Positions 1-64,000 of a stretch of DNA of 64,000 bases are shown here, piece after piece. The stretch covers positions 1 to 64,000 of the forward strand of contig NZ_CANMQQ010000008.1 of assembly GCF_947500045.1 (NCBI RefSeq), in the 5' to 3' direction. Under the pieces are notes generated by a model, which was not told the origin of the DNA, did no database searches, and saw only the letters and a program-made list of their open reading frames with translations. Each line of letters starts with the position of its first letter. Position 1 is the first letter of the stretch. The position numbers and the translations under genes are program-made. Origin of the DNA: an uncultured Ruegeria sp. (lineage in GTDB: Bacteria; Pseudomonadota; Alphaproteobacteria; Rhodobacterales; Rhodobacteraceae).

Positions 1-705
1 ACACCCAGACAGGGCTTGCAGATGAACCCGATCTGGCTGCCTGCGCCAGAGACCGTTGTCGCGCGGTTCTTTGAGATTTCCCGCGAGGGCTACCAGAACT
101 TCTCGCTCTGGCAGCATCTGGGCTGGTCGCTACTGCGGGTGATTGTCGGCTTCGTTGCCGGGGCTCTGGTGGGTATTCCGCTGGGCTATGCCATGGGTCT
201 GTCGGGTTGGTTCCGCGGTTGGTTTGATCCGATTGTCGAGTTCATGCGTCCGGTACCGCCATTGGCGCTGATCCCTCTGGTCATCATCTGGTTTGGCATC
301 TGGGAGACCGGCAAGATTGTTCTGCTGTTCCTTGCGGCCTTGTGGATCATGACCATCGCCGCGCGTGCGGGCGTGTCCGGGGTGAATATCTCGAAGATTC
401 ATGCGGCCTACTCGCTTGGGGCGTCGAAATGGCAGATCATGCGGCACGTCATCGTTCCGAACTCGCTGCCTGAGATCTTCACCGGAGCGCGGGTTGCGAT
501 GGGGGTCTGCTGGGGCACGGTTGTTGCGGCGGAACTGGTCGCGGCGCAAAAAGGCGCCGGGATGATGATCATCGCCGCGTCCAAGTTCCAACTGACGGAT
601 ATCGTGATCATGGGGATCGTGATGATCGGCGTCATCGGCTATGGCATCGACATCCTCATGCGAAAGGCCGAGAACTGGCTGGTCCCCTGGAAAGGGCGCA
701 GCTGA
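1..705 (+). CDS. tauC: Taurine/sulfonate ABC transporter permease, 3' part (TauC-like)
   Basis: Inner-membrane permease of a TauABC/SsuABC-type importer. The frame is open to the first base of the window, so the N-terminus lies upstream; a TTG at 16 and an ATG at 22 are probably internal. The protein has several hydrophobic segments and the binding-protein-dependent transport EAA-type loop ('AAYSLGASKWQIMRHVIVPNS'-like region at about residues 140-160). The ending 'KAENWLVPWKGR' is typical of TauC rather than SsuC. The binding protein and ATPase would be expected upstream, outside the window. A strong hairpin with a T-run follows the stop, so this is the last gene of its operon. Substrate assignment to taurine rests on family resemblance. 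Confidence 0.75.
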   Translation, partial: TPRQGLQMNPIWLPAPETVVARFFEISREGYQNFSLWQHLGWSLLRVIVGFVAGALVGIPLGYAMGLSGWFRGWFDPIVEFMRPVPPLALIPLVIIWFGIWETGKIVLLFLAALWIMTIAARAGVSGVNISKIHAAYSLGASKWQIMRHVIVPNSLPEIFTGARVAMGVCWGTVVAAELVAAQKGAGMMIIAASKFQLTDIVIMGIVMIGVIGYGIDILMRKAENWLVPWKGRS

Positions 706-744
706 TCCAGAGCAGCAATCCCAGCCCAAAACACACAAAACAAT

Positions 745-777
745 CGGCCCCAAACTCAACCCAGGGGCCGGTTTTTT
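745..777 (+). terminator. Bidirectional rho-independent terminator
   Basis: A 7-bp perfect stem CGGCCCC (745-751) / GGGGCCG (764-770) has a 12-nt loop and is followed by TTTTTT (772-777) on the plus strand. On the minus strand the same hairpin is followed by a T-rich stretch (ATTGTTTTGTG). It lies between the convergent tauC and fructokinase genes and can serve both. Confidence 0.85.
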
Positions 778-885
778 GGTCACTGGAGGTGTTTACGATG
801 AAATGCGAATGCGTCGATCGGAAGTGCCTGTTCAACCAAAGAGGAACTTCAGCCCATTGGAGCCGCCTTCAGGATATACCTGACG

Positions 886-1812
886 TCAGAGCTCCTGCGA
901 CCAAGGCGGATTTGCCCCGGCTCGTGATACGGTAACTGCTGCAACCTTTGCCCCGAATTCCAACGCATCGTGTAGACTGCCTGCCGACAGGGCGCGCAAT
1001 GCGGATTTGTTCAGATGATCGGCTTGGTGTAGCGCGGCCAGGACGCCCGCATTAAAGGTATCACCGGCCCCGACAGTGTCGACAACCTCAACCTGTTTGA
1101 CGGGCACGGAAACCTCTGCCCCATCGGAAAGATAGCCTGTCGCGCCGTCGCCACCTTTGGTCACGACAACGACAGATGGTCCGGCCTGCAACATCAGTGG
1201 GATTTTCTCAGCATGACTTTCGGGGCCGGGGATGATCCAATCCAGATCCTCGTCAGACACCTTGACTATGTCCGCCTGCGCAATCATGTGGTTCAGGCGC
1301 GTGCGATACCGGGTCTGATCCTTGATGAACCCGGGGCGAATATTGGGGTCCAACATCACGGCGCGATCCGCGCTATGACGATCAAGCAAGGCAGCGTAGG
1401 CATCGGCGCAGGGTTCGCAAGCCAGGCTGATCCCGCCGAAATACAACGCTGATACGCCTGGTAGCTGATCCGGCATGTCTTCGGGCCGGAGCATTCGTCC
1501 TGCCGAGTTCTCATCCATGAAGCTGTATGTGGCGTTCCCGTCTTTCAGTTGCACGAAAGCAAGCGTGGTTGGGCGGTCCGAGCGGATAACGTGGGTGGTC
1601 GCCACATGGCTAATCTGCAAAGCAGAGATCAGCTGTTCCCCGAACATATCTGTAGACACACCTGACAACAGCCCTGTCTGTATGCCAAGTCGCCCCAATG
1701 CAATCGCGGTGTTGAAGATTGCACCGCCTGAGTGCGGAACAAACCCTTTCCCGCCAGAAACCGTTGGTTCGGCGATCATGTCGATCAAAGCTTCTCCGCA
1801 GCACAGGATCAT
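886..1812 (-). CDS. Fructokinase, PfkB/ribokinase family
   Basis: ATP-dependent sugar kinase of the ribokinase fold, 308 residues, the usual length. The N-terminus 'CCGEALIDMI' and 'GGAIFNTAIALGRLG' form the sugar-binding half. The C-terminal PfkB signature 'DTVGAGDTFNAG' (about residues 245-256) holds the catalytic Asp and the anion hole. It resembles bacterial fructokinases (ScrK/FrcK type). It is the last gene of the galactoside operon, 39 nt after the glucokinase fusion. In this context it would phosphorylate fructose released from sucrose- or raffinose-type sugars, although no invertase is visible in the window. Another ketose or a 2-keto-sugar substrate cannot be excluded. Confidence 0.8.
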   Translation of the reverse strand: MILCCGEALIDMIAEPTVSGGKGFVPHSGGAIFNTAIALGRLGIQTGLLSGVSTDMFGEQLISALQISHVATTHVIRSDRPTTLAFVQLKDGNATYSFMDENSAGRMLRPEDMPDQLPGVSALYFGGISLACEPCADAYAALLDRHSADRAVMLDPNIRPGFIKDQTRYRTRLNHMIAQADIVKVSDEDLDWIIPGPESHAEKIPLMLQAGPSVVVVTKGGDGATGYLSDGAEVSVPVKQVEVVDTVGAGDTFNAGVLAALHQADHLNKSALRALSAGSLHDALEFGAKVAAVTVSRAGANPPWSQEL

Positions 1813-1851
1813 CCTGCTTTCCTTTTGTCTGTCAGAAAACGCATGGTGAGC

Positions 1852-3717
1852 CTACCGTGCGAGCGCATTCTTGCAGAAATTGTTAGCGCCAACAATGCCA
1901 AATTCATCCTGTTCCGAGACATACAGATTAAAGTCTCGCCGCAAATCATCGAACCGCCCGCCAGCATTGAAGGCGCGCAAGAAATCTTGCCCAAATAGCC
2001 AGCGGTTCTTCTCTGCTACGCCACCAACGAGAAATACCCCTCCGGTAGGCACAAGTGCGACTGCAAGATCACCCATGATGGCCCCAAGATGTTCGGTAAA
2101 CATGCGCGCAGCTTTGACAGCGCATGCGTCCGAGCCGTCTTGTGCGGCCTGAAGAATGTCTTTGGCTGAGCGGGTTGAGGTGTTGGTTTGACCCTCGGTC
2201 ATTCCAATGGCTTGATAGAGGATCGGAAGCCCGGTCCCGCTTACAAACATCTCGGCCTCAATTACAAGAGTATCATCAAAAAAACACTCAGGAGCGATCC
2301 GACGCGCTGCATTGAAAACTTCGACCTCATCGAAGTGACGCGGCGACAATCCCATATGGCCACCCTCGCCAGAGACCGTATGAAAGTGGCCTTCGGAATA
2401 GAGCAGGGCGCCAACACCCAGTCCAGTCCCCGGTCCCACAACCAGCCGCGTTCCGAGGGGAGGGGATGCCTCGCCTTGCAGCACTTCAACATTGCCCTCG
2501 GTGATCTCGGCCACGGACCAAGCGGCAGCTGTAAAATCGTTGATTACAAAGGTATGGTGCGCCCCGGTGGCTCGGGCCAGTTCGGTCTCGGACAGGTCCA
2601 GATTGGCGTTAGTCAGGCGAATGGTGCCATTCTGAACTGGACCAGCGCCAGCCGCAACGACTGCGCGCGGCTCGGTACCGATTTCGTCGCACAGGCTATG
2701 TAGCGCATCCTGCAGATCAGTCGGGGTGCCTGTAGGGTGTTTGCGAAGATCGGTCAGTTCCCCATCGGTCACGACACCCAACCGGGTATTGGTGCCACCG
2801 ATATCGGCCACCAGGTTCCAATGCGCATGCAGCCCCTCTTTGGATCGAACCCATGGGGAGGGCTGATTGCCGCGTTTCAAGGTCACCTGGAGCACTTCAA
2901 CTGCAGCTGTATTCTCTGATTGTATGAATGCCCCTCGGAGAGGAAAGTCGCGAGCGAGAGTTTTTTGAACGGTGTCCAAATAATGGGCTGGGTCTAAATC
3001 TGTACCCGTGGCCAAGGTCATGAAAAACGGCAGAGCCTCGGTGTCTTCAAGCGCTATGTGCATCAGCGGGTCAAGATCATCGCTCTTTCCGATGGTTACA
3101 CCGCACCAATCGATCGGTTCAGCGATTGTGGCAAAATCATCCTGCCAATTCCCGGGTAGATGAATTTCCAATCGATCCAGCAACAGCTCGGGGTATCGCT
3201 TGTTAAAGGTCACTTCAGTCATCACAGGGTCTGGCAGCATAATCTCGGCACCCAGATTGGTCATCCCATAGCTCCGCATTGCTTGGCGTGCAGAGCCTTG
3301 GGCAAGAGTTTGATGATGCAGGCTGCGCGCTTCGGTACGTGGATCACCGGGTTGCTCGGTGGACAGGCCTGATGTTGAGATGTTGAATATGCGATCCCCG
3401 GCTCGGGCGACGATCGCTTCGGCAAATTGCGCAAAATAATCGGCCATCTCCCGATTGCGCCAACCCCCGATGTCGCTCAGCGCCGGGGGAAGCTCGGCGT
3501 GATCTAGCAAAACGCACGGTCGTAGATCATGCGCCAGAACTTGATCAATCCGTTTCTCGAAGCGATCCAAGGCATCCGCATCGGTCGCGCGCCCGTCGGG
3601 CAGGATATCAATCCAACGGACCGAAAAACGAGACATGTCTAACCCGGTTGCCAAATCGGTGGGGCCTACCGCACCAAAAAGGAACCCCTTGGGAAAGTCT
3701 GAACGGGTGTATTTCAT
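1852..3717 (-). CDS. Glucokinase fused to a degenerate GH1 beta-glucosidase-like domain
   Basis: Two-domain protein of 621 residues. Residues about 300-621 are a proteobacterial glucokinase (Glk): phosphate loop 'ADIGGTNTRLG' (304-314), 'INDFTAAAW', 'GTGLGVGALL' and the 'EGGHMG' motif. Residues 1-295 align by eye with glycoside hydrolase family 1: 'FPKGFLFGA' start, 'SRFSVRWIDILPDG' (29-42), 'GGWRNREMADYFAQFAE' (84-100), 'LDTVQKTLARDFPLRGAF'. About 45 residues after the N-terminal motif are missing. The acid/base NEP site reads STS (114-116) and the nucleophile TENG site reads TLAT (234-237). The GH1 part therefore looks catalytically dead and may bind sugar or regulate the kinase. Normal Glk is about 320 residues. 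It lies in the operon between the GH42 enzyme and fructokinase. Kinase function is well supported; the role of the N-terminal domain is unknown. Confidence 0.85.
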   Translation of the reverse strand: MKYTRSDFPKGFLFGAVGPTDLATGLDMSRFSVRWIDILPDGRATDADALDRFEKRIDQVLAHDLRPCVLLDHAELPPALSDIGGWRNREMADYFAQFAEAIVARAGDRIFNISTSGLSTEQPGDPRTEARSLHHQTLAQGSARQAMRSYGMTNLGAEIMLPDPVMTEVTFNKRYPELLLDRLEIHLPGNWQDDFATIAEPIDWCGVTIGKSDDLDPLMHIALEDTEALPFFMTLATGTDLDPAHYLDTVQKTLARDFPLRGAFIQSENTAAVEVLQVTLKRGNQPSPWVRSKEGLHAHWNLVADIGGTNTRLGVVTDGELTDLRKHPTGTPTDLQDALHSLCDEIGTEPRAVVAAGAGPVQNGTIRLTNANLDLSETELARATGAHHTFVINDFTAAAWSVAEITEGNVEVLQGEASPPLGTRLVVGPGTGLGVGALLYSEGHFHTVSGEGGHMGLSPRHFDEVEVFNAARRIAPECFFDDTLVIEAEMFVSGTGLPILYQAIGMTEGQTNTSTRSAKDILQAAQDGSDACAVKAARMFTEHLGAIMGDLAVALVPTGGVFLVGGVAEKNRWLFGQDFLRAFNAGGRFDDLRRDFNLYVSEQDEFGIVGANNFCKNALAR

Positions 3718-3785
3718 TGTAGCAACCTGTTGGAGCTATGACCTGCGTCACGCCATCTATCAGGTTATGTTAGCGGTATCTAGAT

Positions 3786-5699
3786 TTACGATTGCTCAGG
3801 GTTGCGCTTTCTAAATTGAACGTCACAGCCTTCAATCTGCAGGTCATCCCAGGCTATTGGATGTGCATTGTAATTTATAAACACCTCATGTGACCTTGTT
3901 TCGCGCCGCCGTAGTCCTGTAGGCATCGGGTGGAGTGTCAGGCCAGTTTTCTGAGCGGCCATGGCAATGACTCGATCCCAAAGAACCTCATCCGGGAAAC
4001 CCGGCAGATACCAAAGTCGTTCTTCGCCTTGCAACGCCGGCGTACCATCGGCGAATGACAGCAAGCTTCGGGCTGTGCCTGACATGCGTTCGACCCAGTG
4101 TTCCACACTGCCGCCTCCGTCGACTGTACGGGCCACGCCGGGTGGAAGGGTTTCGATCAGGTCAACATGGCAGCTCAACCCTCCAAGACCGGGGCGCCCC
4201 TGTTGAGGGATCTGAAAGTCTTCAGTGATCGCACCACAGCGCGGCCCCAGCAATGCCAGATCACAGCCGTGCAACAGCCGCTGCTCAAGATCACCCAATA
4301 CAGCCACGCCCGGCGTCAGAATCAGGTTGTAGTGATCCTCGCCGACTCTGGTAGGTGGAACAAAATCCACTGATAACCCGGCACGTCGCAGCGCGCGATA
4401 GGCTGAGAATACGAGCTTGAAGTAATCGAACCCTGCGCCCTGAGGCTGCGCTGCCCACGCCCAATCTGACGCATAGTCGAATACTATCGCTACGGGCGCA
4501 CGCGCGGCTTGAATCTCACCCAACGCCGCCAGGTCATCGGCGGTCTGGCGCGCCTCGGCCAAGCCGGGTGCGTCATGACCATCAGGGGTCAATAGCCCGG
4601 CATGCATTTGTTCTTGCCCGAAAGGTGCCTGCCGCCAGCGGAAATAGCTGACCACTTCGGCCCCATGCGCCACGGCTTCAAGCGACCAAAGGCGCACCAT
4701 TCCGGGCAGGGGGGCTGGATTGTAGGGTGCCCAGTTCACCGGGCCGGGCTGCTGTTCCATCACCCACCAGCGACCGTGGCCGACAGCGCGGTACAGATCA
4801 TGATGAAAGGCCTGCATGTCAGGATCACCCTGCTGCAGATACGCGGTTTTGTGCGCCTCATCCGCCTCCAGCCGATCTGACAGGAAACCGATCGGGTAGC
4901 TGTCCCACGTGGCGATATCCAGATCATCTCCAACATCAAAATGATCGAAATCCAGTACGCGGCCCATGTAGTTGTGCAGCAAAGGGACATCCGTCAGGGG
5001 CCGCAACACATCGACCTGAGCTTTGTTGAACGCCACCACCTGATCCGAGCTGAATCGTCGAAACGCCAGGACATGCGCCGGGTTGGGTTCGGTCACGGTC
5101 AGGTTCGGAAACTCTATCTGATCGAAGCTGTTGTACTCCATCGACCAGAACACATTACCCCACGCGGCGTTCAGTGCCTCAATCGATCCGTAGCGATCCG
5201 AAAGCCAGCGACGAAACGCCTTTAGAGCTGCATCGCTATAGCTGAGCGTCGTGTCATGACATCCATATTCATTGTCGATCTGCCATGCGGCGATATGCGG
5301 GTTGTGGCCATAGCGTCGACCCATAAGCTGTGCGATGCGCTTGCATTCGTCGACATAGCCGGGATGGCTAAAACAATAATGTCGGCGCGAGCCAAATTTA
5401 CGTGGATTACCATAGGCATCAACAGCCAGCATCTCGGGAAGCTTGTCCAACATCCAACGCGGTGGCGTTGCGGTCGGGGTGCCCAACACAATCTTCAAGC
5501 CAGCAGAGCCTAAGGCCTCAATCGCGCGATCCAACCAGTCAAATTGCAGATCGCCCGGCGTGGGCTCCATCCAGCTCCAGGCAAACTCTCCGATCCGCAC
5601 CCATGTCAGGCCGGTCTCGATCATGCGCGCTGCGTCCTTGGCCCAATTCTCTTCGGGCCAGTGTTCGGGGTAATAACAGACGCCAAGTTCTGCCTTCAT
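3786..5699 (-). CDS. Beta-galactosidase, glycoside hydrolase family 42
   Basis: Cytoplasmic beta-galactosidase of 637 residues with no signal peptide. The N-terminus 'GVCYYPEHWPEENWA' is diagnostic of GH42. The acid/base is Glu144 in 'WQIDNEYG' and the nucleophile is Glu315 in 'VMEQQPGPVNW'. A trimerisation-like domain (about 385-570) and a small beta domain follow. The start overlaps the stop of the SMP-30 gene by 4 nt (ATGA), implying translational coupling. It would split lactose or other beta-galactosides brought in by the ABC importer of the operon and supply galactose to the oxidative pathway. It slightly differs from LacZ (GH2) systems, which have no counterpart here. Confidence 0.92.
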   Translation of the reverse strand: MKAELGVCYYPEHWPEENWAKDAARMIETGLTWVRIGEFAWSWMEPTPGDLQFDWLDRAIEALGSAGLKIVLGTPTATPPRWMLDKLPEMLAVDAYGNPRKFGSRRHYCFSHPGYVDECKRIAQLMGRRYGHNPHIAAWQIDNEYGCHDTTLSYSDAALKAFRRWLSDRYGSIEALNAAWGNVFWSMEYNSFDQIEFPNLTVTEPNPAHVLAFRRFSSDQVVAFNKAQVDVLRPLTDVPLLHNYMGRVLDFDHFDVGDDLDIATWDSYPIGFLSDRLEADEAHKTAYLQQGDPDMQAFHHDLYRAVGHGRWWVMEQQPGPVNWAPYNPAPLPGMVRLWSLEAVAHGAEVVSYFRWRQAPFGQEQMHAGLLTPDGHDAPGLAEARQTADDLAALGEIQAARAPVAIVFDYASDWAWAAQPQGAGFDYFKLVFSAYRALRRAGLSVDFVPPTRVGEDHYNLILTPGVAVLGDLEQRLLHGCDLALLGPRCGAITEDFQIPQQGRPGLGGLSCHVDLIETLPPGVARTVDGGGSVEHWVERMSGTARSLLSFADGTPALQGEERLWYLPGFPDEVLWDRVIAMAAQKTGLTLHPMPTGLRRRETRSHEVFINYNAHPIAWDDLQIEGCDVQFRKRNPEQS

Positions 5700-6556
5700 A
5701 GGATAACTCTGTGCTCCGCCTGACCTTGCCCGACATCTGACGCGGCGAAGGTCATACCGTTTGTTGGGGTTTGTATTAACGCGTCCGTCTCCAGCCCCTG
5801 TCGGGCGGTGGTGCAGAACAGTGTGGTCAGATCATTACCGCCAAAGCTTGGACAAGAGGTGTGTTCTGCGTCGAAACCGACGGTTTTCAGGAATTGACCG
5901 CCCGGGGAATAAGCAGCAACCCGGCTGGCCCCCCATTGGGCGATCCAGATATTACCGCCGCGATCAACAACCGCTCCGTCCGGGTTCAGACCTTCATTCT
6001 TTAGATCGAGGAATACAGCAGCGTCCCCAATGGGCCAGCCTGTTTCGGCGTCTAGCTCCCAGCGCATGACCTGTCCGGTGACGGTATCACTGTAGTAGGC
6101 ACAGGAGCTATCTGGTGCAAAGCAGATCGCGTTTGTGATGGTTACGTCTCGTACCAATGGCCGCAGTTCGCCTTTCCAAAAGCGATAGATTGATCCGGCC
6201 CCAGCTTCCGCCTGTTTGCCCATGGTGCCAATCCAGAACCCGCCCCACGGATCGGCGCGGCCATCGTTGGATCGGGTCACAGGATTGTCGGCCTCAAGCG
6301 GGACAATCAGGTCTATGGTGTGGCTTGTCAGCCCAAAGCGCCAAAGGCCGGTCTCTGATGCGATCATCAGCGTGTCGTGGTCAACCCATCCGGCGGTGGA
6401 GACATGTTCTTTGAATTCCCACACCTGTGGTTTATCTTTTTTTCGGGACATCAGGCGTTTGCCGATGATGTCGAACCAGAAAAGCTGCTTTCGCTCAGGG
6501 TGCCACAATGGCCCCTCGCCAAGTTCGCAGGGGCGGTCATCGTAAACGTGACTCAT
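5696..6556 (-). CDS. SMP-30/gluconolactonase family sugar lactonase (probable galactonolactonase)
   Basis: Six-bladed beta-propeller lactonase of 286 residues. Expected metal ligands are visible: Glu in 'CELGEGPLWHPE' (about residue 13), Asn in 'TITNAICFAPD', and Asp in 'LNPDGAVVD'; the substrate-site motif 'RSNDGRADPWGGFWIGTM' is present. It would hydrolyse the aldonolactone formed by the sugar dehydrogenase to galactonate. The start overlaps dgoA by 4 nt and the stop overlaps the GH42 start by 4 nt. The same family acts on glucono-, xylono- and arabinonolactones; galactonolactone is inferred from its DgoK/DgoA neighbours. Confidence 0.85.
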   Translation of the reverse strand: MSHVYDDRPCELGEGPLWHPERKQLFWFDIIGKRLMSRKKDKPQVWEFKEHVSTAGWVDHDTLMIASETGLWRFGLTSHTIDLIVPLEADNPVTRSNDGRADPWGGFWIGTMGKQAEAGAGSIYRFWKGELRPLVRDVTITNAICFAPDSSCAYYSDTVTGQVMRWELDAETGWPIGDAAVFLDLKNEGLNPDGAVVDRGGNIWIAQWGASRVAAYSPGGQFLKTVGFDAEHTSCPSFGGNDLTTLFCTTARQGLETDALIQTPTNGMTFAASDVGQGQAEHRVIL

Positions 6557-7158
6557 CTGACAGCCTCGTCGAAAGCAGCCACAATCTGTTGGGCGCGATC
6601 CGATATTTCAGCAACCGACATTCCCGGCTTAAAAATCGCTGATCCGATCCCGAAGCCATCAGCGCTTGCCCTGATCCATTGATCGAAATTCTCAGGGCCT
6701 GCACCACCTACCGCATAGACCTGAGTGCCCGGTGGCAGAATGGCGCGCATCGCAGCCAGCCCTGCGGTTCCGGCCATCGATCCGGGGAACAGTTTCAGCC
6801 CTGTGGCCCCGGCCTGTAATGCGCTGAAGGCTTCGGTTGGGGTGAAAACACCGGGCCAGGTTTGCACCTCAAGCGCAACGGATCGCCGGATTACGGACAC
6901 ATCGCAGTTTGGCGAAACGATCAGTTTTCCACCTACATTTGCAACCGCTTCAACCTGATCGGTGGTCAGCACAGTACCAGCTCCGACAAGAGCCCGATCC
7001 CCGATCTCTGAGACGAGGATACGGATGCTTTCCAACGGATCAGGAGAGTTCAGTGGTACTTCGATCCGGTCTATGCCCGCTTGCACCAGAGCGTGCCCGA
7101 CCGGCTTTGCCTCATCGGGTGTCAACCCGCGCAGGATGGCGATAATGGGACGGCTCAT
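6553..7158 (-). CDS. dgoA: 2-dehydro-3-deoxy-6-phosphogalactonate aldolase
   Basis: Class I (Schiff-base) KDPG/KDPGal aldolase of 201 residues, a TIM barrel. 'IAILRGLTPDEA' starts the barrel, Glu in 'RIEVPLNSP' and Lys in 'GLKLFPG' (about residue 122) are the catalytic pair, and 'AVGGAGPENFDQW' is the phosphate site. The 'ILRGLTPDEA' and 'PLNSPDP' forms are typical of DgoA rather than Eda. It splits KDPGal to pyruvate and glyceraldehyde-3-phosphate. Its start overlaps the end of dgoK by 4 nt. Confidence 0.92.
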   Translation of the reverse strand: MSRPIIAILRGLTPDEAKPVGHALVQAGIDRIEVPLNSPDPLESIRILVSEIGDRALVGAGTVLTTDQVEAVANVGGKLIVSPNCDVSVIRRSVALEVQTWPGVFTPTEAFSALQAGATGLKLFPGSMAGTAGLAAMRAILPPGTQVYAVGGAGPENFDQWIRASADGFGIGSAIFKPGMSVAEISDRAQQIVAAFDEAVR

Positions 7159-8048
7159 GCTGTTTGCCTCGTCAATGTTCTGGCTTGTGCCAGCCCCGCA
7201 ATAGTTGTGGCGGTGGCGTCTGCAGTCTCAACCAGCGCACCCTGCTGCTGCAGAGCGGTCGCGTATGCGTTGGTTAAACCCTCTGAGCCGATGACAGCCA
7301 ATTGCTGACCCAACCAATAGGGCCGCGATGCGGAAAGTTCTGCACCGATCAAGAGCCCTGAAAGCCGGGCGCGCGCGATGCTTTTGTTCTGACCATGTAG
7401 CAAATCTGCGGCACGCAACCCAAAGAGTCGTGCTGCAAGTTGTTCAGGCTTCGACAGCGTATCGGATACGGCATCGGCAAAACTCGCGTCATCCCATCCG
7501 TCGTCGATGGAATGACGCAGAACGGATTGCCCCCGCAGCAGGTCAAACAATTCACCGGTCATAAAGGTGCGGAAACTAACGACCTCACCTGCACTGATCT
7601 GCGCCCATTTCGTATGAGTGCCGGGCAGACAAATGACACCATCCCAATTCTGATGCGTACTGAGAAAACCCGCGATCTGCGTTTCTTCACCGCGCATTAC
7701 ATCGGGCGGGTTATTCTGCTTGAGCCCCGGCACCACGAAGGCCCGAATGCGTGGATCAGTATTTGGAACACGGAACGGCACAACTGGGATTGGCTCGGAC
7801 GGCACTGCGGAATACGGGGCCTCGACCCAACCCTGCCGTGCACCAACCATTCCGCAGGCGATCACGTCTACCGGTTTCCCGGGCAGCCAATCTTCGATTA
7901 GAGCCAGCAGCGCGGCCTGGAAATCGCCACCCGCTGTGCGCGACATGCCATCCTGCGACGCGGTCTGGGTCAGAACGCTTTCGCCTTGCATGGCCCAGGC
8001 CCGCAAATGAGATGTTCCCCAATCGACAGCGATCCACTCGACATTCAT
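7155..8048 (-). CDS. dgoK: 2-dehydro-3-deoxygalactonokinase
   Basis: ATP-dependent kinase of 297 residues that makes KDPGal from 2-keto-3-deoxygalactonate. Family hallmarks are the N-terminal 'IAVDWGTSHLRAW' phosphate motif, 'ACGMVGARQGWVEAPY', 'DVMRGEETQIAGF' and 'LPGTHTKWAQI'. It lies 4 nt downstream of the SDR gene and overlaps dgoA, so the three are one translational block. Together with DgoA it pins this pathway to the De Ley-Doudoroff route for galactose. Confidence 0.93.
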   Translation of the reverse strand: MNVEWIAVDWGTSHLRAWAMQGESVLTQTASQDGMSRTAGGDFQAALLALIEDWLPGKPVDVIACGMVGARQGWVEAPYSAVPSEPIPVVPFRVPNTDPRIRAFVVPGLKQNNPPDVMRGEETQIAGFLSTHQNWDGVICLPGTHTKWAQISAGEVVSFRTFMTGELFDLLRGQSVLRHSIDDGWDDASFADAVSDTLSKPEQLAARLFGLRAADLLHGQNKSIARARLSGLLIGAELSASRPYWLGQQLAVIGSEGLTNAYATALQQQGALVETADATATTIAGLAQARTLTRQTA

Positions 8049-8052
8049 AGCG

Positions 8053-8820
8053 TCACCCCGTTGTCACCACGCCACCATCGACGACCATACATTGACCCGT
8101 CATTGCGCGGCTGGCATCCGAAGCCAAAAATAGGGTTGGTGCGATCATGTCTTCGGGTATCAAATGCTCTTTCAGGCATTGGCGGTCCAGATGCGCGGCC
8201 AAATCTTCTGACGTGGCCCACATATCCAGCTGTTTCTGCGTCAGTACCCATCCCGGCGCCAACGCGTTGACGCGGATTCTTTGTGGCCCAAGCTCGCGCG
8301 CCAAAGAGCGTGTCATACCGGTGATCGCCGCATTCGAACTGGTGTAGATCGGATAACCGGCATTCCCCATCAAGTAGCTGATCGAACTGAAATTGATGAT
8401 CGAACCACCTTTGTCCTTCATCTGGCGCGCAGCTTCCTGGCAGGTGAAGTAGTAGGCTTTGAGGTTCACCTCGATCATCCAGTCCCAAAAGTCGGGCGTG
8501 GTTTCTTCCAGCGAGTGGCGTTTGTCATTGGCGGCATTGTTGACCAGCACATTCAGCGGGCCGTGGACTTCGGCTGCTTTTGCCATGGTGGCATGCAACA
8601 GCTCGGTGTCCGTCATGTCACCCTGCAAAAACAAGGGAGCGCGGCCATGTTTATCGCGCATCTGATCGACAAAAGCGCTGGCATCGGAGCGGCCGATAAA
8701 GGCGACATTGGCGCCTTGTCCCATGAAGCCGTCGGTCAGAGCTGCGCCAACTCCTGATCCGCCGCCTGTAATATATACTGACGCGCCGCGCAGGTCGTGA
8801 AATGAAGCAAGTTGATCCAT
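8053..8820 (-). CDS. SDR-family sugar dehydrogenase (probable galactose 1-dehydrogenase), catalytic Lys replaced by Asn
   Basis: Short-chain dehydrogenase of 255 residues. NAD(P) site 'GGGSGVG' (19-25), 'VNNAAN' (93-98), active-site Ser146 in 'INFSSIS' and Tyr159 are present. The normal YxxxK signature reads Y159-T-S-S-N163, so the lysine that lowers the tyrosine pKa is asparagine; the codon is a clear AAT. Overall similarity is to the xylose/galactose dehydrogenase branch (Caulobacter XylB-like 'LARELGP.IRV', 'QCLKEHLIPEDMI'). Its position between dehydratase and DgoK argues for oxidation of galactose to the lactone. The stop of the dehydratase and this start share one base (TGATG). Function is probable, but the missing lysine leaves activity in question. 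Confidence 0.75.
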   Translation of the reverse strand: MDQLASFHDLRGASVYITGGGSGVGAALTDGFMGQGANVAFIGRSDASAFVDQMRDKHGRAPLFLQGDMTDTELLHATMAKAAEVHGPLNVLVNNAANDKRHSLEETTPDFWDWMIEVNLKAYYFTCQEAARQMKDKGGSIINFSSISYLMGNAGYPIYTSSNAAITGMTRSLARELGPQRIRVNALAPGWVLTQKQLDMWATSEDLAAHLDRQCLKEHLIPEDMIAPTLFLASDASRAMTGQCMVVDGGVVTTG

Positions 8821-10529
8821 CAGTGGCTCTCTCTCGTCACAAGGCGCGTGTCTTTACCGACAAGGAAATCAAGATCAGCACCGCGATCAGCCTGCAACAC
8901 ATGGTCGATATATAGTTTTGCATAACCGCGCGTATAATGCGGATCGTCCGGTTGCCATAGGGCGCGGCGGGCGTCCAGTTCCTTTTCGTCGACAAGCAGT
9001 TCCAGTTCGCCATTGCTGGCAGATACACGGATGCGGTCGCCGGTCTTAACCAAGGCCAACGTGCCACCGGCCTGAGCCTCGGGGCTGACATGCAGAACGA
9101 CCGTTCCGAAGGCGGTTCCAGACATACGCGCGTCTGAGATTCGGATCATATCGCGCACACCCTCCTTCACCAGCTTGGCGGGGATAGGCATGTTGCCAAC
9201 CTCGGGCATGCCCGGATATCCCTTGGGGCCACAGCCTTTGAGGACCAGTATCGTGTTAGGTGTCACCGGCAGATCGTCGCGGTCGATATTGGCTTTCAGG
9301 TCTTCGATGCTTTCGAAAACGTAAGCTTCGGCTTCGGTCTCTAACAACGCGTCGGTAGCGGCCGAGGGCTTAACGATGGCCCCGTTGGGCGCAAGGTTCC
9401 CGCGCAAGACACGCAGGCCCGCGGCAGGTTTTACCGGGTCATCAAAGGGTCGGATTACATCCGGATTGTAGCATTCAGCGCCTTCGTAATGGGCTGAGAT
9501 GTCCTTGTTCAATACCGTTTTTGCTGGACGCAGAAAGGGTTTTAGTTCGGACAGAACCACGGGTACACCGCCTGCATAACAGAAATCCTCCATCAGGTAT
9601 TTGCCCGAAGGCATGCAGTTCACAAGCAGGGGAATCTCGGACCCGATTTCAAAATCTTTCAACGTCAGATCAATGCCCAAACGACCCGCGAGTGCGAGAA
9701 GATGGATGACCGCATTGGTCGACCCACCAACGGCGGCGTTTGCGAGGATGGCATTTTCGAACGCTTGTTTTGTCAGAATGTCCGATGGCTTAAGGTCCTC
9801 ATCCACCATCTCGACAATTCGTTTGCCGGTCAGATGTGCCAGCGCCATGCGGCGTGCGTCAACGGCGGGCAGGGCGGCGTTGGTGGGCAAGCTCATTCCC
9901 ATCGCTTCAACCAGCGAGGCCATGGTGCTGGCGGTACCCATCGTCATGCAAACCCCTGCGCTGCGCGACATACCGGATTCCGCATTCATGAAATCCTGCA
10001 AGGTCATTTCCCCTGCTCGGACAGCTTCTGAAAATTTCCAGACGTCAGTGCCCGAACCGATATCCTGCCCCCGGTATTTACCATTCAGCATCGGGCCCGA
10101 GCTGACGACGATTGATGGAAGATCAACTGAAGCTGCGCCCATCAACTGACCCGGAGTTGTCTTGTCACATCCGCCCAGAAGGACGACGCCGTCAATGCCA
10201 TAAGCGCGAATGGACTCTTCAACATCCATTGCCAAAAGGTTGCGGAACAGCATGGCGGTGGGCTTCATTTGTGTCTCACCCAGGCTCATCACCGGGAATT
10301 CAACCGGGAAGCCGCCAGCCTCCCAAACGCCACGCTTGACGCCTTCGGCCAGATCACGAAGACCCGAATTGCAGGGCGTCAGTTCTGACCATGTATTGCA
10401 GATGCCAATGACGGGCCGCCCGTCAAAAGCGTGGTCTGGAAAGCCCTGATTTTTCATCCAGGATCGGTGGATGAACCCGTCTTTATCGAGTTTCCCGTAC
10501 CAATGTTGTGAACGGCGTTTCTTTGTCAT
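8820..10529 (-). CDS. IlvD/EDD-family sugar-acid dehydratase (arabinonate/galactonate type)
   Basis: Dehydratase of 569 residues, strongly like the L-arabinonate dehydratase subgroup (start 'RRSQHWYGKLDKDG', 'GCDKTTPGQLMGAASVD', 'SGTDVWKFSE', 'ARMSGTAFGTVVLHVSPEA'). Cysteines in 'CNTW', 'GGCDKTTP' and 'AGVCMTMGTAST' fit the Fe-S and Mg ligands of the family. That subgroup is known to accept D-galactonate and D-fuconate as well as L-arabinonate, so it can supply the galactonate dehydration step in place of an enolase-type DgoD. The ATG at 10529 is chosen because family homology begins there; an upstream in-frame start at 10610 would overlap melA. Confidence 0.88.
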   Translation of the reverse strand: MTKKRRSQHWYGKLDKDGFIHRSWMKNQGFPDHAFDGRPVIGICNTWSELTPCNSGLRDLAEGVKRGVWEAGGFPVEFPVMSLGETQMKPTAMLFRNLLAMDVEESIRAYGIDGVVLLGGCDKTTPGQLMGAASVDLPSIVVSSGPMLNGKYRGQDIGSGTDVWKFSEAVRAGEMTLQDFMNAESGMSRSAGVCMTMGTASTMASLVEAMGMSLPTNAALPAVDARRMALAHLTGKRIVEMVDEDLKPSDILTKQAFENAILANAAVGGSTNAVIHLLALAGRLGIDLTLKDFEIGSEIPLLVNCMPSGKYLMEDFCYAGGVPVVLSELKPFLRPAKTVLNKDISAHYEGAECYNPDVIRPFDDPVKPAAGLRVLRGNLAPNGAIVKPSAATDALLETEAEAYVFESIEDLKANIDRDDLPVTPNTILVLKGCGPKGYPGMPEVGNMPIPAKLVKEGVRDMIRISDARMSGTAFGTVVLHVSPEAQAGGTLALVKTGDRIRVSASNGELELLVDEKELDARRALWQPDDPHYTRGYAKLYIDHVLQADRGADLDFLVGKDTRLVTRESH

Positions 10530-10585
10530 TTTGGCTCTGCGTTTCTGGCTGGTGTTGGAATTGAGTTCTTTTGAACAGATTAAGA

Positions 10586-11926
10586 CTAGGCCGCCCGGGC
10601 GGGTTGGCACCAGTCAGGTAGCCAGTCACCATGGGCGGATAGCAAATCGGTCACAAGGTTTCGAATTTGCCGAAGATCAAGCTCGGCTGCGGTATGCGGA
10701 TCCATCATGGCGGCGTGATAGATGTATTCAGAGTTTTCTTCGGTCAGCGCGCGAACCGTCAGCTCTTGCACATTGATCTGCGTTCGCATCAAGGCAATCA
10801 GTTGAGGTGGGATTTCCGTGACCACCGAGGGTTGGACACCGTTTGCATCGATCAAGCAAGGGGTTTCAACCGCAGCGCCCAAAGGTAGCTGGGGAATCTG
10901 ACCTGTATTTGGCAGATTGCCATAAGCGGTATAAGGCGTATCTGTGACGATTGCGTTCATCAGATCGGCAGCAAATTCGTGGCTGCGGCTTACCTCAATG
11001 TTACGGCCATCGGTCAGAGTTTTGGCTTGCTCCTTCCAGTTGGCAACCTGTTCCACACAGCGACTTGGATATTCGTCCAGCGGGATGCTGAACTGTTCGA
11101 TCAGATCGTGGCGCCCCGCTTTGATAAACCAAGGAACATATTCCGCAAAATGTTCAGAACTTTCAGTGCAGAAGAACCCAAGATGATCCATCACTTCGTA
11201 CCGAACCTTGTTCGGACACCGCGGCATCAGCAGCGGTGGCTTCGGGAGGTATCCTGCGCGGTAACCTTGACGCAATGCGGGATATAGATCGCGGCCCTCG
11301 TATTCGAGCTTAAGGAAAAAGGCGACGTGGTTTATTCCGGCGACTTTATAGCGAATGTTGCCCTTGGACAGGTCAAGATCATGCGCCAGTTCTTCAACCG
11401 TGTTCTGGACGGAATGGCATAGACCCACGTGTTTTAACGTGGGAAAGCGCTCGGCCAGGGCCCAGGTGTTGATGGCCATGGGATTTACATATTGCAAAAG
11501 CGTCGCATTGTGGCACAGCTGCATCATGTCTTGCGCGACACCCCACAGGACCGGCACGGTGCGCAAGCCCCGCATGATGCCGCCGACACCCAGCGTATCT
11601 GCGATTGTCTGGCGCAGGCCGTATTGCTTTGGAATTTCAAAATCCGTCACTGTGCAAGGTTCGTACCCACCAACCTGAAAGGCAGTGATCACGAAATCCG
11701 CTCCGTCGAGCGCAGCGCGACGATCAGTGTGGGTTGATACAGTCGCGCCCGTACCTACAGAGCGGATCATGGCTTTGGCCACGGCCTCACTTTCGGCCAA
11801 GCGTACCGGATCAATATCCATCAGTGCAAAGTGACTATCCGCCAAGGCGGGGGTGAGCAGGGCATCGCCCACGATATTTTGCATGAAAATCGTGGAACCC
11901 GCACCAACAAAGGTGATCTTGGTCAT
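10586..11926 (-). CDS. melA: Alpha-galactosidase, glycoside hydrolase family 4
   Basis: NAD+- and Mn2+-dependent alpha-galactosidase of 446 residues, cytoplasmic. It closely follows E. coli MelA by eye: 'KITFVGAGSTIF' dinucleotide site, 'FQVGGYEPCTVTDFE', 'QTIADTLGVGGIMRGLRT', metal-ligand Cys in 'GLCHSVQNT' and His in 'GINHVAF', and 'ESSEHFAEYVPWFIK'. GH4 enzymes act by oxidation-elimination, so activity should depend on NAD and Mn. It would cleave melibiose or raffinose-type sugars to release galactose. It lies 22 nt after the inner permease gene and 56 nt before the dehydratase. Confidence 0.95.
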   Translation of the reverse strand: MTKITFVGAGSTIFMQNIVGDALLTPALADSHFALMDIDPVRLAESEAVAKAMIRSVGTGATVSTHTDRRAALDGADFVITAFQVGGYEPCTVTDFEIPKQYGLRQTIADTLGVGGIMRGLRTVPVLWGVAQDMMQLCHNATLLQYVNPMAINTWALAERFPTLKHVGLCHSVQNTVEELAHDLDLSKGNIRYKVAGINHVAFFLKLEYEGRDLYPALRQGYRAGYLPKPPLLMPRCPNKVRYEVMDHLGFFCTESSEHFAEYVPWFIKAGRHDLIEQFSIPLDEYPSRCVEQVANWKEQAKTLTDGRNIEVSRSHEFAADLMNAIVTDTPYTAYGNLPNTGQIPQLPLGAAVETPCLIDANGVQPSVVTEIPPQLIALMRTQINVQELTVRALTEENSEYIYHAAMMDPHTAAELDLRQIRNLVTDLLSAHGDWLPDWCQPARAA

Positions 11927-11948
11927 GAGACAAACCTCTGGTTTGACG

Positions 11949-12797
11949 TTATTTCACGGCACCGAGGGTCAGGCCCGCGATGAAGTGTTTTTGCATCAGG
12001 AAGAACATAGCCACGGGTGGTAGTGCTGCCACGATGGAGCCGGCACTCATCAGCTGGTAGGCGGCGCGGAACTGCGCGTTGAAGCTGGTGATACCGGCCG
12101 TCACTGGCTGGCTCTCGGCCCCTTGGGTCAGGACAACGGCCCAGAAATAATCGTTCCAGATGAAAGTGAAGATCAATACGCTGAGTGCTGCAATCGCAGG
12201 CTTCATCAGCGGTAAGACGACGTACCAGAAGATGCGCCATTCGCTGATGCCCTCCACCCGCGCTGCTTCGATCAACTCGAATGGCAGGGCGCGGATGAAG
12301 TTGCGCATGAACAGCGTGCAGAAACCCGTTTGAAACGCAATGTGGAACAAGACCAGCCCGGTTTTGGTATTGTAGAGACCCAATTGCAGCGTCAGGTCGC
12401 GTACCGGAACCATCAGGATCTGGAAGGGCACGAAGTTGCCCGCTACAAACATGAAGAAAATCCAAAGGTTCGATTTGAACTTGTAGATTCCCAACGCGAA
12501 CCCGGTCATGCAGCTGAGCGCCACGGCTCCGATCACGGTTGGAACTGTAATCAGGAACGAATTCAACAGATAGCGCGGCATGTCCGAGTTAAAAAAGACT
12601 TGCCCGTAGTTGAACGCGCCCTCAAAGCTGGATGGCATTCCCCAGTAATTCGCATTGGTGAAGTCGGCAGCAGGTTTGACCGAAAACAGCGCAACTGCCA
12701 GCAAGGGGCCAAGCCATAAAAGCAAGGCCAGTGGCAGCATCGCCTGATAGGTAATCTGGGCAGCGCGGGGTTGTTTTTCGATGGGTTTGGGAAACAT
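11949..12797 (-). CDS. CUT1 sugar ABC transporter permease (MalG-type)
   Basis: Inner-membrane permease of 282 residues with about six transmembrane segments. The coupling-loop motif 'EAARVEGISEWRIFWYVVLPLMKPA' region (about residues 195-220) contacts the ATPase. It starts 1 nt after the stop of the partner permease, so the two are co-translated. It would form the heterodimeric channel of the galactoside importer. The charged N-terminus precedes 'YQAMLPLALLLWLGPLLAVALF', the first membrane helix. Confidence 0.9.
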   Translation of the reverse strand: MFPKPIEKQPRAAQITYQAMLPLALLLWLGPLLAVALFSVKPAADFTNANYWGMPSSFEGAFNYGQVFFNSDMPRYLLNSFLITVPTVIGAVALSCMTGFALGIYKFKSNLWIFFMFVAGNFVPFQILMVPVRDLTLQLGLYNTKTGLVLFHIAFQTGFCTLFMRNFIRALPFELIEAARVEGISEWRIFWYVVLPLMKPAIAALSVLIFTFIWNDYFWAVVLTQGAESQPVTAGITSFNAQFRAAYQLMSAGSIVAALPPVAMFFLMQKHFIAGLTLGAVK

Positions 12798-12798
12798 C

Positions 12799-13725
12799 TT
12801 AGTGCCCCTTCTCTTCGCGGTACATCGACCAGAGGAAATAGGCGATGAAGCAGAGCATGATGAGGAACAGGATCACCGCAATGGCTGCTCCGTAACCCAT
12901 GCGGAAACCGTATTCGGACAAGGCGACCTCGAACATGTAATAGGCCAGCACGCGGGATGATCCAAACGGTCCACCTTGTGTCATGATCGAAATAAGGTCG
13001 AAGCTACGTAGCGCGCCAATGATGGTCACGACGAAGGCGATGAACGTTGCAGGGCGCAGTTGCGGCAGAATGATGTGCCACAGCATCCGCCAGCTTTTAG
13101 CCCCGTCCAGACGTCCGGCCTCGATCTGTTCGGGGTCCACAGCGTTCAGGCCAGTCAGATACAGGATCATGCAATAAGCGGTTTGTGGCCAGAGGCCAGC
13201 GAAGATGATGCCATAGGTTACGAACCGTTCGTCGCCCAGCACGTTCAGCGGGCCGAGGCCAAAGAACCCGAGGAATTCGTTCAGTAGGCCGAAAGTTGGA
13301 TCGTAAAACCACGTAAAGACAAGGCCAACGACGACCTGAGAGATGACGAATGGAAAGAAGAACAAAGACTTATACAGGCGGATGCCCCAAACCGTCTGGT
13401 TCAGGAATAGCGCGATGAACAGTCCCGCAGGGATCGCGGCCAGATATAGGATCAGCCAGATCAGGTTGTTTTTCAGCGAAATATAGAACGCATCCCGGTC
13501 GTACAATTCCCAATAGAGGTCCTCGTAGTTGCGAAAGCCAACATATTCTGCCGCTCCCAAGCCGTCCCATTCATAGAGGGACAGGTTGAAGGACTGAAAT
13601 ACGGGGATGATCACATAGACCATGAAAAAGAGCAGGCCGGGGGCCAGGAACAACCACGGCGCGATGCGCTGTTGATTTCTATGGAACCAGCTTTCTTGTT
13701 CTGGGGCGTCAACGGCTGCGGTCAT
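12799..13725 (-). CDS. CUT1 sugar ABC transporter permease (MalF-type)
   Basis: Inner-membrane permease of 308 residues with about six transmembrane segments. The first helix is 'WLFLAPGLLFFMVYVIIPVF' and the coupling loop is 'IEAGRLDGAKSWRMLWHIILPQLRPA' (about 215-240). The start at 13725 ('MTAAVDAPEQ') is preferred over an in-frame start 15 codons upstream, which would add a proline-rich stretch. A REP-like hairpin region lies between this gene and the binding protein, which fits lower expression of the permeases. Confidence 0.9.
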   Translation of the reverse strand: MTAAVDAPEQESWFHRNQQRIAPWLFLAPGLLFFMVYVIIPVFQSFNLSLYEWDGLGAAEYVGFRNYEDLYWELYDRDAFYISLKNNLIWLILYLAAIPAGLFIALFLNQTVWGIRLYKSLFFFPFVISQVVVGLVFTWFYDPTFGLLNEFLGFFGLGPLNVLGDERFVTYGIIFAGLWPQTAYCMILYLTGLNAVDPEQIEAGRLDGAKSWRMLWHIILPQLRPATFIAFVVTIIGALRSFDLISIMTQGGPFGSSRVLAYYMFEVALSEYGFRMGYGAAIAVILFLIMLCFIAYFLWSMYREEKGH

Positions 13726-13753
13726 GGAACATCTCGGGTCTGGTGGGGGGTAA

Positions 13754-13811
13754 GGCGGGTTGATGCCCACCCTACAATTGCGGGTGACGTAGGCCGGGCT
13801 AAAGCCCGGCC
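13754..13811. repeat. REP-like double hairpin between binding protein and permease genes
   Basis: Two stem-loops lie head to tail. GGCGGG (13754-13759) pairs with CCCACC (13766-13771) with one mismatch, and GGCCGGGC (13792-13799) pairs perfectly with GCCCGGCC (13804-13811) around a 4-nt loop. The second hairpin begins 9 nt after the binding-protein stop. The 'GTAGGCCGGGC' and 'GATGCCCACCCTAC' wording resembles dispersed extragenic palindromes of proteobacteria. It may protect the upstream binding-protein mRNA from 3' decay. There is no U-tract, so it is not a strict terminator. Confidence 0.6.
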
Positions 13812-13820
13812 CATGCCAAA

Positions 13821-15080
13821 TCAGTTGTCGTAGATGCGTTGGCGCGCACGCTCCAGCTTGGCCAGAATACGGTCAGCGTTGTCCGGCTTGACCATGAATT
13901 CTTGGAAGCCTTCCATTGAAGCCTTGGCCATTTCTGCCGGCGCGTCACGGTCCCAGAACTGAGCAACACCGCCGGGGCTGTTGGACGACAGCATGGCAAA
14001 GCCCTGCTGCAGGAACTTGTCCTCATCCACCGCAGACTGCGCATTCACAGGCAATTGGCCGAGGTTGGCACCGTTGTTGATCTCGGTCTGTTCGTCTGCG
14101 GATACTGCGAAACGCAGGAACTCACGAGCGGCTTCCTTGTTCGAGGCATTGGCAGGGATGTGGAACGTATCCGTCGGCGCGTCTTCTGCCAATTCGACAT
14201 CAGGGTTGATGGCAACGAACTGGTAGAAGTCGATTTGGTCATCGCTCAGACCGGCTTCGCGCAGCGGTGCCACGGCGAAGTTGCCCATCAGATAGGCCGC
14301 CGCTTCACCGTTGACCATAAAGGGCAGCGCTTCTTGCCAGCTATAGGTCTGGTGGTTGTCGATGAACGCGCCCATGTCGATCAACTGCTTCCAGTTGGCG
14401 AACGTCTGCTTAACCCGGTCGTCCTCCCAGCTGATTTCGCCATTGGCGAGCTGGTTGTGGAAATCGAACCCATTTGTGCGCATGTTCAGGTAGTCAAACC
14501 AGCCACCTGCAGTCCACAGGAACTTGGTGCCGATGGTATAGCACGCGCGGCCTGAATCGACGATTTTCTGGCAGTTGGCCAGCTCTTCTTCCCAAGTGGT
14601 GGGCTCGGTCAGGTCCAGCTCGTCAAAGATGTCTTTGCGGTAGTAAACGCCCCACTGGTAGTAGGTGTAGGGTACACCCCATTGCTTGCCGTCTATGGTC
14701 ATCGCGCCTTTGGTGGATGCCAGATTATCGGCGATTTCGGGCTCGGCCCATAGGTCCGACACGTCTTCGAACAGACCCGCCTCGACATACGGCTTCATCC
14801 GGTTGGCGGCGTACCATGTCGCAACGTCCGGTGTGTCCGCCGTCAGAAAGTTGCGGATCTGGGTCTTATAGGCCTCACGGTCGATCACCGTGGTTTCGAT
14901 TTCCAACCCGGGGTGCTCGGCCGCGAACCGCTCGATCATCGCTTCCATCGTCGCGCGCGGCGCCGGGTTGGATGTATCGAGGAAGATTCGCAGCTCGCCG
15001 GTCAGCTCAGCCGCAACTGGCGCAGCAAGTGCAACACTGGCGGCCAACGCGACCGCGGTGCGCTTGAACATGGAATGCAT
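13821..15080 (-). CDS. CUT1 sugar ABC transporter substrate-binding protein
   Basis: Periplasmic solute-binding protein of 419 residues. The chosen ATG (15080) has GGGAGG 5 nt upstream, and begins a clear signal peptide 'MHSMFKRTAVALAASVALAAPVAA' cut before ELTGEL. The mature protein has family-1 extracellular solute-binding features ('RAYKTQIRNFLTADTPDVATW'-like region, 'PYTYYQWGVYYRKDIFDEL', 'FMVNGEAAAYLMGNFA'). It is the first gene of the operon, next to two candidate operators. The substrate is inferred to be an alpha- and/or beta-galactoside from the downstream GH4 and GH42 enzymes. Confidence 0.9.
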   Translation of the reverse strand: MHSMFKRTAVALAASVALAAPVAAELTGELRIFLDTSNPAPRATMEAMIERFAAEHPGLEIETTVIDREAYKTQIRNFLTADTPDVATWYAANRMKPYVEAGLFEDVSDLWAEPEIADNLASTKGAMTIDGKQWGVPYTYYQWGVYYRKDIFDELDLTEPTTWEEELANCQKIVDSGRACYTIGTKFLWTAGGWFDYLNMRTNGFDFHNQLANGEISWEDDRVKQTFANWKQLIDMGAFIDNHQTYSWQEALPFMVNGEAAAYLMGNFAVAPLREAGLSDDQIDFYQFVAINPDVELAEDAPTDTFHIPANASNKEAAREFLRFAVSADEQTEINNGANLGQLPVNAQSAVDEDKFLQQGFAMLSSNSPGGVAQFWDRDAPAEMAKASMEGFQEFMVKPDNADRILAKLERARQRIYDN

Positions 15081-15106
15081 AGTTTCCTCCCTTAAGCTTC
15101 CATATC

Positions 15107-15146
15107 GGTTCCATTTATTGAAACCTAGTTTTATATATTGAAAACT
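15107..15146. promoter_or_regulatory. Two tandem palindromes, candidate IclR-family operators
   Basis: The divergent promoter region between the binding protein and the IclR gene carries two related imperfect palindromes. One spans 15107-15125 (GGTTCCA...TTGAAACC) and the other 15127-15146 (AGTTTTA...TTGAAAACT). Their centres are about 20-21 bp apart, two helical turns. Both share the right half TATTGAAA(A/C)C. This is the expected size and placement for a divergent IclR-type regulator controlling both transcription units; binding has not been shown. Confidence 0.55.
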
Positions 15147-15220
15147 ACACATCGACTCGGCTAGTCTTGTCAAGACCCTCGTGCCCAAGGCCGGGGGAAA
15201 GTGGAGGAGAACAGGCACCC

Positions 15221-16015
15221 GTGGCAGGTGACGGAACAATAGGAAAAGCATGTGACGTGCTGGAACAGGTCGCAGCGTTCGAGCGGCCGGTGCGGTTTGG
15301 GGAGTTGTTGGAAAGCAGCGCGTTCCCCAAGGCGACGCTGTACCGATTTCTGCAATCGCTGACCAATCAAGGCATGCTGCATTATGAACCGGAACGGCAA
15401 ACGTATTCGCCGGGGATGCGATTGGTGCGGCTGGCGCATTCCGCATGGACGCAAAGCTCACTAGCGCCGATCGCGCGCCCGTATCTGGACGCGCTCAGCC
15501 AAGAGACCGGCGAAACCGTTCATCTGGCGCAGCTTGATTCCGGACAGGTGCTTTACGTGGACAAACGCAATGCGCAACGACCGATCGAGATGTACTCAGA
15601 GGCCGGCAAGGTCGGCCCGGCCTATTGTACCGGTGTCGGCAAGGCGATGATGGCCTATCTGGACGAAGCGCAGCTGGAAAAGACGATCTCACAACAGAGT
15701 TTCCATCGGTTCACCGACAAGACGCTGACCTCGGCCAAGGCGTTACGGGCTGATATCGAACTGATCCGCAACCGGGGGTATGCGGTGGATGATGAAGAGC
15801 ATGAGCCCGGCATCATCTGCATCGCCTGTCCGATTCTGACCACTGGGGGCCGCATGTTGGGTGCACTTTCGGTGACAGGATCGACCGGACGAATGGATTT
15901 CGAGCAGTTGGAAACCTGGGTGCCCCGCGTTCGGCGAGTCGCTGAACAAATCGGCACAAAAGCACAGGCATGGCGGTTCCCTGAGGACCAACAAAATAGG
16001 ATGCAAGCAACATGA
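15221..16015 (+). CDS. IclR-family transcriptional regulator
   Basis: DNA-binding regulator of 264 residues. The N-terminal winged helix ('FGELLESSAFPKATLYRFLQSLTNQGMLHYE') is followed by the GAF-like effector domain (about 75-255: 'TGETVHLAQLDSGQVLYVDK', 'GPAYCTGVGKAMMAYLDE', 'GYAVDDEEHEPGIICIACPI'). The GTG start at 15221 has GGAGGAG 11 nt upstream; longer in-frame starts at 15167 or 15181 would add non-family sequence and run toward the palindromes. It is divergent from the sugar operon and overlaps the transporter ATPase gene by 4 nt. The effector is likely galactose or a pathway sugar acid. Confidence 0.88.
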   Translation: MAGDGTIGKACDVLEQVAAFERPVRFGELLESSAFPKATLYRFLQSLTNQGMLHYEPERQTYSPGMRLVRLAHSAWTQSSLAPIARPYLDALSQETGETVHLAQLDSGQVLYVDKRNAQRPIEMYSEAGKVGPAYCTGVGKAMMAYLDEAQLEKTISQQSFHRFTDKTLTSAKALRADIELIRNRGYAVDDEEHEPGIICIACPILTTGGRMLGALSVTGSTGRMDFEQLETWVPRVRRVAEQIGTKAQAWRFPEDQQNRMQAT

Positions 16016-17070
16016 CAGGTGTAACCCTGAAAGGCGCGATCAAACGGTATGGCCAAACTCAGGTCATTCATGGAATTGATCTGCAGATCGAAGATGGTGA
16101 GTTCTGTGTGTTCGTCGGACCATCAGGCTGTGGCAAGTCCACGCTGTTGCGGATGATTGCGGGACTGGAAGAGACCTCGGATGGGGAAATTCATATCGGT
16201 TCGCGCGAAGTCACGCATGTGGACCCTGCCAAGCGTGGTGTGGCGATGGTGTTCCAGACCTACGCGCTGTACCCGCACATGACAGTGGCCGAGAATATGG
16301 GTTTTGGTCTGCGCATGAACGGGGTTCCCAAAGCCGAGATTGACCGCAAGGTACAAGAGGCGTCGAATATCCTGAAACTCGACCAGTACCTGAAACGCAA
16401 ACCAAAGGCGCTGTCTGGCGGTCAGCGTCAGCGGGTAGCCATCGGGCGTGCCATCGTGCGCGGCCCCGAGGTATTCCTGTTTGACGAGCCCCTTTCGAAC
16501 CTTGATGCTGAACTACGTGTTGAAATGCGGGTTGAGATTGCGCGGCTTCATCAGGAAATCGGCGCGACGATGATCTATGTTACCCATGATCAGGTCGAGG
16601 CGATGACCATGGCCGACAAGATCGTGGTTTTACGCGACGGTCGGATCGAACAGGTGGGTGCGCCCATGGACCTGTATCGTAACCCTGACAATAAGTTTGT
16701 GGCTGGTTTCATCGGCTCCCCTGCCATGAACTTCCTGGACTGCGATATCGTGGATGGCACCGTGCGACATCCCGCGCTGACCGATTCCATTCCTGTGACC
16801 GAAAGTGTGCCCAGTGGTGCCACGAAGGTGACGCTGGGCATTCGCCCCGAGCATGTTTATGTGGATCGAAACGGTGATACCTGCACGGTCGATCTGACCG
16901 AAGCGCTTGGTGGCGTGTCCTATTCATATCTGCTGACACCCAATGGCGATAAGTTGATTGTGGAAGAGCGGGACGACCAGCGCAGCACAACTGGCGAGCG
17001 TATCGGGATATCCGTCCGCCCCGAGCGGGCGATGTTATTCGATCCCGAAACAGGTCTGCGGCTGCGTTAG
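16012..17070 (+). CDS. Sugar ABC transporter ATP-binding protein, UgpC/MalK/MsmK type
   Basis: ATPase of 352 residues. Walker A 'GPSGCGKST' (36-44), Q-loop in 'VFQTYALYPHM', signature 'LSGGQ' (134-138), Walker B 'VFLFDEP' (154-160), H-loop 'VTHDQVEAMTMAD' and a C-terminal TOBE domain (about 240-350). The start overlaps the IclR stop by 4 nt (ATGA). No other ATPase is present for the two permeases across the promoter, so this is their likely partner. Confidence 0.93.
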   Translation: MTGVTLKGAIKRYGQTQVIHGIDLQIEDGEFCVFVGPSGCGKSTLLRMIAGLEETSDGEIHIGSREVTHVDPAKRGVAMVFQTYALYPHMTVAENMGFGLRMNGVPKAEIDRKVQEASNILKLDQYLKRKPKALSGGQRQRVAIGRAIVRGPEVFLFDEPLSNLDAELRVEMRVEIARLHQEIGATMIYVTHDQVEAMTMADKIVVLRDGRIEQVGAPMDLYRNPDNKFVAGFIGSPAMNFLDCDIVDGTVRHPALTDSIPVTESVPSGATKVTLGIRPEHVYVDRNGDTCTVDLTEALGGVSYSYLLTPNGDKLIVEERDDQRSTTGERIGISVRPERAMLFDPETGLRLR

Positions 17071-17130
17071 GTCTTGCCAGTCGCCGTCTGATTTGAATGA
17101 CTGCGCTTAGACCGTTTCCTAGGAGGCCCA

Positions 17131-18153
17131 ATGCGCAGTTCCAAAACCATTCATGTGATCTCGGCCCATGCAGAGGGCGAGGTGGGAGATGTCATCGTCG
17201 GGGGCGTTGCCCCGCCGCCGGGGGAAACCCTATGGGATCAGAGGACCTTTATCGCCGAAGACCAGACATTACGGGATTTTATGTTGAATGAACCTCGCGG
17301 GGGTGTCTTTCGTCATGTAAATCTGCTGGTGCCACCCAAAAACCCCGAGGCTGATGCGGCTTTCATCATCATGGAGCCGGAAGATACGCCGCCGATGTCC
17401 GGCTCCAACTCAATCTGCGTTTCGACGGTTTTACTGGACAGTGGCATTCTTCCGGTGGTCGAGCCTGAAACTCATCTGACGCTTGAGGCGCCCGGAGGGC
17501 TCGTCCGTGTCCGCGCCGAATGCCGCAATGGCAAAGCAGAACGTATCTTTGTGCAAAACGTGCCAAGTTTCGTCGGTAAGCTAGATGCCCGGATCGAAGT
17601 TGAGGGGATCGGAACCCTTCGGGTGGATACCGCGTTTGGTGGCGATAGTTTCGTAATCGTTGACGCGGTTGATCTGGGCTTTGGATTGGCCCCAGATGAA
17701 GGCGCTGATCTGGCACGGATGGGGGCGCACATCACCGATGCCGCCAATGAACAGCTTGGGTTCAATCACCCCACCAAGGACTGGAATCATATTTCATTCT
17801 GCCAGATCGCAGGTCCGCTTGACCGTGATGGCGATATACTGACAGGTCGAAATACCGTCGCCATCAAACCGGGTAAGCTGGACCGTTCCCCCTGCGGCAC
17901 CGGGGCTTCAGCCCGAATGGCAGTTTTACTGGCGAAGGGGCAGATGGCGATGACCGACCGCTATCATGCGCGCTCGGTCATCGATAGTGAGTTTCGCTGC
18001 CGTATCGTGGATCAGCATGATCTGAACGGGCGCGTGGCGATCACACCTGAGATCTCGGGGCGGGGGTGGATCACTGGCATTCACCAGCACATGTTGGACC
18101 CTGACGACCCTTGGCCGGGTGGCTATCGGTTGCGCGATACATGGGGTGCATAG
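17131..18153 (+). CDS. Proline racemase/hydroxyproline epimerase family protein with Ser-Cys active-site pair
   Basis: Cofactor-independent amino-acid epimerase/dehydratase fold of 340 residues. The first catalytic position, usually Cys in 'MCGHN', is Ser90 in 'MSGSNSIC'. The second is Cys255 in '[14 protein letters not shown]'. Such Ser/Cys members are a known branch of this superfamily, alongside Cys/Cys racemases and epimerases and Cys/Thr trans-3-hydroxyproline dehydratases. A good RBS (AGGAGG, 17121-17126) sits 4 nt before the ATG. It is 60 nt downstream of the sugar ATPase, but nothing ties it to galactoside use. The substrate is probably a 3- or 4-hydroxyproline isomer; I cannot tell which. 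Confidence 0.8.
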
Positions 18154-18163
18154 GTTGGACCCG

Positions 18164-18192
18164 AATTGGGCCGATACCCAAAGCACCCAATT
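18164..18192. terminator. Hairpin between convergent genes
   Basis: A 7-bp perfect stem AATTGGG (18164-18170) / CCCAATT (18186-18192) has a 15-nt loop and is flanked by an outer ACCCG/CGGGT pairing. It lies between the convergent epimerase and YceI stops. There is no strong U-tract on either side, so it is only a probable terminator. Confidence 0.4.
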
Positions 18193-18205
18193 TGTATCAT
18201 CGGGT

Positions 18206-18787
18206 TTAGCTGTCCTGAGTGAACATCAACCGTGCGGTCACTGGCACCGTACGGGTGATGTTGGGAAGCTGCGCAAGTTCCATCAGCTTGTCGACACCCG
18301 TTGAAACGTCCGCGTCCTCGGTGCTGATGAATACCATGTCGTTGGTTGAAACCATGACCGAACTTTCCGACAGGCGCAGGATGAACATGTCGGTGTAGAA
18401 GTTCACATCTGTCCCGACCAGCGAAAGCGTGGCATCAACTTCGATAGTGGTGCTTGCACCCACTTCCAGCTTGGACACCTCATCCATATCGATTTCGGCG
18501 GTCAGAGTCGCTGTCGCCGCCTTGCGGAACACATATTCGATCATCCGCTCGTTACGAATGTCGATATTCGTCTCGACCGAGGACAGATCGATATCGATCT
18601 CGACCTTGCCGTCATCGCTGACATGGCCCGAAAGACTGGTGAAGGAATTGACCTCGCCCACATCGTCGATCTTGACGGTGCCATAGGCCAGATGAGACGT
18701 GTCCGGGTTCAAGGTCCAATCTGCGGCCAACACCGGACTTGCAACAAATGCCGACGCAATCGTGAATGCTTTGAATAGAAGTTTCAT
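18206..18787 (-). CDS. YceI family periplasmic protein
   Basis: Secreted lipocalin-like protein of 193 residues. The signal peptide 'MKLLFKAFTIASAFVASPVLA' is cut before ADW. YceI features are 'DTSHLAYGTVKIDDVGEV', 'FTSLSGHVSD' and 'SSVETNIDIRNERM'. The family binds isoprenoid-type amphiphiles in some members. It is transcribed away from the ECF sigma factor gene 86 nt upstream, so it may belong to that sigma factor's regulon. Confidence 0.85.
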   Translation of the reverse strand: MKLLFKAFTIASAFVASPVLAADWTLNPDTSHLAYGTVKIDDVGEVNSFTSLSGHVSDDGKVEIDIDLSSVETNIDIRNERMIEYVFRKAATATLTAEIDMDEVSKLEVGASTTIEVDATLSLVGTDVNFYTDMFILRLSESSVMVSTNDMVFISTEDADVSTGVDKLMELAQLPNITRTVPVTARLMFTQDS

Positions 18788-18873
18788 TTATTTCCTCCAG
18801 ATTCTATGTCAATTCAGACCAAGCGGGTCCGGCCCCCTGTCAAAGCAAACACACACAGGTCACGATTTATTCG

Positions 18874-19410
18874 ATGAGTGTTGAGATGAGTACTGAACAA
18901 GCCGTACGCAGCGCGATCCAGACCCATTCAAAACGGGTCTGGCGGTTTGCGCTGGCTTTGTCAGGCGCGTCGGATGTAGCGGACGATCTGCTGCAGGCAA
19001 CGGCCTTGCGGGCATTGGAGAAGCACCATCAGGTCACGTCCTTTGAGCGGTTGGACAGTTGGCTGATGACAATCTGCCGTTCGATCTGGCTGAATGAGAT
19101 ACGGGCGCGGTCCGTGCGCAAGGCACAAGCTTTATCGGTCACGCCCGAGGCGGAGCTGATCGCGCACAATACCGATTCAGAAACGAATATTTTCGCGACT
19201 CAGGTGTTTACAGAAGTGATGCAACTGCCAGAGGCGCAACGTGAGACCGTGATGCTTGTATTTGTTGAAGGGTATAGCTACCGCGAAGCCGCGGCTATGC
19301 TGGATGTTCCTATCGGCACAATCATGAGCCGGTTGTCCAATGCCCGGCAAAAACTGAAAACCGCTATGCAGCACGATGTGGCTGACTGCGTTCGACGGGG
19401 TGGCAAATGA
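18874..19410 (+). CDS. ECF-family RNA polymerase sigma factor
   Basis: Sigma-70 region 2 (about residues 15-80, 'FALALSGASDVADDLLQATALRALEK', 'LDSWLMTICRSIWLNEIR') and region 4 (about 115-165, 'LPEAQRETVMLVFVEGYSYREAAAMLDVPIGTIMSRLSNAR' region) in 178 residues. Its stop overlaps the start of the putative anti-sigma gene by 4 nt. The sigma group and the inducing signal cannot be told from sequence; the nearby YceI gene is a candidate target. Confidence 0.9.
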   Translation: MSVEMSTEQAVRSAIQTHSKRVWRFALALSGASDVADDLLQATALRALEKHHQVTSFERLDSWLMTICRSIWLNEIRARSVRKAQALSVTPEAELIAHNTDSETNIFATQVFTEVMQLPEAQRETVMLVFVEGYSYREAAAMLDVPIGTIMSRLSNARQKLKTAMQHDVADCVRRGGK

Positions 19411-20144
19411 ATTTCTCCGACGAAACACTTCTGGCCTATCTGGAGGGCAACCTCGATGAGGCCGAAGCCCGCGCCATCGAAGACGCGGTGGCCGATGATC
19501 CGGCTGTTGAATCTCGCCTTATGGCGCTAGACCCGTTTGCCCCTGTCGTGCAGCAGGTTTTTGAGGGCATTCCGGTTGAGGCCCCATCGATTGACCTACC
19601 CACGCCGACCGCTCCGCAGTCCAATGCCGGAGCATTCCGTTTGCTCGCCGTCGCAGCTTCGGTTGCTGTCATCGCGATTTCTGCCACCTTCTGGGCGACA
19701 CGACCAAAGGCTTTGGGCTGGGCAGAGCAGGCTGCGATCTATCAGTCGCTTTATTCACCTGATACCATTGCTGATCTGGACAATTCTCCGCAAAAGCTGG
19801 ACACGCAGTTTGCACAGGCCGAGGCCCAGCTGGGTCGATCTCTGAACCGCGATGTGCTGGAAAACCTGCCTGGACTGGACCTGAAACGCGCTCAGGTGCT
19901 TATGTTCAAAGGCAAACCTTTAATACAGATCGTCTTTGCCGACGCGCAGGGCGCGCCCGTTGCGTTTTGTGTGATCCGGCAGGGTTCGGGTGCCCCGGCG
20001 AAGGATGTAAATCTTGCGGTTCTAAGCGGCCTTGCAACCGCGACATGGGCGAATGATGGCTATGGTTTCATGCTGTTGGGTAGCGATGCCCAGACAGACT
20101 TTGGCAGCGAACTGAGTGTTCTGACCGACGCGTTTACGGGCTGA
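19407..20144 (+). CDS. Putative membrane anti-sigma factor
   Basis: Protein of 245 residues with a short cytoplasmic N-terminus ('SDETLLAYLEGNLDEAEARAIE', an anti-sigma zinc-finger-like helical region without the HXXXCXXC motif), one transmembrane segment (about 73-92, 'FRLLAVAASVAVIAISATFW') and a periplasmic C-terminal domain of about 150 residues. The 4-nt overlap with the ECF sigma gene and this topology are the evidence for the role. The periplasmic part matches no domain I can name. Confidence 0.75.
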   Translation: MNFSDETLLAYLEGNLDEAEARAIEDAVADDPAVESRLMALDPFAPVVQQVFEGIPVEAPSIDLPTPTAPQSNAGAFRLLAVAASVAVIAISATFWATRPKALGWAEQAAIYQSLYSPDTIADLDNSPQKLDTQFAQAEAQLGRSLNRDVLENLPGLDLKRAQVLMFKGKPLIQIVFADAQGAPVAFCVIRQGSGAPAKDVNLAVLSGLATATWANDGYGFMLLGSDAQTDFGSELSVLTDAFTG

Positions 20145-20203
20145 CCTACAGGAAACGGGAAAACCACTTGTGAACTGCGGCAAATGCCCGAAGAATAGCT
20201 GAC

Positions 20204-21283
20204 ATGAAGCCGAATCCTCTGATACCGGACCAGGATGTTGAGGCCTTGGACGAAGGGCCGCGAAGCATCTATGATACCGATCCACCGGAAGATGATGATT
20301 TATGGTTCCTCCCTCCCACGGACGATGAAGATCCAGAAGAATTCCTGCCATCCGTCCCAAGATCTGATCAAAGCCTGCTGTTCGATCCAAGGGACTGGCG
20401 TGCAGCCCAATCTGAGTTGTCTGCCGAGCTTGCCGATCTGGCAGTAACTTTCGGTGCATTGGATGAGCGTTTACGCGCCGGTCCCAAGGGCTGGGGCCAC
20501 CGTTTGGCACTGATGGAAGTATCGGATCTGGGCTGGTGGACCGGCGACCGAATCAGCGTTGACCGCCTTGCGCTCTGGATTGGGTTGCGGATTGGGGCCA
20601 CTAATGACGATGTGCAGGCGCTGTACCGGGCAGGTTGGGCTGTGCGGCGCCTATCTTCGGGTGCGGGACCATCAGAGGGCGGGTGGAACGCAGGGCTGAC
20701 CACCTTTCTCGACCGTCAGGCCCAGGGGATCGAGGACGTCCCCGAGGCGGTGATGGATCTGTCCGAGGTGATGCAGAATGTGGCCGGTTTGCACCCCGTG
20801 ACCCAGGCTGCAATCGGGTTTCATGCGTGGCGTGCGCTTTCTCCGGGCATCGGACAGGATACAGAAGCCGCCATCGTCGCGGCGCGCCATGCGGCGGCTA
20901 TAGGGCGAGGTGGCGCTTTGTTCATGCCGCTTTCGTTGTCCGGCCCGGGCGCATTACGGGGCGCGGGAACCCAAGATGAAAAACTCTCAGCCTGGATCAT
21001 GGGGGCAGGGCAAGCCTCACTTGCGGCTCTGCTGCATCTGGATCGGATCAGTGCGTGGGAAGTGCGTGCCCGCGAAGCCGTTTCGGACCTGAGCGGCCGA
21101 ACCCCGCCTGTGTTGATTGATGCGTTGACGGCTTGGCCGATGGTCTCTGCACCATTGGCAGAAGATCTGACCCAGGCCTCTCGCGCGGCGGTGCAACGGA
21201 ATCTGGACAAGTTTAGCGATCGGGGGCTTATCCGTGAAGTGACAGGGCAGGGCCGGTATCGCGTTTGGACCGCAGCCTTGTAA
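20204..21283 (+). CDS. DUF1612/HTH_13-like putative DNA-binding protein
   Basis: Protein of 359 residues with an acidic, proline-rich N-terminus (about 1-65) and a helical core. The phrase 'LAVTFGALDERLRAG' and 'LAVTF...GWWTGDRISVDRLALWIGLRIG' recall the RHE_PE00001/DUF1612 family. The C-terminus 'LAEDLTQASRAAVQRNLDKFSDRGLIREVTGQGRYRVW' region looks like a winged helix with the wing at the end, as in Fic-associated HTH domains. No Fic catalytic HxFxxGNGR motif is seen. It stands alone between the anti-sigma gene and gmd. Function is unknown. Confidence 0.55.
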   Translation: MKPNPLIPDQDVEALDEGPRSIYDTDPPEDDDLWFLPPTDDEDPEEFLPSVPRSDQSLLFDPRDWRAAQSELSAELADLAVTFGALDERLRAGPKGWGHRLALMEVSDLGWWTGDRISVDRLALWIGLRIGATNDDVQALYRAGWAVRRLSSGAGPSEGGWNAGLTTFLDRQAQGIEDVPEAVMDLSEVMQNVAGLHPVTQAAIGFHAWRALSPGIGQDTEAAIVAARHAAAIGRGGALFMPLSLSGPGALRGAGTQDEKLSAWIMGAGQASLAALLHLDRISAWEVRAREAVSDLSGRTPPVLIDALTAWPMVSAPLAEDLTQASRAAVQRNLDKFSDRGLIREVTGQGRYRVWTAAL

Positions 21284-21388
21284 CTGATCTTACCCTGAAC
21301 GGGTATAGACCGCGTTGTCTTGCATTCGAACGGGTCTTGCTGTTTCTGGAAGAACAAGCAGGCGAATTCAAACCATCGGGGCGTAATC

Positions 21389-22513
21389 ATGAGCAAATCG
21401 GCATTGATAACCGGTATAACAGGCCAAGATGGCTCTTACCTGGCCGAGCTGTTGCTTGCCAAAGGCTATGAGGTCCATGGCATCAAACGCCGCGCATCTT
21501 CTTTCAATACGCAGCGGATCGATCACATTTATCAGGACCCGCATGAACCTGATCCCAGGTTGCATCTGCATTATGGTGATCTGAGCGATACGTCGAACCT
21601 GACCAGAATCATTCAGGAGGTGCAGCCGGATGAGGTGTATAACCTCGGTGCGCAATCCCACGTCGCTGTAAGCTTTGAATCGCCCGAATACACGGCGGAT
21701 GTGGATGGTCTTGGCACGCTCCGACTGCTCGAAGCGATCCGGTTTCTGGGGCTTGAGGACAAGACCCGGTTCTATCAGGCCTCCACATCAGAGCTTTACG
21801 GTTTGGTGCAGGAAACTCCGCAGCGTGAAACGACGCCGTTTCATCCGCGCTCTCCCTATGGGGTGGCCAAGCTGTATTCCTATTGGATAACCGTCAATTA
21901 TCGCGAAGCATATGGGATGTACGCCTGCAATGGCATTCTGTTCAATCACGAAAGCCCCCGGCGGGGCGAGACATTTGTGACGCGCAAGATCACTCGGGGC
22001 CTTGCCAATATCGCACAGGGATTGGATGACTGCTTGCACATGGGCAATATCGACAGTCTACGTGATTGGGGGCACGCACGGGATTACGTGAAGATGCAGT
22101 GGCTGATGCTGCAGCAGGACACACCCGAGGACTATGTGATCGCCACCGGCAAGCAGTATTCCGTGCGCCAGTTCATCGAATGGTCCGCCGGTGAGTTAGG
22201 TCTTATGTTGGAATTTTCGGGTGAGGGCGTCGACGAAGTTGCAATTGTCCGAGAAGTGATTGGTGACAAGGCACCAGCGCTTAAAGCCGGTGATATCGTG
22301 ATGCGTATCAACCCCCGTTATTTTCGCCCGGCAGAGGTGGATTCACTGCTGGGTGATCCTTCCAAGGCCAAGCAAAAACTTGGATGGGAACCCGTGACAT
22401 CTGTGCAGGACCTGTGTGCTGAAATGATAGCCGAGGATTTGGAGATTGCGCGGCGCAATGCTCTGCTCAGGGAACACGGGCTTGCGGAGCCCGTAGCTCG
22501 GGAAAACGGCTGA
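21389..22513 (+). CDS. gmd: GDP-mannose 4,6-dehydratase
   Basis: Extended SDR of 374 residues. NADP site '[12 protein letters not shown]', catalytic '[10 protein letters not shown]' YxxxK, '[18 protein letters not shown]' and '[13 protein letters not shown]' are typical Gmd signatures. It converts GDP-mannose to GDP-4-keto-6-deoxymannose. The ATG at 21389 is chosen because the Rossmann fold starts there. The stop is 1 nt before fcl, so the two are coupled. Confidence 0.95.
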
Positions 22514-22514
22514 G

Positions 22515-23501
22515 ATGGTCAACGCACGCAGAATTTATGTGGCGGGCCACGGCGGTATGGTTGGCAGCGCGATCCTGCGGAAGCTGCAACAGCGCCGGCA
22601 GGTGGGCGATGAAATTGAGTTGATCACGCGTACGAGCGCCGAGTTGGACCTGACTGATCAGGCGCAGGTTCAGGCTTTTATGCGATCAGAGCGTCCCGAT
22701 ATTGTGGTTCTCGCAGCGGCTCGGGTGGGTGGTATTCATGCGAACAACACCTATCCGGCGGATTTCATCTATGAAAACCTGATGATCGAATGCAACGTGA
22801 TTCATCAGGCTTTTGCGGCAGGGGTGAAACGCCTCCTGCAACTTGGCAGTTCTTGCATATACCCGCGCGAAACCGGCCAACCGATGCGCGAAGACGCGTT
22901 GTTGACAGGGCCGCTGGAACCAACGAATGAACCCTACGCCATCGCCAAGATCGCCGGGATTAAGCTGTGTGAGAGTTATAATCGACAACACGGTGTCGAT
23001 TATCGTTCTGTGATGCCAACCAACCTCTACGGTCCGGGGGATAACTTTCATCCAGAGAACAGCCATGTTTTGCCAGCCCTAATTCGCCGCATTCACGAAG
23101 CACTAAGTGAAGGGCTTGATGAGGTCATGATCTGGGGAACAGGAAAACCCCGGCGCGAGTTTCTGCATGTTGATGACATGGCCGAAGCGTCTTTGTTTGT
23201 GCTAGACCTTCCGCGCGATGTTTATGAAGCGAATACGCACCCGATGCAAAGTCACATCAACGTGGGCACGGGTAGGGATGTCTCGATCGCTGAGCTGGCA
23301 GCGACTGTTGCACGCGTCATCGGGTTCGATGGCCGGATCGTCTGTGATCCGAGCAAACCGGATGGCACGATGCAAAAGTTGATGGATATATCTCGGCTCA
23401 CCGATATGGGTTGGCGCGCGCGCATTGGCCTCGAAGATGGAATACGGCAGACCTATGAGTGGTTTCTGGATCAGCCAGAATCCGGATTGCGCGAAAGGTA
23501 A
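22515..23501 (+). CDS. fcl: GDP-L-fucose synthase
   Basis: Extended SDR of 328 residues (WcaG/Fcl). '[16 protein letters not shown]' binds NADPH, 'GSSCIYPRE' and '[18 protein letters not shown]' hold the catalytic Ser, Tyr and Lys, and '[25 protein letters not shown]' is diagnostic. It epimerises and reduces the Gmd product to GDP-L-fucose. No fucosyltransferase is encoded nearby. Confidence 0.95.
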
Positions 23502-23526
23502 CCGCCCGAGCAAAGGCCCGGGCGGT
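23501..23526. terminator. Hairpin between convergent fcl and DUF2793 genes
   Basis: An 8-bp perfect stem ACCGCCCG (23501-23508) / CGGGCGGT (23519-23526) has a 10-nt loop and begins at the last base of the fcl stop. There is no long U-tract on either side, so strength is uncertain. Confidence 0.5.
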
Positions 23527-23534
23527 CTGGAGTA

Positions 23535-24611
23535 TCAGAACCAACGCCCAATTGCGATGATCGCCGGAGCGATAGTTGTAGCATCGGAGGATGCCGCCAT
23601 CACCTGATATGTGACTTGAGTATCCGACGGAGAACCAAACCCCATAAACCGCCCGATCCCGCCCCCGTTTCCGCTGAGAACCGGCGTGCTGCCCGCCGCA
23701 AAAGCGCTGGGAAAATCCCAATTGGCGGCCCCGCCGGTGAACAACGCGCCGATCGCTGTTGTGCATCCCACCGCAGACAAGGTCGCCGTACAAATCTGGG
23801 TGCCATCAGCAAAGCGCGTGTAATCACCATTTGAATTGCTGCTCCGCTCAATCACTGCGCCGGATGGCATGCCGTTGTTTTCCGACACCGTGCCCAGTAC
23901 ATTACCCGGCCCGTACCCATAATCCGCCCGCATAAGGCGACCCGCGGTGGTATCATCGGCGCTGCTTTGAACAGCCGCCCCACTGGTGGTACCGGTGGCT
24001 GCGTCAAACCGCAGGGCCTCGACCCAGTTTCCTCCATCGTGCGAGACCTTGATTGAGAAATCGGTATCGCCTGACAGGCCCATCTCGGCGTGGCCGGTCC
24101 AGTTTGATTGATACAAAAGCGACGCGGTATCGCCCGCACCGGCCTTGTTGATCTTCAACTGATGACCACTGCCTTCGTGGGTTAGCAGCGTGGCGGCGCT
24201 GCGCACCGCCAGACGGTTTGTGCTGTCCGATCCGGTTGCGATGCCAACCCCGGTCAGGTTCTGCATATTGACCGGAGGGGCGATCCATGCCGAGCCATCC
24301 CAGACTTTCAACTGACCAGCGCTTTGGTCCCACGCCCGCCATCCCGGTTCGGGTGTAAAAAAATGCCACCCGTTGTCCAGCCATGCTGCCAATTTACCAT
24401 CATGCCCAGCCCAAGCCCCGGTAGGGGCTGCGCCGAGCGCATGTGTTTCACCCTGATCAGGTGCAGCAGGTGGGATTGTCGCATCTGCAGAGGCGACACT
24501 TAATTGCACCACCAGATCCAGTGCCCGCAGCGCCTCGTTATGGGTCACATGTTTTTGGGCTTGCGCAGGTTGCAGGTAGGGGAGATTCAAACGGGGCGAG
24601 TTTTGTGGCAC
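23535..24611 (-). CDS. DUF2793 domain protein, tail-fibre-like
   Basis: Protein of about 358 residues. The N-terminal DUF2793 block ('RLNLPYLQPAQAQKHVTHNEALRALDLVVQL', 'GAWAGHDGKLAAWLDNGWHFFTPEPGWRAWD' regions) is found mainly in alphaproteobacterial chromosomes and phage-like genes. The second half (about 130-350) is glycine- and serine-rich with 'SNSNGDYTRFADGTQIC', a tail-fibre or tail-spike style phrase. AGGAGG abuts the ATG at 24617 with no spacing; the GTG two codons later (24611) has 6 nt and is preferred. No other phage genes are near. It may be a surface or tail-like protein associated with polysaccharide. Confidence 0.7.
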   Translation of the reverse strand: MPQNSPRLNLPYLQPAQAQKHVTHNEALRALDLVVQLSVASADATIPPAAPDQGETHALGAAPTGAWAGHDGKLAAWLDNGWHFFTPEPGWRAWDQSAGQLKVWDGSAWIAPPVNMQNLTGVGIATGSDSTNRLAVRSAATLLTHEGSGHQLKINKAGAGDTASLLYQSNWTGHAEMGLSGDTDFSIKVSHDGGNWVEALRFDAATGTTSGAAVQSSADDTTAGRLMRADYGYGPGNVLGTVSENNGMPSGAVIERSSNSNGDYTRFADGTQICTATLSAVGCTTAIGALFTGGAANWDFPSAFAAGSTPVLSGNGGGIGRFMGFGSPSDTQVTYQVMAASSDATTIAPAIIAIGRWF

Positions 24612-24735
24612 GGGCATCCTCCTGTGGTGTCGGTCCGACGATGATTGCGCGCCACCCTGCCGTGATGGGCGTAAATCTCGCCTGACCGAACCGAACGCCC
24701 GGGTTTCGAATTGTTAGGATTTGCACGCAACAAAT

Positions 24736-24758
24736 AAAAAACACCTGCCTTGCAGGTG
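24736..24758 (-). terminator. Rho-independent terminator of manC
   Basis: A 7-bp perfect stem CACCTGC (24742-24748) / GCAGGTG (24752-24758) with a 3-nt loop is followed on the minus strand by TTTTTT (24741-24736). It lies about 50 nt past the manC stop. Confidence 0.88.
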
Positions 24759-24809
24759 CCTGTATCTTTGATCAATTCGCGAACTCAGATTTGGGTCTGA
24801 ACGCGGGCC

Positions 24810-26246
24810 TCAATCCCGGGCATAAACATCTTGGTAGCGAATGATGTCATCTTCACCCAGGTAGGTACCGGTTTGCACTTCGATAAGGACCATCGGCACC
24901 TTGCCGGGGTTTACCATACGGTGCTTTGCACCCAACGGAATATAGACCGATTGGTTTTCAGACACGAGCTGTACGTTGTCATCAATTGTCACCTCAGCGG
25001 TGCCTTCCACCACTATCCAATGCTCGGACCTGTGATGGTGTGATTGCAGGCTCAGCGACGCGCCGGGATGGACATGGATACGCTTGACCTGAAACCGATC
25101 ACCGATGATTAGGCTTTCGAACCACCCCCAAGGGCGGTGATCGACAGGCAAGGATTCGGCCTGTTTGGCCCCCTTTGCTTTTAGGGCCGAGACTGCCTGT
25201 TTGACGTCCTGCGCCCGATCCATGCTGGCAACAAGAACCGCGTCGGGCATCGCGACCGCGATCACATTCTCCAGCCCCATCGCCACAACCTCTTGCGCGG
25301 GCGATTCCGAGCGTACAAGCACATTGTGGCAATCAATGGCTGTAACTTCACCAGACGTGGCAACTCCATCCGCGTCAGGGTTGCTTAGCTCCTGTACTGC
25401 AGACCAGCTGCCCACGTCAGACCACCCGGCGGCATATGGCACAACACTGAGGTTATCGGCCTTTTCCATTACTGCGTAGTCGATTGAAATATCCTGGGCC
25501 GTTCTCCAAGCGTCCGGATCAAGCCGCAGAAAACCCAGATCAGACTGGGCATTCTCAACCGCTTTTTGAACGGGTTCCACGAGATCCGGCGCGTATTGGT
25601 TGAAGGCGGCAAGGATATCGCGGACTGCAAACAGGAAGATACCGGAATTCCAAAGATAACTGCCTTCGGCCACCATCGCTTTGGCGCTGTCCATATCAGG
25701 CTTTTCAACAAACCGATCCAATGGAACTGAGACGCCTGACGCGTCGGGCACCTGGCGGAGTTTCAGATAACCATATCCCGTCTCGGGTCGATCAGGTGTA
25801 ATGCCGAATGTCACCAGATCACCACGATCGGTGATGGTGCGAACACCTTCTGCGACGGCAACGTGAAAGGCGGGGGTGTCTGGAATGACATGATCCGACG
25901 CGGCCACCAACATCGTTGCGTCGGGATCGCTGGAAGAAAGATGCAGAGCCGCCGCCAGAACAGCCGGAGCGGTGTTGCGCCCTTCGGGCTCAATCAGGAT
26001 CGGGCCGGGATTGACTCCGACGGCCATCAATTGCTCGGGCACCACAAAGCGGAAGGCTTCGTTGGTCAGGATCATAGGCTCGGCGTAGGGCGCGCCCGCT
26101 GGCCCCCGCAACCGGTCTGCACATTGTTGCAGAAGACTGGTTTCACCGATCAGTGGAACGAACTGTTTAGGATAGCTTTTCCGCGAAAGTGGCCATAGCC
26201 GTGTTCCGGACCCGCCACATAGAATTACAGGATAGATCGTGCTCAT
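24810..26246 (-). CDS. manC: Mannose-1-phosphate guanylyltransferase / mannose-6-phosphate isomerase
   Basis: Bifunctional type II enzyme of 478 residues. The nucleotidyltransferase domain starts with 'PVILCGGSGTRLWPLSRKSYPKQF', and 'FVEKPD' is the sugar site (about residue 178). The C-terminal cupin isomerase domain (about 350-478) has the metal-site region 'HVHPGASLSLQSHHHRSEHWIVVEGTA'. It makes GDP-mannose, the substrate of Gmd encoded nearby on the opposite strand. A phosphomannomutase is not in the window. Confidence 0.95.
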   Translation of the reverse strand: MSTIYPVILCGGSGTRLWPLSRKSYPKQFVPLIGETSLLQQCADRLRGPAGAPYAEPMILTNEAFRFVVPEQLMAVGVNPGPILIEPEGRNTAPAVLAAALHLSSSDPDATMLVAASDHVIPDTPAFHVAVAEGVRTITDRGDLVTFGITPDRPETGYGYLKLRQVPDASGVSVPLDRFVEKPDMDSAKAMVAEGSYLWNSGIFLFAVRDILAAFNQYAPDLVEPVQKAVENAQSDLGFLRLDPDAWRTAQDISIDYAVMEKADNLSVVPYAAGWSDVGSWSAVQELSNPDADGVATSGEVTAIDCHNVLVRSESPAQEVVAMGLENVIAVAMPDAVLVASMDRAQDVKQAVSALKAKGAKQAESLPVDHRPWGWFESLIIGDRFQVKRIHVHPGASLSLQSHHHRSEHWIVVEGTAEVTIDDNVQLVSENQSVYIPLGAKHRMVNPGKVPMVLIEVQTGTYLGEDDIIRYQDVYARD

Positions 26247-26316
26247 GATGCCTGCTCCTTCAGTACCTCTGGGCGCGAACTATCGTATTGCATGCTGAAT
26301 AGGTGAAGCATTTTAC

Positions 26317-27210
26317 CTATTGCGCTGCCCGACCTGACGAAACGATGTCGTGAAGGTAATGGCTCAGATCATCGCGAAGGTCGTCGCGAGCTAGCGCAAA
26401 GGAAACTGTGGCCTGCAAGAACCCAGCTTTTGAACCACAATCAAACCGCTGGCCATCGAATTTGTAGCCGAATACCGGGACACCGTTTCCGATATCTTCG
26501 GCAATTGCGTCGGTCAGCTGGATCTCTCCGCCACTGCCCTTTTTCTTCTGGTTCAGATTGTACAAGACGGAAGGACCCAGAATATAACGACCAATTACGG
26601 CGAGGTTTGACGGTGCCTCTTCGGGCTTTGGCTTTTCAACCATACCCTTGGCCCGAATAACGGTACCTACGTTTTGGCCAGTGTCCAGAATCCCGTAAGA
26701 ACTTGTCTTTTCGTTAGGAACTTCCATCGTGGCGACCATATTGCCGCCGGTGTCCTCATAGGCCTCGACCATTTGCTGCAGGCAGGGTTTGTCAGCAGCA
26801 ATCACATCATCTGGCAGCATTACCGCAAAGGGTTCATCCCCGATCAGTCGCCGCGCACACCAAACGGCATGTCCAAGCCCCAGCGCCTTATGTTGGCGGA
26901 TATATGCAATTGCACCGCTTTCCATATTGGTCGCGTTCAATATCTCAAGCAGGTCGTCCTTGCCTTTGGATTTGAGGTCCTGCTCCAGCACGAGGTTGTG
27001 ATCAAAGTAATCCTCAAGCGCTGATTTCCCACGCGATGTTACGAAGATGAATTCGGTGATCCCGGCAGCACGGGCTTCATCAATGGCATATTGAACCAGC
27101 GGGCGGTCGACGAGTGTCATGATCTCTTTCGGCACAGATTTTGTTGCCGGAAGAAAGCGCGTGCCCATACCTGCGACTGGAAATATGGCCTTGGTGACTT
27201 TGCGTACCAT
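26317..27210 (-). CDS. galU: UTP-glucose-1-phosphate uridylyltransferase
   Basis: Nucleotidyltransferase of 297 residues. 'AIFPVAGMGTRFLPATKSVPKEIM' is the GalU N-terminal signature, and 'MVEKPKPEEAPSNLAVIGRYIL' and 'GGEIQLTDAI' follow. It makes UDP-glucose for glycans and for UDP-sugar metabolism. It lies 70 nt upstream of manC in the same direction and may share its transcript and terminator. Confidence 0.95.
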   Translation of the reverse strand: MVRKVTKAIFPVAGMGTRFLPATKSVPKEIMTLVDRPLVQYAIDEARAAGITEFIFVTSRGKSALEDYFDHNLVLEQDLKSKGKDDLLEILNATNMESGAIAYIRQHKALGLGHAVWCARRLIGDEPFAVMLPDDVIAADKPCLQQMVEAYEDTGGNMVATMEVPNEKTSSYGILDTGQNVGTVIRAKGMVEKPKPEEAPSNLAVIGRYILGPSVLYNLNQKKKGSGGEIQLTDAIAEDIGNGVPVFGYKFDGQRFDCGSKAGFLQATVSFALARDDLRDDLSHYLHDIVSSGRAAQ

Positions 27211-27424
27211 GTTACCTCATGAGTTCTAAATATTGCCGACACCAGGGGATGATGCTGGAGCCCTCACATAAGACTTAAATTCGTATCAATCAATCTCACC
27301 CGACAGCACAGTGATCGGTTCGTTGGAATCTGCCACCAACCTGAGCACAGAGTCAAAACGAAACATGAGGGATTGCGGCTTTTGAAGTGTCCCCTCACCA
27401 ATCTGGCGTCTCAAAATGCGAGAA
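27211..27424. other. Intergenic region upstream of galU
   Basis: About 210 nt between the opp terminator and galU. It should carry the galU promoter. I see no gene and no clear named motif. Confidence 0.5.
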
Positions 27425-27459
27425 TCGCGCCCCCGAATCCACTATGGATCGGGGCGCGA
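27425..27459 (-). terminator. Terminator of the oligopeptide transport operon
   Basis: A 9-bp perfect GC-rich stem TCGCGCCCC (27425-27433) / GGGGCGCGA (27451-27459) with a further inner GATCC/GGATC pairing. It begins 4 nt after the stop of the ATPase gene on the minus strand and is followed by TTCTCGCATTTTG, a weak U-rich stretch. Confidence 0.75.
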
Positions 27460-27463
27460 AACT

Positions 27464-29269
27464 TCAGGCATTGGCCATAATTGCATCTAGCGGATCATGC
27501 TCTGCAACGAAGTGGTCTGGCGCGATTTCGCTGAGTTGGGGGACATAGTCCGTTTCGCCCGCAGACAACTTGCTGGGCAAGAAGCGCAACGCTGCCTTTG
27601 GGTCCATGGGCGACGGCAATTCCCCCGGCAATTTAAGCCTTTGGCGGCTACGTTCAACATCAGGATCAGGGATCGGAACTGCAGAGATCAGGGATTTGGT
27701 GTAGGGATGTATTGGTTCGGAGCAAATTACCTCTCCATCGCCAAGCTCGACGATGCGACCCAAGTATAACACCATGATCCGGTTCGAAACTGCACGCACA
27801 ACTGACAGGTCGTGGCTGATAAAGATCATCGACAGCCCGAACTCTTGTTGCAATTCTCGCAACAATTCCACGATTTGGGCTTGAATGGACACGTCCAGTG
27901 CTGAAACGGCTTCATCGCAAATGATCAGCTTTGGCTTGTTAATCATTGCGCGCGCGATTCCCACACGTTGATTTTGCCCCCCAGACAGTTCGTGCGGATA
28001 ACGGTTGATCATGTTGGCTGGCAAACCAACACGCTCCATCATCTTAGCGACCATGTCCTTACGCTCCCGTTCCGTCAGATCGGGGCGATAGGTTTTCAGC
28101 GGTTCGGCGATTGAGGCCGAGATTGTCATTCGTGGATCAAGGCTCGCCAGCGGGTCCTGGAAAACGATCTGCAAATCCTTGCGATATTTGTTCAACTCAG
28201 ACCGCCTCAGTCCAACAATGGGATGGCCCAGCCAACTTACGTTTCCGCCGCTGGGTTCGATCAACTGCAGCACCGCACGCGCCAGTGTCGATTTTCCGCA
28301 ACCGGATTCACCGACAACACCCAGAGTTTCGCCTTTCCGAATGTCGAAACTGACACCATCAACTGCCTTCAATGGCACTTTGTGCCCGAACAGCCCGCCA
28401 GACACATGGATCGGGAAGTGAACCTTGACGTCATCGACCTCGAGCAAAGGCTCTTCCGTCTGCGGCAACGCTTTTGGCGCATCGCCAGCATCGATGCGTG
28501 GCATCGCCTCAAGAAGAGTGCGGGTATAGTCGTGCTGTGGTGCGCGGAAGATTTCGCGGGTGTCACCAGCCTCGACAAATTCACCCATACGCATGACCTG
28601 AATACGGTCGCACATACGCGCGACGACCCCCATGTCGTGGGTGATCAGGGCGATGGCAGTGCCTTCGTCTTTTTGTAATCGCACCATCAGGTCCAGAATA
28701 TCGGCCTGTACGGTGACATCGAGCGCAGTGGTAGGCTCATCCGCGATCAGCAACTTGGGACTGCACAGCATCGACATGGCGATCATCACACGCTGGCGCA
28801 TACCACCGGACAACTCGTGCGGATACTGATCGAGACGTCGGGCCGCTTCGGGGATGCGCACACGATTGAGCCACTCAAGGCATCGCTCGCGCGCAGCAGA
28901 CCCTTGCAAGCCCTCATGTACCTGCAATACCTCACGCATTTGCTGACCAACCCGCAAATGCGGGGTTAGCGCCGTCAACGGGTCCTGAAAGATCATGCCA
29001 ACATCCGAGCCGCGTATTTTGTTCAGCTTGTTCACAGGCAGGTTCAGGATTTCCGTACCATTCAGCAAGGCGGAACCGGACGCACGACCAGCAGGAGGCA
29101 ACAATCCCATCGCCGCCATGAAAGTCTGGCTTTTGCCCGATCCACTTTCGCCTACGATGCCCAGACACTCACCAGGATTGATATCAAAGCTGATGCCTTT
29201 GACCGCCTCAACAACGCCATCGGGGGTATCGAACTGGACGCTCAGGTCCTTTATGGAAAACAGACTCAT
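27464..29269 (-). CDS. Oligopeptide ABC transporter ATPase, fused OppD-OppF
   Basis: Two ABC ATPase domains in one 601-residue chain. Domain 1 (about 1-270): '[11 protein letters not shown]', 'LSGGMRQRV', '[13 protein letters not shown]'. Domain 2 (about 275-590): '[13 protein letters not shown]', '[15 protein letters not shown]', '[14 protein letters not shown]'. Both end in the oligopeptide-type C-terminal extension. The start at 29269 is 1 nt after the OppC stop; a longer upstream start would run into oppC. One polypeptide thus supplies both motor halves for the OppB/OppC permease. Confidence 0.93.
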
Positions 29270-29270
29270 A

Positions 29271-30200
29271 TCAGCGATCCTTCGGGTCCAATGCGTCACG
29301 CAGGCCATCTCCAATGAAGAACATGGTGATGATAATCGCGACATAGAATGTCAGGGGGTAAATCAGTTGCCACAAGGTACCATAGCTCATGGTGCCTGCA
29401 CCTTCGGCAATCAGACGGCCCAAAGATGTATAAGGTTCCGAAATTCCGAGCCCCAGGAATGAAATGAAGCTTTCAGTCAGGATCATTTCAGGCACCAACA
29501 GCGAAGCATATACGATTACGACACCCAACAGGTTTGGCAGGATATGCCGATACATGATGGTGAATTCGCTGACACCTGCGGCACGCGCCGCTTCGATGAA
29601 CTCGCGATTCTTAAGGGTCAGGGTCTGCCCCCGAACGATCCGGGCCATGGTCAGCCAACCGACTGCGCCCAAAGCGATGAACAGCATAAAGAAGGACCGC
29701 CCCGCCACAACAAGCAGAAGAATGATGATGAGTGTTGCTGGGATTGCCAGAAGGATATCTACGAAACGCATCATGGCATTGTCGGTACGCCCTCCGATGT
29801 AACCGGCTGCGATGCCATAACAGGTGCCGACAATCAGTGCTGTTGCGGCCCCGATCAGACCGACCAACAGCGAAGTGGTGGTCGCCTGAATGACGCGGCT
29901 GTAAAGGTCACGCCCCAGATCATCGACACCGAAAAAATGCCCGGTTTCGATCGACGGCATTCCCATGCCGCGCACATCACCCATGACATTCCAGTCGATC
30001 TCTTCATTACTCCAGACTGCGAAAAATGGACCAATAATCGTGAACAACACGATCAGACCCAATATGAAAATGCTGGCCATCGCGGCCTTGTTTCGGACAA
30101 AACGCATCCGTGCGTCCTGCCAGAGCGATCGCCCCTGAATGACCGTGTAATCTGTTATTTCTTCGGCCAGATGGGCGGCTTTTTGTGATTTTCCTAACAT
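29271..30200 (-). CDS. oppC: Oligopeptide ABC transporter permease OppC
   Basis: Inner-membrane permease of about 309 residues with the OppC_N segment ('[32 protein letters not shown]' region) and the BPD permease domain. The coupling loop '[24 protein letters not shown]' is present and '[16 protein letters not shown]' is typical of OppC/DppC. The start at 30200 ('MLGKSQ') avoids overlap with oppB; an in-frame start at 30242 exists. Confidence 0.92.
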
Positions 30201-30210
30201 TGCCTGCCCC

Positions 30211-31134
30211 TCAGTAGCGGATTTTGGGATCGAACCAGGCATACGCCAGGTCGGTCAAAAGGTTCACAACTACGGTTAGCGCGCCATAGAGGATGGTGAC
30301 CCCTAGCAGCACCGCATAGTCGCGGGATAAGGCAGAACCGACATAGGCCTGCCCCAGACCACCGGTCGAGAAGTAGATGTCGACAAAGACCGAACCGGTC
30401 AGGACATAAACAAACACCGGCCCCAGATATGAGACAACCGGCAGCAACGTGGGCTTCAGGGCATGACGCCAGATCACGGTTCTTGTGGGCAAACCCTTGG
30501 CCCGCGCGGTGCGGATGAAGTTCGAATTCAGAACCTCCAGCATCGACGATCGCGTTATCCGTGCAATTGAGCCCATGTAAGACGTTGCCAATGCGATCAC
30601 CGGCATAATCAGATATTGCCATTGGCCACCGTTCCAACCGCCGCCCGGCAACCAGCCCAGCCAGAGTGTGAAGGTCAGGATCAGGATCGGGCCCATGATG
30701 AAGTTCGGCAGCGCCTGCGCCGCAATACCAAGACCAACTGCGAAGTAGTCGATCCAGCTATTGTGTTTGATCGCAGCGGCGATTCCGAGGCTCACACCTA
30801 CAGACGTCGCAAGAAGAAATGAGAGCGTGCCATAGGTCAGAGAGATCGGAAAACCTTGTGCGATGATGTCGTTGACGTCCCGGTCCTTGAACTTGAAGGA
30901 CGGGCCGAAATCGAAATGTACGACGATGTTGTACAGGTAGTCCCAGAGCTGTTTCCACAGCGGTTGGTCCAGCCCGTAACGCGCCTCGATATTGGCCAGA
31001 ACCTGCGGCGGCAATGGCCGTTCCGAGGTGAAGGGCCCGCCGGGCGCAAAGTGCATCAGGAAGAAACAGGCGACGATCAGCAGCAGGATCGTCGGGATGG
31101 CAACAAGCAGTCGCCGCAGGCTATAGGCAAGCAT
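30211..31134 (-). CDS. oppB: Oligopeptide ABC transporter permease OppB
   Basis: Inner-membrane permease of 307 residues. The N-terminal helix 'LRRLLVAIPTILLLIVACFFLMHFAPGGPF' is typical of OppB/DppB, followed by six-helix BPD core and coupling loop 'NFIRTARAKGLPTRTVIWRHALKP'. It precedes oppC by 10 nt. Confidence 0.92.
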   Translation of the reverse strand: MLAYSLRRLLVAIPTILLLIVACFFLMHFAPGGPFTSERPLPPQVLANIEARYGLDQPLWKQLWDYLYNIVVHFDFGPSFKFKDRDVNDIIAQGFPISLTYGTLSFLLATSVGVSLGIAAAIKHNSWIDYFAVGLGIAAQALPNFIMGPILILTFTLWLGWLPGGGWNGGQWQYLIMPVIALATSYMGSIARITRSSMLEVLNSNFIRTARAKGLPTRTVIWRHALKPTLLPVVSYLGPVFVYVLTGSVFVDIYFSTGGLGQAYVGSALSRDYAVLLGVTILYGALTVVVNLLTDLAYAWFDPKIRY

Positions 31135-31155
31135 TTCATGCCCCCATAATTATTG

Positions 31156-31189
31156 GCCCTGCCCCAAACAGAGACATCCGGGACAGGGC
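31156..31189 (-). ncRNA. Intercistronic hairpin between oppA and oppB
   Basis: A 10-bp stem with one G-U pair, GCCCTGCCCC (31156-31165) against GGGACAGGGC (31180-31189), with a 14-nt loop. It lies just after the oppA stop and before oppB and lacks a U-tract. This placement is usual for a 3'-protective or attenuating hairpin that raises binding-protein mRNA over permease mRNA. It is a cis element, not a separate RNA gene. Confidence 0.6.
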
Positions 31190-31204
31190 GTGGTTCAATG
31201 ACGA

Positions 31205-32833
31205 TTATTCGGCGATCTTATAAAGATTCTTCGAATACCAGTTCTGCTCGACGTTATTGACGGGCCAATTCCCCACATCGCTGTCCATCATGTAGACGCC
31301 AGCATAGTGATAGATCGGGATCACAGGAGTTTCCTGTGCGATGATCCGCTCCACCTCGGTATAGAGCGGTGCTGGATCGTCCGAGGTTTTGGCTTCGGTC
31401 AGCAGTTCATCAACGCGCGCGTTGTTGTATTTACCGTCGTTGTACCCGGAATCCGACTGCAGCAGATCAAGGAAGGTTGAGGCTTCGTTGTAGTCGCCAC
31501 ACCATGCACCGCGTGCCAGCTCAAAGTTCTGGTTGCCGCGCTCTTCCAGGAAGACTTTCCACTCCATGTTCGCCAGCTCGGCATTGACGCCCAGCTTCTG
31601 CTTCCACATCTGGCTCAGAGCAACCGCGACTTTTTTGTGGTTCTCTGCAGTGTTGTATACCATCTGGAAACTCAGAGGGTTATCAGGACCATAGCCTGCT
31701 TCTGCCAGAAGCTCTTTGGCAAGTTCATCGCGTTCGGCCTGAGACATTGATGCCATCTCAACAGCCGGTACGGTGAAGTTTGCGGTTGCTTCGGGCGCGA
31801 ATGTGTAGGCCTCAGGCTGACCGCCTGCCAGAACCTTCTCGGTAATGATCGCACGATCCACAGCCAGCGACAGAGCTTGGCGAACATTGGGATCTTTGAA
31901 GGCTTCAGGGCCGCTGTCAGAGACATTGAAGGTATAATAGTAGTTGCACAGGCGTGGGAAGCTGATGGCTTCTTCTGGGTGCTCTTCCTTCAGGCGAGGA
32001 TACTGACCAGCGGGAATTTCGGTCCGGTCCAGCTCACCCGCCAGATAACGAGTCAGGGCAACATTCTCGTCGTTGATGACCAAAGCAACGACCTTGTCGA
32101 TGATTGTATTGTCGTTATCCCAGTACATCTCGTTGCGCTCACGTACGGAGCGTTCTTGCGGAAGGTGTTCTGTCAGAACATAGGCGCCGTTCGAGACGAT
32201 GTTTTCAGGCTTGGTCCAAGCGTCACCAAACTCTTCGATCACTTTCTGCGGCGCTGGGAAGGTGGTCGAGTGGGTGGTCATCTGCGGGAAATAGGGCAGG
32301 GGAGCACTCAGGCGGACTTCCAGCGTTTGGTCGTCAATGGCTTTGACGCCCAGCTCATCCACTGATTTGTCGCCCGCAATGATGTCGGCTGCGTTTTCAA
32401 TCGACATCAGCTCCATGAACCACGCATAGGGCGATGACAGTTCAGGATCGACAGCGCGTTTCCAGGCAAAAACGAAATCACCTGCAGTTACGGGGTCTCC
32501 GTTTGACCATTTCGCATCACCGCGGAGCTTGAAGGTGTAGACATCTTTGGTGTCATTGACGGTGTACTCGGTGGCAGCGCCAGGGACCAGATTACCCTCT
32601 TCGTCCTGGTTCATCAGACCTTCGAATAGGTCGCGCACGATTTCGGCGCCGGACACATCTTCGACCACTTGCGGATCGACCGAGCTGTGCTCATCCAAAA
32701 TGCGATAGATAAATGTTTGATCATCCGCCAGCGCCTCGCCGGTTTGCGGATGTGTGCCAGCTGCGATTGCTGCGCCGGCAATAATGGTCGAGGACAACAG
32801 CCCCGCCAGTGAAGTACGGACTAATTTTTGCAT
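31205..32833 (-). CDS. oppA: Oligopeptide-binding protein OppA (periplasmic)
   Basis: Family-5 extracellular solute-binding protein of 542 residues. The ATG at 32833 has GGGAG 8 nt upstream and starts the signal peptide 'MQKLVRTSLAGLLSSTIIAGAAIAAG'. 'SVDPQVVEDVSGAEIVRDLFEGLM', 'FAWKRAVDPELSSPYAWFM' and 'VRQALSLAVDRAIITEKVLAGG' are OppA features. First gene of the oppABC(DF) operon. Confidence 0.93.
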   Translation of the reverse strand: MQKLVRTSLAGLLSSTIIAGAAIAAGTHPQTGEALADDQTFIYRILDEHSSVDPQVVEDVSGAEIVRDLFEGLMNQDEEGNLVPGAATEYTVNDTKDVYTFKLRGDAKWSNGDPVTAGDFVFAWKRAVDPELSSPYAWFMELMSIENAADIIAGDKSVDELGVKAIDDQTLEVRLSAPLPYFPQMTTHSTTFPAPQKVIEEFGDAWTKPENIVSNGAYVLTEHLPQERSVRERNEMYWDNDNTIIDKVVALVINDENVALTRYLAGELDRTEIPAGQYPRLKEEHPEEAISFPRLCNYYYTFNVSDSGPEAFKDPNVRQALSLAVDRAIITEKVLAGGQPEAYTFAPEATANFTVPAVEMASMSQAERDELAKELLAEAGYGPDNPLSFQMVYNTAENHKKVAVALSQMWKQKLGVNAELANMEWKVFLEERGNQNFELARGAWCGDYNEASTFLDLLQSDSGYNDGKYNNARVDELLTEAKTSDDPAPLYTEVERIIAQETPVIPIYHYAGVYMMDSDVGNWPVNNVEQNWYSKNLYKIAE

Positions 32834-33226
32834 AGTGATTACTCCCATTTTTTTGTGGTGCCGGATGCCCCGGTTGCTTTGCAGCGGGCACCCGTCTACC
32901 AATGTGTTTCCGGCAATTGCGGTGCGTTCACCTTGATCTAGATCGCGGCAGAGTCCAAATTTTAGACCTTTTGCTCCGGGCAGTGTCGGATGTTTGATTG
33001 CGAAAGTTGTCTTTCACTGTCGCAAAAATCTGCTGGTTTTTAGGCAAAGGTAAAGGGTTTTGCACTCAAATGGGATTGCAAAGATCGAATGAAACCGGAT
33101 CAGGCAGGGGTGTGGAAATATTATTCTGATACGCTTTGTCTGAATGACATTTTCGTGAAGCCCTACATATTGCAAAGGGCGAATAGATTTCCCTCGGCAC
33201 TCGAATATGGCGAATCAGGTATAGCT
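32834..33226. other. 393-nt intergenic region upstream of oppA
   Basis: No gene is supported here. It should hold the oppA promoter and the 3' end region of the transglycosylase transcript. One inverted repeat stands out: TTGCGA (32998-33003) / TCGCAA (33020-33025), with GAAAG-TTGT-CTTTC nested inside. It could be an operator or part of the opp leader; nothing else recognisable is present. Confidence 0.4.
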
Positions 33227-34462
33227 TCAGGGCTTCAAAACAGCTTTAAGGCTATCGTTCGGAAAGCACGTTGGTTGATCCCCCGATGCCTCCTGCCAGC
33301 GCCCGATCGAGCGACGGGTCTTGTATCCGGGCAAGCCATCGACACCGCCTACATCATGCCCCTGATCAACAAGCGCCTGCTGCATTCTGGCGACGTCTGA
33401 TCGGTAAAGGGTACCAACATTCCCCCAGCGGCCGCGAAAGTCGCCGACACCATATTGAATGCGGTCGCCGACATGGCCCACAAACAAGGCGTACAGATCG
33501 CTGGTGTTGTAGTCTTTGAGAACATAAAAGTTGGGTGTGACGATAAAGGCCGGACCGCTGCGCCCGGCAGGCATCATCAGATACCCTTCTGCAGACAGCT
33601 CGTGTGCCGGAAATGGCTTGCCTGAAACGCGACTGACACCCATCGTGGCCCAATCCTGGATCTGACGTCCCTGATCAGGCCCCTCAAGTGCGCAAGAGAC
33701 TGCAGTGGGCACGTTGACCTCGAACCCCCAATCTCGGCCGCTAACCCAGCCGTGTTTCTCAAGATAGGCGCCGATCGAAGCAATCGTATCTGCGGGTGAC
33801 CCCCAGATATCAGCCCGATTGTCCCCATCGCCGTCGCGCGCGTAGGTCAGAAAATTTGTGGGCATAAACTGTGGTTGCCCCAATGCACCGGCCCAACTGC
33901 TTTTAAGGGTGCGGCCCTGCGCATGGCCGGCTTCAGCGATTTGCAGCGCGGCGATCAACTCGGTGGTGAAATAGTCGGCCCGCGTACTCATGAAACCCTT
34001 CGTACCAAGAACTTGAAAGGCATTATGGCGGATCGGGACCTGGCCATAACCGCTTTCGCGTCCCCAAATGGCCAGTATTATACGGGCAGGGACACCGGTT
34101 TCAGCCTCAACGCGCGTCAGAGTTTGAGCGTGGCGTCTGGCCATCTTTTGTCCAACCGAAGTAGCCCCCTGTACCGATCCGGCATTGAAATACCGGCCGG
34201 GCGAGCCAAACTCGGCCTGACGCTGTGCCTTAGGGGTCTTTTTAGGGCTGCCCGGAGGCACTAGATCCGGCAAGTCCCAGTTTAGCGTCACCCCATCAAA
34301 GGCTTGCTGGAACGTGCGTCGCGATACGCCTTTGGCCTTCGCTTGTGGCCAGATGGTCTGTTGCAGCCAATTCTGGAACTGACGTTCAACTGCAGCGCGA
34401 TCCTGCGCGTTCAAGGGCGCTGTCAACATAACAAGGGTGAGGATAGCAAAAACTATACGCAT
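33227..34462 (-). CDS. Lytic murein transglycosylase (MltB family) with peptidoglycan-binding domain
   Basis: Secreted protein of 411 residues. The signal peptide is 'MRIVFAILTLVMLTAPLNA'. The transglycosylase domain (about 25-330) has catalytic Glu136 in 'AIWGRESGYG', 'SSWAGALGQPQFMPTNFLTYARDGDGD' and 'GAYLEKHGW'. The C-terminal PG_binding_1 domain (about 345-405) has 'MQQALVDQGHDVGGVDGLPGYKTRRSIGRWQ'. It cleaves peptidoglycan glycans to 1,6-anhydro products. A longer in-frame start at 34696 would run back over the divergent promoter, so 34462 is chosen. Confidence 0.92.
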   Translation of the reverse strand: MRIVFAILTLVMLTAPLNAQDRAAVERQFQNWLQQTIWPQAKAKGVSRRTFQQAFDGVTLNWDLPDLVPPGSPKKTPKAQRQAEFGSPGRYFNAGSVQGATSVGQKMARRHAQTLTRVEAETGVPARIILAIWGRESGYGQVPIRHNAFQVLGTKGFMSTRADYFTTELIAALQIAEAGHAQGRTLKSSWAGALGQPQFMPTNFLTYARDGDGDNRADIWGSPADTIASIGAYLEKHGWVSGRDWGFEVNVPTAVSCALEGPDQGRQIQDWATMGVSRVSGKPFPAHELSAEGYLMMPAGRSGPAFIVTPNFYVLKDYNTSDLYALFVGHVGDRIQYGVGDFRGRWGNVGTLYRSDVARMQQALVDQGHDVGGVDGLPGYKTRRSIGRWQEASGDQPTCFPNDSLKAVLKP

Positions 34463-34595
34463 ACAACTGATCTCGCGCGCGAAAGATCGCATGTCAACAG
34501 GGGGATGTTGGGGTAAATTTGTAAAAGTCCTTGAGAAAAGTTCTGACTCTGCCAATAGTTGCCGGGAACCCCCAGCCGCAAGAGGATCATCAGGC
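34463..34595. promoter_or_regulatory. Divergent promoter region of the transglycosylase and cyo operon
   Basis: 133 nt separate the two divergent starts and must contain both promoters. I cannot assign -35/-10 boxes or a named operator with confidence. Confidence 0.35.
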
Positions 34596-35558
34596 GTGAG
34601 CTTTTTCCGGATGTCCCCTGTCTCCATATCCGCCCTCGTAACGCTTGTTGCGCTGTTGGTGTCGGTCCAGGCCGCGGGGGCAAGCGACAGTTTCATGGAC
34701 CCTCAGGGCCCGATTGCGGCGGTACAAAAGAGGCACCTTTTGCGTGCGACCGCGCTGATCCTGATCGCGGTGATCCCGGTACTGGTCTTGGTTCCGTTGA
34801 TTGCGCTGCGATATCGTCGGCGCAGGGGTGGAAACGCGGCCTATAAACCGCATTGGGACTTCTCGGCGAAGCTTGAGTTTCTGATGTGGGGCGTACCGAT
34901 GGTGATTGTGGCAATCCTGTCCTTCTACCTATGGAAGGCCACCCATCGTCTTGATCCCTACGCAGCCCCGTTCGGAGAGGAACCCGCCTTACGCGTGCAG
35001 GTGGTTGGTCTCGATTGGAAATGGTTGTTCATCTATCCTGACCTCGGCATCGCCAGCGTAGGAGAGCTGGGTATCCCGATAAAACAACAGGTGGCGATGA
35101 CCTTGACGACAGATACGGTGATGCAGTCTTTCATGATCCCGGCGTTGGCAGGCCAGATCTACGCCATGCCCGGCATGACGACGCAGCTGCATGTGGTGGC
35201 GGACGCGCCCGAGACGATGCAGGGAGAGAACACGCAGTACAATGGCCGCGGCTTCACCAAGCAGAAATTCATGACGCAGGCAATGAAACCCGAGGATTTC
35301 AACGCTTGGGTGACAAGCGTTCGTGCCCACGGAATACCATTGACCGAAGACACTTACAGGACACTGGCCATGCGCACGGATCGTGATGAGGTTCAGGCGG
35401 CTTTGGGGACCCCACTTATGCCGCTCAATGCGCTGTACTTTACACTGGAAGAGGGCGATCTGTTCCATTCGATCCTGCATCGGTATCACAGCGGAGAACC
35501 TCTGCCGCTAGACAAGCAACCCGGAACCGCCGAATTCGGGCAGGAGGCGAGCCAATGA
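34596..35558 (+). CDS. cyoA: Cytochrome bo3-type quinol oxidase subunit II
   Basis: About 320 residues: signal peptide, two transmembrane helices, and a periplasmic cupredoxin domain. The CuA ligands of cytochrome c oxidases are absent: the site reads 'GQIYAMPGMTTQLHVVADAPETMQGENTQYNGRGF'-like, as in CyoA, so the electron donor is quinol. The GTG at 34596 with AGAGG upstream is a plausible start; ATG 34611 is an alternative. No lipobox Cys is seen, unlike E. coli CyoA. The stop overlaps cyoB by 4 nt. Confidence 0.9.
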   Translation: MSFFRMSPVSISALVTLVALLVSVQAAGASDSFMDPQGPIAAVQKRHLLRATALILIAVIPVLVLVPLIALRYRRRRGGNAAYKPHWDFSAKLEFLMWGVPMVIVAILSFYLWKATHRLDPYAAPFGEEPALRVQVVGLDWKWLFIYPDLGIASVGELGIPIKQQVAMTLTTDTVMQSFMIPALAGQIYAMPGMTTQLHVVADAPETMQGENTQYNGRGFTKQKFMTQAMKPEDFNAWVTSVRAHGIPLTEDTYRTLAMRTDRDEVQAALGTPLMPLNALYFTLEEGDLFHSILHRYHSGEPLPLDKQPGTAEFGQEASQ

Positions 35559-37645
35559 ACTCCTCCGACACCGGTTTTTTTGGTCGCCTGACTTGGGACG
35601 CATTCCCCATTGCCGGGCTAATCCAGAACCCCAGCGCGAATGAGATCATCGCGAATGCCGCCGCTGCCATTGTGATCATAGGTGTCGTGGCTGTGGTCGG
35701 CCTACTGACATGGTTCCGTCTGTGGGGGCCGCTTTGGCGGGATTGGCTGACCAGTGCAGATCACAAGAAGATCGGCATAATGTATATCGTCTTCGCCATC
35801 GTCATGTTGGCACGCGGTGTGCTTGAAGGCGTGGTAATGCGCGCGCAGCAGGCAGCAGGGCCGGGGGACGGGTTCCTCGCGCCAGAACATTTTGCCGAAC
35901 TGTTCAGCACGCATGGGACCATAATGATTTTCTTTGTGGCCGTGCCTTTTGTTTTCGGCTTGGCAAATTTTCTGGTGCCGCTGATGATCGGCGCAAGGGA
36001 CGTTGCTTTTCCGGTCATGAACCAGATCGGCCTTGGTCTTACCGTCTCGGCCGGAATGATGCTGATGGTATCGCTGGTGGTTGGAGAGTTCTCGACCGGA
36101 GGTTGGACCGCCTATCCGCCCTATACCGGGGCCGCTTTCAATCCTGGTGTGGGGCCGGACTACTGGATATGGGCTATCGTTGTTTCGGGTGTTGGTACCA
36201 CGCTGACCGGTATCAACTTTGCCGTCACGATCTACAAGCTACGCGCGCCGGGGATGAAATTCATGCGGCTGCCGATGTATTGCTGGACGATCATCTGCAG
36301 CTCGATCCTGATTGTCTTTGCCATGCCGCCGCTTGGTGTCGCCGCACTGCTTTTGGCTGCCGACCGATATCTGGATTTTCATTTCTTCACCAATGATCTG
36401 GGCGGCAACATGATGAACTATGCCAACCTGTTCTGGTTGTTCGGCCACCCCGAGGTCTATCTGCTGGTCTTGCCCGCCTATGGGATCTATTCCGAAGTTT
36501 TTGCCACCTTTTCTGCAAAGCGCCTGTATGGCTATAACTCACTTGTCATCGCGACAATGTCGATTGCAATCATGTCGTTTACGGTTTGGCTGCATCACTT
36601 CTTCACCATGGGTCAAAGCGCGCTGATCAACGCGGTGTTTGGCATTGCGACGATGTTGATCGCTATCCCGACCGGCGTGAAGGTCTATGATTGGATGGCA
36701 ACGCTTTATCGCGGGCGCATTCGGTTTTCTGTCCCGATGCTCTATAGTCTCTCTTTCTTGATGCTGTTCGTTATTGGCGGCCTCAGTGGCGTGGTCCTCG
36801 CCAATCCCACAGTTGACTATCAGGTCCACAACACGCTGTTCCTTGTGGCACATTTCCACAACGTGCTGCTTCCGGGCGTGCTGTTTGGCCTGCTCGCTGC
36901 ATATAACTACTGGTTCCCCAAGGCATTCGGGTTTCGCCTGAATGAGTTTTGGGGCCGTGTCTCAGTCTTCTGTTGGACCGTCGGCTTCCTGCTAACATTC
37001 ATGCCGCTGTATTTCGTGGGCCTGATGGGAATGCCCCGTCGGTCATTCAGTTGGGAGGATCCCAGTTTTCACCCCTACATGATCACCGCAGTCATTGGTG
37101 CGTTGGTAATCACTTGCGGGTTGTTCTCGATCCTGATTCAGCTGTGGGTCAGCATACGTGATCGGGATAAATCCTGTGCACCCATAGGCGACCCGTGGGA
37201 TGGGCGCACACTGGAATGGTCGATCCCATCGCCCCCGCCGCCCTACAACTTTGCCATTATTCCCATCGTCACCGACCGAGATGACTTTGCCGCCACGAAA
37301 GAGCGCGGCGCGGCCTATCCCACGCCGGAGGTCTATGAAGATATTGAGATGCCGCGCAACACGGGCATTGGGTTCGCCTTTTGCGTGCTTAGCGGCGTCT
37401 GGATGTTTGCGCTTGTCTGGTGGATTTGGTGGCTGGCGGCTTTGATGACGATCGCAATGATCCTTGCCTTCATCATCTGGAGTTTCGACACCAGCACCGA
37501 AATCATCATCCCGGCCGAAGAAGTCCGCAAGGAACACGAAGCCTGGCTGGAGCTGGCCCACAGCACCAAAGCTGTGGATCGTGACCACGAAAGCACCCCT
37601 GAAAACCTAGGCCTCGCCCGCCCGGATATGGAGGCGGTGACATGA
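35555..37645 (+). CDS. cyoB: Cytochrome bo3-type quinol oxidase subunit I
   Basis: Heme-copper oxidase catalytic subunit of 696 residues with about 14-15 transmembrane helices. Ligand motifs are all visible: 'FSTHGTIM' (low-spin heme), 'GHPEVYLLVLPAYG' (CuB His and cross-linked Tyr), 'WLHHFFTMG' (CuB) and 'LVAHFHNVLLP' (high-spin and low-spin heme). It reduces oxygen to water and pumps protons. The GHPEVY Tyr marks it as an A-type oxidase. It overlaps cyoA and cyoC by 4 nt each. Confidence 0.96.
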   Translation: MNSSDTGFFGRLTWDAFPIAGLIQNPSANEIIANAAAAIVIIGVVAVVGLLTWFRLWGPLWRDWLTSADHKKIGIMYIVFAIVMLARGVLEGVVMRAQQAAGPGDGFLAPEHFAELFSTHGTIMIFFVAVPFVFGLANFLVPLMIGARDVAFPVMNQIGLGLTVSAGMMLMVSLVVGEFSTGGWTAYPPYTGAAFNPGVGPDYWIWAIVVSGVGTTLTGINFAVTIYKLRAPGMKFMRLPMYCWTIICSSILIVFAMPPLGVAALLLAADRYLDFHFFTNDLGGNMMNYANLFWLFGHPEVYLLVLPAYGIYSEVFATFSAKRLYGYNSLVIATMSIAIMSFTVWLHHFFTMGQSALINAVFGIATMLIAIPTGVKVYDWMATLYRGRIRFSVPMLYSLSFLMLFVIGGLSGVVLANPTVDYQVHNTLFLVAHFHNVLLPGVLFGLLAAYNYWFPKAFGFRLNEFWGRVSVFCWTVGFLLTFMPLYFVGLMGMPRRSFSWEDPSFHPYMITAVIGALVITCGLFSILIQLWVSIRDRDKSCAPIGDPWDGRTLEWSIPSPPPPYNFAIIPIVTDRDDFAATKERGAAYPTPEVYEDIEMPRNTGIGFAFCVLSGVWMFALVWWIWWLAALMTIAMILAFIIWSFDTSTEIIIPAEEVRKEHEAWLELAHSTKAVDRDHESTPENLGLARPDMEAVT

Positions 37646-38274
37646 AGCGCGCACCCAGACACAGTTATCCAGGGATCAACCTCGGCGAGGATCACGCCAG
37701 CGCCCATAAGGCGACCGAGGTTGTCACTTTCGGCTTCTGGGTCTTCTTGATGAGCGACCTTGTCTATTTCGGCCTGATGTTCGCGATCTACATCACGATG
37801 ATCGATGCACAGGCCGGTGGGCCGGGGCCGCATGAATTGTTTGATCTGAAAAGCATCTTTGCCCAGACCCTGATCCTGCTGACCAGCAGTCTGACCGTGG
37901 GTTTGGCAATGCTGGCGCTGAAATACAACCTGCCCCGGGCTCGGGTCGTGTTCTGGTTCGGAGTGACCTTGGCCCTTGGGCTCAGCTTTCTGGCACTAGA
38001 GATCCGTGATTTCATGAATATGGCAGAGCAGGGCGGTGTCCCACAGCGCAGCGGCTTCCTTTCGGCCTTTTACGGTCTGGTCCCGCTGCATGGTCTACAT
38101 GTCGCATCTGGCTGTCTGTGGCTGATTGTACTGGGCATCCAGCTAAAGGTGTTCGGCCTGACCGATCTGCTGATGTCGCGCATGGTGCGGCTGGCCCTGT
38201 TCTGGCACTTCCTTGACTTGATCTGGATCGGCATCATTACAATCGTGTATTTCGGAGGGCTGGCTTATGGATAG
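37642..38274 (+). CDS. cyoC: Cytochrome bo3-type quinol oxidase subunit III
   Basis: Membrane protein of 210 residues with about five transmembrane helices. 'TFGFWVFLMSDLVYFGLMFAIYITM' and 'YGLVPLHGLHVASGCLWLIVLGIQ' are subunit III signatures. It starts in a 4-nt overlap with cyoB and ends in an 8-nt overlap with cyoD. Confidence 0.93.
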   Translation: MKRAPRHSYPGINLGEDHASAHKATEVVTFGFWVFLMSDLVYFGLMFAIYITMIDAQAGGPGPHELFDLKSIFAQTLILLTSSLTVGLAMLALKYNLPRARVVFWFGVTLALGLSFLALEIRDFMNMAEQGGVPQRSGFLSAFYGLVPLHGLHVASGCLWLIVLGIQLKVFGLTDLLMSRMVRLALFWHFLDLIWIGIITIVYFGGLAYG

Positions 38275-38587
38275 ACGCGCCGACATGCATAAGCGCGAGC
38301 GCCGCCGCTATGTCATCGGGTATGGTGGATCGCTTCTGCTAACTTTGGTGGTGTTCGCTGTCGCCTATCAGTTCGGGATTGAGACCAGAGGGGTCTATCT
38401 AACCATTGGCCTTTTGGGATTGGCCCAACTGGTTCTGCAGTTGGTCTATTTCTTGCATATCGACCGCCGCCGTAGCAGCCGGGAAGATCTGGACCTGATC
38501 CTTTTCTCTACACTGGTTTTGCTGATAATCATCGGCGGGACGGTCTGGGTTCTGGGCAATCTGGCCATACGAATGCACATGATGTGA
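38267..38587 (+). CDS. cyoD: Cytochrome bo3-type quinol oxidase subunit IV
   Basis: Small membrane protein of 106 residues with three transmembrane helices. 'YVIGYGGSLLLTLVVFAVAYQF', 'LAQLVLQLVYFLHID' and a third helix match CyoD. It is the last gene of the operon: no cyoE (heme O synthase) follows, so that enzyme must be encoded elsewhere. Confidence 0.9.
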   Translation: MDRRADMHKRERRRYVIGYGGSLLLTLVVFAVAYQFGIETRGVYLTIGLLGLAQLVLQLVYFLHIDRRRSSREDLDLILFSTLVLLIIIGGTVWVLGNLAIRMHMM

Positions 38588-38674
38588 TCTGCGTCGAAGT
38601 CGCAAGAATGTCCCCCTTTAAGGTTAAAATATCGGTATCGGCACCGGAATGAGCTTTGCCGACAGGTCGAAATG

Positions 38675-39037
38675 TCAGGCCATCAGGACAAGCCCCAGCC
38701 AAAGCGCAAACCAGCACAGAAACAGACTGAGCAGTATGTTCCCAGCCGCCAATGCGATGGTTCTTTCACGATGCAACTGCAGGGACTGATAGGCAAAGCT
38801 GGAAAACGTTGTAAACCCGCCGCAAAATCCAAACACCAATCTGTTTTGGTATTCACTCATTTCGGCGGCACCACCCAGGTAGCCGATCCACAGACCTAAA
38901 AAAAGGCTGCCCAGAACATTCACGATCAGTGTCGAGAAAGGCAGATCATGCGTCACACGCAGCGCCAGCCAGTGCCGCAATACAGCGCCCGCTCCGCCAC
39001 CCAATGCAAATATGGCGTGCAATTGCAGCTCGTTCAT
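38675..39037 (-). CDS. crcB: Fluoride channel protein CrcB/Fluc (second copy)
   Basis: Four-helix membrane protein of 120 residues. 'GGGAGAVLRHWLALR', 'TLIVNVLGSLFLGLW' with the conserved Asn, and 'GFCGGFTTFSSFAYQ' (fluoride-path Phe and Ser/Thr) are the Fluc signatures. It overlaps the upstream crcB paralogue by 4 nt, suggesting paired expression. Confidence 0.92.
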   Translation of the reverse strand: MNELQLHAIFALGGGAGAVLRHWLALRVTHDLPFSTLIVNVLGSLFLGLWIGYLGGAAEMSEYQNRLVFGFCGGFTTFSSFAYQSLQLHRERTIALAAGNILLSLFLCWFALWLGLVLMA

Positions 39038-39402
39038 TCTGAGTGTTCCTGCGGGAAATGCTTACGCCCCAACGTTTCGCCCAAAACTGCCGCAGCAAGA
39101 CCAACTGCGATTTCAGCCGCGAATGCCACAAGGACGGACCATCCACTGGCTTCGGCCAAGCGTTCCAACTCTGCCACAAATGACGAAAAGGTTGAAAGAC
39201 CACCACAAAACCCGACGGCCCCAAGATGCAGCACATGGGTGTGAACCTTGTGGCGAATGGCGTAGAGCCAGCCAAGGATGAAACAGGCAACGACATTAAT
39301 CCCGAATGTCGTCGTCAGGAACGGAGCCCCTGGAACCGTCACCGAAAACAGCTCGCGTAACAACGACCCTGCGGCACCACCGACGAAGACGGCCGTGTAC
39401 AT
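39034..39402 (-). CDS. crcB: Fluoride channel protein CrcB/Fluc (first copy)
   Basis: Four-helix membrane protein of about 122 residues. 'FVGGAAGSLLRELFSV', 'TTFGINVVACFILGWLY' and 'GFCGGLSTFSSFVAE' match Fluc. The start at 39402 gives the usual family length; an in-frame ATG at 39480 would add a basic 26-residue extension. Neither has a clear RBS. Adjacent Fluc paralogues usually form heterodimers in other bacteria, but here both copies keep the pore motifs and could also form homodimers. No fluoride riboswitch is recognisable upstream. Confidence 0.88.
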   Translation of the reverse strand: MYTAVFVGGAAGSLLRELFSVTVPGAPFLTTTFGINVVACFILGWLYAIRHKVHTHVLHLGAVGFCGGLSTFSSFVAELERLAEASGWSVLVAFAAEIAVGLAAAVLGETLGRKHFPQEHSE

Positions 39403-39657
39403 CAGGGCGCGATGTCTGACTGCAGATGCAGTTTGCGACACTTTGGTTGATCTCGCTCTTACCCGGGTTTTATTCCGCATACAGTTTGCGCCGGGGGTGA
39501 TCAACTGAACTCGCTTACTCGGACCAAACCATGACCATGATAGCAAGGTCTTGCACATTCAGTTGAATCTGGTTCAGGGTCAGGGTCAACTGCTGGGCTT
39601 CACGTCCACGATCCAGCCGAGGCTATGCTCATATAACGCCACCCAGGGAGGTCAGGG

Positions 39658-41238
39658 ATGATTGTTCGCAGGCTATATTATATACTCAGCTATGTGGGTT
39701 TACCGCTGACCTTGCTGTGGGGTTACTTTTGGTCCCCAGCCTATTGGTTGTTGGTTATTTTGATCCCATACGCCGTCGTCGGTTTGTACGATATGCTAAC
39801 GACCAAGCATAACGTGTTGAACAATTACCCCGTGCTGGGCCACTTCCGTTACATGCTGGAATTTGTGAGCCCCGAAATCCGACAATATTTCGTAGAAACC
39901 AACGAAAGCGGCCGGCCATTTAACCGAATTATCCGCAGCTTGGTCTATTCCAGGGCGAAGGGGCAGGTCGATACGCAGGCATTTGGCACACAGTACGATA
40001 TCCTGAGTGTTGGTTATCATCGTGCAAATCACTCACTCTCGCCAAAGGATGTCGCTGAAAGCGAAGAACGGATTATTCTTGGTGGGCCTCAGTGTGACAA
40101 ACCCTATAGCGCCTCGCGCCTGAACGTGTCGGCGATGAGCTTTGGCGCGCTGAGCGCCAATGCGATCCGCGCATTAAATGGTGGCGCCAAGGATGGTGGA
40201 TTTGCGCACAATACCGGCGAAGGTGGGTTGTCTCCGCATCATCTGGCCGAGGGTGGCGACATTATCTGGCAGATCGGCACCGGGTATTTTGGTTGCCGAA
40301 CACCAGAGGGTGGTTTCGACAAGGACATGTTTGCCGAAAAAGCCAAGAATGGTGTCGTCAAAGCAATCGAGATCAAACTTTCGCAAGGCGCAAAGCCGTC
40401 TCATGGAGGCGTGCTGCCTGCCGCAAAGGTGGACGAAGAGATCGCGAAAATTCGTGGTGTTCCAGTTCATCAGGATGTTATTTCACCCCCCACACATTCG
40501 GCCTTTGATGGCCCAACCGAACTGATGCAATTTGTGCAGCATCTGCGCGACATGTCGGGTGGAAAGCCGGTTGGCTTCAAACTGTGTATCGGTAAGCCCT
40601 CAGAATTCATGGCGATCTGCAAAGCCATGCTTGAGACAGAGATTTTGCCCGATTTCATCACTGTGGACGGTGCCGAGGGGGGCACCGGTGCAGCACCTGT
40701 CGAATTTACCAATCGTCTGGGTATGCCACTGAACGAGGCATTGATCTTTGTGAACAACTGCCTGCGCGGGATTGGTGTGCGCGATAAGGTGCGCGTCATC
40801 TGTTCAGGCAAGGTCGCGACCGGCTTCGATATGGTCGAAAAAATGGCCCTGGGTGCAGATATGTGCAACGCGGCGCGGGCGATGATGTTTGCGGTTGGAT
40901 GCATTCAGGCGTTGCATTGCAATACCAATCGCTGCCCCTCGGGCGTGGCGACGCAGGATCCGATCCGTGGGCGGGCCGTGAACGTGCCGCAGAAACGCCA
41001 GCGCGTACACACGTTCCACGACGCGACCTTGGAAAGCTTCCGCGAGATTTTGGGGGCGATGGGAAAAGCAAAGGTGTCTGACCTGCGGCCTTCCGATATT
41101 CACCGCCGCACAGCAGATGAGCGAGAGCGGTCTTATGCTGAGCTTTACAGCATTCTGGAGGACGGTGCATTGCTGGCTGAACCCCTCCCAGAGGAATACG
41201 CGGCCGAATGGCAGGTTGCTTCGGCCAACCAGTTCTGA
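39658..41238 (+). CDS. Membrane-anchored FMN-dependent glutamate synthase-like protein (GltB domain)
   Basis: Protein of 526 residues. Two N-terminal transmembrane helices (about 5-50) precede a glutamate synthase central/FMN domain: 'RLNVSAMSFGALSANAIRALNGGAKDGGFAHNTGEGGLS' region, 'KLSQGAKPSHGGVLP', 'VDGAEGGTGAAP', and 'CNTNRCPSGVATQDP', the 3Fe-4S cysteine cluster. It lacks the glutaminase and C-terminal GXGXG domains of full GltB, so it is not classical GOGAT. A good RBS (GGGAGG) lies upstream. The physiological reaction is unknown; a membrane-linked FMN/FeS oxidoreductase role is possible. Confidence 0.85.
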   Translation: MIVRRLYYILSYVGLPLTLLWGYFWSPAYWLLVILIPYAVVGLYDMLTTKHNVLNNYPVLGHFRYMLEFVSPEIRQYFVETNESGRPFNRIIRSLVYSRAKGQVDTQAFGTQYDILSVGYHRANHSLSPKDVAESEERIILGGPQCDKPYSASRLNVSAMSFGALSANAIRALNGGAKDGGFAHNTGEGGLSPHHLAEGGDIIWQIGTGYFGCRTPEGGFDKDMFAEKAKNGVVKAIEIKLSQGAKPSHGGVLPAAKVDEEIAKIRGVPVHQDVISPPTHSAFDGPTELMQFVQHLRDMSGGKPVGFKLCIGKPSEFMAICKAMLETEILPDFITVDGAEGGTGAAPVEFTNRLGMPLNEALIFVNNCLRGIGVRDKVRVICSGKVATGFDMVEKMALGADMCNAARAMMFAVGCIQALHCNTNRCPSGVATQDPIRGRAVNVPQKRQRVHTFHDATLESFREILGAMGKAKVSDLRPSDIHRRTADERERSYAELYSILEDGALLAEPLPEEYAAEWQVASANQF

Positions 41239-41244
41239 CCCTGT

Positions 41245-41901
41245 TTAGCTTGGGTTCGTCCGCGGATTGTTTTGCGCGTGGCTATTGATTTTGCGGATGC
41301 TCCATTCGACGGCGTCTCGCATGGTTCTGCCTAAGGCCACATCGAAGGCTTCGACCAGATCTGGGGTCTGGTCGCTGGCTGCCATCACATTTTCCTGGAA
41401 TGAGCTGGATGCGATAATCTTGTCCTCGTATTCATCGATAATCTTAATATTGATGCGGACTTCTACGCGAACTGTTTTGGAGTTCTCGGTTTCGCTGATA
41501 ACGATGCCCTGAAACTCGCGTAAATCCGGCGCAATCACATAATCTGCACGCAAACCAACAGTCGATCGTCCCACCGCAGCAACCTTGCCGGAATTCTCAT
41601 AGCTTTCGACCATCAGCGCCTGAACGATCAGCGGCGCGCGATCAACCCAGCGCGCCCTTGGCAGATACTGAACCTGCAGCAAGGTGGGCTGCACAGCGAT
41701 TTGATCCGTGTTTACTGCCGCCGTCGCCGTGGGTTCCTCGACAACAATCTGTGTCTGGATACGTGGCAGCGATGAGGAGAACGTGCTTTTGGGTGTTAGC
41801 AGATACAGGTCGTTGGGTTTGGAGGCTTGGCTCAATGTCCCCAAACCAGCACAACCTGTTAACGCGACCAAGGCCAGCGACAGTGTTAAGGGCCGTATCA
41901 T
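41245..41901 (-). CDS. ABC-type transport auxiliary lipoprotein (PqiC/DUF330-like)
   Basis: Lipoprotein of 218 residues with lipobox 'LVALTGCAGLG' (Cys17). The ABC-type transport auxiliary domain follows ('PNDLYLLTPKSTF', 'LPRARWVDRAPLIVQALMVESYENSG', 'ADYVIAPDLREFQ'). Such lipoproteins partner MCE proteins of the PqiB/LetB type at the outer membrane. Its start overlaps the MCE gene stop by 4 nt. It ends only 6 nt from the convergent GltB-like gene. Confidence 0.88.
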   Translation of the reverse strand: MIRPLTLSLALVALTGCAGLGTLSQASKPNDLYLLTPKSTFSSSLPRIQTQIVVEEPTATAAVNTDQIAVQPTLLQVQYLPRARWVDRAPLIVQALMVESYENSGKVAAVGRSTVGLRADYVIAPDLREFQGIVISETENSKTVRVEVRINIKIIDEYEDKIIASSSFQENVMAASDQTPDLVEAFDVALGRTMRDAVEWSIRKINSHAQNNPRTNPS

Positions 41902-43214
41902 TGACGAAACTCCGATGCTTGGGTGCCTAACAAAAAGCGGGCAGGGTCGCGTTCGACTTTATCAACCAGCCGGTCAAGACTGATGACCAAACGCTGGGAT
42001 TCCTCGATAAACCGAATGAACTGAGGTAATCCGACGCGCAAAAAGTCGGAGACCTGTCGACGGTTATCCTGAACAATTCCATCGATGGTACTCAACAAAT
42101 CAGACGCCGATTGCGAAGCGCTGAGAACATCGTCGGAAATCTGATCAACCTTTTGGGTTATGTTCGTGACGGTTTCAGCAACCTGTTTGGCGGCCTTGCT
42201 TACGTCAGCTGCGACCGGCGAGATATCTTCATCCATCACGCGATTGGCCGAGTCAAACGCGCGTTCGGCAGAATCCAACGTACTTTTGGCCGAATCCATG
42301 GTCGAAGTAACCGAATCCAGAGTTTTGTTTGCGTTCAATACCGTTTCGCTGATCACGCCAAGTGTCACGCTGCCCTCATCCGATAGTCTTGTCAGTCTTT
42401 CAGCCAGGATCGAGCCCCGCTCGATAAAGGGTTGAATATCCTGCTGCAGCACGCGATCGGCATTGGCGATTGTGGTATTCGCAGTTTCAAGAGTCTGCTT
42501 GGCGGCATCTGAAGTGTTTTTAATGCTATTAAGCGTTTCAGTTCCCGTGCTGAACGTCGTTTCTGCGGTGTCCGCCAGTGTCTCAAGCCGCTTGGTGAAC
42601 GCCCCTACATCCTTTGCCGCGCCGCCCAGATCAGAGGATAATGACTGGAAATCCGACAGGGTCTTGTCGAGTTTGCCAGAAGCATCTGCAAGATTGGTCA
42701 AAATGTCTGACACGGCTTTGCGGTTTTTATCATCGACGACAGAGTTGAGGTTTTCCAGCAGCGTGACAGCCTGGTCCAAAACTTTTGGAGCGCCTTCCAG
42801 AAGTGATTGGATCGAGCTGCGCTTGCTTGTGATTATGCTGTTCTGAGGCAATCTCTGCGCCGTTGGTGACCCGCCTGACAGTTCAACATACGCAACACCG
42901 GTCACACCCAGAGACTGCAATTGCGCGATGGTTTCCTTGGTGACCGGAATGTCCGCGTCAACTTCCAGTCGGACCCGCACCTTTGAAGGATCATCCTTAT
43001 CCAGATTCAAAGATATAACCTGCCCGACGGGCAGGCCGTTATAGTTCACGCCTCCAGCCGCTGACAGACCTGAGACATTGTCAAACAGAACATCATAGTA
43101 GGCGTATTGCCGGGTCACTTCGAACTTGGCGAGCCAAAGAAAGAAGCCGAATGCACCCAGTATCCCTGCCAAGGTGAATGCGCCGATCAGGATATAATTC
43201 GCTCGGGTTTCCAT
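41898..43214 (-). CDS. MCE-domain substrate-binding subunit (MlaD-like) with long helical tail
   Basis: 438 residues. One N-terminal transmembrane helix ('YILIGAFTLAGILGAFGFFLWLA', about 6-28) precedes an MCE domain (about 38-118, 'DVLFDNVSGLSAAGGVNYNGLPVGQV'). A long Ser/Thr/Ala-rich helical region follows (about 140-430, many 'TLDSA/TLETA' heptad-like repeats), as in the needle-forming Mce proteins rather than the short MlaD. It would form a periplasmic tube carrying lipid between membranes. The ATG at 43214 starts at the MCE N-terminus. Confidence 0.9.
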   Translation of the reverse strand: METRANYILIGAFTLAGILGAFGFFLWLAKFEVTRQYAYYDVLFDNVSGLSAAGGVNYNGLPVGQVISLNLDKDDPSKVRVRLEVDADIPVTKETIAQLQSLGVTGVAYVELSGGSPTAQRLPQNSIITSKRSSIQSLLEGAPKVLDQAVTLLENLNSVVDDKNRKAVSDILTNLADASGKLDKTLSDFQSLSSDLGGAAKDVGAFTKRLETLADTAETTFSTGTETLNSIKNTSDAAKQTLETANTTIANADRVLQQDIQPFIERGSILAERLTRLSDEGSVTLGVISETVLNANKTLDSVTSTMDSAKSTLDSAERAFDSANRVMDEDISPVAADVSKAAKQVAETVTNITQKVDQISDDVLSASQSASDLLSTIDGIVQDNRRQVSDFLRVGLPQFIRFIEESQRLVISLDRLVDKVERDPARFLLGTQASEFRQ

Positions 43215-43219
43215 CGCCT

Positions 43220-44035
43220 CTACCTGTCCTGCCCCTTCTGTTGTGCCGCGCGGGCGCGGGGGCCTGTGAAATATTCCTGAACCCAAGGGTGATCGACCTT
43301 GGTCATGTCTTCTATCGGACCTTCAACCAGCACACGCTTTTCCGCAAGTACCGCAACGCGATCACATATGGCGTAAAGACTGTCCAGATCATGCGTCACC
43401 ATGAATACAGTCAGTCCCAGCGCGTGCTGAAGCTCTCGGATCAGGTCATCATAGGCGGCGGCTCCGATCGGGTCCAACCCGGCAGTTGGTTCGTCCAGAA
43501 ACACGATCTGAGGATCCAATGACAAGGCGCGGGCCAGTGCTGCGCGTTTGCGCATCCCGCCCGACAGTTCCGAAGGGAACTTGCTGCAACTCAGCTGAGG
43601 CAGCCCAACCAAACTGATCTTGAGCCCACCAAGTGCAGCCATCAGGTTTTCGCTGATACCGGTATGTTCGCGCAGGGGTGCCATCACGTTTTGCAGTACG
43701 GTTAGCGAAGAAAACAAGGCTCCATCCTGAAAAGCGACACCCCAGCTTTTCTCGATGCGCTGACGATCTTCCTCGGGGCCGTTCAGAACATCGACGCCCA
43801 GCACCTCGATGCTTCCAGATTTTGGTCTATTCAGACCCACGATGGTGCGCAACAGCACAGATTTACCGGTGCCCGAACCACCGACAACACCCAGCACCTC
43901 ACCACGCCAAACATCGAGATTAAGGTCGTGATGCACGACTTGTTCACCAAACTGGTTGGTCAGATTTCGCACACGGATAACGGCTTCGCGTTTTGTATCG
44001 GTTTGGGGTTTGCCCGGCAGCGCTGACGCGTCCAT
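43220..44035 (-). CDS. MlaF-like ABC ATPase of the Mce lipid transporter
   Basis: ATPase of 271 residues: Walker A 'GGSGTGKSVLLR', signature 'LSGGMRKRAALARAL', Walker B 'IVFLDEPTAGLDPI', H-loop 'MVTHDLD'. 'GSGTGKSVLLRTIVGLNRP' and 'VGLPQLSCSKFPSELSGGMRKRAALARA' are MlaF/Ttg2A wording. It starts 1 nt after the permease stop and precedes the MCE gene by 5 nt. Confidence 0.93.
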   Translation of the reverse strand: MDASALPGKPQTDTKREAVIRVRNLTNQFGEQVVHHDLNLDVWRGEVLGVVGGSGTGKSVLLRTIVGLNRPKSGSIEVLGVDVLNGPEEDRQRIEKSWGVAFQDGALFSSLTVLQNVMAPLREHTGISENLMAALGGLKISLVGLPQLSCSKFPSELSGGMRKRAALARALSLDPQIVFLDEPTAGLDPIGAAAYDDLIRELQHALGLTVFMVTHDLDSLYAICDRVAVLAEKRVLVEGPIEDMTKVDHPWVQEYFTGPRARAAQQKGQDR

Positions 44036-44036
44036 A

Positions 44037-45161
44037 TCAAACCCCCAACTTTGAGAAGAAGATCGAAAACAGGGCGTCAATGGCGATCACCATGAAGATC
44101 GACTGCACAACCGAGGCCGTCGTACGTTGACCAACGCTTTCGGATGATCCTTTGACCTGCATGGCCTGCCAACAGGCAATGACCCCGATCACAAGTGCAA
44201 AAAACGGCGCTTTGATCATCCCAACAGCAAGTTGCGAAACGCCGGTGTTTTCCTTCAACCGGGTCAGGAACATCCCTGGACTGACGCCCAGATCGATCCA
44301 ACTCATCAACGCACCGCCGATCAAACCAGCCATGTCAGCCACAAAGCCCAGAATGGGCAGCATGATCAAAAGGGCCAACACACGCGGGATGACCAGAACC
44401 TCGATCGGGTCCAGCCCCAGCGTACGCATCGCATCAATTTCTTCCTGTACCTTCATCGAGCCGATCGAGGCCGTAAAGGCCGAGCCGGAGCGGCCGGCGA
44501 CGATGATCGCGGTCAACAGGATACCCAACTCGCGCAGGATCGAGATTGAAATCAACTCGACCACAAATATTTCGGCACCGAATTGCTTCAATTGGGTCGC
44601 GCCTTGAAAAGCCAGAACGACACCAATGAGGAAACCCATCAGCGAAACGATGGGAAGCGCCTTGAAGCCGACCTGTTCCATCTGTGAGAACAAGGCGGCC
44701 CGACGAAGCCTCCAGGGCATGATCAATGTCCGAACCAGCCGGTGAAGGGTTAGCCCCAGAAACCCTACGATCGACAGCGTATCCTGCCACGCACTAAAGG
44801 TCCGTTCACCAATTCGGGCAACCCAGTTAATAAAGCCGCGGGGTGGCAGCTCTTCTCCGGTTGCTTCGGGGATGTTGTGTGACACCGTTTCGATCAACGA
44901 AGAATGTGCGGGGGTCAAACCTACAAACCGGACCTGAACGCCTGCAGACGTCATCCGCTGCGCAAGATTGGCAACAAGCCAGGCCCCACCGGTATCCAGC
45001 GCTTGCAACTGCGTCATGTCCAGAACGACGTCTTGTCCATTGGGTCTGAGCGCTGCGAAATCTCTTTCGACACAATCCAGCGCTTGCGTTCGCAAATCCC
45101 CTGCAATCCGAATGCAAACTTCGGTTGCGCGGGTCTCGGAAGTAATCGTTGGCCGTGTCAT
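44037..45161 (-). CDS. MlaE-family lipid ABC permease with N-terminal STAS domain
   Basis: 374 residues. Residues about 1-100 are a STAS domain ('DVVLDMTQLQALDTGGAWLVANL', 'GVQVRFVGLTPAHSSLIE'), like MlaB, and residues about 130-374 are an MlaE permease ('GVVLAFQGATQLKQFGAEIFV', 'LRELGILLTAIIVAGRSGSAFTASIGSMKVQEEIDAMRTLG' region). The fusion puts MlaB-like and MlaE-like functions in one chain. The ATG at 45161 begins the STAS domain; the longer frame to 45350 shows no homology. No mlaC is present. Confidence 0.9.
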   Translation of the reverse strand: MTRPTITSETRATEVCIRIAGDLRTQALDCVERDFAALRPNGQDVVLDMTQLQALDTGGAWLVANLAQRMTSAGVQVRFVGLTPAHSSLIETVSHNIPEATGEELPPRGFINWVARIGERTFSAWQDTLSIVGFLGLTLHRLVRTLIMPWRLRRAALFSQMEQVGFKALPIVSLMGFLIGVVLAFQGATQLKQFGAEIFVVELISISILRELGILLTAIIVAGRSGSAFTASIGSMKVQEEIDAMRTLGLDPIEVLVIPRVLALLIMLPILGFVADMAGLIGGALMSWIDLGVSPGMFLTRLKENTGVSQLAVGMIKAPFFALVIGVIACWQAMQVKGSSESVGQRTTASVVQSIFMVIAIDALFSIFFSKLGV

Positions 45162-45560
45162 GGCGGTATGTGATGTCAAACACCGGTTGGCTGCAATGGA
45201 ATTGTTCAAACAAGCCAAGAATTTGCGTCGATACATGGCGATGGTGTGACAGTTAATTCCGCTGCCCCGCGACTTGTAGAAACGGTGCGATAGCTGGCAA
45301 CCCGCTAGACGTATGGGAGGGTCCGATCTGCTTTGGTTGGAGCCACCCAACAGGGAACCGATGCTCAGAACCGCTAATATTCAGATAATCATAGACAAAC
45401 GTCCGTCTTGAGGTATCGTAAATCCAGAATTTTTCGAGTTTGGTTGAGTTTTTCGAACAGGCGGCTTGGTCGGTAATTAAATTGGCTTGTTGGGCGCATC
45501 TTCGCCTTGTTACCGGCATCTGCCTCGTATGCTTGTCGGGCGAGGATTGAGAGGTGGATA
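45162..45560. other. 399-nt divergent intergenic region
   Basis: It lies between the Mce operon and aspT and should carry both promoters. I see no gene, no strong hairpin and no operator I can name. Confidence 0.4.
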
Positions 45561-47246
45561 ATGGTCGATTGGCTAGTGAATGTTCTTCAAAACTATCCAG
45601 AGCTGGCGGTGTTTCTGTCCATTGGTATCGGTTTTCTTGTCGGCCCTTGGAAGGTGATGGGTTTCAGCCTGGGTACGGTCACCGCAACGTTGCTGGCGGC
45701 GGTCGTGATTGGACAGGCCCATATCGACATCGACTCGGCGGTTAAATCGACCTTCTTCATCATGTTCATTTTCGCTGTGGGCTACGGTGTTGGACCGCAA
45801 TTCATGCGCGGCCTGAAAGTAGACGGTGCGCGCGAGGTGTTTTTTGCACTCAGCGTGCTGGCCTTATGCCTCGTGATCCCCATCATCGCCGCAAAGGTGG
45901 CGGGGCTAGAGCTTGGCTATGCCGCTGGTCTCTATGCCGGGTCGCAGACGATTTCAGCTGCAATTGGCGTTGCAACCGACCAGATCGGCCATCTGGGGCT
46001 GTCGGCGGAACAAGCCAAGACCTATGCCAACCAAATCCCGGTGGCTTACGCGGTGACCTATATCTACGGCACGATTGGTTCGGCAATCATTCTAGCCAAG
46101 ATCGGGCCGCGATTGATCGGTGTCGATCTGGTCGCGGCTTGCAAGGAATATGAGGCTAAGCTCGGCGGTGGCCTAGCGGTGGAATCCGGTGACGGCATCG
46201 TCTCGGCGTATCGGGCGATCGAAGCCCGCGCTTTTGAAATACCTCAGGGAAGCGATTTTCTGGGGCAACCGGTCAAAGACCTGATGCCCGGCGTGCGCAT
46301 TTATGCTGAACGCCTAAGGCGCGACGGCAAGATCATCGAGGTTGACGACAACACGATATTGCAAGTCGGGGATGTCGTGATGTTTTCGGGTCGTCGCGCC
46401 GATCTGGTGGGCTTGCTTGAAACCAGCCTGACTGAGGCCGACGCACCCGACTTGCTGAGTATTCCATCCGAGAAGATGGACGTTCTGATCACCAGCAAGG
46501 ATGTGCATAACAAAACGCTTGAAGAGCTAAGCAAACTGTCGATTTCACGGGGCATCTATGTCTCAAAACTGATGCGGAACATGCAGGACTTACCGCTGTT
46601 GCCGGGTACGGTCGTCCACCGAGGTGACATCATCACCATTCAGGGTAGTAAACGGCATGTTGAGGCCGCGATTGCCAAGATCGGTTATGCAGATCGCCCA
46701 GTCGACACCACGGATCTGGCCTTTGTTGGATGGGGGATTTTCATTGGCGGGATCATCGGAACGCTGTCGGTTATGATGGGAGGCTTCCCTATCAGCCTTT
46801 CGACGACCGGTGGCGCACTATTGGCAGGGCTACTCCTTGGCTGGTTGCGTACCGTGCATCCGACCTTTGGTCGAATACCCGGGCCGGCCCTTTGGTTGAT
46901 GAACACGCTGGGCCTGAATGTCTTTATCGCGGTGATCGGGATCACCGCTGGGCCGGGTTTTGTCGCCGGGTTGCAACAGGCAGGTATCGCGTTGCTGCTA
47001 TGGGGGATTGTCGCCACTTCGCTGCCCATGATCTTTTCCGTTTATGTTGGGCATTACGTGTTCAAATTCCACCCGGCAATTCTGTTTGGTGCCTGCGCGG
47101 GTGCACGGACCACCACGGCCGCATTGGGCATGATTCAAGAAGCCGCGCAAAGCCGTATCCCGGCACTTGGCTATGGGATGCCCTATGCAATCGGCAACAC
47201 CTTACTGACCATCTTCGGGATGGTCGTAGTTTTGATCCTAAGCTGA
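45561..47246 (+). CDS. aspT: Aspartate:alanine antiporter
   Basis: Membrane protein of 561 residues. Two AspT/YidE/YbjL duplication blocks of about five helices each (about 5-170 and 385-560) flank two central TrkA-C (RCK_C) domains (about 205-375). 'GYAAGLYAGSQTISAAIGVATDQIG' and 'FGACAGARTTTAALGMIQEAA' are the AspT pore motifs. It exchanges aspartate(-) for alanine(0). The ATG at 45561 has GAGAGG upstream. It is co-directional and 18 nt from the decarboxylase. Confidence 0.9.
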   Translation: MVDWLVNVLQNYPELAVFLSIGIGFLVGPWKVMGFSLGTVTATLLAAVVIGQAHIDIDSAVKSTFFIMFIFAVGYGVGPQFMRGLKVDGAREVFFALSVLALCLVIPIIAAKVAGLELGYAAGLYAGSQTISAAIGVATDQIGHLGLSAEQAKTYANQIPVAYAVTYIYGTIGSAIILAKIGPRLIGVDLVAACKEYEAKLGGGLAVESGDGIVSAYRAIEARAFEIPQGSDFLGQPVKDLMPGVRIYAERLRRDGKIIEVDDNTILQVGDVVMFSGRRADLVGLLETSLTEADAPDLLSIPSEKMDVLITSKDVHNKTLEELSKLSISRGIYVSKLMRNMQDLPLLPGTVVHRGDIITIQGSKRHVEAAIAKIGYADRPVDTTDLAFVGWGIFIGGIIGTLSVMMGGFPISLSTTGGALLAGLLLGWLRTVHPTFGRIPGPALWLMNTLGLNVFIAVIGITAGPGFVAGLQQAGIALLLWGIVATSLPMIFSVYVGHYVFKFHPAILFGACAGARTTTAALGMIQEAAQSRIPALGYGMPYAIGNTLLTIFGMVVVLILS

Positions 47247-47264
47247 TTTGGAGAGGTTTGAACG

Positions 47265-48881
47265 ATGGATAGAGTAACGCTGCACGACTACGAAGCGCTC
47301 AGCCCGTTTCAGATCAAGGATGAGCTGATCAAACTGGCCTCAGCCGAAGCACACAAGGCCAACAGTGCCTTTCTGAACGCAGGTCGCGGAAATCCCAATT
47401 GGGTCGCCACCCGCCCGCGTGAAGCATTCTTTGCCCTCGGACAATTTGCCATAACCGAATCCAAGCGTGTGATGAACCACCCTGCCGGGTTGGGTGGTAT
47501 GCCTGCGCAGAAAGGTTGTCATGAGCGGTTTCAGGACTGGGCGTCTGAGCACGCAAAGACGCCGGGGGTAGACACGCTGCTTGAGGTCGTGACGCATGCC
47601 ATTGCTGCGTTTGACTTCGAAGCGGATGAGTTTGTGCATGAACTGACGGATTCAATTATCGGCGACAATTATCCGGTTCCCGACCGCATCCTGAAACACA
47701 ACGCGACGATTGCACATGAATACTTGATGTGGTCCATGTGCCGGGGCCACCGGCCAGATGCCCAGTTTGATCTGTTCGCGGTTGAAGGCGGCACGGCGGC
47801 GATGTGCTATATTTTCAAAACACTCAAGGCCAATCGCCTGCTGAACCCTGGCGATACGATCGCGCTGTGTACGCCAATCTTCACACCCTATCTGGAAATG
47901 CCCGAGTTGGAGGACTACAGCCTAGAATCCGTCCATGTTGAGACTGACGAGGATGACGGTTTCCAATTGACTGATGCTGCAGTCGACAAACTGAAAGACC
48001 CCAAAGTAAAAGCGTTCTTCCTGGTCAACCCTGGCAATCCGTCCTCTGTTGCGCTCAGCACTGCCTCCTTGCGGAAACTGGCGGATTTGGTGGAAAATCA
48101 CCGGCCCGATCTGATCGTACTGACGGATGATGTCTACGGCACCTTCGTACATGACTTTACGTCGGTCATGGGACATCTGCCCCGCAATACGATCGGGGTG
48201 TATTCTTATTCAAAATACTTCGGCTGCACTGGCTGGCGGCTTGGTGTGATCGCTGTGGCGCAGGACAACATCTTCGACCTCAAGCTTGCTGATCACCCGG
48301 ACGACATTAAACAGGCCTTGGACAAGCGCTATGGAACCCTCAGCCTAACGCCGCGTGATATCCGCTTTGTCGACCGGCTGGTGGCAGATAGCCGAGATGT
48401 GGCTTTGAACCACACAGCGGGTCTATCGCTGCCGCAGCAGGTCATGATGACACTGTTTTCACTCTGTGAATTGGTGGACAGTAAGAAAATCTATCAGGCC
48501 GCCTGTATGGAATTGGTTCATCGCCGCTTCAAGCTACTGACAGAGGCGATGGGGGTCGAGGTACAGGCAGGTGAACATTATGATGCCTATTACGGCATCA
48601 TCGATTTCGAATACTGGTTGCGGAAATATGTCGGCGAAGACGTTGTGACATGGATAAAGCAGAATGTTCAGCCATTGGATATCGCGTTCAAACTGGCCGA
48701 AGATTACGGCATCGTCTTGTTGAATGGCAGCGGTTTTGATGCACCCGGTTGGTCGGCGCGGGTGTCCTTCGCCAACCTGCCTGATGAGGCTTACTCGCAG
48801 ATCGGAACGGCCGTTCGATCTGTCGCGCGTGGCTATGTACAAGCATACCGCGCCGCGAACAATTTGCCGCTGCATGGATAG
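47265..48881 (+). CDS. asdA: Aspartate 4-decarboxylase (bifunctional aspartate transaminase)
   Basis: PLP fold-type I enzyme of 538 residues. Schiff-base Lys317 in 'YSYSKYFGCTGWRLG', 'NPGNPSS' (255-261) and 'DDVYGTF' (288-294) are seen. It removes the beta-carboxyl of aspartate to give alanine, consuming a cytosolic proton. With AspT it forms an electrogenic cycle that makes proton motive force. The length and the domain insertion fit AsdA rather than ordinary aspartate aminotransferase (about 400 residues). Confidence 0.93.
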   Translation: MDRVTLHDYEALSPFQIKDELIKLASAEAHKANSAFLNAGRGNPNWVATRPREAFFALGQFAITESKRVMNHPAGLGGMPAQKGCHERFQDWASEHAKTPGVDTLLEVVTHAIAAFDFEADEFVHELTDSIIGDNYPVPDRILKHNATIAHEYLMWSMCRGHRPDAQFDLFAVEGGTAAMCYIFKTLKANRLLNPGDTIALCTPIFTPYLEMPELEDYSLESVHVETDEDDGFQLTDAAVDKLKDPKVKAFFLVNPGNPSSVALSTASLRKLADLVENHRPDLIVLTDDVYGTFVHDFTSVMGHLPRNTIGVYSYSKYFGCTGWRLGVIAVAQDNIFDLKLADHPDDIKQALDKRYGTLSLTPRDIRFVDRLVADSRDVALNHTAGLSLPQQVMMTLFSLCELVDSKKIYQAACMELVHRRFKLLTEAMGVEVQAGEHYDAYYGIIDFEYWLRKYVGEDVVTWIKQNVQPLDIAFKLAEDYGIVLLNGSGFDAPGWSARVSFANLPDEAYSQIGTAVRSVARGYVQAYRAANNLPLHG

Positions 48882-48942
48882 CCAAAACTGCCTACACCTG
48901 CGCTTGAACTGGTGATACCTATGGGCGCAGTGGAGGATGGGT

Positions 48943-50838
48943 TTGGAATTATCCGAAAGACACATCAAGGCGATGACAACCGCTGGCCTGAATCTGATCG
49001 GGCAAGCCCTGTCGATCTATGACAGTCAGCTACGCCTTGTGGTCAGCAATCTGAGGTTTCAGGAAATGTTCGGCCTGCCAGACAAGCTTGTCGAACCGGG
49101 TGCTTTGTTTCACGACACCATCTATTTTCTTGCCAGCCGGGGCGAGTATGGCTCGGACGGTGACGTTGACGAAATGGTTGAAACCCGCGTTGCGCAAGCT
49201 TTGGCTTTCGAACCGCATTACATGGAACGTACCCGGCCCAATGGTCAGGTTATCTCGGTGGAAGGTGCGCCTTTGCCCAATGGGGGGTGGGTCGCCGTCT
49301 ATACCGATATTACGCGAACCAGACAGGTCGAGGATTTGCTGCGTGCCCGCTCGGAAGAGCTGTCAGATCAACTTTTGGGCCACGCCGAAGAGCTTTCCGC
49401 AACGAACCGCAAACTAGCAGCGACGATTACGGCGCTGGAAGAGGCCAAACGACAGCTGACCGAGATCGAGGCGCGCACGCGGATGACGACCGAGATGATG
49501 CCCGCCCATATCGCTCATCTGGATGAAGATGGTCGATATGATTATTCAAATCGGCGCCTCAGTTCAGTCATGCCCGGTCGACCCTCGGAAATCCTGGGCC
49601 TTCATATTTCTCAGGCACTTGGATCGTCCGCTTATAACCGAGTGAAACCGCAACTGGAGCAAGCATATTGCGGACAACCTTCAGTTTTTGAGTTTACCGA
49701 AGATCAGGATTCACGACGCATTCGCGTGTCATTCACGCCGGACAAAGCAGGTGGTGTTTATGTCATGTCGGTGGATATCACTGAGGAAACTCAGGCCCGC
49801 GTCGCCCTGCAGCAAACGCGGCGCAGAGCAATGGCAGCCCAGATGACAAGCGGGCTTGCCCACGATTTTTCGAATTTGCTCACTATTATTCTGGGTATGC
49901 AGGCCCGGCTGGAAAAGATGGATTTACCCAAAGAAGCCAGCCAACTTGTCACCGCCACACAGCAGACCGCGCGTCGCGGTGGACAATTGCTGAATCGCAT
50001 CGCCGACATGACTGGTAATCGTACACCACACCCTCAGGCCACGGATATGCGCGGGTTGCTCGAAGATTTACGCGTACTAGCCACGCCTTCGCTGCCGCGC
50101 GGTATGGGATTATCTGTGGTGAACACGCTGCCCGACAGGGCGCTGATGCTCGACCCCGGTATGCTTCAGGATGCCTTGCTAAATCTTGTGCTGAATGCAC
50201 GAGACGCTTGTGGCACGTCAGGCCAGATTACGATCAGCGCCCACGCAATTGGGAACATTTGGGTCGAGATTACTGTATCGGACACGGGTTCTGGGTTCAC
50301 CCCTGACGCATTGGAACAAGCGCTGAACCCATTTTTCACCACCAAAGGCAGCGATGGATCGGGGCTGGGGCTTCCTATGGTCTACGACACCGTTAAGCTG
50401 GCTGGCGGGGATTTGAACTTGCGGAACACACCCTCTGGGGCTTCTGTTGTATTGCGCCTGCCCTTCCGAGCAGCACCACCAGCCCAAGCGGGGCTTGTAT
50501 TGCTGGTTGAGGATAATGATGAGCTGCGCAGTCAGTTTCGAGAAATTTTAATTGGCTTGGGCTGTTCGGTGATCGAGGCGAGCTCGGTTGGGGAAGCACT
50601 GGCTTTGACGTCAGACATAGATGACATCGCGCTGGTGCTGTCAGATATCCGGTTGGAAGGAGAGGGCACCGGTATTGATATCGTCGATCATCTGAAGGGC
50701 GCACTGCCCTGTATATTGATGACGTCCCTGCCGATTTCCGATCCTCTGCATACCAAAGCGCTGACTCGTGCACCTGTTCTGAGCAAACCGTTCACTCCCG
50801 AACAACTCTCCGCCCTACTTCGAACCGAGGCCGCATAG
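48943..50838 (+). CDS. Hybrid sensor histidine kinase (PAS-HisKA-HATPase-receiver)
   Basis: About 631 residues and no transmembrane segment. A PAS_7-type sensor (about 10-128), coiled coil (130-180), second PAS (185-285), dimerisation/His domain with His about 307 in 'GLAHDFSNLLTIILG', ATPase with N box 'LLNLVLNARDACG' and 'GSGLGLPMVYD', and a C-terminal receiver (about 505-625) with Asp in 'LVLSDIRLEG'. GGAGG abuts the ATG at 48937; the TTG at 48943 has 6-nt spacing and is preferred. The downstream regulator gene follows with no gap. Confidence 0.85.
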   Translation: MELSERHIKAMTTAGLNLIGQALSIYDSQLRLVVSNLRFQEMFGLPDKLVEPGALFHDTIYFLASRGEYGSDGDVDEMVETRVAQALAFEPHYMERTRPNGQVISVEGAPLPNGGWVAVYTDITRTRQVEDLLRARSEELSDQLLGHAEELSATNRKLAATITALEEAKRQLTEIEARTRMTTEMMPAHIAHLDEDGRYDYSNRRLSSVMPGRPSEILGLHISQALGSSAYNRVKPQLEQAYCGQPSVFEFTEDQDSRRIRVSFTPDKAGGVYVMSVDITEETQARVALQQTRRRAMAAQMTSGLAHDFSNLLTIILGMQARLEKMDLPKEASQLVTATQQTARRGGQLLNRIADMTGNRTPHPQATDMRGLLEDLRVLATPSLPRGMGLSVVNTLPDRALMLDPGMLQDALLNLVLNARDACGTSGQITISAHAIGNIWVEITVSDTGSGFTPDALEQALNPFFTTKGSDGSGLGLPMVYDTVKLAGGDLNLRNTPSGASVVLRLPFRAAPPAQAGLVLLVEDNDELRSQFREILIGLGCSVIEASSVGEALALTSDIDDIALVLSDIRLEGEGTGIDIVDHLKGALPCILMTSLPISDPLHTKALTRAPVLSKPFTPEQLSALLRTEAA

Positions 50839-51540
50839 ATGACCCAACCATTGGTGACCATTCTTGATGATGAGCCAGAGATACGTCGGATCCTGACAGA
50901 CGCCTTGGAGGACGCCGGATTTCGTACTCAGAGCTTTGCCCGCGCGCGCGAGTTCGAAGCCTCGCTGAAACGGGTCACACCGGATGTTTGTCTTGTGGAT
51001 TTGTCGCTGCCCGATACTGACGGGCTGGCGTTGGTGCATCGATTGGCGCTGGAGCAGGGGGCCGCCGTCATCATCATTTCGGGCCGGGCACAGGTTCAAG
51101 ATCGGGTAACCGGGCTGGAGCTTGGCGCAGATGATTATATCACCAAGCCATTCGACCCTGCAGAGGTTATTGCGCGTGTCCGCGCACGCCTGCGTTCAAC
51201 CGGCCCTGCAGTACAAAGTTCTGATGCCGCCGAATTCAACGGATGGATTGCTCATTTTGACCGATATGTTCTGATTGCTGACGATGGTGCCGAGACACCG
51301 TTCAGTCACGCCGAGGGCGAAGTCCTACGCCTCTTCCTCGAAAGCCCCAAACGCTTGATAAGCCGGGCACGAATGCAAGAGATGTTGGGTGGGGGTGCCG
51401 GTGACAGCTTTGATCGAGCGATGGATGTGCGCATCTCGCGGTTGCGGACAAAACTGGGAGAGGACCCCAAAAATCCACGCCTGATCAAAACAATATACGG
51501 GGCAGGGTACATCTTTCTGGGCGATGTAAAGTGGCGGTAA
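50839..51540 (+). CDS. OmpR-family response regulator
   Basis: 233 residues. Receiver domain (about 5-118) has Asp10-Asp11, phosphoacceptor Asp54 in 'CLVDLSLPD' and Lys in 'YITKPFDP'. A C-terminal winged helix (about 135-230) has 'HAEGEVLRLFLESPKRLISRARMQEM' and 'DVRISRLRTKLGEDPKNPRLIKTIYGAGYIF'. It starts at the base after the kinase stop and is the likely output of the hybrid kinase, with which it is co-transcribed. Confidence 0.92.
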   Translation: MTQPLVTILDDEPEIRRILTDALEDAGFRTQSFARAREFEASLKRVTPDVCLVDLSLPDTDGLALVHRLALEQGAAVIIISGRAQVQDRVTGLELGADDYITKPFDPAEVIARVRARLRSTGPAVQSSDAAEFNGWIAHFDRYVLIADDGAETPFSHAEGEVLRLFLESPKRLISRARMQEMLGGGAGDSFDRAMDVRISRLRTKLGEDPKNPRLIKTIYGAGYIFLGDVKWR

Positions 51541-51561
51541 GTATCAGGTTCATAATTTTAA

Positions 51562-51584
51562 CGGCTAGCCAATAACGCTGGCCG
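51562..51584. terminator. Weak hairpin between convergent genes
   Basis: CGGCTAGC (51562-51569) pairs with GCTGGCCG (51577-51584) with one G-U position and a 7-nt loop. It lies between the response regulator and type I secretion operon stops. There is no U-tract. Confidence 0.35.
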
Positions 51585-51616
51585 ATAATCGTTCGAACCC
51601 CAGTGCGCTGGCCTCC

Positions 51617-52927
51617 TCAGTCACGCAAAGCCCGGTTCTTGATTTTTAGAACCGGTTGGAGCAGGTAATCCAGCACCGTTTTTCGGCCTGCAAGGATATC
51701 AACTTCGGCAATCATCCCGGGAATTATCTCGACCGCTATCCCAGACCCATCCAGCATGGTATCCGAGGTCTGAATTTCGACTGCAAAGACCTCTTCTTCG
51801 CTCCGTTCAGTACGCGTGATCGCATCGGCCCCAATGCGAATAATCTCACCGTCCAAGCTGCCGTATCGGGAGAAATCATAGGCTGTGATCATTATCTTAA
51901 CCTGTTGACCTGCATGCAGGAATGCGATGTCCTTGGGGCGAACATAGGCCTCAACCAACAACCGGTCATCTAGAGGGACGATTTCAATCAGTTTTTCACC
52001 ACTACGTGCCAATCCGCCGATTGTTGTTCGGTGAATTCGGTTCACAATACCCCTAACCGGTGCACGAATTTGCGCGCGTGAAACCCGATCCCGCAATGCA
52101 GGCAGGGCAGGTTGCAACGCCGACAGCTCAGCCGTGACCAATGCCAGATCCGTAAGGGCGGCACTTCGAAATCTGCTGCGCGTGGCACTAACCCTGTCAT
52201 CAATTTCATCAAGACCGGCCTTCAGGCGGCTGATCACGGCCTCGGCCCTGGTTTTTCGGCCAGTCCACTCGGCCTCAGTACGACGCAATGCCAGCAATGT
52301 AGTTACGGGTTCCATGCGTTGTTCGACCAAGGGCACCATCATCGCACGTTCTTCAGCGAGAACATTTAGTGTCTCAGTTGTTGTCACCTGATCAACCAAA
52401 CCTTCTTCGTATTCGCGTTGCCTTTGCTCGCGCTGCCGGTTCAGAATGGTAATTTCGGATGCAAGCTCCGCTTGCCGGCCCCGATAAAGCGCGGTTTCCG
52501 ATTGCACGACGCTGGGGGCCTCACTCAACAAGCTATTGTCAAACTGCAAAGCCGTCTCATCGATTTCCGCTTGCAGCCGCTGTGCGCGAGCCATCAGAGC
52601 ATAGGCGCGCTGTTGTTCCTGGTTTAATTCGCGTTCGATCTGATTGCTGTCGAGCTCCATCAGCAAAGTTTCGGCTTCGACAACCATCCCTTCGTGTACA
52701 TACAGCGATTGCAAAACACCCGGTTCGGTGGCTTCAATAATCTGGACATCGCCAGATGGAACAATGCGGCCATCTGCACGGACGACATCGTCCAGCTCAG
52801 TGAACTTAGCCCACGCTACTGCAGAAATGATGCACCCCAGGATCAGGAACAATAGAAGAGAACCCCGAAGCGGTGCCCGTCCCTGCATTTCTCGGGCCAG
52901 CTGCCTTAGTTCAGGATGCCGCGACAT
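51617..52927 (-). CDS. HlyD-family type I secretion adaptor
   Basis: Periplasmic membrane-fusion protein of 436 residues. One N-terminal transmembrane helix ('LLLFLILGCIISAVAWAKF', about 24-42), lipoyl half motifs, a long coiled coil (about 85-240) and a beta-barrel with the usual C-terminal 'TVLDYLLQPVLKIKNRALRD'. It links the ABC exporter to TolC. It overlaps the ABC gene stop by 17 nt. Confidence 0.93.
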   Translation of the reverse strand: MSRHPELRQLAREMQGRAPLRGSLLLFLILGCIISAVAWAKFTELDDVVRADGRIVPSGDVQIIEATEPGVLQSLYVHEGMVVEAETLLMELDSNQIERELNQEQQRAYALMARAQRLQAEIDETALQFDNSLLSEAPSVVQSETALYRGRQAELASEITILNRQREQRQREYEEGLVDQVTTTETLNVLAEERAMMVPLVEQRMEPVTTLLALRRTEAEWTGRKTRAEAVISRLKAGLDEIDDRVSATRSRFRSAALTDLALVTAELSALQPALPALRDRVSRAQIRAPVRGIVNRIHRTTIGGLARSGEKLIEIVPLDDRLLVEAYVRPKDIAFLHAGQQVKIMITAYDFSRYGSLDGEIIRIGADAITRTERSEEEVFAVEIQTSDTMLDGSGIAVEIIPGMIAEVDILAGRKTVLDYLLQPVLKIKNRALRD

Positions 52928-55043
52928 TCAGATGCCTCCCGGGTTTGCGAACATATTGCGCAAGAATGGCTTTGGGTCCGTCCATACCGACTTTCCCGTC
53001 TTCAATCACGATGACCCGGTCCACCAGGTCCAATAAGCTGGTGCGATGTGTCACGATCACCATTGTGGTATCCTGCGTTGCCGTTTCCAACCTTTTGATT
53101 GTCTCAGCCTCGGATTTGATATCCATCGCGCTGGTTGGCTCATCCAGAACCAGCACCGGAGGGCGACCGATTAGCGCCCGGGCCAGCGCAACCGCTTGTC
53201 GTTGACCACCCGATAGACCTTCGCACCGTTCAGAAATGTGCTGATCATAACCCCGAGGGTGCTTGGCTACGAACTCTTCAACCCCGGCGATCCGACCAGC
53301 GCGGATCAAATCACTGTCACGCGGACGTATCATGCCACTGCTGATATTTTCCCTCAGAGAGCCTGAGAACAACCAAATATCTTGCAGAACAGAACCGATG
53401 TTGCGCCGCAAATCACCCGGATCAATCTGGCGAATATCCAGCCCGTCCAGTGTAACTGAACCCACACGGGGTTGATAAAGGCCTTGCAGTAAACGCGTGA
53501 TTGTACTTTTTCCCGACCCGATCTGGCCAAGGATTGCGACCCTCTCTCCTGGTTCGATCGTAAAGGAAACACCCTTTAGTGCGTCATCCTGCTGATCTGG
53601 GTAGGCGAAATGAACATTGTTGAACGCGATGCGGCCAGAAACCTTGGGTCGGCTAACCCATGAACGGCCTTCGGGTCGTTCGGTATCTGCCCGCATGAGT
53701 TTGTCGAGATTGCGAAATGCGCTACGCGCGTGATTGACCCGCGTCAGAGTTTGCGCCAGTTGCCCCAATGGTGCCAACGCTCGGCCAGTCAGCATAACCG
53801 ATGCGATAAGTGCACCCATACTGGTTTGGCCGTCGGTGATAAGAAACACACCATAAAACACGATCAATACTTGTGCGGCCTGCTGCGTAAACCCGGTCAG
53901 ATTCAAGGCAAATTGAGTAATGGCACGACTGCGTGTCCCATGTTCTGACTGACGCTCGATTGCGTTTTCCCAGCGGGTTCGCATTTGGCGACCCGCGGTC
54001 GTAGTTTTGATCGTTTCAAGCCCCGATACAGCTTCGACAAGTACAGATTGTTTTGATTGACCGTCCGCAAAGCTTTTCTCGGCGAGCCGTGCCAACATAG
54101 GTTGGATTGCCAGCCCACTTAGTAACACAATGGGTACGGCAAGTGCCGGAACCAACGCCAAAGGACCACCAACCAAGTAAATTGTGAGAATGAAAATCGC
54201 GATGAACGGCAGGTCCACGACTGCAACTAACGTGGCTGAGGTGAAAAACTCACGCAAAGTTTCGAATTCTCGTACCGTGCTGGCCATCGCTCCGGTTGAA
54301 CCGGTGCGGGCGGTCATGCGGATATTCAGCATCTGATCGAATATCCGGCGCCCCATGAACTTATCAGCCCGTTGCCCTGCGCGATCAATAAAACCGGCGC
54401 GTAATAGTTTTAGCGCAAAGTCAAACACCAGGGCCAGACACACACCAAGGGTCAAGGCTATGAGAGACTCAGTCGCTTCGTTCGGCAATACCCGGTCATA
54501 GACGATCATTATGAAAACCGAAGTGGAAAGGCCCAATATATTCGCCATCGCCGCAGCCATCGCCACCTGAGCATAAGACCACCGGTTCGCAGAGAGGGCG
54601 GACCAGAACCAGTGCCCACTGTACTCGGGTTTAGATGGCTCGGTCTCGTCTTGGTGCAAACGCCGGAACAGAAGGGCATAACCCGTATAGCTTTCACGAA
54701 GGTCGCTTTCTAAAACCTCGCCGAGGCCATTACCCAACGCCGGGTCATAGAGTATTAATCCACCCGATTTCGACCGACCGTGATAAACAACGGCACGGTC
54801 GTCCTTCATCAGCAGGACCGCCGGGGCCAGCGCCGTGTCAAATGCCTTTAGCTTCTGAGCGCCAAAACCAACCTGCAACCCCGCGCTCTGTGCTACTGCA
54901 ATTGCATCACGGACCGTTAGTTTATCAGCTTCTCCGGATCGGGACGCGTGCAGAGTTGCAGCGGCCAATGGTCGTTCGAGCGCAGTCGCAACATTTAACA
55001 GGCAGCTTTCCAGCGCCGTTAATATGGCATGATCATCCTTCAC
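52911..55043 (-). CDS. Type I secretion ABC transporter with C39-like domain
   Basis: 710 residues. An N-terminal C39-like domain (about 1-125) lacks an obvious catalytic Cys-His pair, so it should bind cargo rather than cut it. It is followed by a six-helix exporter domain (about 155-440) and an ATPase: Walker A 'GQIGSGKSTI', signature 'LSGGQRQAVALARAL', Walker B 'VLVLDEPTSAMD'. This is the HlyB/LapB type used for RTX and giant adhesins. The start is GTG at 55043, sharing one base with the TolC stop (TAGTG). Confidence 0.93.
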   Translation of the reverse strand: MKDDHAILTALESCLLNVATALERPLAAATLHASRSGEADKLTVRDAIAVAQSAGLQVGFGAQKLKAFDTALAPAVLLMKDDRAVVYHGRSKSGGLILYDPALGNGLGEVLESDLRESYTGYALLFRRLHQDETEPSKPEYSGHWFWSALSANRWSYAQVAMAAAMANILGLSTSVFIMIVYDRVLPNEATESLIALTLGVCLALVFDFALKLLRAGFIDRAGQRADKFMGRRIFDQMLNIRMTARTGSTGAMASTVREFETLREFFTSATLVAVVDLPFIAIFILTIYLVGGPLALVPALAVPIVLLSGLAIQPMLARLAEKSFADGQSKQSVLVEAVSGLETIKTTTAGRQMRTRWENAIERQSEHGTRSRAITQFALNLTGFTQQAAQVLIVFYGVFLITDGQTSMGALIASVMLTGRALAPLGQLAQTLTRVNHARSAFRNLDKLMRADTERPEGRSWVSRPKVSGRIAFNNVHFAYPDQQDDALKGVSFTIEPGERVAILGQIGSGKSTITRLLQGLYQPRVGSVTLDGLDIRQIDPGDLRRNIGSVLQDIWLFSGSLRENISSGMIRPRDSDLIRAGRIAGVEEFVAKHPRGYDQHISERCEGLSGGQRQAVALARALIGRPPVLVLDEPTSAMDIKSEAETIKRLETATQDTTMVIVTHRTSLLDLVDRVIVIEDGKVGMDGPKAILAQYVRKPGRHLNVAAS

Positions 55044-56383
55044 TATGATCCACCCCAGTTGCTCAACTTGATACCCAGCAGGTCAAGAATATCGCCGGTC
55101 AAACTTAACGCCGCGTAGTTGGTCAGGAAAAAGCTCTGTTCCGCCAGGATCAATCTTTCCTGCGCGTTCACATAGTCCCGTTGTGCATCCAAGATTTCGA
55201 TCAGGCTCCGGCGCCCGATTGTGAATTGCGCCCTTGCCGCCGCCACACTGTCTGCGTTGGCCTGCGTAGCTATTCGCGCCTCGCGAAGACGATCTGCACC
55301 GGCTTTCTGGTCCGAACGGATAAATCCGAGTTCTCGACCAATCTCCCTGATCAATGACTCACGATCCGCCTCGACCTGTTCGAGCTGAGCGGCCGCTGCC
55401 GTAATTGCAGCGCGCCGCTGGCCCGTGCTGTCCAGCTGATAGTTCACGGACAAGTCGACTCCAAAATCAGCGGTTTCAAAGTCGTCGTGATCGGCAAATG
55501 CCGCAATACGAATGTCAGGATGACGTCGGGCCTGGGCGACTGCCAGTTCCGCTCGTGATGCGATCACAGAGGCATTGGCTCTTCGAACCTGAGGGCTGTC
55601 CAATACGATTTGACTGTCGCTGCGGCTCAATTCAGGCGCGGGAAGCGGAGGGTGTAAATTTCCTGGCGGCGCGCCAAAAACTTCTCGGAACCGCGCCTCG
55701 GCCCGGTCAACACGCGCCCTTGCGTCAGCAAAACGGGTACGTGCATCGGCAACGCGAGACCGCGCTGTAAGCATATCCGCGTTCGAGCCAAGCCCGCCCG
55801 ATACCCGGTCTGTAATCTGTTTCTCGATGTCTTCGTGAACTTCAACATTGCCACGAGCGATATCCAGGAGCTCCCTTCGGTCCAGCACCATGACATATGT
55901 TTCGATCGCGGCCAAAGCCGTGGCTGAGGCAGCCTGGAGTTGATCCCCGCGGCTTTCAAGAACGCGCGCATGAGCCGCCGTTAGGTCATTTGCCGCCGCA
56001 CCCCCGTCGTAGACAAGTTGCGATATGCGCAGATATGGTGAAACCTCTCCATCCGTTGATAACGCCCGATCCGAGCCAGCGCGTAGCCCCAATGACACCT
56101 GCGGTAAAAATGCTCCTCGGGCTGCATCCCGGTTTGCCTTTGCTATATCCAGCCCAGAGTCGCTCCGTGCGACGTTGGGGCTGTTTTGAACTGCTGACCG
56201 AACGCGTTGACCAAAGGGGCTATTTGTCAGGTTGGTTGATGGTGCGACAGCACCCGCTCCCGTCGTTTGGCTTGAAAATGATCTTTCGACGCGAGTCACA
56301 TCCGGCGTGGGTGTGCAGGCCCAGATTGGCAGTAGAATGATCAGCAGACACATTGGTTTAAAAACATGGTCAACCCATCGCAT
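55043..56383 (-). CDS. TolC-family outer membrane protein of the type I secretion system
   Basis: 446 residues. The N-terminal 'MCLLIILLPIWACTPTP' resembles a lipobox (Cys23), so it may be lipidated. It has two TolC repeats rich in Ala, Arg and Asp helices ('GLDIAKANRDAARGAFLPQVSLGLRAG', 'GRRSLIEILDAQRDYVNAQERL'). ATG 56383 has GGAG 7 nt upstream and overlaps the SapC-family stop by 14 nt. Confidence 0.9.
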   Translation of the reverse strand: MRWVDHVFKPMCLLIILLPIWACTPTPDVTRVERSFSSQTTGAGAVAPSTNLTNSPFGQRVRSAVQNSPNVARSDSGLDIAKANRDAARGAFLPQVSLGLRAGSDRALSTDGEVSPYLRISQLVYDGGAAANDLTAAHARVLESRGDQLQAASATALAAIETYVMVLDRRELLDIARGNVEVHEDIEKQITDRVSGGLGSNADMLTARSRVADARTRFADARARVDRAEARFREVFGAPPGNLHPPLPAPELSRSDSQIVLDSPQVRRANASVIASRAELAVAQARRHPDIRIAAFADHDDFETADFGVDLSVNYQLDSTGQRRAAITAAAAQLEQVEADRESLIREIGRELGFIRSDQKAGADRLREARIATQANADSVAAARAQFTIGRRSLIEILDAQRDYVNAQERLILAEQSFFLTNYAALSLTGDILDLLGIKLSNWGGS

Positions 56384-57188
56384 GGATCATCTCCGCTCTT
56401 GTTTGGTCATGAGATTCATCATTGGCCATCGCAGTTAAGAACCCGTTTAGCGTATCGCTTGCGGATGCATGTTTGCCGGGCAATTCATTCTGCGCGCGCG
56501 CCAGCCAGCTCAAATGGGACAGTGAGATCTGATGCGCGTGGATGAGTTGTAGGGCGCCGCTGGAAATCAATGTCAATTTGTAAGCATCGGGCAGGCGACA
56601 GAGCCTTTGCGCATCAATGCCCCAGTAATTTTCAGGTAAAGTAGTGCCTTCATGTTCTTGAAGTGGAACAAATAAATCCATTTCTGCGACTAATGAGCAG
56701 AGACGGCGCGCCTCGACCACTGCGGCTTCCCGAAGCTGCAAGAATTGCAGTACATCACATAGATTTCGCGACAGTTTGTTTCTACTGCTAAAGAATGGAT
56801 TGTCCCGGGGATCACGCGTGACCAATCCAGAGCTTTCGTTTACGTACAAGCACAATCTTGCCCCGGTCAGGCAGTCGCGCATATTGGTGGGCCCAGTTTG
56901 AAACGGGTAGCAGCGTAACGCTGACGGAATATATGGCGCGCGCCAACGCCCCTGTTGGTCAACAATGGGTGTGGCCAATGCAGCATCAACCGAGAACATC
57001 GCCATCGGCAGGTAAGTTCCCTCCCGCAGCTTGAATGCGATCGGGAAGGACGATGCTATCTGAAATATCTCGGAGCTTACGATCGGACAGGCATCCATGC
57101 CCATTGCAAATCTATAGGATGTGAAGCGGCGCCAGTATCGATCGCTGTGGCGCCGTACACTGATCGGAAAAAGGCCGTTCTCTGCCAT
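56370..57188 (-). CDS. SapC family protein
   Basis: 272 residues without signal peptide. Family features are 'IASSFPIAFKLREGTYLPMAMFSVD', 'APYIPSALRCYPFQTG' and 'LCLYVNESSGLV'. The SapC family is named from the Campylobacter S-layer secretion locus and has no known biochemical role. It lies between the adhesin gene (64 nt upstream) and tolC (overlapping), so it probably acts in making, exporting or retaining the adhesin. Confidence 0.85.
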   Translation of the reverse strand: MAENGLFPISVRRHSDRYWRRFTSYRFAMGMDACPIVSSEIFQIASSFPIAFKLREGTYLPMAMFSVDAALATPIVDQQGRWRAPYIPSALRCYPFQTGPTNMRDCLTGARLCLYVNESSGLVTRDPRDNPFFSSRNKLSRNLCDVLQFLQLREAAVVEARRLCSLVAEMDLFVPLQEHEGTTLPENYWGIDAQRLCRLPDAYKLTLISSGALQLIHAHQISLSHLSWLARAQNELPGKHASASDTLNGFLTAMANDESHDQTRAEMIHAMG

Positions 57189-57252
57189 GTGATCCTCTTG
57201 TACAGAAGCGGCGGAGTCACGATTTGTGACTTCGCCAATTGCTCGCCGCGGT

Positions 57253-60200
57253 TCAGGCAGAAGCGCCGGTCGGGTCCGTCAACAGAATGTTCTCAGAGGT
57301 CAGCCCGCTTAGGTCCGAGAGCCCGTCAAACTGCGCAAGTGTTTCAACCGAAGCGGTGTTTGAATTTGAATAGCCCACTTTGACCAAAAGGCTGTCTGAG
57401 CCGTCTGTCGCAAGAAGATAAATCTCGTCTCCTGCTTGTGCACCCGACAGGTTTTCGGCAGCACTTGTGACTGTATTGACGTCAAGATCGGCAAGCGCAG
57501 TTGCCAGGCCGACAAAACCAGTATTCGCGCCGATTGCCCCCCCGGCCATCAACAACTCAACTCCGGTGCCGTCACCGCGTAGCGTGTTGGTATCGAGGTT
57601 TTGAAACATAAACGCATCCGATGCGTCGTCTGCCTGCCCGAGCGTGAAATTGCGGATACTATCGACACCATTGGTTGCCGGATCGGCTTCGAACACAACA
57701 ACGTCACGGCCCGCACCTGATAGATCAATGATATCGTCACCCTCGCCACCGCGAAGAATGTCGTCGACATTTGACCCCGACAGGAGGTCGGCACCACTAG
57801 TGCCAAGATGCAGCTGCGATGGTCCCCCATCCGGGGTGGTCATGGTCAATACGATTGGCTGAGCCGCATCCTGAATGGTCATCGAAAATGTAACAACAGG
57901 TTGCGACAAATCCCCGTAGCTTGTGGCTGCTCCCGCAAAACTGATCGCGGAAGCTCCGCTTGGGTTTGCCAAAAACAGATTGAAATCGGCGTTCTCGGAT
58001 TCCGATCCGGTATCATAGGTCGCAACCAAGGGGTCAAAACCCAACTCGGCGGTAAATGCCAGGCCGCTTGAGATGTCACGATCCGGATCTGCGTAAATCT
58101 CGAACGTCACCGTTGACCCACTTCGCCCGGCTTCCACGATTGTATATGCCGCTGGAATATGAGCGAAAGCCTCAGCCGAGACCGGTACCGGGTCGGAACC
58201 ACCCGGGACAGTTGCTTGTGCAGAAAAACCAAGCGCATCGCCAGCCTCGATCGCGGCGAAGGCAGAAGCAGGCACGGCCAAGCTCCAACTGCCGTCAGCG
58301 GCGACGCTTGCGCTCCCGATGGTGATCGAATTCAACATGACATCTACCGACTGCCCCCCCGTCAAACCGGCGGACCCACCTGAGATTGTCAAACCGGTAT
58401 TTTGTGCATCGGATAGTGAAACGGCACTGTTCGTTCCGGGTGTATTCAGGCTTAGGATCGGTTGGAAATTTGTACCCAACGTAGCCAGAGCATTGCTCGC
58501 CGGATTCCCCGCCGCATCCTCAACGGATGCCGTGATCTGGTAATTATCATTATCAGAAAGTCCGAGCAAATCGGCGGTGGGGATAACTACATTCCAACCG
58601 CCACCCGAAACCACCGATGTATACGTCGTACCGTTCAGACTGACCGTAACCGTCTGCCCATCATCGGCTGAGGTCGTGCCGGAAACGCTAAGATCATTTC
58701 CCTGTTCAATGACATCCAGTACAGGACCAACAGATAGTGGGTTCAGTGCGATCGTAGGCGCATCAAGATCAGTGCTGAAACTTGTCGAGGTACTGTTGGC
58801 ATTGCCTGCTGCATCAGAAACTGATGCGTTCACGTCATATGACGCTCCATCCTGTAAGCCGCTCAGATCAGCTGCGGCGGCGGTATAGGTCCAGGCCCCA
58901 CCACTGACCGAGGCGGTGCCACTGCTCAATACCGCGCCACTTGAATCTACAATTTGAACAGTGACTTGCGTTCCGTTGCTGACGTCAGACGTTCCGGAAA
59001 CGATCAAGTCAGAAGCTTGCTCTGCGATAATCAATATCGGGCCACTGGATAGGGTCGAAATCGTTAGGGCCGGAGGTGTGAAATCGGTATCGAAACTGCC
59101 CGTTGCCTGTGCCGAAGGGTTACCCGCCAGATCGGACACATCGGCTGTGGCAACCACCGTGGCCCCATCAGACAGTGCAGCCAAGTCGGCAGCCGGTACA
59201 GTTGCGGTCCATGATCCCCCGGTAACGACACCCGAATAAGTTTGTCCGTTCAGATTTACCGTCACTATTTGCCCGCCCTCGGCAGATGTAGTTCCTGATA
59301 TGGTTAGATCAGCGTCACGCTCCGTCGCATTCATGACCGTGCCGTGTGAAAAACTATCGATGCTCAGACTAGGGGCCGAGACATCTTTGGTCAGGTTGAC
59401 ACTGTGCTGTGGGGCCGGCAGGCCGTCGGCGTCTGTGACATCTGCTGTTAGATCAAAGCTTCCACCATCGACCAGCGCGACAAGGTCCGCTGACGGGATG
59501 ACTACGCCCCAATTCCCGTTCGACACCAAGTCGGTGTAGGTCTGTCCGTTCAACGAGATCGTAACTTGCTGCCCGTCAGTTACATTCCCTGTCGTGCCGC
59601 TTACCATCAGATTTGAACCCACCTCCACTGCGTTTAAAACAGTACCCACGGATAAGGGGGCAATCGCGATCGAGGGGCCGGTCAGATCGACCGGAACAGA
59701 GGCGCTGACCGGTGCCGCCGGGTTGCCTGCAGCATCATTGACTACGACCAAAACTGAGGCGGGTGTTCCAGTCACCAACCCCGACAGATCGGCATTTGGA
59801 ATTGTCACGGACCAGTTGCCGCCCAAGGCGGCCCCGACATAATCTTGACCTTCGAAAGATACAGTAACTGTCTGACCGTTCTCAGCTGTGGTCGTACCGG
59901 TCAGGACCAGATCGCCCCCGACATCTGCCAAGTCGATGGAACCTCCACCAATAGGGTTCAGAGTAAGAGCAGGGGCAGAAAAATCAGTATCAAATGCACC
60001 GGTTGCCTGATCAGCGGGGTTTCCTGCGCGGTCCGCTATGTCCGCCGTCACCGCAACATTTGCTCCATCTGGCAGCGCCGCAAGGTCTGCAGCTGGAACC
60101 GTAATGCTCCAACCACCGCCTGAGACGGCCCCCTGATATGTCTGTCCACCGACTGTAACCGCAACGATTTGGCCATTCTCGGCATCTGTTGTGCCTGAGA

Positions 60201-61101
60201 TTTCCAGGTTTTCACCCTGCTCGGCTGTGTTCAAAACGGTACCAGCGGAAAATGCGGTAATTGCCAATGTGGGTGGAACTGTATCAACATCAAATTGGGC
60301 AGTTTCGGTCGAAAGTTCCGTCCCGGACCCATCCAGATGGCGGATTGTAACTGTTGAAATTCCCTGAGGCAGCCCGGCGGCTTCGGCGGAGGTTAGCGAA
60401 GCGCTCCACCCCCCATCGGCATCAGGTGAGATGGTTCTGGTTATTGATCCAATAGTGACTTCGACCGAAGTTGTGCCCTCAGGGGTGGTAGACTGGCTGC
60501 TGATATTGTTGAGCTCGTTTGTCTGTAACTCCTGCAGATTAAGGCTGGGCGGGCGTGGTGGCGATGGCGTTACTGACGGAACCTCACTATCGTCCTTGTC
60601 GTCGTCCCCACCGCCGCCGCCGCCTGCAGCGGCTGCCGCACCGGCAAGACCAAGGCCGCCCAACGCAAGCCCTGCACCGCTAACCCCGCCAGCGGTAGCG
60701 GTCGCACCAGCAGCTTCGGAAGCAACACTAAATTCGGCAATTTCTCCGACAACTTCATCTGCCAGCATGATTGTGCCGTTGTCCAGAATCTGGACATTCT
60801 CGGCATTAACGATAACCGTTCGGCCATCAACCAGCTTCAATTGCACGTCCCCGTTTGCCAGCAATTTTGCGGCCCGGACACCAGGGATGGCCTCGGCAAA
60901 TTGATAGGATTCAAGCTGCTCATCCGTCGCCTGAGCAAGCACTGGCAGTGCCATCAGCGTTGATCCCAGGCCTCCGGCAAATCCACGTTTGGCCCAACGA
61001 CCGAGCTTTTTTTCGATCCATTCATGAATATGGCGCTTGCGTTGCGCATAGGGCTGAATTTCCGTGTTCGAATTTTCGGTCGAGACGGTGTTTTTGGTCA
61101 T
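57253..61101 (-). CDS. Large type I-secreted Ig-repeat adhesin with RTX end
   Basis: 1282 residues. The ATG at 61101 has GAGG upstream. N-terminus: charged helix (20-40), hydrophobic stretch (40-57), a beta domain (about 62-125, 'DVQLKLVDGRTVIVN') and a Gly/Ala-rich linker (about 128-170). About eight Ig-like repeats of about 95-100 residues follow (about 187-985), each ending near 'AGNPA...FDTD..AP'. A cohesin-like domain (about 985-1095), RTX nonapeptides ('LRGGEGDDIIDLSGAG', about 1115-1135) and a C-terminal T1SS signal region close it. It is encoded first in the secretion operon and is the likely cargo. Biofilm or attachment role is inferred. Confidence 0.88.
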   Translation of the reverse strand: MTKNTVSTENSNTEIQPYAQRKRHIHEWIEKKLGRWAKRGFAGGLGSTLMALPVLAQATDEQLESYQFAEAIPGVRAAKLLANGDVQLKLVDGRTVIVNAENVQILDNGTIMLADEVVGEIAEFSVASEAAGATATAGGVSGAGLALGGLGLAGAAAAAGGGGGGDDDKDDSEVPSVTPSPPRPPSLNLQELQTNELNNISSQSTTPEGTTSVEVTIGSITRTISPDADGGWSASLTSAEAAGLPQGISTVTIRHLDGSGTELSTETAQFDVDTVPPTLAITAFSAGTVLNTAEQGENLEISGTTDAENGQIVAVTVGGQTYQGAVSGGGWSITVPAADLAALPDGANVAVTADIADRAGNPADQATGAFDTDFSAPALTLNPIGGGSIDLADVGGDLVLTGTTTAENGQTVTVSFEGQDYVGAALGGNWSVTIPNADLSGLVTGTPASVLVVVNDAAGNPAAPVSASVPVDLTGPSIAIAPLSVGTVLNAVEVGSNLMVSGTTGNVTDGQQVTISLNGQTYTDLVSNGNWGVVIPSADLVALVDGGSFDLTADVTDADGLPAPQHSVNLTKDVSAPSLSIDSFSHGTVMNATERDADLTISGTTSAEGGQIVTVNLNGQTYSGVVTGGSWTATVPAADLAALSDGATVVATADVSDLAGNPSAQATGSFDTDFTPPALTISTLSSGPILIIAEQASDLIVSGTSDVSNGTQVTVQIVDSSGAVLSSGTASVSGGAWTYTAAAADLSGLQDGASYDVNASVSDAAGNANSTSTSFSTDLDAPTIALNPLSVGPVLDVIEQGNDLSVSGTTSADDGQTVTVSLNGTTYTSVVSGGGWNVVIPTADLLGLSDNDNYQITASVEDAAGNPASNALATLGTNFQPILSLNTPGTNSAVSLSDAQNTGLTISGGSAGLTGGQSVDVMLNSITIGSASVAADGSWSLAVPASAFAAIEAGDALGFSAQATVPGGSDPVPVSAEAFAHIPAAYTIVEAGRSGSTVTFEIYADPDRDISSGLAFTAELGFDPLVATYDTGSESENADFNLFLANPSGASAISFAGAATSYGDLSQPVVTFSMTIQDAAQPIVLTMTTPDGGPSQLHLGTSGADLLSGSNVDDILRGGEGDDIIDLSGAGRDVVVFEADPATNGVDSIRNFTLGQADDASDAFMFQNLDTNTLRGDGTGVELLMAGGAIGANTGFVGLATALADLDVNTVTSAAENLSGAQAGDEIYLLATDGSDSLLVKVGYSNSNTASVETLAQFDGLSDLSGLTSENILLTDPTGASA

Positions 61102-61325
61102 GTTGCCCTCACATTTGATGGACGCAGGCACTTGCATGTCCCGCAGTTCCCGGTTCGAATCCGTTCATGTGTGTTTCGATTTGGTAACCCATGCGGGCGA
61201 ACCTGAAAATTTGAGTTAATCTGAAACTGAAGCCCTTGTTTTCACCACATTTCTGCTCTGGTTCTCGGCTGGGCATCGTTCCATCCTGTTTCCACTGACA
61301 GGGGTGGTTGGGGGTAGGAGCGATG
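61102..61325. promoter_or_regulatory. Divergent promoter region of the adhesin and RTX/propeller genes
   Basis: 224 nt separate two divergently transcribed secreted-protein genes, so both promoters should lie here and could be co-regulated. I cannot name a motif. Confidence 0.35.
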
Positions 61326-63368
61326 ATGCTTCAGTTCAAAGATGTGGTGGCAACGGGGACCGCAGCGCTCGATTCAGGTATCGGCGATACCGCTTTAAAA
61401 ACATTTAACGGAGCAACGTATCTTTATAGCACGACAGGACCCGGTGGCGGGATCGTGTCCTGGCGCCTTGAAGCCGGAGTGGCGGCGCAAGCAGTGGATC
61501 AGCAGTACTTTGAAGCGACAATCGCACATCAGGTCGGGCGAATCGGCATTCCGATCGATCTCGTGGATGACGATCAACTTATTTTGGATGTTGACACCGC
61601 GACGGGCCTGATCGGGTATGACCTGAACACGGACGGCACTATCGGCGAGTTACACGAAACCGTCACTTTATCTGGTGGCGGAGATATATCCGCAGCAACC
61701 CAGATGACGGTTGGGGCGCATGACATTCTGACGCTTGCGCATGAAGATACCAGTCAGCTCGCAACCTATCGCATCCATGCCGACGGGACGCTGAACCTAA
61801 TAAATACCGTTGTGGGTCAAGCAAATGAGTTGCAGTCGCTGCAAGCGGGTTCGAAACAATTCGTTGTCGCCATTGAGACGGCAAGTAATTCCATTCTGTC
61901 TTATTCTGTCGATCAAAATACCGGCACGCTAACAGCTGTTGATGGCAATGCATCAATTCAAACGCTGGGCATAAACGCACCGACAGCTATCGAAGTTGTA
62001 CAGGCATACGGAAAATCCTGGGTTGTGGTTGCGGGCTCAGAAAGTAACTCGCTGAGCGTTATGGAACTGAGCGGTAGCGGCCAGCTTAGACCAACCGACC
62101 ACATCCTGGATACATTGCACACACGATTCGAATCCGTGCAGGACCTTGCGGTGGTCGAGATTGCAGGACGGGTTTTTGTTCTGGCGGGGGGCGGGGATGA
62201 CGGTGTTAGCCTGTTCACGATGACCCCGGACGGGCAACTCATCCATATGGACAGTTTCGCAGACACGTTGGAAAGCGGGCTACAGAATGTCGAAACCCTC
62301 AGTGCCGCGCATGTGGGGGATGAGTTGCAGATATTTGCTACCGCTCAACAGGATGCGGGCCTGACACAACTCAACGTATCAGTTGCTGATCTTGGGGTTG
62401 TTGCACAAGGCTATGGTTCGGTGACAGGGACCGCGCAAGACGACCTGCTGAGCGGGGGCATTCTTGACACGACGCTGAATGGCGGAGCAGGAAATGACAT
62501 ACTGATCACTGGCACAAGCTCGACGATCATGACGGGAGGGGCGGGTGCGGATATATTTGTTGTTCGCCAAAACAGCGGCCCATCTGTAATCACAGATTTT
62601 GAAATTGGAACAGATCGACTGGACTTGTCAGACTACGCCTTCCTCAGAACGCCTGCGCAGTTGGATTTCACGTCAACTGCAACTGGGGCCCGAATAGCCT
62701 ATCGTGGCGAGACGATTGAATTGATTTCCGACACCAACGCTCCGTTGACCAGTACACAGGTATTTGGGGCGGGTTTCGGTGGGCCGGATCACATCCCGGT
62801 CGATCTGGGATCAGGGCCAGACAACAATGCATCCGAGGGCTTTGCAGGGATGTTCACCCTTGATTCCGCCACTCAAAATCTCGCAGTAAAGGATGCAGAA
62901 ATTCGGTTCACGCCTGATGGCGGCTCTCCCCTTACGGCCCAAGCCAATGAATACGGTGAGTTTGCTTTGAAGGTACCGGATGGGGTGTTTTCTGGCCAAT
63001 TGGAAATTATCAAATCTTATTCGACGGCGAGCAACGAGATTACCGCGCTGGACGCGCTGCAAGTATTGCGTATGTCTGTCGGTCTTGATCCGACCTGGGG
63101 CCCTGCGGTTGCAGAAAATTTCATCGCCGCCGACATTACCCGGGATGGATCCGTTAATGCGCTCGATGCACTGGCCATTCTTCAGGTCGCTGTTGGCCAA
63201 TCCACAGAGCATGACGCCGAATGGGTGTTCTTGGACGCAAACGCAGACCTTTCCGGTATCACCAGAAACAACGTAGTTTACGACACCGGGGCAGATGTCA
63301 CCATAGTTGACGGAGCTTTGTCGATCGACATGACCTCGGTTCTTCTGGGCAATGTCGATGCGGTTTGA
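61326..63368 (+). CDS. RTX calcium-binding beta-propeller protein with dockerin-like C-terminus
   Basis: 680 residues, no signal peptide. Residues about 1-370 contain repeated 'SNSILSYSVDQNTGTLTAV'-like blades of a lactonase-type beta-propeller. RTX repeats follow (about 375-425, 'LNGGAGNDILITG', 'MTGGAGADIFVV'), then a carboxypeptidase-regulatory-like beta domain (about 500-565). A dockerin-like pair comes next: residues about 565-586 and 603-625 share '(T/N)ALDALxxLxxxVG'. The second loop keeps Asp603, Asp607, Asn611 and Asp614; the first has lost them. The ATG at 61326 is 5 nt after AGGAG. Secretion is probably by a type I system; two are in the window. Confidence 0.8.
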   Translation: MLQFKDVVATGTAALDSGIGDTALKTFNGATYLYSTTGPGGGIVSWRLEAGVAAQAVDQQYFEATIAHQVGRIGIPIDLVDDDQLILDVDTATGLIGYDLNTDGTIGELHETVTLSGGGDISAATQMTVGAHDILTLAHEDTSQLATYRIHADGTLNLINTVVGQANELQSLQAGSKQFVVAIETASNSILSYSVDQNTGTLTAVDGNASIQTLGINAPTAIEVVQAYGKSWVVVAGSESNSLSVMELSGSGQLRPTDHILDTLHTRFESVQDLAVVEIAGRVFVLAGGGDDGVSLFTMTPDGQLIHMDSFADTLESGLQNVETLSAAHVGDELQIFATAQQDAGLTQLNVSVADLGVVAQGYGSVTGTAQDDLLSGGILDTTLNGGAGNDILITGTSSTIMTGGAGADIFVVRQNSGPSVITDFEIGTDRLDLSDYAFLRTPAQLDFTSTATGARIAYRGETIELISDTNAPLTSTQVFGAGFGGPDHIPVDLGSGPDNNASEGFAGMFTLDSATQNLAVKDAEIRFTPDGGSPLTAQANEYGEFALKVPDGVFSGQLEIIKSYSTASNEITALDALQVLRMSVGLDPTWGPAVAENFIAADITRDGSVNALDALAILQVAVGQSTEHDAEWVFLDANADLSGITRNNVVYDTGADVTIVDGALSIDMTSVLLGNVDAV

Positions 63369-63389
63369 ATATGGGCTGCGCCGCCCGGA

Positions 63390-64000
63390 TCATTCCCGAA
63401 AGGCACGATAAAAGTAATCGGCGAAGGGTTTGATCAGATAGGAAAGCGGCGTGCGCTCATCTGTCTTGATCATAGCCTCGACCGGCATCCCAGGCAGCAA
63501 TTCCTGACCGTTTAACCGCGCGAGCTGGCCCTCATCAGGCACCACTTCAGCCCTATAGAAGGTAAAGCCGCTGGCCTCGTCAGTGAAGGTATCTGCCGAA
63601 ACATTGATGACATGACCGTCGATCTCGGGGGTATCGCGTTGGTTGAAGGCCGGAAACCGCAAGGCGACGTCCTGCCCGCGGTGCAGTTGGTCAACATGCA
63701 ACGCGTCGACACGTGCTGCAACCAACAACGGAGTATCCTGAGGCACGACATACATCATCGGCTCGCCCGGTTGTACCACAGACTGGATAGCGGACACCTG
63801 ACTGTCATAAACGGTGCCCGCAACAGGTGCGCGAATATCCAGGCGCGACAAACGCTCAGTGAGCGAGAGACGACGCTCGGCCAGCTCAAGCACGCGAGAT
63901 TGAACGTCTCGAAGCTCGGTGATTGCTTCTTCGCGTCGGGTGGCCTGCAGTTCGACAATCTGAATTTCGGTCGTGGCGATCTGACCGTTCAGACGGGCGA
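63390..64000 (-). CDS. HlyD-family type I secretion adaptor, C-terminal part (second system)
   Basis: The frame is open to the window end, so the N-terminus and transmembrane helix lie beyond 64000. The visible part holds coiled coil ('RREEAITELRDVQSRVLELAERRLSL' region), the lipoyl half 'IRAPVAGTVYDSQV', and the C-terminal barrel ending 'SYLIKPFADYFYRAFRE'. It differs clearly from the adaptor at 51617-52927, so the window has parts of two type I systems. It is 21 nt from the convergent RTX/propeller gene, a likely cargo. Confidence 0.9.
   Translation of the reverse strand, partial: ARLNGQIATTEIQIVELQATRREEAITELRDVQSRVLELAERRLSLTERLSRLDIRAPVAGTVYDSQVSAIQSVVQPGEPMMYVVPQDTPLLVAARVDALHVDQLHRGQDVALRFPAFNQRDTPEIDGHVINVSADTFTDEASGFTFYRAEVVPDEGQLARLNGQELLPGMPVEAMIKTDERTPLSYLIKPFADYFYRAFRE

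Follow-up and report, generated by a model that had tools for sequence, protein, structure and literature searches.

The open reading frame at positions 1852-3717 of the stretch analysed here (the window, 64,000 nucleotides of DNA from an uncultured Ruegeria sp.) starts with ATG on the minus strand and encodes 621 residues, in which a catalytically dead derivative of a family 1 glycoside hydrolase (GH1) is joined through a linker to a complete glucokinase domain. The best explanation of our findings, to which we give a probability of roughly 70%, is that a bifunctional fusion was split by relocation or duplication followed by complementary loss, and that the dead barrel is a folded remnant carried on a working glucokinase. 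The protein would thus serve as the glucokinase of the cell, its first 285 residues being what remains of a once-active beta-glycosidase half. The features on which the argument turns are the following:

886..1812, minus strand: PfkB-family sugar kinase (by Pfam), the next gene downstream of the fusion
1852..3717, minus strand: pseudo-GH1/glucokinase fusion, complete coding sequence, 621 residues plus stop
1855..2823, minus strand: residues 299-621, glucokinase domain, the sole PF02685 match of the genome
2824..2862, minus strand: residues 286-298, linker
2863..3717, minus strand: residues 1-285, GH1-derived and catalytically dead, a minimal eight-stranded barrel with helix 1 reduced or gone
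3007..3018, minus strand: residues 234-237 (TLAT), aligned to the nucleophile motif TENG
3361..3369, minus strand: residues 117-119 (GLS), aligned to the acid/base motif NEP, with 13 residues deleted directly after
3654..3655, minus strand: point following barrel strand 1 (residues 21/22) at which 48 residues are missing
3786..5699, minus strand: GH42 beta-galactosidase (by Pfam), about 70 bp upstream of the fusion by the gap survey
5696..10526, minus strand: SMP30-type lactonase, KDPG-type aldolase, 2-keto-3-deoxygalactonokinase, SDR and IlvD/Edd dehydratase (by Pfam; the start of the dehydratase is uncertain)

The first half matches the GH1 profile PF00232 over residues 25-115 (E 3.2e-17, 62.5 bits against a cut-off of 22.6), covering only profile positions 71-162 of 453, and matches the GH1 beta-glucosidase model TIGR03356 of NCBIfam in two stretches (E 3e-24). 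Both matches are far above chance and bear out the GH1-like order of segments, from FPKGFLFGA (starting at residue 8) to PLRGAF (residue 259), which an earlier note on this DNA had read from the sequence. The alignments also agree with that note in laying the nucleophile motif on T234-L235-A236-T237, where the glutamate column holds L235, but they move the acid/base motif from STS at 114-116 to G117-L118-S119, where the column holds L118. The N-terminal deletion which the note had put at about 45 residues stands, though its size is 48, and there are six further deletions of 6-27 residues, making seven of at least three residues; the total loss relative to the intact homologue of genome G299 comes to 150 residues. 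Five of these deletions fall in strand-to-helix loops, on the catalytic face of the barrel, while the 48-residue one falls in helix 1 and another in helix 6. On the opposite face, all seven helix-to-strand loops are as long as those of the G299 protein, given domain boundaries and a choice of one helix per strand that are our own, and with the first of the seven depending on a helix 1 of four residues that is absent from the second AlphaFold2 model. The earlier observation, a pseudo-GH1 domain without either catalytic glutamate fused to an intact-looking kinase, is therefore confirmed, with corrections to the motif map and to the deletion size.

The two glutamates belong to 11 active-site columns that we checked, the other nine being the columns numbered Q20, H121, W122, N165, N296, Y298, W398, E405 and W406. 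Of the 11, the window protein retains a single one, H121. Several relatives bear the database name family 1 glycosylhydrolase, and one could suppose from this that the protein is still a glycosidase which uses other residues. With both glutamates, nearly all the checked site residues and the surrounding loops gone, and with a separate intact GH1 kept in 12 of 19 genomes that carry a degenerate fusion, we give this supposition next to no credence.

The fold has outlasted the active site in the predicted structure. A second AlphaFold2 run, supplied with degenerate fusions and plain glucokinases only, gave all eight barrel strands (mean pLDDT 91.1) in the absence of any intact GH1 sequence, with the lowest pLDDT blocks of the model in the linker region. 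It thereby avoids two faults of a first run, namely a poor kinase half and rows of intact GH1 sequence that could bias the barrel. Structure prediction, which had been put forward as a check on the GH1 assignment, thus returned a GH1-type barrel of eight strands, helix 1 being reduced or gone, and the kinase half took the fold of solved glucokinases.

The second half looks intact. The claim of an intact glucokinase domain with an EGGH motif (residue 451; DIGGTN starts at residue 305) is upheld by a PF02685 match over residues 302-616, with an E value of 1.1e-64 and 218.9 bits against a cut-off of 22.1, which takes in profile positions 1-312 of 314. The invariant motifs of the glucokinase family are present; the NCBIfam equivalog cut-off of TIGR00749 is missed (158.8 bits against 225.45). 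In the 4.46-Mb genome the fusion is the only PF02685 match, a count that covers this family and not the ROK-type kinases (PF00480). Judged by its sequence, the kinase half should phosphorylate glucose, and the glucose would be that released by the neighbouring GH42 enzyme and by other glycosidases.

The region between the two halves bears on why the barrel is still there. Reading the bases of the window by eye, we saw no in-frame ATG near the linker or ahead of the kinase; in-frame GTG and TTG codons occur there, with no well-placed ribosome site. With neither an ATG of its own nor such a site for the kinase, mutation alone would not have sufficed to shed the N-terminus. The barrel would accordingly persist because no separate start is evident for the kinase and the N-terminal part still has to fold, such that selection would keep the fold and not the chemistry. 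Against this, two database entries, P0134 and P0158 (349 and 348 residues), have their start placed at an ATG inside intact-type fusions, immediately ahead of the kinase. This could be an annotation choice or a real second start, and implies that some annotators think separate translation of the kinase possible in that type; the fusion frames of G327 and G345 are open throughout. A further protein, P0125 (351 residues), is a kinase with a short N-terminus of its own in place of the GH1 part, and is nested in the degenerate clade, so that the GH1 part is not indispensable everywhere and the kinase can do without the barrel.

Proteins of the same architecture, whose listing had been proposed as a further check, were found with both halves as queries. 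The first 296 residues matched 125 proteins, and among the best 120 of these were at least nine others of the short architecture (611-638 residues, 37-64% identity over the same region), along with full fusions of 774-775 residues, one protein of 732 residues and free GH1s some 440 residues long. The kinase half matched 400 proteins, and fusions of all lengths head the best 120 of them. Among the matches listed, none of the 37 proteins of 600-740 residues (P0001 included) has NEP in its first 260 residues, and P0081 alone among them has ENG, further along the sequence and away from the nucleophile place.

A search of 54 whole Ruegeria genomes turned these relatives into a graded series. Fused relatives with both halves intact (774-778 residues, all 11 checked active-site residues) were found in 31 of the 54, and a degenerate, shorter fusion, of 611-707 residues from the assumed ATG, in 19, the window's genome included. 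The remaining four have separate genes (G332), a contig end at this place (G339), a different glucokinase and no GH1 (G323), or neither half (G320). Both catalytic glutamates are kept in none of the 19 degenerate proteins, one is kept in five and none in 14. The direction of change proposed earlier, from hydrolase to pseudoenzyme, fits the intact fusions of the 31 sister genomes. The single glutamate that survives is the acid/base one in G300 and that of the nucleophile column in G297, G298, G301 and G310, and the survival of different glutamates suggests that inactivation probably happened at least twice. The kinase tree agrees with this in part: for the genus genomes alone its starred branches force only one change, and once 12 more degenerate proteins and two kinases lacking a GH1 part are included they force at least three. 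P0081, a longer degenerate fusion of 732 residues whose kinase groups weakly with that of G332, is possibly another separate inactivation.

The fate of the lost activity can be followed by synteny. A free, intact GH1 gene was found in none of the 31 genomes with an intact fusion and in 12 of the 19 with a degenerate one, so that both halves occur as separate genes within these 12 genomes; that of the window is among them, with one separate full-length GH1 gene on another contig. The Fisher p of 4e-7 for this difference is descriptive, since the species are not independent and the value is uncorrected for phylogeny. An alpha-glucoside (agl) operon, which by Pfam comprises an ATPase, a GH13 enzyme, two permeases and a binding protein, and a LacI gene divergent from it immediately precede the fusion in 30 of the 31 intact loci, and in none of the 19 degenerate loci are they present within flanks of about 8 kb. 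In the 12 degenerate genomes with a free GH1, the agl-LacI block is found away from the fusion, together with that gene; all 13 free-GH1 loci, these 12 and that of G332, are ordered agl-LacI-GH1, and all 13 of the GH1s have the 11 checked residues. The other seven degenerate genomes gave neither a free GH1 nor an agl permease, in a permease search with E up to 1e-60. No kinase remnant was seen within 2 kb downstream of the free GH1s (best E 0.28), and hence this part of the duplication is not observed directly.

Of four loci fetched from outgroup genera within the family, three have the order agl-LacI-GH1-glk, and the fourth is on a contig that starts within LacI. Each of the four has GH1 and glk side by side as separate frames, and the spacing in the two loci read closely is 28 and 4 bp. 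No fusion outside the genus was noticed in 295 family genomes (a single one per genus in nearly all cases), judging by eye from the open-frame lengths among the matches listed. The GH1 tree unites the fused and the free Ruegeria GH1s in a single clade (100/99), and 11 of the 13 free genes form one group (91/94) inside the fused ones, with that of G340 apart and that of G332 basal. A species tree from rpoB (56 genomes, L174-L229) was not used; its support within the genus is weak and it splits pairs that are close in other genes, such as G297 and G298, which suggests exchange between species.

These arrangements show four steps. In the outgroup loci, GH1 and glk are neighbouring but separate genes behind the agl operon and the LacI gene. 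In most of the genus they make up a single gene at the same place, with an intact GH1 half. In the window genome and 11 other degenerate ones, agl-LacI lies elsewhere with GH1 alone, while the fusion without agl has kept its kinase and lost its GH1 site. Finally, the dead half is trimmed in frame, mostly on the catalytic face, down to a minimal TIM barrel. The likely link between the second and third steps is that the agl-LacI-GH1 block was copied or moved and the two copies lost complementary halves, in other words fission by duplication and degeneration; the direction of transfer and the duplication itself are deduced from synteny and from a GH1 tree with moderate supports.

Some single genomes have layouts of their own. 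G319 is a mirror case, where an intact fusion stands away from agl and a GH1 remnant (L152:7986-8201, 72 residues, 60% identity) lies behind LacI at the agl locus, adjoining a permease that matches in two pieces. The fusion is carried on plasmids of 389-811 kb in five Ruegeria records. In G337 (loci L090 and L143) a plasmid of 512 kb bears the fusion and a contig of 3.65 Mb the free GH1, so that a transfer of the agl-LacI-GH1 block between plasmid and chromosome may have taken place.

The question of what keeps the dead half in place can be approached through its substitution pattern. Pairwise median dN/dS (NG86) was 0.050 for intact fusions in their GH1 half (computable for 393 of 465 pairs), 0.23 for the dead half of the short lineage, to which the window belongs (18 of 21), and 0.21 for that of clade B (32 of 36), which may include time before inactivation; the kinase halves gave 0.056-0.070 (20 of 21, 36 of 36 and 319 of 465). 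Among the short-lineage pairs listed, 12 finite ones range from 0.145 to 0.303, and three of the 21 were saturated. The four of the 21 that were bootstrapped gave 0.20-0.28 for the dead half, with upper 95% limits of at most 0.39, and 0.04-0.07 for the kinase part. The four species of these pairs share the same large deletions, and their divergence thus came after inactivation. Within the short lineage, then, the dead barrel is by these ratios under purifying selection. The kinase of G325 is 94% identical to that of the window and its dead half far more divergent, a mismatch indicating that the two halves may have different histories.

It could be argued that the domain is pure debris, with selection acting only to keep the reading frame open for the kinase. 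Its dN/dS is raised four- to fivefold over that of intact GH1, the closest pair (G297/G298) has a value of 0.61 that its wide limits (95% 0.30-1.44) make indistinguishable from neutral, and P0125 has no such domain although it is nested in the degenerate clade. Against this stand short-lineage ratios well below 1 in species that already shared the large deletions, 39 residues that are invariant across all 19 degenerate copies, and a complete barrel predicted at high confidence, and we therefore consider mere debris an unlikely description.

An opposite possibility, which we hold somewhat less doubtful but still improbable, is that the dead barrel gained a positive role and became necessary to the glucokinase for docking, oligomerisation or allosteric control, being bound through its preserved bottom face. 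The purifying selection just described, the unchanged loop lengths of that face and a linker that was rewritten and then conserved in the short lineage (as P-PW--P-G-LHA) would all be in keeping with it, as would R66, at the start of strand 3, which is found in 50 of 50 fusions and in 5% of 101 outgroup GH1s. However, all 39 invariant residues equal the intact consensus, so that no new common motif is seen, and 54 of the 61 positions conserved in the 50 fusions are also conserved in the 101 outgroup GH1s. R66 is a single conservative K/R difference, present too in 54% of the 13 free Ruegeria GH1s, and is for us a lead and not more; the domain is, again, absent from P0125. In 15 short-lineage sequences, a set that we picked ourselves, 73 of the conserved positions match the intact consensus; another 11 depart from it, seven of the latter lying in the barrel and four in the linker. 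In its strongest form the idea would be that, repeatedly in one genus, an active enzyme half became a loop-stripped minimal TIM barrel and a required structural or allosteric part that docks by its bottom face, a proposal that we think will probably not hold. The barrel is most likely a folded carrier without chemistry, as the interpretation by fission has it.

A further idea, made in the earlier note, is that the barrel serves in sensing, targeting or binding of a disaccharide, perhaps with this event coupled to the phosphorylation of glucose. The fusion is in line with the GH42 gene and with genes which, going by their Pfam names, would be of the De Ley-Doudoroff type for galactose; together they would free galactose and glucose from beta-galactosides and burn the galactose through that route. 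This setting, and the descent of the barrel from a sugar-binding enzyme, are what would recommend a sensor. The idea finds no support in the protein itself, where the pocket residues and the active-site loops are lost, no new motif has appeared, and the lineage-specific residues are divided between barrel and linker; P0125 shows the kinase without the domain altogether. With the pocket gone, sugar sensing is very unlikely, and we expect no sugar-binding role for the barrel.

Gain of the GH42 gene was considered as a cause of the inactivation and rejected, the gene being present in 52 of the 54 genomes, those with intact fusions included. Degenerate loci and G332 were the only places where a GH42 of the window type was seen no more than 8 kb from the fusion, and the gap between the two genes is 12.3-18.7 kb in 29 intact genomes, as opposed to anything from 69 bp up to 11.3 kb in 18 genomes with a degenerate fusion, in a survey that leaves out G319, G331 and G314, where the genes are far apart or on other contigs. 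What differs in this interval is the agl-LacI block in between. On the other side, PfkB adjoins the kinase in 50 of the 51 loci looked at within the genus, the exception being G331. The GH42 gene at G340:C30:155239-157149, next to a degenerate fusion, contains one in-frame TGA, which could be a sequencing error or decay.

We found no paper in the open-access literature on a GH1-glucokinase fusion or on its dead form. The change from enzyme to pseudoenzyme is mostly inferred from distant end points, whereas Ruegeria offers, within a single genus, the intact fusion, partly decayed forms with one glutamate left, the minimal barrel and the GH1-less kinase P0125, with outgroups that have separate genes and a lost activity whose fate is traceable by synteny. 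Loop-poor TIM barrels of about 280 residues that evolved naturally also offer a test of what folding needs once the active site is lost, and should the barrel prove to be a required scaffold, the series would be a natural, species-by-species record of the path from enzyme to pseudoenzyme to scaffold. There is a warning for annotation as well, in that several of these kinases are named as glycosylhydrolases.

Compared with GH1 beta-glucosidases (PF00232; SghA, 6rk2, and the Thermotoga maritima enzyme, 1oif), which have about 440 residues, the GH1 part of the fusion has about 285 and is without the glutamates, most of the checked sugar-site residues and the active-site loops. It differs from glucokinases of the E. 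coli Glk type (PF02685; 1sz2) by the 285-residue dead barrel in front and by scores below the NCBIfam equivalog cut-offs. Pseudo-GH1 domains are already known from Klotho, an animal protein whose GH1-like domains KL1 and KL2 have, as far as the account in PMC10628560 goes, replaced catalytic glutamates and a non-hydrolytic use, KL2 binding FGF tails at the former active site. The replaced glutamates are common to both systems; Klotho, on that account, is part of a receptor and uses its former active site, whereas in the fusion the active-site face is stripped and the partner is the kinase of the same chain. Fission by duplication and partial degeneration is likewise known, and Wang, Yu and Long 2004 is reportedly the source cited for it. 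In the outline given in PMC4345279, an ancestral multidomain gene gives rise to two genes that keep complementary domains. Set against that outline, the Ruegeria case differs in that the losing half is not removed but stays as a folded, loop-less pseudo-domain, and in that a graded series of species displays the decay on the kinase side.
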